The notes beneath the pieces are model-generated. The model was not told the origin of the DNA and searched no databases. It saw only the letters and a list, made by a program, of their open reading frames with translations. A stretch of 64,000 nt of DNA from Microthyrium microscopicum (Eukaryota > Ascomycota > Dothideomycetes > Microthyriales > Microthyriaceae): positions 998,070-1,062,069 of the forward strand of contig MU004236.1 of the NCBI GenBank assembly GCA_010405405.1, in the 5' to 3' direction. Every line of letters starts with the position of its first letter. The first letter of the stretch is position 1. The translations under genes and the position numbers were made by a program. Below are positions 1-64,000 of the stretch, in pieces.

Positions 1-3000
1 TTATTAGCTAGTTATTAAATATAGGTTAATTAGAATTATTTTTAGAAGTCTAATAGCTATCTTATTCTTATTATTAATTATCCTATACTCCCTAATTTTA
101 ATTAGGCTATTATTTAGTTTCTTATAAGTTAAATATACTACTACTAACGTCTATTTTAAGATAAGAGAGTAATATATCTAAAGATATATTAGTAGATTAG
201 TTATTAATTATAGTAAGCACTATAATATTAAATTTAATAGTTTTATTAATTATAATATCTTATACTTTAATAATATAGTTATTTAAAGGAATCTAGACCC
301 TAAAGATATTACTTCTAATATAACCTATTAGCTAGCCTTTAATTAAGCAAGATTAAAGCTTCTTAAGCTTTAGAATATTAGGATTATAAATATAGGCTTT
401 TAAGCTAATAATTTAGACTAATAAAAGATCTAGTACTTATTTAAATACTATCTTAAAGAATATTTTCTAGTTTAGCTACTTCTTTAGGATCTTATTAAGT
501 AGATAAACTACTAAATAAGTAAGTTTAAGCTATAATATATCTAGAAGGCTACTATATTATTTTAGTGCCCTTATAATAGATATTAGGATTTATCTTAATA
601 CTTCTATAGGACTATTTTATAAAGTAGTATAGAGTATAGATAGTTCTTTAATAATACTATTTAGCTAAATCTTATTATTCTACTTCTTACCTATTATAGC
701 TTTATAATCTTTATAGATTTAAAGGACCTTATATTTAATATTACTTACTTTATAACCTATATTCTTAATAATAGTAAGTATATAGTATAGGAATTAAATA
801 TAGTTCTCTTATATCTTCTAAGAAAGTATTTCTAGTAAATAGAACTTTATAATAGTATAGTAAGTATAAATAATCTAGTAATTATTATTATAGCCTTTCT
901 TAACCTAAATTAGATTAATATAAAGCTTCTTAAAAAGCTTTAAGCCTAAATCTATTAATTAATAAGAGATCTATTTCTTCTACTTTATTTTAATATAGAT
1001 TTTATAGAAATAGTTATTATCTTTAGTATCTTTAAAAGAGATAACGTTTAAAGTAATTTTTATGCCTTTAGTAGTATATTCTATATAAGATACTATAGCT
1101 TTACTAATATAACCTATCTATTAGTACTATTTAGATATAGAAGCTATAGAAATATAAAGAAGTAATAATATTATAAAAAAAGTATAGTAAGAATTATTTT
1201 TAAAGAGAAAGTAAATATTAGAGGAAATAATCTTAGCTAAAAGCTTTCCTATTTTAATATGCCTAATTTAGCCTATTTTATTATTTTAGTAATATCCTAT
1301 AACTTTTATTCTATAATAGGAAGCTAGATTCTTATAGAAGCTAAGTATATAAGTAATATTATAAAGAGTAACTATCTAGTATTCTTTAAGGCCTAAAATA
1401 GTAATATCTATATTACTATATTCTATAATCTATAAAGAGACCCTACTATAGATTAAAGAACTAAGAATACTTTTATATATCTTAAAGTAGAATCTATTAT
1501 TATAAATATATATATCTACTTTAAAATTTAAAATAAACCTTCTATTAGAAGATATCTTAACTATTATAAATATTATAACTCTTATAACTACTATTCTAAT
1601 ACTTATATATTTAATTAGTTTAGGTAATTAGTTATTATTACTACGCTCTTATTCTTACTCTTTTTAGAAAATATAATTAACTTTAGCTTTAAGCGTAAAA
1701 TTCTTAAGGCTCTTCTTAACTTTAGCTTTTACTTTAAGGTTAAGATACTATCTATTTAGATATTTATTAAGTTAAAGATAAAAGTAATTATTATAGAGTT
1801 CTATCTTATTATAAAAGTAAGGAAGAGTTATCTTTCTATTCTTTTAAGAACTTTATAATTTAGATATTAAAGAAAGTTAATAAGTATTTATAGTTAAGAA
1901 AGTCTTCTTAGGTTAAGATATCTTTTTTTAAGTCTTTCTATTAAGGATAGTAGTAAAAGTAATATTAAATTATAATACTAATATAGTTTTCTTACTATAA
2001 ATAGTCTAATACTTCTTAATATACTCTAAAAGAGTAAGTTATTTACTTTCTATATAATAATAAGTAAACTATATTTAGATACTAAGGTAAGAAGCTTAAG
2101 TAGCGTCTATAAAGATATCTATAAGCTATCTCTTAGAGATTTTATTTTTATTATAAAGAGAACTTTCTTTTTAAAAGAATATCTAGTAAATTAACTAAAG
2201 TTATAGTTCTTATTATTTATACTCCTTCCTTAAAATATTAAATTCTTTATTTAGTTTTAAGATTATACTAGTTTAGAAAGAATAAATACCTTTCTAAAAT
2301 ACTTAAAGTATATCTTAAGCTTTAAAGATATTAATAACGTAGTTCTAAAGACTTTTAGATACTATTTTATTTAGGAAGTTATTAATCTTAACTATAGCGT
2401 TTTTAGTATTTTAGTACTTTTAGTAGTCTAAATTATATATTTATAATAAAATATTATATTCTTAAATAGAAATTAACTCTACTATTTAAGTAAGTTAATC
2501 TTTACTATTCTTTATAGATATTTAAGAAATAGTAAGTTCTACTAAGTATATTTTAAATAAGTATACTAATTCTTTTAGAGAAGAACTAGTTTCTTCTAAA
2601 TTAATATAATTCTATATATTTAAAGTATATATCTACTACTTTATAAAGTTAATCTAAGTATATTAGTTATTACTATTCTTTAATATAATTATTATAAAGA
2701 GATCTTTAATAATTACTATTTTAAATAATCTTTCTATAAAGTCTATATAGTATACTTAGGAATAATACTTAGCTTTCTATAAAGACTAATATCTCTAATA
2801 CTACTTTAATTAAAAGATAGAAATACTACTACTATATTAAGTTACTATAGCTTATTTCTTTAGCTTAATACGCTATTTTAGAGATATCTTTAATTTAAAG
2901 AAACTATCTTAGTATATAAAAGAAAAAGAAAAAGAGGTAAAGAAGAAAAGAAAAAAAATATTTTATATTTTTAGGAATTAAAGAATTACTTATTTAGGCA

Positions 3001-4821
3001 ATTTATATTAAGTCTATTTAAAGAAAGTATATATAAGCTTATAATAAATACTTTTAGTAAGTTATTACTCTATTTAAGAAATACTACTTTAGTATCTTTA
3101 TACTTCTATTTAGGAAATACTACCTTAGTATAGAGAAAAAAAAAGAAAAAGAGGAAGATAAGTAAAAAAAGAAAGATATTTATATTCTTTAAGTCTTTAA
3201 GATTTTCTTTTTAAGTAGTTTAGGCCTAGCGTTATATCTCTCTATTTAAGAATAGAATATAAAATAATTAGATACTTATATATTTTTACTAAATACTTCT
3301 TCTACTTTACTTAAGAATAGAATATAGAATAATTAAATATTTATATATCTTTACTAAATATACTTTCTAATTATAATGTATTAAGCTTAAACTAAAGTAC
3401 TAAGGTTAAGTTAATAATAATAGAATTATTAATAATATTTTATAAAAATTTAGGATATACTTAAAAGTAGTATAAGTTTTAGTACTATTATAGTTAAAAT
3501 AATAAAGAAGTTAAGTTCTTAAAGTTAAAGAATAATAGTAGTAATTTATATAATACTAATAGTAAGTTTTTCTAAGAGACCTACTTAGTAGCTTAAGTTT
3601 ATAAGAAAGAAAGTAATAAGTATAGTAATATAGTTATTATTAAGGAGTTAAAAGGTATTATTTAGTACTATTAATACTAAAGCTATTAGTATACTAAGGT
3701 AGTAAAGAAGTTAAGTCTTTAAAGGTAAGAACTACTAATAATTAAGTTTTTAAAGTTAAGAAAGTAATAATAATAAAAGAACTATTAAAAACTAAAGGAC
3801 TAAATAGTAACTAAAAGTAGTAAGAAGTATTACTTATACTTTACTTTTATAAATATTAAGATTATTAGTATATTTTAGTATTATTAATATTAAAGCTATT
3901 AATATACTAAGAGTTTAAAAAAGTAATAGCTTTTAAGGACTATTAAAGATAAGAAGATACTAAGATCTTAATAGTAAAAGTTATATAAATACTAAATATA
4001 GTAAAAAAAGTACTAATAAAGGCATAAAGCTTAAAGTATATAATAAAAAAAAGAAGAAGAAGAAAAAGAGAAAAAAAAATAGAAAGATATTTATACTCTT
4101 AAGGTTTATAAGATTACCTTTTTAGATAATTTCTTAATTTAATCTACTAATTCCTTACTCTTTTTTACTATTAAATAACATAGTAAAGTTCTTTTATTAC
4201 TTCTTAATAATTTAAATAGATATTATAAATAATAAAGTAATAAAAAGAAGTATAAGTTACTATAAAAGAGAATAAGTAAAGTAAAATACTTTTTAATTCT
4301 ACTTTAAAAAAGTAGTAGCTCTAAATAGTAGTTTTAGCTTTAGTAATAATTATAACTTTAAAAGTAATGTTATAAGTTAATTTATAACCTAAACGTTAGG
4401 TTTTAATATTAAAACTAATATATAGTAATAGCTAGAATTTAGGAGATTATAATAATATAGTTTATAAAAAATTTATGTATAGAATAATAAAATAATAAAG
4501 ATATATTAGAATACTAAGCTTATAACTAATAAAATATAGTCTATATAGCTTAAGGAATATAGAATTAGTAAAGAGAATATTAAAGAATCTAATTAACTAA
4601 CTACTATAATAACTATAGTATTTATACCTTATTAAAGATATAAAACGTATCTTCTTAGAGCCTAGAATTTAGGCTATAATAGAGGTAAAAGTAATATATA
4701 AAAAGGAGTAGAAAAAGTAAAAAGATATAATAGCTAATAGAGGCTAAATTTTAGTATTTTCGCTTCCTAATCCTAGATTAGGACTAGCGCGGATCTAGGG
4801 TTTGGAACGAACCTTCTGTCA
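1..4821 (-). mobile_element. Ty1/Copia LTR retrotransposon copy A, truncated by window edge, RIP fossil
   Basis: A minus-oriented copy of the same family as the element at 20510-27856. Its 5' LTR occupies 4527-4821 and reads inward to the left. Window base 1 corresponds to about base 25365 of the other copy, so the LTR, leader, gag/protease and integrase portions are inside the window, while reverse transcriptase, RNase H and the second LTR lie to the left of it. The body is extremely TA-rich with very few CG dinucleotides, and C-to-T/G-to-A transitions separate it from the other copy, which is the pattern of RIP. All reading frames are broken many times; this is a fossil. Only the outer roughly 75 bases of the LTR keep normal base composition. 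LTR divergence cannot date the insertion because RIP inflates it. Confidence 0.88.
4527..4821 (-). repeat. 5' LTR of Copia copy A
   Basis: 295 bases, the same length as both LTRs of the copy at 20510-27856. Its outer edge on the minus strand begins TGACAG and contains the near-palindrome CCTAATCTAGGATTAGG-type motif seen in the other copy. The inner edge abuts a primer-binding-site-like sequence at about 4510-4526. Confidence 0.85.
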
Positions 4822-4855
4822 AGTCTTTAGTAGGTCTTTAGCAAAAGAGGGCCAA

Positions 4856-5190
4856 AAATCTAGGAAGACAAATAACATAATTACTCTACTATAAGAAGCC
4901 GTAAATAAGTATTTCAAAAGCTAAAAGATATTTTCCATAGACCCCATAAATTCTCCTTCTCTTGGAATTTTATTATCTTAAGAAACCGTTGAGTAACGAG
5001 TATTTAAAGAAGGTCACTTTTGGCTAAAGTGACCTTTTTGATTTGCTTACTGCTTAACGGTTTCTTAAGATAATAAAATTCTGAGAGAAGGAGGATCTAT
5101 GGGGTCCATAGAAGATATCTTTTGGTTTTTAAAACACTTATTTACGGCTTCTTATGGTAGAGTAATTATGTTATTTGTCTTCCCGGATTT
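4856..5190. repeat. 335-base foldback (inverted-repeat) element with nested hairpin
   Basis: Two 135-base arms, 4856-4990 and 5056-5190, are reverse complements of each other with roughly 15 differences, which appear to be all transitions and no indels. The 65-base spacer holds a second, perfect hairpin: an 11-base stem (5010-5020 and 5026-5036) around a 5-base loop. No protein is encoded and no target-site duplication is evident at the arm ends. This could be a MITE-like foldback transposon or a hairpin-RNA locus. It sits only 34 bases from the Copia LTR edge, and the transitions between arms resemble RIP, which would be expected to act on a duplicated sequence. Confidence 0.8.
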
Positions 5191-5518
5191 GGTTGCTATA
5201 CACTTGAAATTGTGATTTCGCAATATTTTTTTGTGCCAAGACTCCTGCAGGCGTCTCAAAGAACTCGATAACGAGAATATCGTATGACTGAGTTTGTACT
5301 TCCTTGTTGCTTGCTTCCTGATGATCTTGGCTTTTTCATTCCCCTTCAAACAACAAACTCCTCGACTCATTGATACGCCCGATCAAAGGGCAATTGTTTT
5401 TAGATTACAAGCTACCTCCCGTGCATCCCTCTGATACTTACGAAACCACTATTTAATTCCCCCGCCCACCTCGCATGCCTCCCCACTTCGCCCTGCCATC
5501 GATTTCCAACGTGCCAGC

Positions 5519-7296
5519 ATGCGGCAAACTCAGATATTCGGCGGCTCGTCCCATCCCGTGCTCGTAGAATCCATATGCGACTGGCTTGGCCAGAAGCCTG
5601 GCGAGGTAGATCTTGGAAAGTTCAGCAATGGCGAGACAAGCGTCCAAATTCGTATGTGCGCCTTCTTCTCAAGCTAGTGCGGGAGGGAAGACTGGTTCGG
5701 GCTGAACATAATGCTGATTGCTGCAGGGGCCTCGATTCGAAATCAAGATGTATTCATTGTTCAAAGTGGCAGCACCAAGATGAACGACAGTGTCATAGAA
5801 TTGCTCATCATGTGCTCAGCTTGCAAAGGAGGGTCAGCCAAATCAATCACAGCCGTCATGCCATATTTCCCATATAACCGACAGTCTAAGAAAAAGTCGC
5901 ATCGAGGGGCGATCACGGCTCGAATGATTGCAAACCTGCTTGCTATTGCCGGCGTTGACCATGTCATTACGCTAGATCTACACGCCAACCAAATGCAGGG
6001 ATTTTTCAAATGCCCGGTCGACAATCTCGTTGCAGAACCTTTGCTCGCGCGCTGGATCAGACACAATATTAAGGGTTGGGAAAATGGCGTGGTTGTGAGC
6101 AAAAATCCGGGTGGCACTAAACGCGTCACATCTCTAGCAGACGCGCTAAAGCTGAATTTTGGCATCGTTACAACCGACAGGAGGCAAATGAACCAACCAC
6201 ATCAATCGATGGACTTCTCTCTTGAGACCGATACACCATACTACTTCGATGATGAGTATGAGGCAGACGTTGACAACGAAGTCGAACAGGAGGATACAAA
6301 GACAGCTGATGCAACTCAATCCGAGAAATTGGGTCAGCAACCAGAAGGCGTGGGCAGTGAGCCGACTACTCCATCTCGTCCTTCGGTCAATCGAAAACGG
6401 ACTATCTCCAATTCTGCGAGACGAAGAAATCAGGGTACAGGGTCTGGAATCCCCTCGAGCCCTCTGTCGAGATCAGCTCTACCTGGAAATTCACCGGAAG
6501 ATTCTCCATCATTGGATGCCTTGGTCAAGTCTCAAACTGAGCCAGCAATTCCTCCCAGTCTAGAACAGGATTTGACTGAGGAATTCACGGATGAGGTCAG
6601 TAACCCCTGCTCGCGAGACATCACTACTGACACCTTTTCTAGCGAGCCCGAGATGTTACCGTCGGGCGATTAAGACATGGTCATATTGTACCTGAGGACT
6701 ACCCATCACCAGCATTCTCAGCCGTCTCAGGGTCAAATCATGGTCTTGGCAGACAGCGTGGCCCACAATCCGAAAATGGAGATACAGATCGGTATGACCC
6801 TATGACTGCTTCCTTCATGTCTACGGTATCAAGTATTCGACATGATCTTGCTGCGGACAATGCTCTTGGTGGTTCCGTAGATGCAGCAGCTTCATCAGAA
6901 GAGGAAGAAGAAGATCTTCGAAATCCAGACTTGGAGACGACGGTGACTTTGGTTGGCAACGTCCGCGATCGGCCTGTTTTCATTGTAGACGACATCATTG
7001 ACAAAGCCGGCAGCTGGATCGCAGCTGCAGAAACCGTCGTCAAGCGTGGTGGAGCCACCAAGGTCTATTGTGTGGCTACCCATGGTCTCTTTGGCGAAGA
7101 CTGCCTTCAGGAAATTGAAGAAAGTGAATGCATTGACTTGGTGATAGTCACAAACAGCTTTCCCATTGAGGCGCAAGTCAAAGCGCGCATGAAGAAATTG
7201 GTTCAATTGGATATCGCACCACTACTTAGTGAAGCGATCCGAAGAAACCATTATGGAGAGAACCTCAGTCAGCTTTATATGCATCTGCCTGATTAG
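5519..7296 (+). CDS. prs1: Ribose-phosphate pyrophosphokinase (PRPP synthetase), Prs1-like with large insertion
   Basis: Transfers pyrophosphate from ATP to ribose 5-phosphate to make PRPP for purine, pyrimidine, His and Trp synthesis in the cytosol. Three exons: 5519-5651, 5727-6595, 6643-7296, with introns of 75 and 47 bases, giving 551 residues. The start gives MRQTQIFGGSSHP, matching the conserved Prs1 N terminus. Family blocks seen: KFSNGETSVQI, IVQSG, HRGAITARM, LDLHANQMQGFF, KNPGGTKRVTSLADAL, then at about residues 197-436 an acidic, Ser/Pro-rich insertion interrupted by a conserved-looking RARDVTVGRLRHGHIV block, and finally the PRPP-binding loop VFIVDDIIDKAGSW near residue 450. Yeast Prs1 (427 residues) has an insertion at the same place, shorter here by family memory. 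Identity as Prs1 rather than Prs5 is inferred from the N-terminal wording. No operon-like neighbours; the foldback repeat ends about 330 bases upstream. Confidence 0.93.
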
Positions 7297-9297
7297 AGCA
7301 TTTGGTGAGAACAAGGATTGGGATTGTCGCACTGACTATTATTTCGGGTTTCGAGGAGTTGCCATTAAGCATAGCATAGCATGGAGTTATCACAAAGAGA
7401 GGGTTTACTGGATCATGAAATGCACTACGTCAGATTTACCTTTCTGTCTGATTAGTTTTATGTCTCTTGATTCCAGGATCTAGTTTCGATACCCGGTGTC
7501 TTCGCACTATCAACGTGCAGATTCTTATTCGTAAGGATTTGCCTGCTGCTCTCCTTACTTCATAGGGGATGCACTGTACGTATCTCGTTCTGAGATATTG
7601 CGTTGGAAGATCAAACCTCGAGGACAGAAGGCATGTCTACCAATACCACTTAAGGTGTGGAAGTTGTGCAAGAGAACGTCTCGAACAAATTTGTTCATTG
7701 TGCATAATCGCTGTTATTTCCATATTTGACCGGTGCCTTTTGAGTGTTGCCGGTTTGAAGGCCCATAGTATTTGCAATGTCCAGCTTGATACGTTCTGAA
7801 ACCCGTCCACTAGGAACTGAAGCGGCCATAATTTGCCAATTATGCGGTGTGAGTTGAAGAAATGTTTTCCTTGGGCTATGTACCGTAGCGGAAACCAGCT
7901 TCTTTGTACCCACCTTTTCTATCGCTACATGCACGAAATTCTGACCCTTCTTGCCTTATGTGTACCGTAGATTCCAATTGGGTGTGCTGGATGCGTCTTC
8001 CTTACATCCGCTATTAGGCCTGCAGGACAGTTGCAGAATCGGCCGACCTTCCGCGAAACCGTCGTGGTTAACGGGTTGTCTTTGCATTCAGATAAAGCAG
8101 TCTAAACTAGCTTTGCATCGCCCTCGCAGTAATGCAGACGCGTTTCTTGAAGATGGAGCGCGCATCTGATTATTCTACGCTATTTGCACCATGCGATAGA
8201 CGAGCCAATGGATACCCGGTGTTTTTTGGTCGGGGATTTAACTTTACTACTTTTGATCGACGCTATCGGTAGGGATATTTTACAAGGTCTGAAATTTTAA
8301 TCGGTTGACAGGTCGACGTCGTACATCTTCACGCTCTGTTCTGGTGACACCCGAGACAGACGGAAGGACTGACATGGAACAGTTGATAGGTTTTGGTAAA
8401 AGTTTGCATCACATCCTTGCTTCGACAGGCGATTTTTCTAGATGTCCAAGTTTCCATATGGGTCGGATTGGTAACACAAGGCAGATCTGAGAATTTTGTT
8501 GTAGGACAGGTAATCATTGATTCGAATAGTAGAAAACATTTCAGATTCTCGACACGTCAAATGGCACATCAGACTTCAAATGCAAAGGTCATATCTTCTA
8601 TTCAGACAATCCCGTACGCTATCTTGAAAGTATAGGAAAGGAATAAATACAAATATACCACACCACAAAGAGTGACCAACGCCAAACAACCCATTGGATA
8701 TCGTGTTCTTGCGAACTGGAGCAAAGTCTATGAAGCCCACTGAAAGAGCTGAGCAGATTTATCCTCCTTCCCGAAAACGCCATGATCTCGCCAAAGACTC
8801 GAACAGACCCAGGAACTTTTTGTGCAGAGGTTGGGGCCAAATGTATACACAACGCCGCTAAAATGATGTTGCAGTAAAGAAAAGGGACTTCAATTGTCGA
8901 ATGTAGATATGTGCAGAATGGACAGGTTTTTCTCGGTTGCTTTGGTCAAGTAGAAAGGGATACAACAGCCTGAAATATGTTGTTGGGGCGCAAAGAATTC
9001 CAAAAGGGGCAGCGCCATGGTCGGGGGTCCTGTCAACCTTGAAAGTTGAGATGTCGTTGACTGGAAGAGGCATGTCGAGCCAATCAAGGTCCCGTCAAGG
9101 TTACACGACTGCCTAGATGGTCGAATAATTGTTGTCTTCAAATAGTCGATAATCCACAAGGTCTTGATGGAGGTGTAGCGATCACCAAGTCATGATTACC
9201 AGCGGTGTGTTGGTCTTGGTCTGCTGTTGAATTGCGAAGTCATGGCCTCTCTGCATGATGGATCTCGCTGCTTTATTTGAAAAATTGATCGTCGTAT
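7297..9297. other. Gene-poor interval downstream of prs1
   Basis: Base composition is normal, not RIP-like. Only short open frames are present, none with recognisable motifs or convincing splice structure on either strand. The first part is presumably the 3' UTR of prs1. I see no tRNA, repeat array or element end here. Confidence 0.5.
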
Positions 9298-9468
9298 CTA
9301 GTTCTTTTGAGAACATGGTCGGCAAGCCTTGATTTTGCAGTGCTCGCACTCGAAGATGTACCAGAAAGCACCTGCATGACAGAAGTTGCAGTGCCAGAGA
9401 AGGAGAGCGGTTTCCGACTTGAGCATAACGAATGAATGGTCGCATGTACTAGCTCCAGGAACGGCCAT
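9298..9468 (-). CDS. Small Cys-rich protein, probable zinc-binding, 56 residues
   Basis: The open frame runs further upstream but contains no ATG before the one at 9468, so the protein is 56 residues: MAVPGAST...CSQKN. It contains a compact CxxC...CxxC...CxxC pattern (WHCNFC, ECEHC, ACRPC) with Trp and Phe/Tyr residues between, a layout that suggests metal binding. I recall similar short Leotiomycete/Pezizomycete hypothetical proteins with a W-C-x2-C ... I/F-E-C-x2-C ... C-R-P-C layout, but cannot verify this here. No signal peptide or membrane segment is visible. A TATA-like sequence lies about 235 bases upstream on the same strand (near 9700-9709). It is the only credible gene in 7 kb. It could still be a chance frame or the last exon of something longer. 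Confidence 0.5.
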   Translation of the reverse strand: MAVPGASTCDHSFVMLKSETALLLWHCNFCHAGAFWYIFECEHCKIKACRPCSQKN

Positions 9469-9699
9469 GGTGACAGACTGCTGTTGGATGTAGATTTGGC
9501 GCGGAAACTTGGCGATTAACTGGTAGGTAGAAGATGGGAATGACTGAATGTTGCAAAATGCAAGCACTGTGATAAGGGATCCAACTGGCAGTTGCGGGCC
9601 AGAAGTGGGTTTTGTAGGCCGGTGAGAATGGGATGGGCGAAGGAAGGGGCTTGAGATGAGGTCGAGTAAAACTGCCGTCACCAAACGAATGACCGATTG

Positions 9700-9709
9700 G
9701 ATATATTTA
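9700..9709 (-). promoter_or_regulatory. TATA-like element upstream of the Cys-rich ORF
   Basis: On the minus strand the sequence reads TTAAATATAT. It lies about 235 bases before the ATG at 9468, leaving room for a transcription start and a 5' UTR of roughly 200 bases. Position and composition are the only evidence. Confidence 0.3.
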
Positions 9710-12700
9710 AGAAATCTTTTAGAAGCGTTGGAAAAGCCTAAATAGCCACTAGTAAAGTTGCCGGCCAATGTGCTTTCGCCGCTTCGACGGGACAACAGCC
9801 TTTGGTTTTATACAGCTCTGAAGCACGCATGGGCTCACCGACAATGTCTACCAAAAGAAGACACTCTACTACTTTTTTGATGTTGTTGTCTGCGCCAATG
9901 TCCCAAAAATCCAAAGCCATCTTGCCTTGCTAGACATTGCGACCACGAGCTCCCGACGGTTGACCTGGCCGATGAGCTGTTGATCCGTCCAAAAGAGATG
10001 CAAGGCACAGCTGTGTCCTACGCCCCAGCTACCTCTTGTGTTTATGGATTAGGAATGGCTCTGAATGGAGACCACTTCAATGGCCTTCCGGCCCGATGCG
10101 GACTGCCTGGACTGTGGCCCCAAAACATGGCTGAAGGCACGGATTCCTTCTCGATCTAATTTGGCTACTGAAAGGTACCTTGAGCTGTCAGATGCGTCAA
10201 TGAGATACTCGATTCATCCTCTCCAGCACCTATGCATTCACTCATGATTCTTTAGCATCACTTGAGCAAGCTGAACCCTGTGCACTTTTGAGAAAGCGGA
10301 ATTCGGATGATAAGAGCGGTCATACAAAGCCGTGTTCTTCCTCTAGAGCCGTACAGTTGAGTGCTGGCCATGATGCAGTGCAAGCTTGTCTCAGTTGCTA
10401 CATTACTTTGCGATTGAACTAGCATCTCAATTTCTCAACGTCTTTTGGGTCGGCACCTTTCGCTTTTCAGCCTTGTTGTATTAATTGCTTCTGCGCCTTC
10501 TAAGCAGGCAAGGCAGGCAGTAGGAGACACTAGCCGATGAGAGAAGCAATTCTTGAATCTGCAGATGGGGCTAGTTATGGCTGCTGCTCCATCTGACTTT
10601 CTTTGGCAAATCTGGGTCAAAAACGTCCAAAAACGCGCTGGGAGGCCACCGCCACAAGACCAATCGGAAGATCTCTTTGAGATGCGACGGGCTCTCGTTT
10701 CCAAGACCATGGTTGGCGATTGTGCGCTAAGCCGGGAACCCAAGTAATCGAGAAAAACCTCCTGATCCTGGTAATCATTCCAAGCCAAGTCCACCGTCTA
10801 TTCTATCCTGTCCAAAGGGAGCAGAGGACGCTCAATTCAGCCAGATTTTCGATTCTTTCCCCCATTTCATTGGCCCGAAGACTGCCTGTTTTGAGAAATA
10901 TGCCGCCATCTTTTGCTTCCAGAAGCACGCTTGCCAGGCTTCCGGCCCAACGATTCTCTAGGGACTCTGGAAGCTCCTTGTCACCAATGACGCTTCAAAT
11001 GGAAAAGTAACCTTAGAACTATCGAAACAGGCACAAGAACCGTGTAAATTATCAATCTGGCCCACTCACCCACTGATGAACAAAATGTTCTGATTACGAC
11101 GGGGAATATTTGCTTCGTTCCGCCGATGTCAGATTGGCTGTGAAGCAGATTGAAGGTGAGACTCGTATCTTACTCTTGCCGAACCACGCCGAACGAGATA
11201 TCAAATTCCCCGTAAGGCTTGCTCTCTTGAAAACTGTTGCTTTGTGGCGAAGCTTAGTGGCGTCACGGAGTATCGCCGCTCATATTCCTTCTATGATTTC
11301 ATAGATTCCAGTCATGAACCGTCATTGATAAAGACTTTTGTACCATGCAATGGCTTCCATCACTGCGTTTACCACGATGATTGCTACATCATACCGAAAG
11401 CTGACAGAAGAGGCTGAAGGTCTTATTGTAGAATTGATTATTATTATCACTCTCAACAGTACAGGACATTTTGGCGAAGCCATGGAAAGGTTGTGTCAAC
11501 CACAAAACGGTTTTGTGTAAGCTAAGGACAGGGGAAGGGTGTCGCCGATCCCAAACCAGGTCTTCGTGCGGACGCCACGACCAATTTAATGGTAAATGGC
11601 AGATTGACGTATCACATTTCGAAAAACGAATGGCATCAATTTCGACTTGCTGTTGAGGCCGCGATTTGTTATTTTCGGCTCAAATTATTGACAGATTCGT
11701 GTTATAAATTTACGGAGAGTGAGAAAGAGAAGCTACCTGCCCCTACCGACTCTCCTATATTTATATGGTCTAGGAAGCCATGTTTCTCAACCCTGGAGGT
11801 TCCTGATCTAAACTTGCGCTTAGGCTGAAGACCCGGTCGGATGAGGCTTTGTTGTTCCCCTGATGACAGTCTCAGAATTGACAATCATAAATTTACTGAA
11901 AGGCCAGATATTGATGCTCACGCCTATCATTTGAAAGAGAACCTTTTCAGCTGTTTTGACCTAATAAACATCCTGTCGCCGAGGTCTCATTGTTGGAGTG
12001 ACGTTAATACTAAGTGCTAGACCAAACGTTCACAGTACTTTAGCGAATGGCGCTTGATTTGACCTGCAGAGCGATTTGGTCACCTGTCGAGGTGGCCTAA
12101 ATCCTGCTAATGATCGCCGAAGTCAAATGCGTCTTCTCTCTTTGCGAAACACCATCCTTCTCGTTTTTGCAATCGTCCTCTTTGGAAGGTAGACCGAAGA
12201 GCCAGGCTGAACCAATGGATTTGCGACATCTACGAAAAGTGCTCAAATGGTAAAAAGAGCTAGGATCACAGACCAGTTGGAAGGCAATTGAATGGCGATG
12301 TCAAGACGCAAGACCTGCAGAAAAAACAGAAATGGGACATTCTTGCGATGGAGGGTACTCTAGAGTAGAGCTCATAGCTCACGTTCCCTCATCTGTTCTC
12401 TTCCCTCTCTCCTCTTCTCTATCTCAACAGGAAGCTTGCTCTACAATTTTACGTATGGTGGGCGGGACAGTCGCCTTTCATGCACGCCGCTCCATCAGGC
12501 AAAGTTATCTCGTGGAACAACGGCCATCCCGATCCTTGGAGGCGCGCGTTTACCAAACGGCTCTCTGATTACATCGCATGCGGTTGGAAATAGTGTGGCT
12601 AGTGGTTGCCATCCAGTTAACCCAAATTGACGACTTGCAGGCTGGAAAATCAGTATTACTGGCCTTAAAACTGATAGAAAAGACCTTTGACCTGCACTAC

Positions 12701-13961
12701 AATCCTTTTTTTGGCGGTAAACAGTCAATGACAGTAGCTATCTCTGCCTGGGACAAATTGCTCAGTCTATCTTGAGCATCGTGCAGATGGTTGCATCCAC
12801 AAGCCCCTTTTATCATTCCTTCAGCAACTTGGGAGTGGTATGATTATTTACACGCTTTCCACGAGTCGAGCATAGCTAATCTAAGAAGCCAATCTGTATG
12901 GTAAGCTGCGGGCCATTCAGTAGGCGAAATGACCGAGTCTTCCAAGTGCTGTCTGCTGACACCAAAGCGAAAAATGTTAATTCTACATGATCAATCGGCT
13001 CGTTCTACACTGCATCGTAGTCGAACTTTGGTCATAGCCACGATTATCTAGGACATTCTGAAAGTCTACGTTTCCTCCAATTAAAAAACTTCAGGCATAG
13101 CAAGTGTGCCTATGAGCACATCTTTTGCTAGCAGTATTCTTAAGGGCGTTGCATATCCCACGCTCAAGAAACAGCCCAGAGGATTGAGCGAGTCACTGAG
13201 AATCGTGTTATTATTACCAATGCTCATAAGTACCCGATTCGCTAATGAGTTGCATATTCAGCCAAGCATCCAGCAAGCGCTTCATTGTTTCCTTTCTTTT
13301 TTCTTGACCCGATAAGGCTGAAACCATGATTGGGTCTGCCAAAGCATCGCCGACTTGAAAGGCAGATCCTTCCCATTAGCTGCAGTATCTGAATTATTGA
13401 TTTGCAGGTGATACCTTCGGTATCCATAGACTCCAAGTCTCAGCCTTTTCGTCTATTCTGGTCAAAGCTGGTACCCGACAAAGTCAATGAAATGACAATT
13501 GCACAACGTATGCGAGATGGCTGGTAACGTGTCACCAATTCGATCTTCGTACTCTTGTCAACTTCGCTAATTTGACTGAAAGTGCTTCTGTTCCTGACTG
13601 GTCCTATTCGGGTAATATCCGCCGAAGGAAAACTCGTGTTGATCGAGAGTGCAATAACTCTCAACTTGTAGGTGACGCAAGACGACATCTGCCTGATGAC
13701 CTCTTATAAGTATATCATCTAAGTTAGGTATGCTTAGTTCACAATACCCTACCGAAGGAGATATGTAAAGAAATCAACACCTCGGAGATTCTGTAAACCG
13801 ACATGGCCCGTTCTGACAAGATAGTATCGTACTCCAGATCTCACAGTGGTTGTCTCGTTCTCTACTGAAGCAACTGTAAAAGATAGGTACAGAGTCCACT
13901 AAAGCAGTGTTCGAGAACCAGCGAGATCTAAGTAGACCGGTAGTTACCGTACAATAGGTCG
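9710..13961. other. Gene-poor interval, possible coding relic at 10815-10985
   Basis: No frame here shows a recognisable family, and no multi-exon gene could be assembled. The minus strand at about 10815-10985 has a stop-free stretch with protein-like composition (it includes LPESLENRWAGSLASVLLEA), followed in another frame by more open sequence down to about 10435, so a decayed gene is possible. Nothing else stands out. Composition is ordinary, so RIP does not explain the lack of genes. Confidence 0.4.
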
Positions 13962-14009
13962 ACAAAATAGATGGCACGTTCCCATCGAGTGCGAGATCTA
14001 CCTTCGTAC
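13962..14009 (+). repeat. Dispersed repeat copy 1 (downstream of CNT gene)
   Basis: Aligns with the copies inside two introns of the neighbouring nucleoside transporter: shared core AAAATAGATGGCACGTTCCC then ATCGA and a later GATCTACC/GATGGCTACC block. It lies about 250 bases beyond the stop codon of the transporter gene. Confidence 0.5.
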
Positions 14010-14261
14010 CGCAAAGAAGAGCCTACTCTATGATTACCATCGTATTCAATATTCTACAGCCTTTTCTGTGGGCTCTGCGGCAAGTAAAGCGGCCGATAAC
14101 AGAACGTACCGCACAGGAGCCAACGAATCTGAAGGGGTAAACCACTTTTTGTAGGTATGAAGAAATGTGTTTATTACGTTACTAGGTTACTAGGAATTTG
14201 TAGGTCAGGTTAAGTAGGTAGGTACTAGGAAAGTGTTCGAAGCTTCTCCCTCACTCAAGTC

Positions 14262-17164
14262 TCACGCTGTAGATGTGCCATTGATAGTTGACATACCCTG
14301 TACCAGGGCTCCTTCGGTGACAAGAAGACCGGCAATTGAAGCAGATGTCAAAGTCGAGATAATGCCGGTTAGAAGTGCACTGACTGCGAGCCGTGAAACG
14401 TCGCCGCTGCGTCCAGGTGCAATCTGGGACAGCACTCCAATCTGGGTTCCAAGGCTGCCCAGGTTGCCAAACCCGCAGAGAGAGTACGTTGCGATGATCC
14501 TGGATCGTGGACTGAGTGATGCGTACAGAGGATTCTGCTGCAGTTGTGTGTATGCCACGAACTCGTTCTCTACGACTTTGATGCCAATCAACCTTGCGAC
14601 CTTCAACAGATCCCCATTCTGGCGAGGCACTCCCAGCAAGAAGGCTAGGGGATAGAAGAGGTAGCCCAGAATGAGTTCCAGAGTCAAGTCGTAATCTCCA
14701 GAAAGGTTTATATAATGGCCGAACCAGGTCAGTAGGCCATCGATTAGTCCGACCAAAGCGATGATGCAGAGTAAAGTGGCAAGAATCATGCCAGCGATCT
14801 TCAAACCGAGCCAAGCGCCTAAAGATTGTTAGCAAATATTACGATAAAGGAGCCAAAAACCCAGTAAATTAGCAGATTTCTCTTCCCGAAGTGACAACCG
14901 ATGAAATGCCATGGGCACCATCGAGTACGATGGGCGCGATCGAATGCAATGGGGCTCATCAGATATGAGAAGAATATCTCGTCAGAGCCAAAATGCTCTT
15001 GAAATCGCACGATTTCGAGATTTCTTGAATCTCTTATCGCACCTTGTGGGAACCATCGAGTGCGATGGGAGTCATAGAATGCGATGGGGCTCATTGAATG
15101 TGATATGAATATCTCGCCAGAGCCAAAAATCTCGTGAAATCGCATGATTTCAAGATTTCTTAGATTCCTGATCGCAGCTTGTGGGAACCGTCGAGTGCGA
15201 TGGGAGCCATAGAATGCGATGAGGCTCATCAGATGGGAGATGAATATCTTGTCAGAGCCAAAAATCTCGTGAAATCGCGAAATTTCGAGATTTTCTGGAT
15301 TTCTGATCGCATCTTGTGGCAACCATCGAGTGCGATGGGAGCCAATGAATGCGATGGGAGCCATCAAGTGTTTTGGGGATTTGGGTTTGGATAAGAAAAT
15401 GGGTGCTTACCGTTGGCAAAAGCGTGCAAACCGTTGCTGGCTTTGTCGTCATCTTTCGGTACAGTGACGTTTCCAGCTGTCAACGTCTCTTCCGTCTCTG
15501 GATATCGCAGTTTTGAAACTGCGAGCGAGGCTGGAATTGACATTACGCTATTTTTGTCAGTGTTTAACAGGTGCGATGCTGGCCATCAAAGCTGCTCTCG
15601 ACACTTACCAGCTCGAAATCAGGACCTGGCCACTGACACCTAGATTGATATATGCCACGAGTACGCTTCCGGCAATTGTCGCGAATCCCGAGGCCATAAT
15701 TTGGTGGATTTCAGCTTTAGTGAGATGTTGAACAAACGGCTTGATCAGCATTGCTGATTCTCCTTGACCGATGAATGGAGATGCTGCGGCTACCACGGCT
15801 TCTGCGCCTGAGACTCGCATACTCCAGAAGAAGAAAACCGCAAATTTGCCGATAAACCATTGGAGTATTCCCCTATTGGCTGAGATTAGACACATCTCTC
15901 AGGTGAGTAAAATAAATGGCATGCTCCCATCGACTTCGATGGCTACCACCACACTTTCTAAATAGAAGATGCTGTGGCTCCCATGCACTTGTTTAAGCAT
16001 ACGATGGGAGCCAACGCCATCGATAATAAAGCGTAGTCGATGGCAGCCATCGAAGCTGATGGCAGTGGGAGTGTTTAGACATACCAGTAGTAAAACAGTT
16101 GAACCAATGCCACGAAGAACACTATGGCAGGCAAAACTGATGACAAAAACCAATGGAGATCCGGGACTTTGTCGCTGGTAAGGAAAACTACACCTTTGTT
16201 TGCAAATCCAAGCAATGAACGGCATAATTCCGAGATAAAATTGAAAATGTCGAATCCAGCTTTAGTGCGAAGTACGAATAAGGCAACCAAAAACTGGACC
16301 AACATTCCCATGATTACTGTATGCCATCGGATTGCTTTCCGATTCCGGGAGGTTGCTGTTAGCCCTGCCAAAAACACTGCCAAACCGAAGAGGCTGACTG
16401 CCCGATTTGCACGGGTGTTGTCGAGTGCTTCCGGACTCGCCATAGCGCCGACTACGATCACGATAATCGTGATTAGAGCAGCGATGGGTAGTCTTGCTTT
16501 TTCAGGAAGGAGGTCTCGAATTCGCACGGCGCTTTGCTTCCAGATCCAGCGCAGGACGCGCATCAATGGCGTAACGGGAACATAGAAGGTGAGGATGCGA
16601 AGGCAAACGCATAACCAGAGTAGAAGTGGGACCCGCCAATTCAGGTCGTGTCTGTGTAACACTAAGCCAGTGATCCACCACCTATATATTCAATATTAGC
16701 AAGAAACTCTCGAAAATGGCAATAGTTGGAATCAGCAAAATAAACGACATGTTCCCATCAACGCCGATGGCTGATAGCAGACCTTCTCGATAGTAGATGT
16801 TATGTCTCCCATCGTATCTGAACAGCCGTAAAGAATTGAATGCCTCCATCGAGGAAGCTCTCGTAACGGATGGAAATCATTCAAAGTTGATGGCAAACAT
16901 CGTTGTTGATGGGAGCGGGCCAGTTTTTGAGGATTGAACATACCCGGTAAATAACAAGACAATGACAACGTGAAGCAATATCTTTGGCCACTTGCTGCGG
17001 AATTTCTGGTGCTCAATCACTGGTTCCTCATTGCTGCTATGAGACGGGGGTGCTTCGACGGTGTGTAATTGTTGAACTTTCTCATTGACTTGCGAAGGCT
17101 GGGTTGGGTTGGACAGGACATTGGCGTTTCTTCGTGAGGACTCTGCTTCGGCCAAGGGCTCCAT
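14262..17164 (-). CDS. Concentrative nucleoside transporter (CNT family)
   Basis: Plasma-membrane symporter for nucleosides, driven by H+ or Na+. Five exons: 16944-17164, 16085-16681, 15609-15872, 15411-15547, 14262-14818; introns of 262, 212, 61 and 592 bases; 591 residues. Exon joins restore conserved text such as [55 protein letters not shown] and [16 protein letters not shown]. The core signature is [19 protein letters not shown], with [10 protein letters not shown] and [16 protein letters not shown] later, all typical of CNT proteins. The N-terminal 60 residues are hydrophilic and cytosolic. Three of its four introns are far longer than the roughly 50 bases usual here and carry repeats (separate entries). 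The ATG at 17164 gives [10 protein letters not shown]; there is upstream open frame but no better start. Confidence 0.92.
14894..15365. repeat. 135-base tandem repeat array inside CNT intron 4
   Basis: Full units at 14917-15051, 15052-15186 and 15187-15321 plus a partial unit 15322-15365 and a ragged start before 14917. Each full unit is exactly 135 bases with no indels between copies. Every unit begins with two or three diverged subrepeats of about 20 bases of the type ATCGAGTGCGATGGGAGCC. Because 135 is divisible by three, one minus-strand frame stays open across the whole array (14819-15367), giving 45-residue repeats; this frame is not continuous with the preceding CNT exon, which meets a stop 16 codons into the intron. 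Confidence 0.9.
15906..15998 (+). repeat. Dispersed repeat copy 2, inside CNT intron 2
   Basis: About 80 bases alignable, at roughly 70-75 percent identity by eye, with the segment in intron 1 (16735-16815). The core is AAAATAAATGGCATGCTCCC followed by ATCGA and CGATGGCTACC. The rest of the intron has further GATGGGAGCC and GGCAGCCATCGA motifs, related to the subrepeat in intron 4. Confidence 0.65.
16735..16815 (+). repeat. Dispersed repeat copy 3, inside CNT intron 1
   Basis: Core AAAATAAACGACATGTTCCC followed by ATCAACGCCGATGGCTGAT. Matches the intron 2 copy mainly with transitions. Later in the same intron a GTTGATGGGAGCGGGCCAG segment matches a segment upstream of the gene at about 17660. 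Confidence 0.65.
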
Positions 17165-18407
17165 AGTGATGTGTTGCGTCCAGAACTTGAATGATGTGCG
17201 TGAAGTGCGAGTATGAATGATAAGTCGGAAGCGTGAGGTTGGATGATGTATCTGATGCGTGAGGTATACAGCTTTCGAGAATCGCGGACTTGAAGTTGTA
17301 TTGGTGTCACCTTGCACAGAGAGGCGAATTTTCGCAGGAGCAGCTGGCCTTTTCTAGTGAGTTGGCAAGGGAGCCAGCTACGTAGGTACTTAGGCAAGAG
17401 TGTGCGGAAGGTATTATTGAGTAGAACCGTGGTTGAACTCCATTTCGTGGTTAGTGGTTACCACGACGCCTAGGTCCCAAAGTGGGCAACACAGTGTGTT
17501 TTGACATCCAACCACTTCGCTGGCTGGGCATCGCCTTCTGTGAAGTTAGAATCGTTGCCTGCCCATCACACTTGATAAAATGAAGCCAGTTTAACGACGT
17601 CGATGGGTAGGAGCATACTCGATAACCAAGCATAGTATGTGGCAGCCGGCGAGGTCGATGGGAGCATGGCCGGTTTCTGTTATTGAGCTGCCTTTGACAA
17701 TTGGACACTGAGTATAGTTGAATTCGACAGCTGATCGTTTTCAATTGACGTGAAAGTTAAATATATCGTCTAAGTTTGTTCTTTTCATTTGGAAAGATGT
17801 TCTCTCCAGTGTCTGGAGGATCAAACCGTCCACGATGAAGTACCTTGGGTGGGTACACATCGACCGCATGAATAGTTGTTTTGAAGTTTCGACGTACAAA
17901 GGGTGATACTATCGTCTGCTTTTGAGACGAGTAGTCAAGTAACCTATCTGACATGTATCGTGTGGTCGATCGGCTCCAAAGCTTTCGATATCTGGTGTTC
18001 GTTTTGGCTCTACACCCGTGCCGGTTGAAGAACGACTTGAAAATTCGAGTGTCCTTGTTCTTTGAACCGATACTTCTTCAGCAAGCTGTAGCACCATGCG
18101 AGCATATGGTCTCCAGACCACTCCCTTGGATATTGTAGAGTTCACCAGGGATATGATCACAGTTACCGACCATAATAGCCGTGACCATTTCGAACAGTTA
18201 CCAGCGAGGAGGTTTATTATATACAGCTCTCTAATTGGGTGGCAGTCGGCTTAGTCTAACCCTATTAAATAGCATTGTTCTTGAAAATGAGCGAAACCGG
18301 CTAAACCGATACATTAGCCGGGCGACCTATATTACCCTTGTAGGTGAAGTTATGGTACAATGTGGGAGTGTTGAAACTGCTTAAACCATTACAACACAAT
18401 AGTTCCG
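17165..18407. other. Intergenic region between CNT and P450 genes
   Basis: Divergent promoter interval. At about 17545-17690 there is a weak fourth copy of the dispersed repeat (GTCGATGGGAGCATGGCCGG and flanking text) that resembles CNT intron 1. No credible gene was found. Confidence 0.5.
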
Positions 18408-19876
18408 ATGGCAGAAGTTATTCATCCAGGCTGGAATATCGACAATAGTGCGGCTGTTGTAAGCGATGATCCCGAGAAAATATACAAAGAGTGGGATTAC
18501 ATGCGCTCGCAATGTCCTGTTGCTCACGTCAATCGTCATGATGGCTACTGGATATTGACCAAGTAGGTTCACTATATCGAGATATTGAAAAGTTGACTGA
18601 TTTTTGCAGACATGAAGATATCAAGAACTGCGCTCTGGATTCCGATACTTTCATTTCTTCAGTGTGTGCCATCGTACCTTCAGACCCGCGAGGAATCCGT
18701 CGTCCACCCCTGAAATTCGATGGCAAAGATCATACTCCTTACCGAACTGCGTTGGATCGGACACTGAAAGCTTCGAGATTGAAGCGACTAGAGCCAGTGC
18801 TTCAAAAACATTGCGACGATGAATTGCAACCACTTCTCGACAGAGGTGAAGGCGACATTTGCCAGGAGTTTGCATCGAATTTCTGCGGATGGGTTGAAAG
18901 TGTCTGGTTGAATTTGGATCCTAAGAACGGAAAGATGTTGGCAGATAGTGTGAACCCCTTCGTACAGTCTTGGAGAACTGGTGATTGGGACGGAGTAAAA
19001 CGTGGATCCGAGGCATTCTATGTCATTGCAAGAGATGTTATTGCAGATCGTCAAAAAGCATTGCGCGACCCAGAGGAAGATCCAGCATCAAGTCTGATAT
19101 TAGAAAGAGACTCTGAAGGCAAGCCTCTAGACGAGTTCCATCTTGTGTAAGCAACAATATTTGGCTCCATGTCTGTGGGAATGACAGCTGACAATCACAG
19201 GGGATGTATTCGGCAAAGCCTGATCGTTTCCATGGTGGCTCCCCCAATCTTGATCTCCGCCATGACGAATCATTTGTCTAAGGACAAAGAGTTACAGAAC
19301 CAGCTGCGCAACAATCCAGAACTGCAAAATGCCGCGATCGAAGAGTTTGTGCGGCTGTATACCCCATACAGGGGATTTGCTCGCACGGCTACTCATGATG
19401 TTGAGATTTCGGGACAGGCAATCCCACAAGACGAGCCCATGACCATGACTTACGCGGCAGGTAATCGAGACCCCTCGGTTTTCTCTGAGCCAGACAAGTT
19501 TATCCTTAATCGCCCAAATATAACAGCTCACCTGGGCTTTGGAAAAGGCCGACATCGGTGTGCCGGCATGCCGTTGGCGCGGATGATCCTGAAAGTGTTT
19601 TTGAGAACGATATTGGAGAAAACTACGGATTGGGATGTGAACAGTAATGCCTTGCATTACGCTCGCCTACCCGAAATGTGAGTCAATGGTGTAATGTTAT
19701 CGTCCCTTGATCATTGATGATTGCTTGAATGACTTTCCATCCAAATTGGGGGAATTCGTGTCTCAAGCGTTCAGCAAATGTTGACAAATATTACAATTGC
19801 TCTGATGATCTTACACTGACATATTACCAGCGGTATAATCGGTTGCCCAACCAAATTTCACACCAAGATGGCCTGA
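18408..19876 (+). CDS. Cytochrome P450, short soluble (bacterial-like) type
   Basis: Haem-thiolate monooxygenase-fold protein. Four exons: 18408-18562, 18610-19146, 19201-19677, 19831-19876; introns 47, 54 and 153 bases; 404 residues. It begins MAEVIHPGWNI with no N-terminal membrane anchor, and the length suits a soluble bacterial-type P450. The K-helix ExxR is EFVR, and the haem loop is FGKGRHRCAG with the ligand Cys near residue 351. The I-helix region reads SLIVSMVAPPILIS and lacks the usual acid-Thr pair used in oxygen activation, so the chemistry may be atypical. The last exon of 46 bases is supported by restored family-like text (YARLPEMGIIGCPTKF) and a good acceptor; without it the frame stops right at a GTGAGT donor. 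Substrate unknown; the neighbours give no cluster context. Confidence 0.88.
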
Positions 19877-20504
19877 GGTGACGTGGAAAGAGGCGTCCTA
19901 GATGTGGTCCTAATGACATTTGATGAGCGTCCGAGTTGAGCTTATATCGAAGCAAGGATTAGACATGCTGTTATGGTCTTTGCAGAATCGGGAATGGCCT
20001 AATAAAAAACTAGTTGGGAAACCGTTTTTATGATCCATGTTAGTCAGTGTAAATGTGTTCATCGTCAAAGATCTCCATCCATAATCAAAGGGCTCCTTTC
20101 TCAAGCTTCGGGTCACTGTCATCCGGAGCAGCACCCGTTGAAGGTTTTGAACTTGAGCGCCTGCCTCAAGTGGTCATCATGTACTTCTGTATTGCGTGCT
20201 CCAGCTTACGGCACCTCTGAGATGTACGCCCTGATTGTAGTATGATAGGTAATGAAAGCTGTGCATTGAAGACCACTGTGCCCTTTACTCGGCAGTATTT
20301 TGCGGTCCTCATCGTAGAATGAATGTTGATGTATACAAGGTTGGATAAGTACGGTAGTCTGTTGAGAATAGAAAAATTGAGGAGAAGTTACCAAGAATTG
20401 TTTCTAACACAACCGCTAAAAGCGGGAGTGGCTTGGATGTTTCAAAGGTATCCTGGTTCCGTCTAACCACGTGGGACTAGCGGCTTATGTATGATAGGGC
20501 GTCC
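19877..20504. other. Intergenic flank of Copia copy B
   Basis: Ordinary composition right up to the target-site duplication. No gene or repeat recognised apart from the 3' flank of the P450 gene. Confidence 0.5.
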
Positions 20505-20509
20505 CTAGT
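20505..20509. repeat. Left target-site duplication CTAGT
   Basis: Five bases directly before the LTR start TGACAG, repeated at 27857-27861 directly after the right LTR end GTCA. Five-base duplications are usual for Copia insertion. Confidence 0.9.
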
Positions 20510-20804
20510 TGACAGAAGGTTCGTTCTAAACCCTAGATCCGCGCTAGTCCTAATCTAGGATTAGGAAATGGAAATACCAAAATTTGGCCTTTATTAGCTA
20601 TTATATCTTTTTGCCTTTTCTACCCCTTTTTATATATTACTTTTGCCTCTATTATAGCCTAAATTCTAGGCTTTAAGAAGATATATTTTATATCTTTAAT
20701 AGAGTATAAATACTATAGTTATTATAGTAGTTAGTTAATTAGATTCTTTAATATTCTCTTTACTAATTCTATATTCCTTAAGCTATATAGATTATATTCT
20801 ATTA
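20510..20804 (+). repeat. Left LTR of Copia copy B
   Basis: 295 bases. The outer 80 bases have normal composition and include the palindrome CCTAATCTAGGATTAGG; the inner part is AT-converted. Aligns without gaps to 27562-27856. Confidence 0.92.
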
Positions 20805-20822
20805 GTTATAAGCCTAGTATTT
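20805..20822 (+). promoter_or_regulatory. Probable primer binding site of Copia copy B
   Basis: Starts at the first base after the LTR and reads GTTATAAGCCTAG. Allowing for transitions, this matches the complement of the anticodon stem-loop of initiator tRNA-Met, as in copia-type elements that prime from a tRNA half rather than the tRNA 3' end. The same sequence lies next to the LTR of copy A at about 4510-4526. Confidence 0.6.
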
Positions 20823-23800
20823 TAATATATCTTTATTATTTTATTATTTTATATGTAAATCTCTTATAAACTATATTATTATAATTTCCTAAATTCTAAC
20901 TATTACTATATACTAATTTTAGTATTAAAACTTACTTATTAAGTTATAAATTAATTTATAATATTACTTCTAAACTTATAATTATTACTAAAGCTAGAAT
21001 TATTTTCTAGAGCTACTACTCCTTTAAGTTAAAGTTAAAAAATACTTTACTTTATCTATTTCTCTTTATAGTAACTTATACTTCTTTTTATTACTTTACT
21101 ATTTATAATACCTATTTAAATTATTAAAAAGTAATAAAAGAACCTTATTACGTTATTTAATAATAAGAAAGAGTAAAGAATTAGTAAATTAAATTAAAAA
21201 ATTATCTAAAGAGGCAATTCTATAAACCTTAAGAATATAAATATTCTTCTATCCTCTTCTCTTTTTCTCTTTTTCTTCTCTTTTTTATTATATACTTTAA
21301 GCTTTATATCTTTATTAGTACTTTTCTTACTATATTTAGTATTTATATAACCTTTACTATTAAGCTCTTAGTATATTCTTATCTTTAATAGTCTTTAAAA
21401 GCTATTACTTCCTTAAATTCTTAATACGTTAATAGCTTTAATATTAATAGTACTAAAATATACTAATAGCCTTAGTATTTATAGAAGTAAAGTATAAGTA
21501 ATACTTCTTACTACTTTTAATTACTATTTAGTCTTTTAGTCTTTAATAGTTCTTTTACTACTATTACTTCCTTAACTTTAAAGACTTAACTACTAATAGT
21601 CCTTATCTTTAAAGACTTAACCTCTTTACTACCTTAGTATATTAATAGCCTTAGTATTAATAGTATAAGAATATGCTAATAGCCTTAGTATTAGTAGTAC
21701 TAAATAATGCCTTCTAACTCCTTAATAATAACTATATTATTATACTTACTACTTTCTTTCTTATAAACCTAAGCTATTAAGTAAGTCTCTTAGAAAAACT
21801 TACTATTAGTATTATATAAATTACTACTATTATTCCTTAACTTTAAAGACTTAACTTTTTTACTATCTTAGCTATAGTAGTACTAAAACCTATGCTACTT
21901 TTAAGTATATTCTAAATTTCTATAAAATATTATTAGTAATCTTACTATTACTAACTTAATCTTAGTACTTTAGTCTAAGCTTAATATATTATAACTAAAA
22001 GATATATTTAGTAAAAATATATAAGTATTTAATTATTCTATATTCTATTCCTAAGTAAAGTAGAAGAAGTATTTAGTAAAAATATATAAGTATCTAATTA
22101 TTTTATATTTTATTCTTAAGTAAAGAGATATAATGTTAGGCTTAAACTACTTAAAGAGAAAATCTTAGAGGCCTAAAGAGTATAAATATCTTTCTTTCCT
22201 TACTTATTCTTCTTCTTTTTTTCTTCTTTTTTTATATTAAGGTAGTATCTCTTAAATAGAAGTATAGAGATACTAAGGTAGTATCTCTTAAATAAAGTAA
22301 TAACTTACTAAAAGTACCTATTATAAGCTTATATATACTCTCTCTAAATAGACTTAACGTAAATTACTTAAATAAGTAATTCCTTAATCCTTAGGAGTAT
22401 AAAATACTTTTTTCCTTTTCTTTTTTACTTCTCTTTCTTTTTTTTCTATATATTAAGATAGTTTCTCTAAATTAAAAGAATCTCTAAAATAGCCTACTAA
22501 GCTAAAAGAATAAGCTATAGTAACTTAATATAGTAGTAATATTCTTACTTCTTAATTAGAGTAATATTAGAAATATTAGTTTTTATAAAAAGCTAAGTAT
22601 TATTCCTAAATATACTATATAAATTCTATAGAAAAATTACTTAAAATAGTAACTATTAAAAATCTTTCTATAATAGTTATATTAAAGAATAATAATAATT
22701 AGTATACTTAGATTAACTCTATAAAATAGTAGGTATATGCTCTAAATATATAAGATTATATTAATTTAAAAGGAACTAGTTTTTCTTTAAAAAAATTAGT
22801 ATGCCTATCTAAAATATGCTTAGTAGAACCTACTATTTCTTAAATATTTATAAAGAATAGTAAAGATTAGCTTACTTAAATAATAAAGTTAATTCCTACT
22901 TAAGAATATAATATTTTATTATAAATATATAATTTAAACTACTAAAAGTATTAAAATACTAAAAATGCTATAGTTAAGATTAATAACTTCCTAAATAAAA
23001 TAGTATCTAAAAGCCTTTAGAACTATATTACTAATATCTTTAAGGCTTAAGATATACTTTAGGTACTTTAAAAAGATATTTATTCTTTTTAAATTAGTAT
23101 AATCTTAAAGCTAGATAAAGAATTTAATACTTTAAGAAAGAGGCATAAATAGTAAGAACTATAACTCTAGTTAACTTACTAAATATTTCTTTAAAGAGAA
23201 AGTTCCCTTTATAATAAGGATAAAATCTTTAAGAAATAGCTTATAAATATCTTTATAAATACTACTTAAGCTCTCTACCTTAGTACCTAAATATAGTTTA
23301 CTTATTATTATATAAAAAATAAATAACTTACTCTTTTAGAGTATATTAAGAAGTATTAGACTATCTATAATAAAAAAACTATACTAGTATTATAATCTAG
23401 TATTACTTTTACTACTATTCTTAATAAAAAGACTTAAAAAGAGATATCTTAACCTAAGAAAACTTCTTTAAATATAAATACTTATTAACCTTTCTTAATA
23501 TCTAAATTATAAAGTTCTTAAAAGAATAAAAAGATAGTTCCTCTTTACCTTTATAGTAAGATAAAATACTATAATAATTATTTTTATCTTTAACTTAATA
23601 AACGTCTAAATAAATAGTATCCTAATCTTAAAGTAAAAGTAAAAATTAAGAAAAGCCTTAAGAATTCTTAGCTTAAAGCAAAAGTTAATTATATTCTTAA
23701 AATAAGTTAAGATTAAGAGTATAGTAATAATAACTAACTACCTAAATTAATTAAATATATAGGTATTAGAATAGTAGTTATAAGAGTTATAATATCTATA

Positions 23801-26800
23801 GTAGTTAAGATATCTCCTAATAGAAGGTTTATTCTTAATTCTAAAGTAGATATATATATTTATAATAATAGATCTTACTTTAAGATATATAAGAGTATTC
23901 CTAGTTCTTTAATCTATAGTAGAGTCTCCTTATAAGTTATAAGATATAGTAATATAAATATTACTATTTTAAGCTCTAAAAAATACTAAATAATTACTTT
24001 TTATAATATTACTTATATATCTAGCTTTTATAAGAATCTAGCTTTCTATTATAAGATAAAAGCTATAGAATATTACTAGAATAATAAAATAGGCTAGATT
24101 AGGCATATTAAAACTAAAAAGCTTCTAGCTAAGATTATTCCTTCTAACGTTTACTTTCTCTTTAAAAATAATCCTTACTATACCTTTCCTATAATATTAT
24201 TACTTCCTTATACTTCTATAGCTTCTATATCTAAATAGTACTAATAGATAGGTTATATTAATAAAGCTATAATATTTTATATAGAATATGCTACTAAAGG
24301 CGTAAAAATTACTCTAAATATTACTCTTTCTAAAGATGCTAAAGATAATAACTACTTTTATAAAATCTATATTAAAATAAAATAAAAGAAATAAATCTCT
24401 TATTAACTAATAAATTTAGGCTTAAAGCCTTTTAAGAAGCTTTATATTAATCTAATTTAGATTAAGAAAGGCTATAATAATAATTACTAGATTATTTATG
24501 CTTACTATATTATTATAAAGTTTTATCTACTAAAAATACTTTCTTAAAAAATATAAGAGAACTATATTTAATTCTTATGCTACGTACTTACTATTATTAA
24601 GAATATAGGTTATAAAGTAGGTAATATTAAATATAAGGTCCTTTAAATCTATAAAAATTATAAAGCTATAATAAGTAAGAAGTAGGATAATAAGATCTAA
24701 CTAAATAATATTATTAAAGAACTATCTATACTCTATACTACTTTATAAAATAGTTTTATAGAAGTATTAAAATAAATCCTAATGTTTATTATAAGGGCAC
24801 TAAAATAATATAGTAGCCTTCTAGATACGTTATAGCCTAAACTTGCTTACTTAGTAGTATATTTACTTAATAGAATCCTAAAGAAGTAGCTAAACTAGAG
24901 AATACCCTTTAAGATAGTATTTAAATAAGTACTAGATCTCTTATTAGTCTAAATTATTAGCTTAAAAGCTTATGTTTATAATCCTAATATTCTAAAGCTT
25001 AAAAAGCTTTAATCTTGCTTAATTAAAGGCTAGCTAATAAGTTATACTAAAAGCAATATCTTTAAAGTCTAAATTCCTTTAAATAACTATATTATTAAAG
25101 CATAAGATATTATAATTAATAAAACTATTAAATTTAACGCTACTACGCTTACTATAATTAATAACTAATCTACTAACGTACCTCTAAATATATTGCTCTC
25201 TTGTCTTAAAATAAATATTAGTAGTAGTATATTTAACTTATAAGAAGCTAAATAATAGCCTAATTAAAATTAGGAGGCATAAAATAATTAATAGTAAGAA
25301 TAAGATAGCTATTAGACTTCTAAAAATAATTCTAATTAACTTATATTTAATAACTAGCTAATAATACCTAATCCTATATTATTACTACTATCTTAGCCTT
25401 TTTTATAATATCTAATACCCTCTATAAGTTTATTACCTACTTAAGATTATACTAAATTAAAAGAGGATACTCTAAAAGATTCTACTCTTATAATTCTACT
25501 AGTATTGCTACTAGCTACCTTAATAGCTTACCTAAAATAGTAATATATTACTAAGTATAAATAAGAGATCTAAGCTTCCTAAAATGTTTCTATATGCGCT
25601 ATAAGAAGTAGTTATATTCTATAATCCTTAAAGACTACTAATCTAGCACTCTATAAACTTTACCTCCTTATCTTATTATATTATATGTTCTCTATAACTT
25701 TAGTTTAATGCTACTATAAAAGAAATATATTAAAATTACTAAAAATATAGTCTAAAATAATAAAATACCCTAATTAAGACTAGTATCTTTTAGCTACTAG
25801 AATTAAGATTAAAATACTTTAGAAATAAGATATATTTAAAGAGGTCTATACCCCTTAAACTAATAAGCCTATTCTATCCTTAAAGTAGATATTCTTAGAG
25901 AAGTATAATTTAAATAACTTCCTTCTTAAATATAAGACTAGAATTTATATAAAAGGAGATTTATAGTACTAAAATCTAGAACTAAAAATTTATACTACTA
26001 CTAAAGCTTATTATATATTATATATAATTCTTGTATTAATAACTACGTTTAATCTAGATCTTTACTAATTTAATATTATAAATACCTTCCTAAATACTAT
26101 TCTAAATAAAATAGTTTTAATTTAATACTCTAAAAGCTTTAATATTTCTAGAAAAGTCTTACTACTTTACTACGCCTTTTATAAACTACTAAGATCTTTA
26201 TTACTATAGTATTAAGATATAAGAGCTACCCTCTATATAATAAAGTTTAAGCCTATTCTAAAAGACTTCTATTTTTTTAAATATATTTAGTATTTTATTT
26301 TCTTCTTTTATTATATTAATAACTTTCTCCTTTTCTTACTAAAAGTATATTAAGTAAAAGTAGATAAAATAAAATATAAACTTAGTATGTACTATGCTAT
26401 AAGGGATTTAAGTACCCTAAAAAGCTTTCTTAATATTTAAATACTTTAAGATTAAGCTAATTAAAAGCTCTAGATCTTATAAAACTAGTATATTAATAAA
26501 ATTAGCATTAAATTCTAGCTTAATATTATAAAGAAGACTAAATATATTATTTCTATCTTAAATCTTATTAAACTTATTCTAAATAAAGAATAAATATCTA
26601 AAGATTAGATCTATGCTTTCTAAATATATTATAGCTTTATAATTTATCTTATAATAATATATAAGCTAAATATCTATTATGTAGCCTCTTATTTAAGCTA
26701 TTTTAACTAGAATCTTTCTAAGCTTTATTATTATAAGATTAAAAAAACTATTCTATATCTTTAAGTAATAAAATACCTTACGCTTAAGTATTATAAAACT

Positions 26801-27561
26801 ACTAAAGTATTTACTACTAATAAAGAAGTATTTCTTATAGCCTATAATGCTATATTTATAAATAATTAAGAGACTTAAAGATTAACCTAAAGCTTTTTAT
26901 TTAACCTATTTAAAGGACCTATTAGCTAATAATCTTTATACTAAAAGATAATCTTAATATTTATAATAAAAGTAGAACTTCTATTCTTCTTAAATGCCTT
27001 AAAAGAGTTAATCTTAATCTAATGCCTCTTTTTATAGCTTAAGTTTAATCCTAATATTAAAATACTAATATTAAATAATAATACTTAAATAGTAGGTATT
27101 ATAATAAAGTAGGCTTAGCTTTTATCTTTTAAATTAAAGTATGTTAATATATATTAGTTCTAGCTTTATTAAGAAGTTATAAAGGGCTATATCTTTATTA
27201 AATAGGTTCCTATAAGTAAGATACTAATAGATAGTTTAATAAAAGCTCTTTCTTTATAAGAATATAAGAAGTTTAAGAAGATACTAAATTTAGTAAATAT
27301 AAAGTACTTAATACTAGTTTAAGAAGATTTTTTTTAGAACGCTATAAATACTTTTATTACTACTATAAATTACTAAATCTCTTATATTTTTATATAAGCT
27401 AGATCTTTTATATTAGGGCTATTTAATAGTATTCTTTATTTCCTATTTTAACTAGTTTTAATATTTTAGTAGCTTAGTCTTAGAAAACCTAAAAATTAAT
27501 ATTTCTTTATACTTAATACTAAATATATCTTAAGATCTATAAGTTAAAAACTTAAGGAATA

Positions 27562-27856
27562 TAATAAAAGGTTTATTCTAAACCTTAGATCTATACTAGT
27601 CCTAATTTAGGATTAGGAAGTAAAAATACTAAAATTTAGCCTCTATTAGCTATTATATCTTTTTGCCTTTTCTACCTCTTTTTATATATTACTTTTACCT
27701 CTATTATAGCCTAAATTCTAGGCTCTAAGAAGATACGTTTTACGTCTTTAATGAGGTATAAATACTATAGTTATTATAGTAGTTAGTTAATTAGATTCTT
27801 TAATGTTCCCTTTACTAATTCTGCATTCCCTGAGCTATACGGACCGTATTCCGTCA
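27562..27856 (+). repeat. Right LTR of Copia copy B
   Basis: 295 bases, ending CCGTCA. Here the outer (right) roughly 100 bases keep normal composition, while the inner left part is AT-converted, the mirror image of the left LTR. Confidence 0.92.
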
Positions 27857-27861
27857 CTAGT
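27857..27861. repeat. Right target-site duplication CTAGT
   Basis: Matches 20505-20509 exactly. Confidence 0.9.
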
Positions 27862-28552
27862 CGTCCCTCTCCGGAACTTCAATCGCCGACGTCTTTCCTT
27901 CTCTACACTTCCTCCTTTTCTTGTTTAAATCGTAGCGATTCACGATGAGCGACTTAAGGGACATAAATTCACTATGTTCGGCGCGTCTAGCTCAAACTCT
28001 AGGATCGTGCATCCGTATGCTTGAAAGTGGATTCAGTTTCGAGGTCCATCTTATATCAAGCCATTGTCATGACAATCTTCGATGGCAGAAAACCAGCATT
28101 CTCGGAGAGTCGGAGCTAGTTTGTCTTGAGTAATCCGGAAAGCTCAAGTTCCTCTGGGTGGATTTGTGGCATTGCTGGGCAGCAAAATCACCAAGTCGGG
28201 ATGTATTACCCTCCTTTGATAAAAATACGACAGTGGTGCAGCACAGCCTGGCTTGCGAACCCCTGCTGCAAACTGCGAGCTCAAGGCTGAGTCCTGACAC
28301 TAGAGCCGAGCCTGGTGGTAAGCATGAGCAGTTGGTATTCTAAAAGCATACTTTCAGTAATCCGTGATCCGGATATTATTGATGACCAGAATCGAATATT
28401 GTATATAAAATCGCCAAGATGTGATCTTTATGTGGTATATCCATTCCATCTCAACCTCATCTGTCAACAGTCCGCCATTTCCTTAGTACTATTTCTTATA
28501 TTTCTTATTTGATATTCCCTATTTCACACTATCGATAATTTCTGGTTTAGTC
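27862..28552. other. Promoter region of the Rds1/LsdA-like gene
   Basis: Ordinary composition resumes immediately at the element edge. There is no convincing gene; the region should hold the upstream control sequences of the gene at 28553, now possibly displaced by the insertion. Confidence 0.45.
28402..28409 (+). promoter_or_regulatory. TATA box candidate for the Rds1/LsdA-like gene
   Basis: Reads TATATAAA about 145 bases before the ATG at 28553 and is followed by pyrimidine-rich sequence up to the start codon. Confidence 0.55.
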
Positions 28553-29863
28553 ATGCATTCCATTTTTTCCATCGCCCTTGTTGGTGCCAGCCTCTTTACT
28601 GGTTCTCTTGCAGCGCCTACTTTCAAAGCCAATAGTACTTCAACTGGTACTGGTTCTTACAACCTTACTCCATCAGGTACATCCTCTAGTCCTCCATCAG
28701 GAACATCTTTGAGCGCAGATGGCTTTCCTTCGCCAAATCCAGACCAGCTTAAGAAGATCGAATTGCTTGCTCACGGCACACTATCAAATGCGCCACCTCC
28801 ACCACCTGGAACCATCAGCGCTGAAGGTATATACCCATAACTTTCCCAAGATAATTTGGCTCAGTACTAATGAGAGTCAGGACTTATTAACCTTCGCTTT
28901 ATCGAATTCAATGAAAACTTTGAGGTTGCTTTCTTCACAAGCCTTCTCTCCAATGTGACCAACGGCATCTCTGGCTTTCAAATCAGTGACGAGAAGGAGC
29001 GCTCTCTCGTTATTGAGGCCTTGACTGCTGTTGTGGCTGTAAGTTTATATTTCCCAACTTGACTTCTTCGATTGAACCTAACACCTTTGCAGCAAGAAGA
29101 ACTCCACGCCCTCAATGCTGCCGGCGCACTGAAAAGCCAGAACCAGGACACAATCCTTCCTTGCAAATACCAATTCCCAACGACCAATTTCGTTGATGCT
29201 ATTACACTCGCAGCCACATTCACCGATGTTGTCCTGGGAACACTCCAGGATGTGAACCAGATTTTCGCCCAGAACAACGATACTGGTGTCCTCCGTGGCC
29301 TCGCTTCTATCATTGGTCAGGAAGGAGAACAAGACGCTTTCTACCGTCTGCTTCAAAACAAGAATCTCATCCCTAGTGCGCTTCCATTTCTCACCACTTC
29401 AACCCGTGACTTTGCTTTCAGCGCTCTCCAGGCCTTTGTCGTTCCCGGCTCATGCCCCAACGAGAACTTGATCTCCAAGGACCTCACCATCTTCGGCGTT
29501 CTCACCTTGGATACCAAGAATGTTCTTCCTAAAGATCAAAACCTGGCTTTCGAATTCGACTTCAAGTCCCTTCTCAACAGCAACCTCAAGTTTACCTCTG
29601 GCACCAAATATGACAGCAGCTATGACTGGAGCAAGGCTTCCCTCGTTTATATCAACCAACAGAACTTGCCTATCGTCGAGAAGCTCCAGAACGTCAAGCT
29701 CTCCGGTACTGTTGTCTCTTTTGAAGCCTTCTTCCCATTCAGTGCCAACGAGCTCAACGGACTTACTCTTGCTGCTGTTACCACCAGCGCTGGTCCATTT
29801 GCCAGCGCGCAAGCCGTTGCTGACGCCAGCATTTTTGCCCCTGCTTTGATCGAGGTTAACTGA
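28553..29863 (+). CDS. Rds1/LsdA-like secreted ferritin-fold protein
   Basis: Three exons: 28553-28826, 28881-29038, 29093-29863; both introns are 54 bases; 400 residues. The N terminus MHSIFSIALVGASLFTGSLAAP is a clear signal peptide, followed by a Ser/Thr/Pro-rich linker ending in PPPPPGTISAEG. The remainder resembles the fungal ferritin-like family that includes S. pombe Rds1 (stress-regulated) and Aspergillus LsdA (late sexual development): FIEFNENFEVAFFTSLLSNV, then QEELHALNAAGALKSQN and a FVDAITLAATFTDVVLGTLQDV helix. Whether a metal centre exists cannot be judged here. Regulation by stress or sexual development is family knowledge only. The gene lies 700 bases from the RIPed element yet its codons look normal. 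It is convergent with the urea transporter, 211 bases apart. Confidence 0.87.
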
Positions 29864-30074
29864 TGTCGATATCTGAGAAATGATCGGGCGTTTTAGGTTC
29901 TGGCTAGCATTGCCTCGGCGTTTTTGCTTTTAATCTTTTAAAATTTAATGTTTCAATGTTTTAATACACACAGTCGCTTATCCAGCCTTGATATTTAATC
30001 CCTCATTTGTAGTATAGACCTAACAAAAACACTTTGATTATACAAGATTATGTGATTATAAAGGTTGGGCTCGA

Positions 30075-32555
30075 CTAGCGCTTGTTGACACCGTGATTAG
30101 TCTGTTTTTCTGTCGGCGTGGTAGTATCCATCTCTTCAAACATTTCCCCTTCTGACATTGTAGGCTTTCGCCTGCCCTTCCCAGTGACATCGGCAAAAAT
30201 GGCGCTGAAAGTCCTAGCCATTGTATGCCGTCCCTCAAAGAGAGGGTACAGCCCAACGCAAAAGGCAGAACAGAACATCCAAAGAATTCCAATTGATACC
30301 CAGCCAGTGAAAAACTTCTTGGAAAAAACGTAACCGGACCCATACATCGGCATCGGCCAAAGCACCAGTAATGCCAGAGTGAGGAAAACGGTCAGCCAGC
30401 GGGCTGTTTTGGCTGCTTTGAGAAGCAGTGCCTGTTCAGCCTCATCTTCGGCGGCGCTTTCTTCCTGGCTTCCGGGCACCATCTCTAGATCGAAGTGGGC
30501 GGCAAGAGCAAGGTCGTGATCGTCGCCTTTTTTGATCTCCTTCATAGACTCCCAGTTGTAGTTGTCGGCTCCAAAGGCAAATGTAAGAACGGGAATGAAA
30601 ATAAGGGGTGATAGTAGAGCCACCACATTTCCTGCAAGCATGGGATCATTTGCGCCAGTGGTCTCAACTGTCAATGCTCCACTCTTTTTCTTTGCTGTAA
30701 TGAGCCAAGCCAGAAGCGAGACACATAAGCCTAAGGGAGGTGTGAGGGTGGCGGCCCACCAGTTTTGCTTGGTCCATAGGAGTGTGAGAGCAGCAGGAAG
30801 AACGGCAGATGAGATGATTACACCCATCAGCAGGTACAGATAACCCATGGAAATGCCCACGTAGTATAGACCTGTAGAGAAGCCAGCCATTACTATCGCG
30901 TAGACGACAACGGCGCAGTGACTTGTATAGATTAGTGTTCTACCACTGGCTGTTGGCTTGATATAGGTTTGATAAATGTCGTAGGTGAAAAGAGTTGAAA
31001 CCGCAATCAGCTCAGATGAAGAAGCTGACGTTACTGCCATGAAGACGAGGATCAAAGCTGCAGCGGCTCCACCTGATCCTAAAAGGGCCACTGCTGCAGC
31101 TGGAAGTACGAGACCAGCAGAAACGTCTGATGGATCCACTAAAGACTGTCAGCATCCCTTTCTTTCCTCGATTGACGCGTCTTTTCGGAACTCGATATAT
31201 GTAAAGCAAACCTGCCTTATCCTGCCAGTAAGAAGTGAACTCGAACGTTGAACATCATTCTTGGGGCTCCAGTCCGGTTTGGCGGACGTTTTCAACAGAA
31301 GCGAGGAGTAGTACTTACGTCTGTCCGGATATGTAGGGAACACAGGGTTTCCCTCCAGGGCGAGGGCAGCAAGGCCCATTGTAGTCGCTGCAAGGAACGG
31401 AATGGCAAACCACTACGATACAGGTCAGTATGCTTATGAATACCGGAATCTTAAGCTTTACTGACCGATAAACCACCAGCTACATAGCCAGGTAGAGCAT
31501 GGACAGGGTGAGCGGCGATGGCCTTGTTGTAGTATCCATTGTCACAAAAGACTGTTCCGAAATTGCCCACAATGTTCTGGTCGAATTAGTATAGATGTCC
31601 GGACACCATTACCTGAGGGTTAACGTACGATCACAAAAAATATAGCTCCTTCCTTAGAGCGCATGGTAAGATATGAACCTTCGGCATTGCCAGCGACCGG
31701 ACTAGTGTCTCATCAGCAAAGTACTCCTTAATTCTTGCTTCAACTTACTGTTTTTCAGCTGCTTCAACCAAAAGATCGTAGACTTTGCTAGGCGAACCAA
31801 GATGTACACTAGTGGCATAGGCAGTGAAAGCAAACGTTAAGAGAACAACCAGAATCACAACCTGAGCACAAGTTTAGTACTTCTCCCGCACGGACGTTAA
31901 AAAACTTACTGTATGTACGTAATCGGTGAGAAAAGTCGCCTTGATTCCTCCAAACATTGTATAGACTACAACGCCTACTGGAAGGAGAAAGCAAGCGGCG
32001 GCCGTTGGCACTCCCGTCAAGGCGTGGACCACGGCTGAACCGCCTGTGAGCAACATTGCAGTGACCAATATATTCGTCATCAAACCAAACACGATATATA
32101 CACAATGTGTCACTGCGCCATATCGTGCGCGAATGACCTCGAGAAATGTGTGAGCATTTGGAGCCCGTCTTTTCAGTTCAATAGCTAGGGTTGCGAAAAG
32201 AATGATCTGAACCGTTGCTCCCGACGCACTTTGAAAATTAGCATCATCCAAGAAGTTCGAAAACATCCTTAACTTACTACCAAAAAGGACCAGATATGCC
32301 ATAATTGTAAGCCACAGAGCTTGACTGAAGTAGCGTCGCGGCCCAGGTCCAAGACGATACCACTGCTGCGGAGACGAGACCAGACTTTACTGTACGACCA
32401 GCAGTGGAGAACATCTCACTCGTCTGAAGCTCATAGTTGTATCTTTTAAGAACAAACGTAGTCAAGATCATGCCAAACGCGAACAGGAACCCGACGCCAA
32501 TGATAACGCCGTAGCCTGTTGCTGTACTCAGCGGAGGGGTGATGTGCGCTCCCAT
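30075..32555 (-). CDS. dur3: Urea active transporter, Dur3-like (sodium:solute symporter family)
   Basis: Plasma-membrane urea (and possibly polyamine) symporter. Seven exons: 32278-32555, 31861-32228, wait-free order then 31910-32228 for exon 2, 31749-31861, 31629-31701, 31466-31576, 31319-31412, 30075-31138 (exon 2 is 31910-32228 and exon 3 is 31749-31861); introns of 49, 48, 47, 52, 53 and 180 bases; 683 residues. Joins restore family text such as [65 protein letters not shown], and [23 protein letters not shown]. Many membrane segments run through the length, and the C-terminal tail is hydrophilic. Length suits Dur3. The 180-base sixth intron is long for this genome, but the family reading is continuous across it. 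Nitrogen regulation is usual for the family; I saw no clear clustered GATA sites close to the start. Confidence 0.92.
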
Positions 32556-33957
32556 TCTTGCTCAGCTACTAGGTAGAACTAGAGCCCACAGGTCAAAGGA
32601 GGTAGTAGAGAGTCATAGGCGATATAAAGTTATGCGCAAAAGCAAGGCGAGTCGTTACAACGATTGCTCTTAAAGGCCTGCAGATATCCTGGTCAGATTG
32701 GGCCCAAGCTCCACTGTATGTACAAAGCGTGGCGTTTGGGAGGGAGAACGCTTGCTGGGAACCAATGGCACGGGTTCTGGGGTATTAGGGACCAGGCTGT
32801 GGGTTGTTCGACATAGTGGCACTACACTTAGTGGATTTTGCCCTCAACGTTCATATGCCTAAGCGAGGAATCATTGGGAGATGTCGACACATTGAGGAGC
32901 TCGCAAGCTCGTGTAAAACTCTTGATCAGAAAAGGTGTTGTGGAGTTCGAGGTCTTTGGTAGGTGAAGCATTGAGGTTGTGAAATGCGAGGTTCGCCCAG
33001 GCCAAACAATGGAGAGCTTCTTGTAGAATTGAGCAGAATTATTTCGTGACGAGGTACGGACTACCGTAGGCCAAGGCACTTATACAAAGGCGTACTTAGC
33101 TCGACGTTGATACCATTGATTTGGCCTCTGGAGTTTAGAGAGCCTTCTGCATCATTAGACCTGTGCTTCGCAGTCTGCATCATTAGTGTGCATACATCAT
33201 ACACCCTTCATAAGTAGGTTTAAAGACTTCAATGATGCCTTTATTTGAGGCCAAACGCTGTTTCGACCGCGTTGAAAGATGTTTTCGATCTCAAAAGCTA
33301 TCCCATCAATTGCTCGCTGTTGAGAAGAGGTTAGGTAAATACATGTGGTAAAGAGATAAGGTTTTGGAGCTAAACCTCTTTGAGAACAACCTCGCGTGGC
33401 GGATCTCTTCCCGGCGCTAGTCGCAGACTTGACGTGGGGGCACAGGGCAATCTCTCCTTTTGACTTCTAGAAGGCCATACAGCAATACCAACTACGACAA
33501 CCTTTACCATCATCACAGTTAGGAGCTCCAATTACGCTTCATTTTCTCAGTCGCAAAACGTTGCCGTTGGCACTAATTGCGTCCTGTGTCTCACATAGGC
33601 AGGTCACGAGTCCGAGCATCGATTTGGGAAAAGCGGTCGAATCGAACAAAATGGGCCTCTATAGACCATGGAATATATACTTGTAAATGTAAAGAAGAAC
33701 AATGCGAAAAGAACGAAGGTATCTTCACGTTTGGAAAGATTTGGACAAATGGTATATAGGTACCTCAGTACCTAAGTACCTACCTAGGTACCTACCTAGG
33801 TAGCTAAGCTTTTCTCTTGGTTTTAGGCCACATTTTGTATGTGATGGACTCATTTTCATGGTTGCATTTGTTCCACCGCGAGATGGTATCGCTGCCAACG
33901 ACATTAATGAGTTGCTTTGAACTGCTTTGCCTCCCTTCTCTTACTCAATACGGATCA
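32556..33957. other. Intergenic region upstream of dur3-like gene
   Basis: No gene recognised. Contains a short palindromic repeat tract (separate entry) and probably the dur3 promoter in its left part. Confidence 0.5.
33757..33807. repeat. TACCTAGGTA palindromic simple repeat
   Basis: A run of overlapping TACCTAGGTAC/TACCTACC units, self-complementary over most of its length. Shorter similar pieces occur near 14205-14225 and 17380-17395. Tracts of this type are common in filamentous ascomycetes and carry no gene. Confidence 0.7.
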
Positions 33958-35799
33958 TCATAACCACGAAGATTTACGTTTAGGACGCGCTGGTGGAGCT
34001 GATTGCGAATGTTGTGGCAACCGACATAATTTACTGACGATGTTAACAGCTGCCCAACCCATCCTAGTCTTTCTTGCGCTTACTCTGGCAGAAAGCCTGG
34101 CTTTGGTTGACCGCGTCTTTATCAATAAGCCATGTGCCTGAGCGCTTCGAAGCGAAGTGTGATGCCTTCTCAGTGCATCTGGTCGTCTTACGAAATCTGT
34201 GCTCGAATTAGTCTCTCGACTCCTCAGTGTACGTGGCTCTGAACTGGTAGTGGTAGCAGTGCCTGGTCGGTTAGAGGTGGTTGCTGCCTCTTCCAGGCCT
34301 GACTCTACAGTCAATCGGATATGGGGATCCATGATTGGAGTGGGAAGTAAACTTACAGGACTAGAGATAGAGGAAATTGCAACGGGGCGACTGAAGCCAG
34401 AGGGACTGGAAGCAGCGGGACTGGAGGCAGCGGGACTGGAGGCAATGGGACTCGAGACGGGGTGATTCGAGACTGGGCTATGGGGGCTCTCTTCAAATGA
34501 AAGCGCAGGCGTTGCAGGGCTACTAGCAGTGGTATCAGAAAATCGGGACACTCCCCATCCCGCGCGTGTGCCGCTGACTGGCTGAATGGGAGAATCCTGA
34601 CGCACAGAACTCGCAACTGTGATATCGGTCCAAGTTCTTGGGGCCTCTGAGCTCAAGTTTGTAGGAGCTGATGGGTATGTTGAGGATAACGGGGGTGAAT
34701 GAAGAACAACGGGTTCTGCTTGTGGCAATGTAGCGGGAATTTCTACAGTGTCCGCTGTGCCCGGCCTGGAGGAGTTAGCCACTTGAAGCACATACGCTAC
34801 GTCTCCTTGAGCAGTCAGTGGAGAAGGGATTGCCGAAAACCTGCTGAAATCGGATAGCATACTGAAGCGGTTGATATGCTCGATCTTGGAGAAACGGTTA
34901 GCATCTACGCTTCCATTACTGACTGTACTTGGGCATCTCTCGTCCACGATCAATGCCAAGGGGATCTGATCGCCATTTTCAGGAACTTCTAGGACTGGAT
35001 TCAAGTTGTCAGAAGCACCCTCACGTAGGTTTCTACGCGGACGTGGGTTTGGTATCAAGGATGGAAGAGCGTATTCTCCAGGGCGTAATGGTCTACTAGG
35101 AGGGACTTGTATAATCTCATAGCTTGGTGCAGCCTGAAACGTGAGCCGCTCATAGCTTTGTCCGGCCTCAAAGCTCAGTCTGGCTTCATACCTTAATCTC
35201 GCCTCGGGGTTCGTTATGATCTCTACAGTTTTCTTGATCTCCCCAAAGCCTTTTGCACATTTGGCTTTTAGTCTATCCTTTGAGGTAGGTTTTGGTTCCT
35301 TCCCATGCTTTACAGGCTTTTTATCAGACTTAAGCCTACGTGCTACGGACGATATGATACGACCAAAAAACTTGGTCTTTGGCTTATGTTCATTCATAGG
35401 CTCGGAACGAATCTTCTCCTGCTTTGTGCTTACGATCTGAGCTTTACTGGACCGTATACGTCTGGGGACTACTCGGTCTACAGGATTTTGCTTTGTTGGA
35501 AGTTGGGGAAGTTCTTTGTTGACATTCGCTAGAAGTCTCTCAAATGTCTCATGTGAGTTTGGAAGGGCTGGGAGCGCTTTCTTATGATAATATGGCTCGG
35601 CCATTAGCTCGGGGTAGCGTGTTCGAAGAGTACTAGGGGACAGAAGTTCTCCTAGAACAGAAAAAGGACGATCCACGGCTTGCACGCCTGGTGCTCGAAA
35701 AGCAGGACGTCGTCTACGAGTATTCCTGTTCCCGGTTCTTGGATATGTCTCTATCGAGGACGAACCTGATAGATTGGAATAAGAATGACTGGGCATCAT
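33958..35799 (-). CDS. Disordered Ser/Pro-rich protein of unknown function
   Basis: A single exon of 613 residues if read from the first in-frame ATG (35799); the frame is open for 44 codons further upstream but without an ATG. I do not recognise the family. The N-terminal third is rich in Arg/Lys (RNTRRRRPAFR, KFFGRIISSVARRLKSDKK). The middle has the repeated word YEARLSFEAGQSYERLTF, and the C-terminal half is Ser/Pro/Thr-rich with repeated (A)SSPA units. The tail is basic (RPKRKSSWL). No membrane segment or catalytic motif is visible. It could be a cytoskeletal or nuclear scaffold protein, but that is a guess. It lies in tandem with the ferric reductase gene upstream. Confidence 0.75.
   Translation of the reverse strand: MMPSHSYSNLSGSSSIETYPRTGNRNTRRRRPAFRAPGVQAVDRPFSVLGELLSPSTLRTRYPELMAEPYYHKKALPALPNSHETFERLLANVNKELPQLPTKQNPVDRVVPRRIRSSKAQIVSTKQEKIRSEPMNEHKPKTKFFGRIISSVARRLKSDKKPVKHGKEPKPTSKDRLKAKCAKGFGEIKKTVEIITNPEARLRYEARLSFEAGQSYERLTFQAAPSYEIIQVPPSRPLRPGEYALPSLIPNPRPRRNLREGASDNLNPVLEVPENGDQIPLALIVDERCPSTVSNGSVDANRFSKIEHINRFSMLSDFSRFSAIPSPLTAQGDVAYVLQVANSSRPGTADTVEIPATLPQAEPVVLHSPPLSSTYPSAPTNLSSEAPRTWTDITVASSVRQDSPIQPVSGTRAGWGVSRFSDTTASSPATPALSFEESPHSPVSNHPVSSPIASSPAASSPAASSPSGFSRPVAISSISSPVSLLPTPIMDPHIRLTVESGLEEAATTSNRPGTATTTSSEPRTLRSRETNSSTDFVRRPDALRRHHTSLRSAQAHGLLIKTRSTKARLSARVSARKTRMGWAAVNIVSKLCRLPQHSQSAPPARPKRKSSWL
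34401..34455. repeat. 15-base in-frame tandem repeat in coding sequence
   Basis: About four units of a GGGACTGGAGGCAGC type. On the coding (minus) strand they encode the ASSPA repeats of the disordered protein, so copy number changes would alter length without shifting the frame. Confidence 0.75.
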
Positions 35800-36260
35800 A
35801 GGCTCAAGATGCCTTGAAATATACTCTGGATTCCTCGTTCTGGCAAGAGGAAGGTGAGATACTATGTTATAAATGGAAATAATGAGATACCAGATCTCAA
35901 CATTTGTTGCTAGATACCTTGCTATCAACAAAGGCTTGGTAGGTTCTTATATTAGATATGAGCGGAGAAGCTTTTGATAAGGACTACTCGAGAATCAAAG
36001 AACAAAGCCCATCTAGAGATAAAAGCATGATAGAGAAGGACAAAGAATCAACAATGGGATAAAGGCATTATTCGCTTATATCGTTTTGTATCATTATCCT
36101 CGAATGCAAGAAAATACAAACGACACGTCAGACTCTGTAAATGTTTTAAAAATTCGCGGATTGAATTCATCTACGCGTATGATAATAAATTTAATGATAA
36201 CAAGAAGGCTAGTCAGCAGCCTGGTATCTCATGTAAACGCCCTTGGTCCAAGTAAATGCT
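35800..36260. other. Short intergenic region between two tandem minus-strand genes
   Basis: Holds the 3' flank of the ferric reductase and the 5' region of the disordered-protein gene. Nothing else recognised. Confidence 0.45.
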
Positions 36261-38253
36261 CTACCACGAGAAACTCTCCTCTTCAAAGTCGATGTTGACC
36301 TTGCCCATCCAGCTGCGACAGGCACGTCGAATATCATCAGAGACTGCACCACCGCCGCAAACAGATACTCCGATCGCGCCAATAGCTTGAGCCACCTCTT
36401 GGTCGACTATTGCTTGCCAATTTGGCTTTCCGGGAAACATCTGCACGCTCGACGATGGCGAATAAATCTCCTTAGTATTCTTCGGCCTCGTTACAAACAG
36501 CATGATCTTGAGCACTTCGCGACGTCCGGGAAGGCTGAGTATGGTAGTCATCCATTCGCGGATCCATTCGAGATGTTCGGGAGATTGAATCACCCAGACG
36601 AGGACGACTTTGCGTGCGGCGCAGGTACCCTGGCTGTAGCCACGGACAAGGTCGCGAACATGAGGTACTTGATGCGTGATGCCGATACCTGCTGCGAATA
36701 GAAGAACTGTACCATAAGAGTGCAGCTTTTGCTCGTTATAAGGTCCTTCTGCATAGGCCTTGGTTGTAAACACTCCTCCTGGAGCCGCCACGGCCTTGTG
36801 CCATAATTTCTCTGTGAATCCGGTTCTCCGGCGAATTACAAAATAGATGTTGTCATGTCTACGTTCGATGATATCCAGCTTGGTGGATGGAAGAGAGTCT
36901 TTATCTGACATCGTGTCTTCTTCATCTTCGTCGCTCCAAGCCACCGAAAAGGGATGAGACTGCCACCATCCGACTCGTGGCAGGTAGATGTAAGCGTGTT
37001 GGCCTGGTGAGAAGGTCCATGGTCTGGCAAGTCTCATTTTGATTCTGACTGCATCACCAGGCAGAGCGGTAATTTCGGCCGTGGTGCCTCCATTCCCGGT
37101 ATTGTGGTAGATGATTCGTATCATACGAAAACCTCGCTATTGGTTGTTAGTTCCACCAAAATGATAATTCATGTCAGTCATGCTTACCTCAATACACCAA
37201 ATAGCAATAATGCCCTTCAAAAGCATTCTCTGTCTCACATACCCGTCCATGTGCATCCAAGTGCCGGCGAGAACAGTGACGGCGAGAAGAATGTGGATAG
37301 TAAGGAAAGTTTCGTAGAACGCATGGCGTACTGGTGATGCTGCTAGAATAAAGATCAAGGTCGCAGCGCTCGCAGCCTATGATTTTGTAAGTCAGAATTG
37401 GTCTAATGTGTGAAGGTGCAATTCAACTTACGACTAAACCAGATTGGTTGAAAGTACTAGTTCTGATAGCCTTGCCGAAAGCTGGGAATCCGCCTGCATC
37501 ATGCTTTTTGATAATATAGATGATGGCATGTGTTACCATCTCACCGACTGTGATGCGGCCTAGCCAGCGGTGAATCAGATTATATGTATCAAACGTTATA
37601 CCAGTCCAGTAGATGAGAGGATTGTTTCGACCAGCAAGAAGGAACAGTGGTAGCATGTTCAAGATAGCCAGAAGTCCGGTTCTCTTCATCAAATACACCT
37701 GAACCTTGGCTCGTGGTGCAGAGTAATCGATATGGAACGTCGTCAGAAGAACAGTCATTCCGATGTAGAGAACCAGAAAAAGCAGCTGCGCTCTGCTAGG
37801 AAGTGTTCCCATATCTATCGCTCTTGAAAGCCTAAACTCCCGATGGTGTCGAGTCCGGAATAATGGCGCGTCGATGAGGTGTTTTTTCAGAGAGCCGTAG
37901 AGCCAAGGGGGCTCATTGAAATATCTTTGCGTTTCGTTGTTTAAACATGCAGCAGTGCGGATATATCTGTTTATTTGCACACAGAGTACGTAAATGGCGA
38001 GGCACACAACCATCGCTACCCATGTGTACACAATAGCTCGCACCAACCGCCAGTTTTCAAGTGTGTTTGCTGGTACGACAACAGCTTTCTTAGGTGCTTT
38101 GCTCGTCTTTGCAGAACCTGCCGCCGACTTTGTGGAGTTGCCAGCGGCAATCGTCGAATTGCCGGCTCTGGTGGCATTCTGTGCCTCCACTAAGGTTTGT
38201 TGAAGTAGCAGTAGAGTCGAGAGCAGCCAAGCTGCAGATCGGGGGAGCCCCAT
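36261..38253 (-). CDS. Ferric-chelate reductase (FRE/NOX-type flavocytochrome)
   Basis: Membrane flavocytochrome that passes electrons from NADPH through FAD and two haems to extracellular Fe(III) chelates for iron uptake. Three exons: 37432-38253, 37188-37376, 36261-37136; introns 55 and 51 bases; 628 residues. It has a signal peptide (MGLPRSAAWLLSTLLLLQQTLVEA), an Asn/Ser-rich outer segment with NxT/S sites, and about seven membrane helices. Haem-ligand His pairs are seen in LIHRWLGRITVGEMVTHAIIY and RHAFYETFLTIHILLAV. The FAD-binding motif is HPFSVAW, the NADPH-binding loop is FAAGIGIT and the terminal site is VCGGGAVSDDIR. The Glu/Asp-rich insert (SDEDEEDTMSDKDS) after the FAD motif is a variable loop. 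Regulation by iron is expected from the family, but no clear GATA-type iron regulator site was seen near the start. Confidence 0.92.
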
Positions 38254-41200
38254 AATAAGAAACGGTCCAAGAATGGCTTTGGGGAGCTGGTGGATATGCA
38301 GGAATTACTTCTCACGAACCTGTGAAGTAGCGGCGCTCGCGCCTTCTGTTGTTTCGTGGTTCAGCCGATATTGTGCGTTTGAAAATCTCCGGTCGACCAA
38401 TTACCCGTTTGGAATCTTGTCCGGTGAATCGATAGCTCAACTTTGCTCGGATCTGAAGCTGTCGAAGGGATCTTTTTCAAGATGAAGGCTATCTTTTTTT
38501 GGCGAGATACTCGAAGTGATGAAGGAGCGGTGAGGTTCGAGATGGACCAGGACACAAAATATGCCTGTTCCCGCGAAAAGTAATGATTGAATGAACTGCA
38601 GAAACGGAGATACGCTGTTAGCCGTGGAAACGCATGAAATGAAAAATCAAGATGTCGAATAGCTTGTGCGACCACAGTAAATTGGAACAAATCAAGGGCG
38701 ATTTCGAGCGGCGTGGATGAGTCTAGGCGGACGCTGACAGTGGCAGCTGAGTTGTCTTTTTCAGGCAGATTTGATCTAGCCTACGGGATTCAACGGATTT
38801 TGAAGATCCTGAACAATGGGAGGTCGGACGCGCTTGCCGCTAAGAGGTTGTTGAATGTTGAGGAGCACACCATGCTGGGAGCGAGGCTGAAGTGGAATGT
38901 AGAAACAGGAAATCCAGACTTACCGAATTGACCCAATTCAACAGGCGGTAATAGTATTAGTGAACGTCCGTATGGGAGTGACTGCAATGGAGATGTCAAA
39001 GTTTCCCTCTCAGATATATTGCATATGGAGAGGATAGCCTAACTTGCTGGATTCGCACTAGACTTTTCCGTAGTTGGTAATTAATGATAGTGTAGACCTG
39101 AGCGGCCTATTGCTGGATAAGCTTCTGTAGGTAAGGAGCGATGGAAAGATTATAACAGAGTGGTCTTGAGTCGTCGTATATTTATTATCATGTCCTTAAC
39201 AGAGAAGACTGTGCGTAGTATATTGTACATTCGGCAGATCATCCAGGGGTCAGATCCACCCAGTATGGGAGCGTATAAATCCAGGTCAATCAAACATAGT
39301 CTCGCATCTCGGATTTCAGATCCATAGCCCCACGCTGTTGGAATTTGCATAGGGAGAAGCTAATTTCTGGGCCTTGATATTGGGGGTGAGCACGTTAGAG
39401 TCGTTAGACCGGGGCGCTTTGTGGTAGTGATGGGCCATGGCCTGACAGCTTGTGCCTCACTTGGCCAGATCCTCTACAATAAAAAGGGTCCATAATTGTA
39501 CGAGTGGCAAGAATCCTCAAGCATTTGGTTAATGAACACAAAATCCTTTCGTTCTCTTCGCCGCTTCTTTACGAAGGATTGGATGAGGTCGTTTAGCGCG
39601 AGATGGAAGGCGACGAGGCCAGAGCAGGATTACGACACAACAGACAAGAGTCAACCCTGGCAATTGCAAACGCAAAACTGCAAGGGCAGAGATCTGTGCA
39701 TTATTGTGTGCCAAAGTTTACCATAGGATGACGAGTAAAGAGGACGAGAGAGGTTGGGGGATGAGTCGAGGGCTCCCTTGCAGAGGCGGAGGGTCTGTAT
39801 ACCGTTCTGAAACAAGACTTGCGAATCTGCAGTTCCGTGTTGAGTGGATCTGTTTGGAAGCGCCACCCGTTGACCCCACCGCATTTTCCATTATTGTCCA
39901 ACTACATGTTCCAACTGCTGTTCCATGCAGGTTCTACGATACAGAAAACACTCCACCAAGAAACATGGCGATGTGAGCATTACGCAGTGTTGTTGCAGCT
40001 CAAGATGAGGTAGATCCAAAGAGACCTCAGACACTGCATTCCCCAATGGAATGTACGACCATGCCGCATCATTGCCCACACCCCCGAGGAAACTCGCTTA
40101 TCAGGGTATATTAAATTCTTATTGCGAGAGCACAAGCCCAGGGCGTGAATTATCAGCCATCACCATTGCCGCAATCCCATTTTTGCTGTACGTGGTGCTT
40201 TTAAAGTTGCCACTGAAACATTTTCGACGTTTTGATCTACTACTTCGATCACAGGTGAGCCAATTACTGGCCGGTAAGACCCTGGCAGCCGTTTGCTTGT
40301 CACGATTTTTGGTCCATGGTAGCTCAAGAACACCTTGATCGTCGTTTGGACTTTCACAAGCAGTCTATGTTTTGATGCATACCTATGCAGATAGCTACGA
40401 TGCCCAATGGTAGCCAACCTGGGTAAACATATCGAATGATTACCTTCATTTCAAGTCACATATGACAAGTAGAAAAGAGCTTCTGACTGGTAAGAAGTAT
40501 TTGTATAACCATGACGGCACAAAGGAGCAGGAAATAATCAGGGACGGCCGTAGAGCCCGCAACCCTGGTATTTTAGCGAGTTGATTTTATATTGATTTGC
40601 TCCAGGGCCTGCGTTCCTGGAGAGTACCAGTAATATAGCGTGCAATATATTGACTGACTATACGGAATGGTGGAGACGTCACAGTAAAGCGGTACCAGAC
40701 CGGGGAGAACTGCCCCAGCTACACGTGTGAAGCATGAAGACTGTTTAGATCCCATCGTCAATCTCTTTGGTTGGTAGCATCAAAATGTATTGCGGGAGAA
40801 GTGGCGGATGAAGCAACTGTAGACGAACCCTTTCGTCTTTGGGAGAATGATAAATTTGCGCCACACTGCCCTACCTTATATAGAGCAAAAGTTCTCATTT
40901 TATACCGTTGATTCACGATGCAATCAGAACTCAGTTCATGATAGTAGAGTACTACATTCGCATTGACTAGCTCAAATCTTGTTGTTCACAACTGCGTAAC
41001 CTGACTCTGAGCATATTCCGTTTCGAGCCTGCTCACATATCGTACGAAACGATCTAGACACATGCTTTACGGCCTTTGTGCCATAATTCTCTGTACGACC
41101 ATCCTCATACGTTGAATAAAATCATATTCTCCTATCACAAGCTGAATGTACAGATGTATGATTGGTTCACCACAACTAAAATATCCCAAATACGCAGGTC

Positions 41201-43301
41201 ATGAGGTTTTGCCCTTACAAAGGTATTAAGGTTCGTAAGGTCAAATATATTATGATGCTGGCCATCGTACTCACCATTACAGTACCCCACAAAGAAAGGC
41301 GCAAGGGCTTCTTTATCCCTTTCCTTCACCATAGTAGCAGGGGATCAGAACATATAACCAAAAATACGTCCGACTCTCTTGCGGAGAGCTATACCACTTT
41401 TGCCTCGAAATAGGACAATAAAAAGGACTAAAATGCATAAAGATTCTTGGCTCGATTATCTAGTCATGCCCTCACCTTGAGCGCACACACAACTTGATAG
41501 TTCTATCCCGATTTACTGTCTAGAATTTGAATGGCCTCACCGATTCAGCCACTCTCACAATTACATGGATGATCTTCAACCACCTTACCACTTTACCACG
41601 CTACCAAGATATTAAAGGCCTAATCCTGGTGGCGAAAGCGAGCGTTCTAACCCCATGGCACCTACAAGGCTACAAGGTCTCCCAATTGGGACTTTTTCGA
41701 CAACTTGCTGCCAGCTTCCAGGCCATGGATCCGCACACTCGCCACTTAAAGACGGATCCTCACCTCCATATTACTTGTCAAAGCGTTAAGGTAGACTTGT
41801 TTTCGCAGGATGACATGAAAAAGCCTAAAACGTAGCAAAAACCTACAGCCATCGATCGCATCAGCCTAGCTCTCAAACTTTTGGAATTATAATTACATGA
41901 TAGCAAGAGTAGCCCCTTTTTGAACTGGTTATTTGAGGTAGGTACTCACGCATGTATTCTCATCTTACTTTGCGCGGATTCCGTGCTTTGGAAACCCGCT
42001 CATTATCAAGTGTTCCTGTGCAACGAAAGACCGGGATGGCCTACTCAAGTTCGACGGTACATGAAGTCCCCTCGTCAGACCTTTTACGAGGAGATTCCAG
42101 TTCTAAGGTGTCACGACTGTCTAATGATTGAAATTGCTTTCTTTTTCATTACATGCGGCCAAAAATAAGGCTTCTTACCTTAGGTAGGTAGATTGTTAAT
42201 TCTAAAGCGGCGCAGGAAATTGGTAAGTTGTTCTTTCACTAAGGAGTATCCTGATATCACTTCTTACCTTCCTTCTGTGGGAATATCATATATGGTCGCG
42301 AAGGGGGTTGGTTTTTTGAGTATATGGGAGGCGCAGCCAAACTTCCTTGATGTATCCGAGCACGAATGGAATCCCACTAATTAATCTTCGATATACTGAT
42401 ATCCGCAGATCCCTTTGAATTGGCTCTTAGTGTACAATTTTCTACTGCGGAGTGAAATTCTGCAGCGGCAGGAATTCGTCGTATACACTCCACGCAGCCA
42501 TATTGATAACAGTGTCATCGGCAGGTTACACGCTGGCCCAGTTGGACGCCCAGAATGATATGAGTGTCTGAAGTACTTCATGGTTCGGACGACAGGACAT
42601 ATCGCAACAGAGAGATGGCACAAGCAACTGGCTCGGGTGCTTCCTAATTATGATGGGGGATTACAAGCCAAAGGCTATCTACAGTTGATTCTTCGAAGTG
42701 ATCGTCCTGACTCAAAGGTTCCTTCTCTTTTTACCGTGAAAGATATGATGTCGAAGGTCCCTACATACCACACAAATTTAAAATTTGACTGAAAAATAGA
42801 TAAAAAAGTTCCTTTCACCTTATGTTTCGTTGATCTTATCATGCATTGTACCCAATAACCGATTTGATGAGGCGTTCGCTGGTAGTTCGTTCATACAAGG
42901 TTCTCTCAACAGCTCAAAGACTTGGTGGTGAGGTTGAGCCGTTTCCGGCAACTATGGTTCCTCAATGGCTTTGTTTCGTGAACACCGGCATTCATTGGAT
43001 CAAAACCGACCACGATGCGTTACCGGCAGCAGTATTTGACCTTCCAACCAATTAAACATTTACATTGAAATGCGAGTTGTGCATGCTTGGCTCCAAATGT
43101 AAGTTTGAGACAGCTGCACCAACGATCTTCACCAAACATCTGTACGGCATGACACAGGCGAACTGGCTGCCGGTCCGAATACGGAATTCTCTAGCCGATT
43201 TGGGGCCAGCTATAACACTTCTTCTGACTACTACACAATAATAGCGTGACTATTTGATATCCTGATTGTGACGTCGCTCACAGTATTTACTTCGCCAAAT
43301 T
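38254..43301. other. 5 kb gene-poor interval
   Basis: Only short frames without motifs on either strand and no convincing splice chains. Composition is ordinary, not RIP-like. I see no tRNA, no repeat array and no element ends. The left end should hold the ferric reductase promoter and the right end that of the Ca2+/H+ exchanger gene. Confidence 0.5.
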
Positions 43302-45051
43302 ATGACAGACCAGAACGCTGCTACACGAGATTACGACTACTTTTCCAGTGAGGACGACGACACGGAGCCTCCAGATGAGGAGGGAAAGCTTCTAAATAAA
43401 AGCTTGGAGGCCGATGGCGGAAAGAAATTCGTGAGTATATCAAAGTCAAATGTTGACCGCTTATTGACATGAAAGTAGACGCAGATAAAGAAGTCAAGCA
43501 GGTATTCTATACCTAAGATTCCCAAGTCAAGATCGGTTGTAGCTAACAGAAAGCAAAGAAGGAAGCCCAGTAACAGACCATGTAAGCTTGTGATTGAAAC
43601 TAATTGGACTTGTTATACTGACCATTGATCGCAGTTCGGAAATGGCACAGAACTGGCCGCACGAGTCGGAAAAAGAGTTCTGACAATGGACTCGCCTTTT
43701 CAATTCGCCATGTATTTTCTCGATCATGGCTCAATGTGCTACTCATATTTGTACCATTTGGCATTGCAGCCCATATGTCGGGCGTCAAGAACCGAACCAT
43801 CACCTTTGCACTGAATGCAATTGCCATCATTCCATTGACCGGGCTTTTGACATATGCTACTGAAAATGTGGCGCAGTATGTGGGTGTTGGATTGGGCTCT
43901 CTGCTCAATATCACCTTCGGTAATCTGGTTGAGCTGGTGATCTTGTAAGTCTCTGCCAATATCAGAATGAAACTACGATACTAACTTGCGGCAGGGTGTA
44001 AGTCGAACTAGTTCAAATCCCATCGCAAAACTAATCATCTTATAGCTTCATGTTGAGAGAAGGACATCTCAGAATTGTCCTAGCCTCCTTAATTGGATCT
44101 ATATTCGTCAATCTACTTTTCATTCTCGGTCTAGCAATCATGTCCGCCGGCGTAAGAGGCGCGGAGCAAGTCTACAACCAGAAAACAACCCAAACACTCA
44201 TAGTGTTCATGACAACAGGAATGCTAAGCCTGTTGATTCCTGTAAGTCAAATGTTCGAACGGATGTCTGTATCATACTGACCTAATTAGACATCACTACA
44301 CGCATGTGTCAAATCAGCCAAACTCGCTGATGCTGTCACTCTCAAATTTAGTCGTGGCCTCTCTATCACTCTCTTAATCGTATACATTATGTTCCTGAAC
44401 TTCCAAATCCGCGCCTCCGATCCGGCAGCTGAAGAGCTACCTTACACCAATGTCCCTGGCACCTCCGACGAAGAGACGGCCATTGACATCGAAATGAACC
44501 GCATATCAGCAACTCGCATCAAACCAGCACCACCATCCGCTAAAGCTGCCAACAAGCCTGAACACCAAATCAGCAAAACCCTCTCCTTGGTCGTCCTCCT
44601 CATCTCTGCTGGCATGGTGTCGTTCTGTGCAGAATTCATGGTCGATTCTATTGAGCATGTTATCGCGGACGCCCCACTCACTGAAGCTTTCCTTGGACTC
44701 ATTATACTCCCGCTCCTTGGAAACGTCGCGGAACTTGCTACAGCCGTGACCGTTGCTGTCAAGCAGAAGATGGATCTCGCTATCAACGTGACAGTTGGCT
44801 CAGCTATACAAATCTCCCTCTTTATGGCACCAACTGTTGTCCTCCTCGGCTGGGCCACAGGCCGTGACCTGTCGCTCTACTTCGACATGTTTCAAACCGT
44901 CACGCTGCTGGCGACCATGCTGATCGTGAACATCATGCTATTCACAGGTCGATGCAATTACCTAATAGGCGTGTTACTGTGCGCATGTTATGTTATGATT
45001 GGAACAGGCGCGTTTTTCTTACCAAATCAGCACGGATGGAAAGTTGTTTAG
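43302..45051 (+). CDS. Vacuolar Ca2+/H+ exchanger (CAX, Vcx1-like), with tiny exons
   Basis: Pumps cytosolic Ca2+ into the vacuole in exchange for protons. Seven exons inferred: 43302-43430, 43479-43501 (23 bases), 43550-43581 (32 bases), 43635-43944, 43995-43997 (3 bases), 44046-44241, 44290-45051; every intron is 48-53 bases; 484 residues. The N terminus is acidic (YDYFSSEDDDTEPPDEE) then basic. The two exchanger repeats carry GNLVELVI (Glu near residue 161) and GNVAELATAVTVAVKQ (Glu near residue 379), separated by an acidic loop (TSDEETAIDIEMN). The 3-base exon gives ELVILVFMLREGHLRIV, which has the usual spacing from VEL to the LRIV/IRIV segment; skipping it gives one residue less. Convergent with the isochorismatase gene, stops 53 bases apart. 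Confidence 0.92.
43995..43997 (+). other. 3-base microexon GGT in the CAX gene
   Basis: Lies between the acceptor GCGGCAG and the donor GTAAGT. The flanking introns (43945-43994, 50 bases; 43998-44045, 48 bases) have this genome's usual length, and each has its own branch-like motif (ACTAAC 9 bases before the first acceptor, ACTAAT in the second). A single intron across would be 101 bases, about twice the local norm. Confidence 0.7.
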
Positions 45052-45104
45052 AAACATTTGCATTAGCGGCATTAGATCATAGTAACGTATTTCTTAATCA
45101 AACA

Positions 45105-45711
45105 TCATGGATACCACTGTTCCCAGTCCACGACTTTTGCTCCCTTATCACTGAGCTCTTGCTCAACTTCTCGCTCGATATCGGTAGCAGTTTTGGTTTT
45201 GCCGTTGTATGTTGAATGCGCGCCTTTCAGAATCGTTACCGCGAAGCCTGCATCTAATACGTTCTTGGATGTGCTTAGTACACAGCATTCGCTTTGAATG
45301 CCACATATTACGATGCATTTGATTCCTTGGTCTCGCAGTGTCTTTGCGAGGCTGGGATTGGATTCGAACGCGCCTCTATTTTACATTAATTGATTGCAGC
45401 ACCTATAAATGGAGAGCTCACTCTGTGTTTTTGGCAATGAGCATCTCATCTGCTTGAGGTTGGAAAACCAGCTCCCATGGTTCCGTGTCCTTGACCAGAG
45501 GGCCACTCTCAGGTTTCTCCTCGTGCTGAACAAAAGCAATCAGCCAGTCAGGCTTATGGCCATCGGCAACAGCTTGAGCATTGGCGGCGCGAGCATTGTC
45601 CAAGATCTTTGAAGCCGCATCACAGACACGTTGGGCATCTGGTATTCGAGTTTCCGGAATGGCGGCCAGATCCTTTTGAATGTCGATAACGAAGAGTGCA
45701 CAGGAAGGCAT
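45105..45711 (-). CDS. Isochorismatase-family cysteine hydrolase
   Basis: A small cytosolic hydrolase of the isochorismatase/nicotinamidase fold. Two exons: 45422-45711 and 45105-45375, intron 46 bases, 186 residues. The probable catalytic triad is Asp10 in LFVIDIQKD, Lys94 in LIAKNTEGAF and Cys128 in GIQSECCV. The splice join gives MLIAKNTEGAFESNPSLAK, as expected for the family. The exact substrate cannot be told: it lacks the extra domain of siderophore-type isochorismatases, and I cannot separate nicotinamidase-like from ureidomalonase-like or other members. It starts MPSCALFVIDIQKD with no targeting signal. It is convergent with the Ca2+ exchanger gene. Confidence 0.9.
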
Positions 45712-46418
45712 ATTGAATCCAGTGGGGTGTCTGTAGATTTCAGAAGTATGTCAGTATCAGTGCTATAGCTTAGAAACATCGCGATGGAAGGTGAGGGGCC
45801 AGCTCGCCAAGCAGGCTCCAGACACGAAAGCGGAGCGCTGTCACGAGAATTGGCATGGGTGGTCGAGATGTTGTAGGGGTCACAAAATGGTCACATAGAA
45901 AGCAGGAATGATTCAATCTTCATGCATTGCACTAGAGATCCCGCGCCAAGCCCATATTCGTATATCTTACGCATTCCCACATGACTGTCAAACTTTTCCT
46001 GCCTATGTGCCCATGGTTCAACCAGAACCGTGGTGAGCCATCCCCCATAAAATCAAAAAGAGCAAAGACACAGCCTTTGCTGGACGCCATGGTATGCCTG
46101 TTTGCCGATCGTATTCATAATGCCGTTAAAAATGCTGTTGCCGATCCCATGAATGCCGGTTTCCAATTCCTAATAATAACAAAACACAAAACTGACGCCG
46201 TGGGTTTAAAGTATTGTACAAAGAGGGTGTTGTGAGTTTCCAAGAGTATGAGTTGAGACTGATTAGCCAAGTATTCAGTAACAACTGTCGAGAGAGAGTA
46301 GCGTTGCGGACTATTGCTATTGATTGAGCGTACTGAACATATCGAGTAACGCTACATTAGCGTTGAATGACACATAGTATGTGAGAAGACAGCCGTCAAA
46401 ACTGTAAGCGGAGGGTCG
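45712..46418. other. Intergenic region
   Basis: Upstream of the isochorismatase-family gene and downstream of the basic disordered-protein gene. An open frame of 84 codons at 45981-46235 shows no motif and is probably not a gene. Confidence 0.45.
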
Positions 46419-48663
46419 CTAGTCTCTCTTCTTTGGCTGAGAGAGGAAAGCCAATCGTGAAGCTGAGATTCCGCCAACAGTACGTTTTGGTGTTTTTGAT
46501 GCACCGGGACGAGACTTTGGCACAAACTTCTTAACTTGCCGAGCAATGGTGGTGCTAACAATGCGAGCACGTTTGGCGGGACGCTCATCATTTGGAACTG
46601 AAGCATTTTCCTTATTTTGCTCTGGACCGTCAGAAGACATGCCGACATCATCGATGTTGCGCTTGCGTTTGTTGGGAGTGGGCGAGACCTCCTCGGTGGG
46701 TGGCACAGCGCGAATTGTACTAGTAAGAGGAGAAGCGAATTTGATAGGACTACCGGCGCGGAATGTAAAGTCGCCAGTAGTGGTGGGGATAGCCATGGTG
46801 CCACGTCGAAGAGGTTGACGAGGCTCTGATGCTGGAATGATGGGATAAATGACCTCAGGCTCCTCGGATTGAGCCTTGGCTTCATCACGACTCGCCTTTA
46901 TGAGGGCGCTTGCTGAAAATACAACATGTTTCTGTACTGGCACAGTTGCCGGTGCATCTCGAGTAAGATGTAGTAGTTTCGGTGGTGTAGCAAGATGTGT
47001 ACCAGCAGCGATTTTTCCAGGGTCGTTGGAATACAGACGCTGAGGTGTTCGAAGAATCGATTTGATCTTCGAAAATGTCGAGTTCGGCATTGGAGACTGT
47101 AGTGCTGGAGGAGGTGGAGCTGGATCTGAATCTAGCTTCTGAGGCTTTGCGTGTTCAGGAGCTTTGACATGTGTAGGCTTGGAGCTGGGAATTTGAGGCG
47201 TATGAGGAGTTTGAGGCGGTGGCATGATTCTAACGGATTTAGAAGAAACCAAAGATTGTGTCGATGGGGATTTCATCAGCCCAAATCTACCCTGGACGTG
47301 TGAGGGAGGAGGCGGCACAACTTTGACTTCTTGAGTTGGAACTCGATGTGAAGGTCGAGGGGCGGTCGAGACAGTCGCAGTGCCATTGCGTGTCAGATTG
47401 CGAGCCGGAGTAGCAACCCAGGATGATGTTGACTTCATACGAGGTAGAGATGAAGGAATTCTCGATCCATGGAGGTTGGCCGCGCTCTTGGAACGAGCCA
47501 GCGAAGATTTAGTTGGCGTAAGGAGATTAGAGCGAAGCATTCCCACTGGTCCAGCAGGCTTTGCTTTGATGTGGACTTCACTCTTGTCGATTGGTCGACG
47601 CGAGCCAGCGTCATCGCCCATAGTCTTCTTCAAGCGCTTTGCGAAGTTTCCAGACGCACGACGCTCATCAGTATTAGGTGACGATGATTGGCTTGTAAAC
47701 GGACTATTGAGATCGACCTTTGAGCGAGTTCGCTTCAGAGGGCTTAGTCGAAGATTCTGCGGATTATTCTGTTTTCGAGAATCTCCTGGAGAGAACATAG
47801 CCTTCTCGAGTGCGGTCTGCTTAGGACCAGCCTGCTTGACACGCCATGCAGATGCATGGTCAGCGATAGAAGCCATCTTCTGAAACGAGCTGCTATGCGC
47901 ATCACTGAAGCGACCTTTTGGCTTTGCGATCTTGCGGCCGAGGGCACTAGGATAGAGACCAGAATTTTGGGCCTGTTGCTGTTGTTCAGCCTCAGCAGCC
48001 AGCTGAGCACGAATACGTGATGCTTCTACGCGAGTCTTTTCCATAACTTTCTTGGCTTCTTCGCTAAGTCCAAGAGATGATTCGCGATTGAAGGTAAATG
48101 CAAACTCGGGAGCTTTATCCGATCCCTTAGATGCGGAAACACTACCCGAAACCTTGACTGGTGTAGGAGAACCGGGGTTCAGGTTGTGGATGTTATGGCC
48201 GATTTTGCTTGGCTCAGTTCGAGGTTGCTTATTGAAGAATCCGAGCCAACGCGCTTCGTCATATGGAGTGATGGATGAGCGCTTGTGGCGCTGTGGGTGC
48301 ATCTCGCTTGATTCTGGCTTCATAGGCGAGCTCTGTTGAGGGGTGCGCTGATCAAAGTCGCCTTGATTCATTTTGGAGATGACATCAACGCCGTGATCAA
48401 CTGGAGCGACAAGAGAAGTCGAAGAGGTTGTAGCATGTGCGTTGTAGAATGAGATCGCGGAGGTGGCAGGAATTTGCAGAGGTGTTTTCTTCAATCTTGC
48501 GTATACATTGGCAGATGGTGAAGCTGGAACACTAGAGGCACCGGTAGACTTGGTCTCAGATGCCTATAAACATTGTTAGACGACCCCACATGATGCGCAT
48601 GAACAAGATATATACCTTGGGTGTGTTCTTGTTGGACTTGGATTGACGGCGCGTAAAAACCAT
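46419..48663 (-). CDS. Basic disordered protein, unknown function
   Basis: Two exons: 48616-48663 and 46419-48563, intron 52 bases, 730 residues. The small first exon supplies the start MVFTRRQSKSNKNTPK; the long frame alone has no ATG at its head. I do not recognise the family. The most ordered-looking part is near residues 110-190: RSSITPYDEARWLGFFNKQPR, then a helical ESSLGLSEEAKKVMEKTRVEASRIRAQLAAEAEQQQQ segment. The rest is Ser/Pro/Lys/Arg-rich with many S/T-P sites, and the tail is very basic (RQVKKFVPKSRPGASKTPKR). This composition suits a nuclear or microtubule-associated phosphoprotein, but that is only inference. It is divergent from spf1 with 539 bases between the starts. Confidence 0.8.
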
Positions 48664-49202
48664 CTTGACGGTCTCCGAGGGAGACGGAGACGCAGACCGC
48701 AAGCGCGAGAGCGAGAGCAAAGACAGAATCCAGACTGAAGGGTGTAGATTCTGTAGAATGAGGGGAACGGTAGTGGAGAGGAATGATGTGGGTGAGTTTA
48801 ATTTAGAACTGCTGGAGAGCTAGAAGAGGAGCCAATGGGAAGAAGAAGTGAAGGGTCAACGGTTTGTCGAGGGAGTTGAAGAGGCTCAAAATAATGGTGG
48901 GGACGGCAAAGGTAAACAAACACAAAGCCTAGAAGAGCTTAGCTTGCCTGCCGCAGTGGGGAAGCACGTGGCAGGGATCATTCGGCAAGAGTCACTTCGA
49001 AAAGTCGGGCCGATAACGAGCTAAAACCGGCAAGCAGGGATGACGCGCTTCTGCCGCCTGGCCTTGCACCTTCCATCTTTAGCTTCGAGGCAATACGAAA
49101 AACGATCTGGCATTATCTTGGTGATAGAGTCTTGGTCTCCAACTTCTTGACCATCTCTCCTCTTCTCCATTTCCGCCTTCTTCGCTTCTTCACCCTGCCA
49201 TC
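48664..49202. other. Divergent promoter region
   Basis: Shared upstream region of the basic disordered-protein gene (minus) and spf1 (plus). The right end is a long pyrimidine-rich tract (48-60 bases of mostly C and T) just before the spf1 start, typical of fungal promoters of steadily expressed genes. Confidence 0.55.
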
Positions 49203-52200
49203 ATGGCGCCATTAGTTAGTGATGCGCAGATAAAGGGTGCTTCTTTGCATACGCCCCTGCCCTCTGCGCTGCATACCTATCTTTGGCCCTTCTTAATACT
49301 CTGGCCTGCCTTCTTCTCCTTCTATCTATCCGAAGAACGATACGATACCCATATTGGTGGACAAGAATGGACCTTTGTCTTCTCTGGCACTATATTCACA
49401 GCCCAGGCCTTATTATGGCTAATGACAAAATGGAGCGTGAACATGCGCACCCTTTTTACCGCGACCTCCGCTAAAGATGTCCGAACTGCTACTCTCATCA
49501 AAGTCGATCCAATCGCCAACGCCGGCAAGTCGGAATTCTGCACCTTGCGCCGTGAGATCATCGATGGAAAGCCAGCTACTTCCTTCCTCTTTCAAAAGCG
49601 CCGGTTCTTGTACGATCAAGCCAAAGGCAGCTTTATTCCCCTGACATTTATTTTGGACGCCGAACCAAAACCACAACTCAAGGTTTTCCAAATTTCAAAA
49701 GGACTTACATCTTCCAGCGAGATCAAGCGACTGGAACAATACTATGGAGACAATACATTCGATATTCCTGTTCCCAGCTTCACCGAGCTCTTCCAGGAGC
49801 ATGCCGTTGCCCCTTTTTTCGTTTTTCAGATCTTCTGTGTTGGACTGTGGATGCTGGACGAATACTGGTACTACTCCTTGTTCACATTGTTTATGTTGGT
49901 CATGTTCGAAAGCACAGTGGTTTGGCAGCGACAACGAACTTTGAAGGAGTTTCGAGGTATGAGCATTAAGCCATATGATATCTGGGTATACCGACAGAAC
50001 TCGTGGATGGAAACACAGAGTGACAAGCTTCTACCTGGCGATCTCGTGTCTATTGGTAGAACTAAAGAGGATGGCGGCGTTGCTTGCGATATGCTCCTTG
50101 TGGAAGGTACTGCAATCGTCAACGAAGCTATGCTTTCTGGAGAAAGTACGCCAATCCTGAAGGATTCTGTTCAACTTCGACCTGGTGATGCTCGCATTGA
50201 ATCCGAAGGTCTAGACAAGAATTCGTTTCTTTATGGAGGCACCAAGGTGCTTCAGGTTACCCATGGAGTTACTGCTGAAGATGCCCCTGATGCTATCCCC
50301 GTGTCTTTGTCTGGCGTACCACCAGCACCAGATAAGGGCGCAATGGCCATTGTCGTCAAGACAGGCTTCGAAACAAGCCAAGGTAGCCTTGTTCGAACAA
50401 TGATCTTTGCTACCGAGCACGTCTCAGCAAATAACTTCGAGGCTCTTCTGTTCATTCTCTTCCTTTTGATCTTTGCAATTGCAGCCTCATGGTATGTCTG
50501 GAAAGAAGGCGTCGCCAGAGACCGGAAGCGATCCAAGCTACTGTTGGACTGCGTTCTCATCATCACGAGCGTTGTACCTCCGGAACTACCAATGGAACTC
50601 AGTCTTGCGGTCAACACCAGTCTTGCGGCCCTTTCACGATTTGCCATCTTTTGCACCGAGCCTTTCAGGATTCCATTCGCGGGGCGTGTTGATATTGCAT
50701 GCTTTGACAAGACCGGGACTTTGACTGGAGAAAATCTAGTTGTCGACGGTGTTGCTGGACTTGATCTTGGAAAACAGGGCGTGAAGACCGAAGTTGATGG
50801 CGCGCAGACACATCTTTACCCTCTAACCCAGACAGGATCCCTCACTACATTGGTGCTCGCTACAGCCCATGCACTTGTCAAGCTCGACGATGGCGAGATT
50901 GTCGGTGAACCTATGGAACGCGCGACACTTACCTCACTGGGGTGGCAGCTTGGAAGCAACGACATTCTTACCAATAAATCGGGCACCACCTCTGACGTTC
51001 AAATGGTGCAGATTAAACGACGATTCCAGTTCTCTTCTTCACTCAAACGTCAAAGCTCCGTCGCATCTGTCATATCAAATAATCCAAAGACGAACAAGAA
51101 GACCAAATCAACGTTTGTTGCCGTCAAAGGAGCACCAGAGACCATTCGAAACATGCTAATTGATGCACCACCCAAGTACGAAGAAACTTTCAAGCACTTT
51201 ACAAGAAATGGTGGCCGTGTGCTGGCACTATCGTACAAATTCCTCTCCGAGGAGAATGAGCTGGGACAAGGAAAAATCAATGATCTGAAGCGTGAAGATG
51301 TCGAAAAAGATCTTCACTTTGCTGGTTTCCTTGTCCTACAAACGCCACTCAAAGATGACGCCTGCAAAGCTGTTCGCATGCTTAACGAAAGCAGTCATCG
51401 GGTTGTCATGATTACTGGTGACAATCCTCTCACTGCCGTTCATGTGGCTAGACAAGTCGAAATTGTTGATCGCGAGGTTCTTATACTCGATGCACCGGAA
51501 GACGACGACTCCGGTGAGAATCTCGTCTGGCGAAGCATTGATGATAAGATCAAAATCTCTGTCAATCTGGATGAGCCACTTGACATGGGTATACTGCAAT
51601 CAACAGATATATGTGTTACTGGTTACGCGCTGCAAAAGTTCAAGAATAAGCCGGACTGGCATAACATCCTACGCTACACCTGGGTCTACGCTCGTGTATC
51701 ACCTCGCCAAAAGGAAGAAATCCTGGTCGGCATGAAGGATGCAGGATATACCACTCTAATGTGTGGTGATGGAACAAACGACGTTGGTGCTTTGAAGCAC
51801 GCCGATGTTGGTGTTGCTCTCTTGAATGGATCTCAACAAGATTTGGACAAGATTGCAGAATTCTCCCGCAACTCGAAGATGAAGGACATCTACGAAAAAC
51901 AAGTTTCACTCATGACAAGATTCAACCAGCCCACGCCTCCAGTCCCACCTATGATTGCTCACTTGTACCCTCCTGGACCATCCAATCCTCACTACGAGAA
52001 AGCGATGGAGCAACAGGCTGCGATACGTGCTGGAAAGGCTGGTGGAGACGTGAAGCCTCAAGAAAACGGCATCACCACTATCACCACCCCAGGCGCGCAA
52101 GCTCTCATCGATGAAAAGGGCGCTCCCAAGAACACTCCTCAACAACAAGCAGTCGTCGATATGGCCAGTAAATTTACTCAATCCATGATGGATGCGGAGA

Positions 52201-53087
52201 TAGACGATGGTGAACCACCCACCATCAAGCTCGGAGACGCATCTGTAGCAGCGCCATTCACCAGCAAGCTCTCTAATGTCATGGCCATTCCCAACATTGT
52301 CCGTCAAGGACGCTGCACCCTTGTCGCTACCATCCAAATGTACAAAATCCTCGCCCTCAACTGTCTCATTAGCGCATACAGTCTTAGCGTACTGTATCTC
52401 GATGGCATTAAATTCGGCGACGGCCAAGTAACTATTAGCGGCATGATGATGAGCGTCTGCTTCCTGTCCATTTCTCGGGCTAAGCCCGTTGAAGCACTCT
52501 CCAAAGAGCGCCCGCAAAACAACATCTTCAATCCCTACATCATCGGCTCTATCCTCGGCCAATTCGCCATCCATATCGTCACACTCATCTATCTATCCCG
52601 CTATGTCCAGCGCCAAGAGGCCAAACCCGACAACCCGGATCTCGAAGGCGAATTCCAGCCATCGCTCCTCAACAGCGCCATCTACCTCCTCCAACTCATC
52701 CAGCAAGTCTCCACCTTCGCCATCAACTATCAAGGACGCCCATTCCGCGAGAGTATCCGTGAGAACAAGGGCATGTGGTGGGGTCTACTTATTCCTGGTG
52801 CCGTCGCATTTAGCGCGTCCACTGAGTTTGTGCCTGAGATCAATGAGCGTCTCAAACTTGTGCCGTTTACGGCCGAGTTCAAGACTACGCTGACGGTGCT
52901 CATGCTCGTCGACTTTGTCGGATGCTGGGTGGTTGAGCAGATCTTCAAGCTTTCGTTCAGTGATTATCGACCAAAGGATATTGCGGTGCGTCGTAAGGAT
53001 CAGTTGGAGCGCGAGGAGAAGCGTAAGGCCGAGGAGCGGGAGGCTGAGGAGAGACGGATTGAGGAGGAGCAGGGTAAGGTTGGTTGA
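49203..53087 (+). CDS. spf1: P5A-type ATPase of the ER, Spf1
   Basis: An ER-membrane P-type ATPase. P5A enzymes extract misplaced tail-anchored or moderately hydrophobic membrane helices and keep ER ion and sterol homeostasis. A single exon of 1294 residues, which fits the family. Seen: actuator motif AMLSGESTP, the P5A signature PPELPMELSLAVN in the fourth core helix, phosphorylation motif CFDKTGTLTGENLV with Asp502, nucleotide-binding KGAPETIRNM, hinge MITGDNPLTAVHVA, and MCGDGTNDVGALKHADVGVALL. Two extra N-terminal helices and a charged C-terminal coiled tail (REEKRKAEEREAEERRIEEE) complete it. A disordered insert with TPPVPPMIAHLYPPGPSNP follows the P domain, as in other fungal Spf1. The ATG at 49203 sits in a CCATCATGG context. 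Convergent with the ankyrin gene, 102 bases apart. Confidence 0.97.
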   Translation: MAPLVSDAQIKGASLHTPLPSALHTYLWPFLILWPAFFSFYLSEERYDTHIGGQEWTFVFSGTIFTAQALLWLMTKWSVNMRTLFTATSAKDVRTATLIKVDPIANAGKSEFCTLRREIIDGKPATSFLFQKRRFLYDQAKGSFIPLTFILDAEPKPQLKVFQISKGLTSSSEIKRLEQYYGDNTFDIPVPSFTELFQEHAVAPFFVFQIFCVGLWMLDEYWYYSLFTLFMLVMFESTVVWQRQRTLKEFRGMSIKPYDIWVYRQNSWMETQSDKLLPGDLVSIGRTKEDGGVACDMLLVEGTAIVNEAMLSGESTPILKDSVQLRPGDARIESEGLDKNSFLYGGTKVLQVTHGVTAEDAPDAIPVSLSGVPPAPDKGAMAIVVKTGFETSQGSLVRTMIFATEHVSANNFEALLFILFLLIFAIAASWYVWKEGVARDRKRSKLLLDCVLIITSVVPPELPMELSLAVNTSLAALSRFAIFCTEPFRIPFAGRVDIACFDKTGTLTGENLVVDGVAGLDLGKQGVKTEVDGAQTHLYPLTQTGSLTTLVLATAHALVKLDDGEIVGEPMERATLTSLGWQLGSNDILTNKSGTTSDVQMVQIKRRFQFSSSLKRQSSVASVISNNPKTNKKTKSTFVAVKGAPETIRNMLIDAPPKYEETFKHFTRNGGRVLALSYKFLSEENELGQGKINDLKREDVEKDLHFAGFLVLQTPLKDDACKAVRMLNESSHRVVMITGDNPLTAVHVARQVEIVDREVLILDAPEDDDSGENLVWRSIDDKIKISVNLDEPLDMGILQSTDICVTGYALQKFKNKPDWHNILRYTWVYARVSPRQKEEILVGMKDAGYTTLMCGDGTNDVGALKHADVGVALLNGSQQDLDKIAEFSRNSKMKDIYEKQVSLMTRFNQPTPPVPPMIAHLYPPGPSNPHYEKAMEQQAAIRAGKAGGDVKPQENGITTITTPGAQALIDEKGAPKNTPQQQAVVDMASKFTQSMMDAEIDDGEPPTIKLGDASVAAPFTSKLSNVMAIPNIVRQGRCTLVATIQMYKILALNCLISAYSLSVLYLDGIKFGDGQVTISGMMMSVCFLSISRAKPVEALSKERPQNNIFNPYIIGSILGQFAIHIVTLIYLSRYVQRQEAKPDNPDLEGEFQPSLLNSAIYLLQLIQQVSTFAINYQGRPFRESIRENKGMWWGLLIPGAVAFSASTEFVPEINERLKLVPFTAEFKTTLTVLMLVDFVGCWVVEQIFKLSFSDYRPKDIAVRRKDQLEREEKRKAEEREAEERRIEEEQGKVG

Positions 53088-53189
53088 TTGGTGAAGATTT
53101 TCTGTTGTTTGTACTTTTTAATTAATTAGAGATGCTAGACTGTAGCAATAGTATGATTTTTCGATAGTATTTGTGATGGTAGATTGTCA

Positions 53190-55507
53190 CTACTCGACCC
53201 AAAAGTCCTCTTGTTTCCATGCATCTATGATGTCGGCTAATTCCGAGTGCCCAAATTCTCTTGCTACTTCGGCAGGTGTTCCTTCAATACCACGACCTTC
53301 GTTCACTCCTGAAAGAACTCTGTATCCAGTTGCTCTGTATTTTGTACTTGCACCCATCTCCAGCAGCCATGTAACATACTCCGTGAGGCCATCAGCAGCA
53401 GCTAGATGGATGGCTTGTACCTTATCAATTTCATGATTTATATTGGCACCTTTTCCCAACAGATAGGCTGACATGATGATTTGCTTCTGTTGCCGATCTG
53501 AATCCTTCTTGTTGCCGAAATACTCGGCAACGTTGAATATTGCCTTGGAGACCTCGTTTTCCAGTCTGTCATTGTTGACCCGCTGAACATGCTCTACCAA
53601 TAGTCTCAGCTTGAGTAGTGAAATGGCCGCCGCAGCATACACAACCGGGCTATCGTCAGTATCATCCAATGATGTCGCATCTGCGCCATTGTCCAGGAGT
53701 AACTTGACAATTGCAGGTTTGGCATAACCAGCTGCGGTATGAAGTGGTGTACGACCCAAGTCGCCTTTGTGGTGGATGTTTGCGCCTCTCTTCATCAACA
53801 TCTCAAACATCTCAATCGAGCAGTCATATCTTGACGCTCTATGGAGGATGCTCTCGCCCAAACTGTTTAAAGCGTTGATGCTTGCACCATGATCAAGCAG
53901 CAAGGTAGCCATTTGGATTGAGTGATTTGCTACGGCCTGAAACAGTGCAGTCGCACCACTGGCATCTGCAGAATCTATAAGCGCGCCCTTCGCTAGTAAA
54001 AGTTCCACTAGTTTCTCTTGCTTCATGTTGGCTGCTAGCCTCAACGGCTTCCATTGGACATTATTCATGGATTGTATGGTCATGTCAACGTTGGGATCCG
54101 CATTGTCTTCGAGTAGGCTCCTAAGTATGACATATTAGCGATTGGTGATAGAATCGAGGATTTGGAACATAACAGTCAAGATGAGCCGTCGTGCAATTCT
54201 CCGTTTCCCCTATCTCTCAAAATAACAAACACCACGAACTCTTTGTGAACAAATTTCCTACAGAAATAACGTACCAGAGTAGCATTGAATCTCTATCTTT
54301 GATAGCCTTTTTCATTTCTTCTGGACGAGATATGAGAATTGGTTTCGTCTTTGATCGATGTTGCGAATGGATATTGAGCTGTAACACGTTGTGTGTAATC
54401 CTAGTATTCTGGTTGTTTGGGCTCGTGTTCGAGTTGATTATGGACAATGCCTCCCTATCTTTAGTCAGAAATCCAATATCGCAGCTGAAAGCATTAAGCT
54501 TCATGAGCACACCAATTGATATACAGCCCTTGCTAGTGTAGAACGCCTCGAAGACAAGAAATCGAAAGGCGACGATAAAACTCGTCCAAAGAAAGGAGGA
54601 TCCTTACACCCACATGTTATGTGGTAGGGATTATCGTACTCTAAGATGAAGATCCGCCAATTTTCTGGCTTCTCTGGCTCGAGCATAGACGTAAACTAGT
54701 AAGTACTTACATCTGCAGGCTATTCATGACCATAGTGACCAGCTCTCGCTGAGCTCTCAGGTCCTGAAGAAGTATCGTCAGGTCCTCATGGCCGTAAACG
54801 AATTTTGCACTACCACTGATGAGCACATGGAGAATCCAAGCCCAGTCATGAGCCGATTTTGTGTTTCTGCTTCTATGTGGAAATAATCGATATACTCACC
54901 CTTGTTTAATAGATCCTGCTTTCGTTTCATCGAATTTCGCGAGTGTTTTTGCCAGCTTTTTCATGACATCGCTTATTCCATATACAGCGTCGTCAAAGTC
55001 CCGTACGAGTTCATCACCTAAAAGCGTTAGTGTTGAATTATCAAAAGTTGTTACGGCGCCCCGGTAGCGTTATCTGCTTTTCGTAGTGCACTTCTGGTAT
55101 CCGAAGCGCAGAGTGATGCTTAACGTACTGCTTGGTAGTGGACCATATTCTGGTTTTCGTTGCACTGGGCTTTATTACCTTGTCCAGATGTAAATGCTGC
55201 TGGATTACGCTTCAGAACGTCTTGTGTTCTGGCGAGAGACTTGGCAGTGACCTCCAGCTCTCGAGCTATAGATAATAGTGTCGAATTGGCCGAAGTGTAT
55301 TTCTTAGAGAGATCTCTGATTTCGGCATAGGCCTGCATATCGTTTGTCAGTTTGTATTATCAGGAAACAGAAATTGTGAGTAACAACGGAGGCATGATAA
55401 AGGCACGATAGTTGAAGTGTCCATAACTAGATTCTTTGGTCGTTACATACCCAGAAGCACGTCTTTATTGCAGCCGTTGCTGCTGTAGCAATGGAAACGG
55501 GATCCAT
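53190..55507 (-). CDS. Fungal STAND-type N-terminal domain plus ankyrin repeats
   Basis: Six exons inferred: 55451-55507, 55179-55332, 54900-55017, 54711-54815, 54275-54484, 53190-54120; introns 118, 161, 84, 226 and 154 bases, long for this window; 524 residues. The start MDPVSIATAATAAIKTCFW and following helices (EIRDLSKKYTSANSTLLSIARELEVTAKSL, DFDDAVYGISDVMKKL, LTILLQDLRAQRELVTMVMNSLQ) are the Pfam-type N-terminal domain of fungal STAND proteins, often tied to nonself recognition and cell death. A 70-residue linker without motif leads to five to seven ankyrin repeats (for example RTPLHTAAGYAKPAIVKLLLDNGAD). No NACHT or NB-ARC nucleotide-binding domain lies between, which sets it apart from full STAND receptors. 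The two middle joins (exons 3-4 and 4-5) are the least certain. Confidence 0.8.
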
Positions 55508-56499
55508 TTATACTCGAGCACTGATCCGTGCTTGTTTCTCAGCCTGATAAGTGATTTCTCGGTCACTAGGTCGCTTTGCCTTTGAAGTATTGCAACAAAT
55601 CACTTCCCTTGTGCTTTCGTTAGTATATTGCAAGTAATGTATACGGAGTGAGTAGGTTTTCAGGAAGGTTCGGGCAAGAATCCGGGATCTCTAGTACCGT
55701 GGCTGTGCCGTCGAGGCCGTCTGCATGCAGGAGAATGGACGCGTTGAACGTGACTGGCTGGAAGAGAGCTGGCCACCATTGGCAGATAGACGCCTAGGAC
55801 CAATTCCGATTACGAGGTCTACATAAACCCTAAGTTTGACCTCTCTCACGAAAGCGGAAAAAACGTGCTTCGGATCAGTGAGTAGAGCAAAATTGAACGT
55901 GCGGTTTTCAGTAGAAGAAATCGACATGGAGAATCTTGAATGCCGCACGCAGTATTGTGTTCCAGTAATCGATTGCTCCAATTTGGGGCTATGCTTTCAA
56001 GCACGGGGATTTCAGTACATATATCACTCGCCTATGGCATCTAAACCCCAAGTTCAAGAGCTGTTTATTCGAAATCATATTGGCAACGCGCTCTCCACTC
56101 TTGATAGTCAAGAGTGCCAAAGCCTGGTTGTCCCGCGACATCCAGAGCTTGCACCGATGCTACTATGCAAGCCAGGTAGCAAAACCATCTGACACTAGCC
56201 AGGTTGTGACTTTATTCCCCGGATCGTATCTATGAATTGTAGCGCGAAGGTGATGAAGTGTAGTTGAACGCGCCCAGAATATGGAAGGTACTCATCACGC
56301 GGTTAGAAGCTTGGGTCATCATCAACTGGGATTCATGCGCGCGGCTAAACGCCCCTCTCAGATTCCTAATGTGAACTGGTACCATCGCCTACTCGTCTCA
56401 TGTCAAGAAAGCCGCCTCTTAGCAGTCTCCTTCCTGCTTCATATTTCATACCATCCGTCTCTCGTTCTCTCACCCACCGTTCCCCCATGAGACGTTGCC
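55508..56499. other. Divergent promoter region of ankyrin and vac1 genes
   Basis: About 1 kb between two start codons pointing outward. Open frames here lack an ATG or any motif. The right end is C/T-rich before the vac1 start and holds an upstream ORF. Confidence 0.5.
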
Positions 56500-56540
56500 A
56501 TGAGCGGGCGTGTCCTAGGCAGAGGCCGCGTTCTTGGTAA
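56487..56540 (+). promoter_or_regulatory. Overlapping upstream ORF at the vac1 start
   Basis: An ATG 13 bases before the vac1 ATG opens a 17-codon frame in a different phase that ends inside the vac1 coding sequence. If translated it would reduce initiation at the main start; leaky scanning could bypass it. Whether the mRNA includes it is unknown. Confidence 0.4.
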
Positions 56541-58623
56541 CCCGCGGAACGCCGCTGTCCAACCTGTAACCTCCTCGATATCAGGTCCCTCGAATATACC
56601 TCCTAGTTCCGACTCCTCTACTTCTCTCACAAGTTCGCTATCTGGATCTACCGCCCAAGATGCAACCGCTAGCAACTCCCGCTCGACTGTAGGCACATCT
56701 TCACAAGATCTCGCTTCCCATGTATCCCTCGGCGTACCTGATAACGCTGCCGCCGCAAATGCCTCGAGCCGAATAATATGTCCTATCTGCAGCGAGCAGA
56801 TGGTCACACTGCTACAGCTGAACAGACATCTTGACGACGCACATCAGAATTTGGAGGAAGTTCAACAAGATGAAGTCAAGAACTGGTTTCAGGCTCAGGT
56901 GGACAAGGCAAAGAAACTCCCCGCCCTAGCAGTGCTGGAAAAGAAATTCAAAGCACTGGACGTGTTTGAATCGAATTCGTCTGCAACGCCTCCACCGGCT
57001 AGCTCGTCCAACACCGTAATGCGATCGAGCGCAAACGGATCAGCGGTCAGGAACGTTGGGAGCGGGCACTCAACCCCAGAGCCTTCTGCGCCGAAACCAC
57101 CACCAGAAAGAGAAGTTACGAAAAGACATTGGCAACGTCCGTCGTACGGTGATATGTGCTCTGATCCTCCTTGTGGGAAGAGGCTAGGTGGCAACAATGG
57201 GTCTGTGAATTGTGCAAACTGCGGGAAGCTATTTTGCGAGGACCATACAATGTACCAGATGAAACTTAGCGAAGACGCGCAACACGATCCAGTACGAGGC
57301 ATATGGTCTCGAGTCTGTGAGACGTGCTATAAATCCAGGGACGGGTATAATGATAATAAAGGTATACAAAACTTTGGAATCTTAGAACCGTGGCTGACAT
57401 ACTTCTTAGGATTTGAGCGCAATCATACAGATTTATTTGCTAGCATACGCAGAAAAAATGTCGACAAAGTGCATTTGGAGACCAGCCGTTTGGAAAAGAG
57501 GTTGACTAAACTCACTCAATTATTGGCCAATCCTCCAGCATCGGAATCGGAAGGAAAGGGATTGCTCTGGAGCTTTAGTGGAGGAGCCAAAACCCAGCAA
57601 AGAAATCTCGAGCAGTCGATAATAGCTTGGGAAGACGATGCAACAGTTCCGAATTGTCCTTTCTGTCAACAGGAGTTCTCAAACTACACCTTTCGGCGAC
57701 ACCATTGTCGATTATGTGGAAGGGTAGTTTGTGGTGATGTCCAAACACTGTGCTCTACTCTTATGCCCTTGAATGTGGCAGCTGAGAAGGGACAGATACC
57801 TGTTGGGTTAGATGTTCGGATGTGCAAAGATTGCAAGCATACACTTTTCAGCAAAGCAGACTTTGATCTTGAGGTACATAATAAGCCTCCAGATCAGAGA
57901 TCTTATGAGAACCTAGTTCAGTTTGAAAGGGGGATTCGATTGCTTCTGCCGAAATTTCAGAAGCTTTTGCTTGCTCTCCAGTAAGTAAATAGACATACTT
58001 CAAAGCTGAACAATACTGATTACGCCTACAGGGATCCTGAACAGCCACCCTCAGCAATTCAGATTGCAGACGCGACCAAGGTTCGAAAAAGATTGACAGA
58101 CTCCTTCATTCAATACGAAACTGCTGCCCGTCGCATTCGTGATTTCCCAACATCATCCCCTACCCAAGCGCGGCTACAAAAAGCAGTATATCAACAAGCC
58201 TCCAACTTCCTCCATCTGAACATGCTTCCACTAAAAGCTCTACCTAAAATCCTAAAACATGCTTCACCACATGGTGCCTCAAAGGCCCGTCTCAACAATG
58301 CTCCCGGCAATGCCCTGGCCTCAATAAAATACAACGACCGGCTGGCTGCAGAGACCAGCAGTAACCCTAGTAGCAGCAGTGCCATCGAAAGCCTAGAAGC
58401 TGAAGAGAGGGAGCTTCGCGAGCGACTTATTATTCTTGAGGAACAAAAATTTATCGTTACCGAGATGTTGAATGATGCTCGCAAGAAAAGGAAATTCGAA
58501 GAAATGGCTGCTCTGAGCTCAAATGTTGACGATTTGAGCAGAGAAATTGACAACTTAAGAGCAAGAGTTGTCAAGGTAGAAGGAGACTTTGAGGGTCTCT
58601 ATACTGAGATGAACGGTGGCTGA
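56500..58623 (+). CDS. vac1: Vac1/Pep7 FYVE-domain vesicle tethering protein (rabenosyn-like)
   Basis: Acts at endosomes, binding PI3P through FYVE and a Rab5-type GTPase and the Vps45 machinery to dock Golgi-derived vesicles. Two exons: 56500-57980 and 58032-58623, intron 51 bases, 690 residues. Order: Ser/Thr-rich N terminus, C2H2 finger (CPICSEQMVTLLQLNRHLDDAH) near residue 90, a first degenerate FYVE-like Cys cluster (CANCGKLFCEDHT ... VCETC), then a canonical FYVE (CPFCQQEFSNYTFRRHHCRLCGRVVC ... MCKDC) around residues 385-445, and a C-terminal region with coiled coil (LEAEERELRERLIILEEQKF) matching the Rab-binding end. This domain order is that of yeast Vac1/Pep7. A short upstream ORF overlaps the start. 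Confidence 0.94.
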
Positions 58624-58916
58624 ACGGTCATAAGATTCCAGTAGTTCTATCTTCTCTCCAAATTCCATCTACATAGGATGGGCTCTTGGCAACTGCTGCC
58701 CACATCCGAACCCCTATATGACAGACGTTGGAGCATCTACCAAGACGAAGAGCCACGAATTGGTTCCACGCTCAATTGTAAATACTAGGTAGCATTGGAC
58801 GCCACTCTCCTATTATGACGCTACGAGACAATGATAAACCATTATAATATCAAATATCCTCCCTTGAATCAAACACATATTTATACAAGCGCGCTTTGCC
58901 ACGAGGTCTTTCCCAA

Positions 58917-59922
58917 TCAACGATATCCAGGCACACTGTTCCATCCCGTCTCAAATCCATACCGTCCATCACCCGTCCACTCTCCAAAGCTGCATCCTTG
59001 TCGCGCTGTCCAGTCAACTTCCATCGGCTCATCTACCATGAATGTCCAGCTTCCCATGCTCGCGCTCCCACTATCGGTATACCACTCACTCGCACCAGAT
59101 CCGTCGGAACATCCGCTGCTCTCCTGTCCACGTGCGGGAGCCAAAAACGCAGCTTCATCGCCGACGCTGAGAGGCAGGAGACCGGCGACGTGCATGTCTA
59201 GTAGGTTGCCTACATCTGCGTCGGGTAGATAGCTTGCTGGTGCACTGCGTGGCGGCGTTACGAAGGTGTCTGGTGCCGATATCATGAAGAGATCGCTGGC
59301 AGGTGTGGCCGGCCCATCAATGTCTGTGAAGCTTGATGCTCGCGATGGTGGAGTAGCAATCGCTGGTGCTATAGGCGGCGTATGGATTGGGGCGCCGCTA
59401 GTGGGCCATCTGTTCGGCAGAATGGGGATAGGGGCCGGCTTGTGTTTGGGCAGTGGTGCGTTGATGGGGAGAGGAGACGGCCAGTGATGAGAGCGTGGTG
59501 GAGAGCGGCTCAACTGGCTGATGGGAACGGGTTTATGTCGGTTGGGCTTGGGTGCTCGGGGCGATGGTGTACTTTTGGCGGCGGGAGAGGATGTTCGGCT
59601 TGCGACTGATATTGTTGGCTTGCCGGGAGAGCGCGTCAATTTGCTGACTGATGATGGCAGAGAGTTGTGAGTCAGCCGCCGAGGAGAGCGGTGCTCACAA
59701 TGAAGGTTTTTGGTCTGGCATCTTGAACAGACAGGATGCTGGTTTGGTGTTAGTGTGGAATGGGCGATGAGGTTACAGTGCAGTTACCTGACGGTCACAT
59801 TTTGTCTTCGCTTTGGCACATGAGACACAGGCAATTTCCTGTCTGGCTTTCTTTGTCTCTCTGATTGGATGTGGAGCAGGGAATTGAGGCAGGAATGATC
59901 TAGAAGGCTGCATTGAAGCCAT
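58917..59922 (-). CDS. Zn2Cys6 transcription factor
   Basis: Two exons: 59788-59922 and 58917-59738, intron 49 bases, 318 residues. The intron interrupts the zinc cluster: exon 1 gives ACVSCAKAKTKCDRQ and exon 2 continues HPVCSRCQTKNLHC, together a complete C-x2-C-x6-C-x6-C-x2-C-x6-C type binuclear cluster preceded by basic residues (RETKKARQE). The rest is Pro/Ser-rich (PPSRASSFTDIDGPATP) and ends acidic and Trp/Gly-rich, possibly an activation region. It lacks the large fungal middle homology domain, so it is a small family member; target genes are unknown. Convergent with vac1, 293 bases apart. Confidence 0.88.
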
Positions 59923-62786
59923 GATGATGGATAAGATTTGTAAAAGATGTCACTGCTACTAGTTTGTTGGATTCCCTATTCTCGAGATCAGTGGCGAACT
60001 TCACCAAGTTATAATCATATCATACCTCTAGACACCCTCAATCCGTGCGGATCCAATACAAAGTCCGAGTTGAATGCAATATATCGACCGAAAGGGGACG
60101 GCCGAGCAGATAATGCAATATCAAATTCCTGTACCATACAGAATCAAGCCAAATATTGGAAGATCATTGACCTCAATAGCCATTCGATTACGACTTTGTT
60201 AGAAAGAAGAGCCTATAGGAGCAGCGATTTATAGAAGAATTCCGTAAACGTGAAAATGGAAACCCATAACGGCAGCGCAATGGGCTGTCCATCAACTTTT
60301 GTATGCTTTTCGTTCCCAAAGCAATCACAAGGCAGCCAGCATAGACGAGAGCCCCCCCAAAATCCTCCCCCTGAACTATGCTCACCACGAATAGACAGAC
60401 AAGAATACAAGGCACACCGACACAATACGCAACGATCAGCTCGATCCGGGCGAGTGCCCAAATCAATCCCACCATCCACTCATCTGGGAGAACCAACCCA
60501 ACATTCGCCAACTGCCCACAGCATATTCTTTCGCCCGCGCCCCACCCCATTCCATGCCTTTGCCTGAACTACGCAACAACAATACCCACACCCCAAAAAC
60601 AGATTTGTGCTATAAGCAGGGGTGGATTTCACCAGTACCGGGTACGCGCAGCAGCTAGTGATTGCTCTGCCTGTCATCTATGACTTTCATGGAGCCTGGG
60701 TATGCCATTTTGCTGGGCGAAAAAAGGAGTGCACTGGCGGGTTGTTCTGGGGCCGAGCGCACAAATGCTACTCGATAGACGATCTGTTTCTCAATTTTTG
60801 CGTGAACGAGGCACCGACACGCGTGCGTGCGGTGTGCACAGGGCGAATGAAGAGGTGAGCCGGCGGTGCGTTGCCTGGAGCGCGACACAGAACCACTGCG
60901 CAGGACAAGGACCCAAAGTTCAGGCGGTGCGCACACGTGCCGGCTGTGGGGTGGGTAGGGATGCTGTTTAGCAAAAGAGAGAATTTAAGCGTTGGTGGTC
61001 TAATGCAGGAATGCGAAGCGTGTTGGGTGGTTGGTTCGAAGTGGAGGGAGAGAAAGGAGGGACTTGGTAATGTTGCCTTTGTGCTGCCATAGTCTTACGA
61101 GAGATTTGGGGCTTCAATGTCTTGGGGAGGCGGCGGCGATGAGTAGGTGTGTCACGTTGTTGCTTGAACTACTGTTGTGGTTACGGTCGGCCGGTGTCTC
61201 CGAAAAGGGGTGGGTGCCTGGGTGATGGGATAATTATGGGTGTTGGAGAGATGGTACAGACGGCTGCGCGCATGGCGGTGGTTGAAAAGAGACGAGAACT
61301 GATGGAGGCTAGGGTCCTTCACGAGGCTTGGATTCGTCACTGAAGACTATATTTAAGATTGAGAGTGGGTTGAGGCAGCTGGGCTGGATGAAGTATTGCC
61401 AGTCAAAGTCGATATGTTCGTTGCACAGGCCCATGATGGCGAAGATCTAGCAATTAGGTCGGAATTGCCTCTCTGTAGCTGCATTGAATCTCCACGTTGA
61501 ACTTGGTCTAAGCTGACGAACTGTCGTTGAACGTTGTGTGGCTTCTACATCCTTTGTTCTTTGCATGACAGGCTATGGCAGCCGTTCATGTGTACCTCTC
61601 TTGTAAGGCTCAAGCAGGACTTGAAGTGTGGAGGACAGTCCCAGAACTAAGAGTACGCTTAATGGTAAGGCAGACACAAAGTAAGACTCTTCGAGTATGT
61701 CGGGAGATATAATTTGAAATAGCTCAATGCTAATTGACCGACTTTTGCGGCGATATTACCCAAAATAGAAGGGTTCACAAGCACAATGTCTCGATATCGA
61801 TCCAAGTTCTAATCCTGTTACTTGGCTCTTGGGTGATCTTACAGGTCGTACGATGCTCGTACAGTGAATACTGATTCGTCTGGCTTGATTTCCAAGGGAA
61901 GGGATTGGAATAATCAAGTCAAACCAACACTGCAGTACTGCTCACCAACCTTCGGTGATATTGCCCATTTAGTCCTATGATCCTCAAAATCATATTCTCT
62001 AGACTCCTGTACTCTACCTGAAAACACCAAAAAATCAATGGAAGCGAGCCGTCCCGATGGAGTCTAAGGCTGTGACAGTGATGTGCATTTCATAGGCAGA
62101 CCATTAGACCCTATAGGACCTAACAAAGTAGCGCCGGTGACCAACATCAATACCTGCAAACCATTATCACATAAATAGCAGTGTTGTACAAGTTAGACGG
62201 TCAGCTTTTACGCTAAGTTTGTCGCACAGCATCTACAGAATACGGCTGACCCCATCAGCACCAGTCTACATTATTAGGTTCTATATTCCGATTCAGCAAG
62301 TTCCCGATATGCACAAGGTAAGTAACTCGCATTCGCATCTCAAGCCCACCCTTGATACATTATATGTGTTATGTTAGTCATATGCTGCGGTGAGTTTAAA
62401 AGATCGAGGTAAGCTCAGGTGGCTCGGCTTCAGCCGCAAGGGAATACAGCAGCTTAGTGCATAAACCAATGTCTGGTCACAGGGGCGGGTGATATCATAT
62501 TCTAAAATTAAGAGAACAGTATCGATTAGTTTGATTAACGAGTGAAGCGGACATGACTTCAACTTTCTGGAAACTAAGTCCTGGTCTAAATGTACAATCA
62601 AGCGATGTAGCCATAATACATTTGCAATCCAAGCTCCAAGAAAGTAAGAGAAGTTTTCGATAGACCATATACCTCTTTTTCTAATCTGCATCCATGACAT
62701 ATGCTACATGTGTGCCAGTACTACTGACTGGTAAAACCTAGAGCATCTGAAACAGATATAGGTAGTAAAAGTATGACAGCTAAAAC
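59923..62786. other. Gene-poor interval upstream of the Zn2Cys6 gene
   Basis: Nearly 2.9 kb between the Zn2Cys6 start and the chitin synthase stop. The only frame that stands out is on the minus strand at 60188-60550 (separate entry). GC-rich patches near 60.8-61.3 kb contain short open frames on both strands without motifs. No RNA gene recognised. Confidence 0.5.
60188..60550 (-). CDS. Doubtful small membrane protein ORF
   Basis: A 120-codon frame starting with ATG. It has two or three hydrophobic stretches (LIWALARIELIVAYCVGVPCILVCLFVV and ALVYAGCLVIALG) that could be membrane helices. No family is recognised and there is no splice or conservation support. It could be a chance frame in the 5' region of the Zn2Cys6 gene. 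Confidence 0.2.
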   Translation of the reverse strand: MGWGAGERICCGQLANVGLVLPDEWMVGLIWALARIELIVAYCVGVPCILVCLFVVSIVQGEDFGGALVYAGCLVIALGTKSIQKLMDSPLRCRYGFPFSRLRNSSINRCSYRLFFLTKS

Positions 62787-64000
62787 TTAACGACGTTGTG
62801 GGTTTTGAGGTTGATAAGCGTACGGTGACGTCCTTGAATTTGCGTCTCGCATCTCCGGAGCACCATTATTATCTGCACTGCGCGAATAATTCTGCCGTGC
62901 CAGAGGAGATCTACCCGCTGCCGAGCGGTGAGCTGAGGTAGACAATCGATCTCTTGGACCTGGACCGGTGGGTGAAGTGGGACTAGTAGGCATTGCTCTT
63001 TGATCATACCCATCTGGACCAAGGACAGGCGAGCTTGGCACTGTCTGAGTTGGTGAGATTTCACCGTCCTTTAATTCCTCAGCGTCATGCATAAAGGCTG
63101 TCCCTTGGTCAGTCTCAAAGTATGCACCGCCAGCAGGTCGTTGTTCGTCCTGGTGTTGATGGTAAAGACGAGCGTCCTCAGGCGACATGAAAGACTCGAT
63201 CCGCCGTGGCATGTAAACGGATTGGTTGGTCGTTGTGCCAGAAGCCACGGAATCGTATGAAGTGCGTGGATGGAGTGGAACAGAAGAAACAGCGTGATTG
63301 CGGTTCATGGTGTCTGGTAGAGTCATTCCAGAATCATTGGAATGTTGATACCAGCCACCTGGTAGTCGATCGGCGGCGGCGAAGCGACCGTCAATATTAT
63401 CGCCAGGTTGGAGCGGAACATGCGTGGTCTGGCTGTTGCCCTTTCCAGTCACCGTAGAAGGCTTGAATGTTTCCGGAACCACATTGAGATCATCTCCTTC
63501 CGCCTCTGCTTGTTCGATTGCTTGCTGTGCTGTCGTTCCATCTTCGGCTTTGCCAGCATCGGCCCGTGGACCTCCCCATGTCCTCTGCCCAGCAGTAAAT
63601 ATACCATAGACCATATAAACCCAGTTGAAAAAGGGATTGACAATGAACATGACAGGATACAGTGTGAGCTTCCAGCGGCCAAGCTTGGCACCAAAGTATA
63701 TCATCAGAAGCCAATTGAGACCGAGGGATACTCCTATGAAGCCCACGGGAAGGTTCTTGACCTTCTGAGAAGTGGTCATAATGGACACAACCATGATGAG
63801 GAAAAGTAATGCGGTCGTTCTAATGGTGTTTTGCATAAATCGGATGACGCAAAGAATTGGGTACCTTTTCCAGAGTCGAACATCAGTAAGCATACAGACT
63901 TCGTTTGTGATGAAGCCCAGGAACCATCTTCGTCGCTGCTTCAACAAACTTCGATACGACCGTACTGCTTCAGTCTTGCAAAAGGCGCCTGTATTCATCT
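62787..64000 (-). CDS. Chitin synthase, C-terminal part (gene continues beyond the window)
   Basis: The last 404 codons or so of a GT2-family chitin synthase, which polymerises N-acetylglucosamine from UDP-GlcNAc at the plasma membrane. The frame is open to the right edge, and TGAFCKTEAVRSYRSLLKQRRRWFLGF contains the conserved QRRRW product-binding motif, so the catalytic domain starts outside the window. Membrane helices follow (TTALLFLIMVVSIM, LPVGFIGVSLGLNWLLMIYFGAKL, YPVMFIVNPFFNWVYMVYGIF) and then WGGPRADAG. The last 230 or so residues are a disordered Ser/Pro/Gln-rich cytosolic tail. The WGGPRADA wording suggests the class VI/VII-type group, but the class is a tentative call. No introns in the visible part. 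Confidence 0.9.
   Translation of the reverse strand, partial: MNTGAFCKTEAVRSYRSLLKQRRRWFLGFITNEVCMLTDVRLWKRYPILCVIRFMQNTIRTTALLFLIMVVSIMTTSQKVKNLPVGFIGVSLGLNWLLMIYFGAKLGRWKLTLYPVMFIVNPFFNWVYMVYGIFTAGQRTWGGPRADAGKAEDGTTAQQAIEQAEAEGDDLNVVPETFKPSTVTGKGNSQTTHVPLQPGDNIDGRFAAADRLPGGWYQHSNDSGMTLPDTMNRNHAVSSVPLHPRTSYDSVASGTTTNQSVYMPRRIESFMSPEDARLYHQHQDEQRPAGGAYFETDQGTAFMHDAEELKDGEISPTQTVPSSPVLGPDGYDQRAMPTSPTSPTGPGPRDRLSTSAHRSAAGRSPLARQNYSRSADNNGAPEMRDANSRTSPYAYQPQNPQRR

Follow-up and report, generated by a model that had tools for sequence, protein, structure and literature searches.

Does the 101-nt spacer that interrupts a transporter gene of Microthyrium microscopicum contain an exon of only three bases? 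The gene lies in assembly GCA_010405405.1 (contig MU004236.1, 998,070-1,062,069, forward strand), in a stretch of 64,000 nt that we call the window. A preliminary description had divided the spacer into introns of 50 and 48 nt around the bases GGT, and we recovered the same division letter for letter (43945-44045), with both donors reading GTAAGT, the acceptors CGGCAG and TTATAG, and one CTAAY site in each intron. The window gene is very probably a fast-evolving Vcx1/CAX-type exchanger with an internal 3-nt exon, GGT, between two normal short introns, and its mature transcripts would mainly include GGT.

The exchanger gene and its spacer

Its predicted protein places the window gene among the Vcx1/CAX Ca2+/H+ exchangers. 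The form containing GGT scores 274.5 bits with the cax model TIGR00378, above the curated cut-off of 211.15, and 263.1 bits with the superfamily model TIGR00846, under its cut-off of 317.45. Its best PDB match is a vacuolar calcium ion transporter (4k1c, E 6e-76), which we take to be yeast Vcx1. The first repeat motif is present as GNLVE, and a forward-frame scan for GNxxE hit only the loci of the window gene and L005. Queries of the genome with the family model and with the protein of the window gene revealed further exchanger genes; of these, L033, L034 and L035 recur below. The features around the spacer are as follows (slashes mark splice junctions):

43919..43944, + strand: end of exon 4 in the numbering of the preliminary description, from the GN motif to ...GTG ATC TT; its frame agrees with GNAVELIV of Vcx1
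43945..43994, + strand: intron of 50 nt, phase 2 (GTAAGT...CTAAC...CGGCAG)
43981..43985, + strand: branch-like site CTAAC, the sole YTRAY match within the 50-nt intron
43995..43997, + strand: candidate 3-nt exon GGT, read TT/G GT/C (Leu-Val); supported by the 21-residue spacing, spliced alignment to yeast Vcx1 and a CAT counterpart at L033 839-841
43998..44045, + strand: intron of 48 nt, phase 2 (GTAAGT...CTAAT...TTATAG)
44031..44035, + strand: branch-like site CTAAT, the sole YTRAY match within that 48-nt intron
44046..44241, + strand: exon 6, starting CTTCATG, from spliced alignment
44242..44289, + strand: intron of 48 nt, phase 0, at a position matching an L033 intron
44290..45052, + strand: exon 7, including the stop codon

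GGT completes one codon with its first base and opens the following codon with its other two, just past the GNxxE motif. The predicted mRNA junction is ...GTGATCTT-GGT-CTTCATG... with inclusion and ...GTGATCTT-CTTCATG... with skipping, and the corresponding proteins read GNLVELVILVFMLREGHLRIV and GNLVELVIFFMLREGHLRIV. With CGGCAG/GGT/GTAAGT, the three bases have complete splice sites on both sides, as an ultra-short internal microexon (30 nt or less) should. Retention of either flanking intron brings in a stop at once. The frame is kept with or without GGT, at the cost of one residue on skipping, exactly as had been described, so that frame alone cannot decide inclusion.

The spacer was also correctly said to be twice the local intron length. 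Introns that are not next to a 3-nt exon measure 46-53 nt in the four exchanger genes (n = 12; the weak donor GTTCGT occurs in two of them, both from L033), a count that leaves out five weak-donor 'introns' of 96-306 nt placed by the aligner in the unalignable central loop and a 123-nt L033 intron that flanks the 3-nt exon of that gene. Were the spacer a single 101-nt intron and GGT never used, the protein would be one residue shorter and read VIFFML in place of VILVFML. Such an intron would keep the frame and have a good donor and a good acceptor, but would be about twice as long as the 12 comparable introns. Alternatively, the 101-nt block could be one stwintron, that is, nested twin introns with no exon kept. 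Its size of two intron lengths is that of stwintrons, which are described as numerous in some fungi in the part of the literature available to us. In a stwintron, however, the internal intron interrupts the outer donor, branch or acceptor; in the block, the outer donor and acceptor are uninterrupted, each of the two sub-introns is complete in its consensus sites, and GGT stays behind once both are removed. We regard this possibility as next to negligible.

Other features of the neighbourhood were seen in passing. The N-terminal part of the gene seems, by eye, to use more tiny exons (43479-43501, ~23 nt; ~43550-43583, ~34 nt), which fall in a poorly conserved basic tail. On the minus strand, 45105-45750 holds frames with an intron near 45400 that presumably read like an isochorismatase-type hydrolase.

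Protein spacing and chance expectation

To compare the possible readings, we enumerated GT-AG, GC-AG and AT-AC introns of 40-160 nt over 43919-44090. After removal of those with early stops, 334 combinations were testable (57 one-intron, 277 two-intron). Only five keep the frame through REGHLRIV, and a single one, the 50/GGT/48 reading, gives a spacing of 21 residues from GNxxE to RIV. Alternatives with AT-AC or GC-AG introns at the spacer were rejected or ranked low by this enumeration.

The claim that GGT yields the usual family spacing was borne out as well: with these 21 residues, the region aligns without a gap to all four matching PDB sequences (4k1c, 9vsa, 9vsc and 4kjr), the gap-free partners including Vcx1, AtCAX1 and YfkE. 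When GGT is omitted, a one-residue gap opens in three alignments (4k1c, 9vsc and 9vsa) among the matches listed. Omission lowers the score against Vcx1 from 259.3 to 254.9 bits, that of Pfam Na_Ca_ex from 119.3 to 113.0, that of TIGR00378 to 270.1 and that of TIGR00846 to 258.7, and leaves NF007895 and NF008005 at the same score. Inclusion thus gives the conserved protein reading expected of a microexon, with the exception of TIGR00367, the sole model favouring the skipped form (64.3 with GGT, 67.5 without) and hence a point for a single 101-nt intron. As expected for one residue, all these differences are small, which makes spacing the better test. In the stretch aligned to the 21 Vcx1 residues, 62 of 80 prokaryotic relatives (bacterial or archaeal loci; the best 80 of 577) are gap-free and the remaining 18 carry insertions of 9, 12 or 14 residues; the eight of these longer relatives that were listed are archaeal. 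A deletion was found in none of the 80, and a single 101-nt intron would remove a residue that none of these best 80 of 577 lacks. No fungal orthologues were found in the viral-contig scan.

How easily would such a site arise by chance? We shuffled the spacer of the window gene and that of L033 20,000 times each, keeping the donor and the last 20 nt fixed and the dinucleotide composition of the rest; the two sets test the same position separately. The pattern YAG-NNN-GTRNGT with both introns of at least 44 nt appeared in 6 of 20,000 window shuffles and 27 of 20,000 L033 shuffles, and a stricter version (GT[AG][AT]GT plus CTRAY upstream of the internal acceptor) in 3 and 7 of 20,000, respectively. 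Bare AG-NNN-GT sites are not rare by chance (579 of 20,000 for the window, 2,985 of 20,000 for L033). The absence of a stop codon is uninformative here, because TT+NNN+C cannot form one.

Genome-wide, the strict splice pattern, which would miss L033 because its second intron is too long, gave eight matches against four in a reversed control and thus no sign that the genome is rich in 3-nt exons. Four of the eight seem to be copies of a single AT-rich repeat, as far as the matched letters tell, and three were judged by eye not to be 3-nt exons, which leaves only the window locus as convincing. The repeat-like matches (L043, L044, L048 and L049) are closely similar and lie on contigs C5, C7, C16 and C17.

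We also built a small custom spliced aligner with yeast Vcx1 protein as query, whose splice weights were set by hand after the finding had been seen. It placed both 3-nt exons, GGT in the window gene and CAT in L033, unforced; in the local region it kept both at intron penalties from -5 to -20 and dropped both at -22, -25 and -30.

A second three-base exon in the sister gene

The decisive support, which the preliminary description did not have, comes from the paralogue L033 (contig C2, from 3229500), where the homologous exon ends ATT ATT TT and is followed by:

785-838: intron of 54 nt, from enumeration and spliced alignment
839-841: candidate 3-nt exon CAT, with the same codons and phases as GGT
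842-964: intron of 123 nt with weak branch-like sites only, more than twice the neighbouring introns
965-980: exon of 16 nt, CATTGCACTTGTGAAG, the second tiny exon of L033
981-1028: intron of 48 nt

With CAT, the predicted junction is ...ATTATTTT-CAT-CATTGCA... and the protein reads GNAVELIIFIIALVKNEIRIV, again with 21 residues; without CAT it has one residue fewer. The enumeration for L033 comprised 9,354 combinations (52 one-, 1,572 two- and 7,730 three-intron), of which 229 keep the frame and 15, all with three introns, give 21 residues. Among these 15, the CAT reading alone keeps the flanks GNAVELII and ALVKNEIRIV, a filter that we imposed ourselves. This half of the parallel is less tidy because the second intron is 123 nt long with weak branch-like sites only, and no nested intron was found inside it by eye. 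The 21-residue spacing is shared by L034 and L035; in L037 and L038 it is, by eye, about two residues longer. For the more distant paralogues L036-L041, alignment to the N-terminal portions of the proteins of the window gene and L033 placed no 3-nt exon; in this comparison L041 hardly aligned and L036 has a stop in the aligned part.

The candidate exon is conserved between the window gene and L033, in the same place and with the same phases. On the Vcx1 chain, the intron pair of either gene maps to residues 115 and 116, each intron lying within its residue in phase 2, and the two genes have a third intron in common after residue 181 (phase 0; the L033 donor is the weak GTTCGT). Neither L034 nor L035 carries an intron at these two residues; a nearby intron of L034 lies after residue 113, in phase 0. 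A single 101-nt intron in the window gene would turn the CAT site of L033 into a coincidence, and we consider that reading very unlikely. Since the sister gene appears to have one at the same place, the 3-nt exon looks genuine, inherited and easy to overlook.

In a 13-row tree (five genes from this genome, with L037 as the only distant paralogue, Vcx1, and seven of the 80 prokaryotic loci), the window gene and L033 come out as sisters with support of 99/98; five of its ten inner branches are open, and the rows bact_L124 and L037p have long branches. Given this sister relation, their common ancestor most likely carried the intron pair before the split, with bases that are now GGT in one and CAT in the other. 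The simplest history consistent with these sequences would be one origin of the pair before the split, after which the three bases diverged and the spacing stayed; an older origin followed by loss in L034 and L035 is possible. Tandem duplication of one intron was rejected as the origin, since introns 1 and 2 of the window gene are no more alike than shuffled sequences (566 of 1000 shuffles reach the score; 304 of 1000 for the L033 pair).

The window gene has a branch of 1.25, against 0.16 for L033. At 44719-44736 its second GN motif reads GNVAEL, whereas Vcx1 and the spliced models of L033, L034 and L035 built here read GNAAEH, so that Leu replaces the His that follows the second-motif Glu. 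This Leu and the long branch suggest that ion or proton handling may have changed in the window copy.

Might the exon be regulated instead of constitutive? As a regulated cassette, it would be present in one form and absent in another, the single residue near GNxxE tuning the exchanger. Either product stays in frame, the two competing donors of the window gene are identical (GTAAGT), and both sister genes have the exon site. Precedents exist in fungi in the portions of the sources at hand: a regulated microexon (PMC11121469) and a short exon beside a stwintron that is skipped in rtnA of Aspergillus niger and Neurospora crassa (PMC6616335). The introns of the window gene and L033, however, are alike only at chance level (222 and 148 of 1000 shuffles reach the score), so no conserved regulatory element is seen, and shortening a core helix by one residue would probably damage the protein. 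We consider a regulated cassette unlikely. A broader version, in which the sister pair has kept an old single-residue splice switch because it is regulated and skipping alters exchanger activity, is improbable in our estimate.

Splicing of the exon, precedents and meaning

At 46-53 nt, the 12 comparable introns fall in the size range in which recognition of the whole intron as a unit is generally assumed for fungi. For the constitutive exon favoured here, each flanking intron would probably be recognised by intron definition, and the two would probably be removed one after the other, an order that we infer because, on three bases, the first acceptor and the U1 site of the second intron (GGT/GTAAGT) overlap. 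Skipping would give an in-frame protein one residue short.

The preliminary description overstated its case in calling three bases close to the physical limit for splicing. One-nucleotide exons have been published, as far as the accessible text of the respective papers goes, in Arabidopsis APC11 (PMC4674806), plant VPS55 (PMC8831610) and CYP621A P450 genes of Fusarium (PMC12940212), and for this reason we group the window exon with the known ultra-short exons. The accessible parts of two further reports describe a 3-bp micro-exon in Drosophila homothorax (PMC7392893) and a 20-nt microexon in Xlr2 of Trichoderma virens (PMC11121469).

Among the close parallels, judging from what is available of PMC12940212, is CYP621A: it also comes from a filamentous fungus, its intron block is more than twice the normal length and that of the window gene similarly long, its ultra-short exon was inferred from restored conserved protein spacing, and the AG/G exon start is alike. 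In CYP621A, however, the exon has 1 nt, its omission breaks the frame, the comparison covered 20 orthologues, and the exon is confirmed by RNA reads; the candidate exon of the window gene has 3 nt, its omission keeps the frame, and it is backed by one paralogue. The available portions on APC11 and VPS55 (PMC4674806, PMC8831610) likewise describe extremely short internal coding exons in a conserved position, although these are 1 nt long, transcript-validated and from plants, whereas the window exon is 3 nt long and fungal. The homothorax exon matches it in length and, unlike it as described here, belongs to an animal gene and is alternatively spliced with isoform-specific functions (PMC7392893, in part). 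As partially available, the Xlr2 report (PMC11121469) likewise concerns a filamentous ascomycete and an exon missed by annotation and conserved among relatives; that microexon is longer, glucose-dependent, located in a transcription factor and supported by RNA-seq. In titles and abstract openings of open-licence PMC papers, no 3-nt exon in a CAX/VCX or other fungal nuclear gene was found among the matches listed, which include two papers on fungal mitochondria that contain the terms (PMC12308204, PMC8208691). On the predicted gene structures, the 3-nt exon is well supported, and ultra-short exons as such were already known.

Gene finders and read aligners often miss very small exons, according to the available parts of two of these papers (PMC12940212, PMC8831610). 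As a model without GGT is still in frame, such a mistake in the annotation would go unnoticed, leaving a transporter that lacks one residue of a conserved stretch. That two paralogues have a candidate 3-nt exon at the same place, with different letters, suggests that exons of this size can survive the duplication of a gene and extensive divergence of its protein. The two genes would form a natural pair for testing how intron definition deals with an exon that leaves no room for two spliceosomes at the same time.
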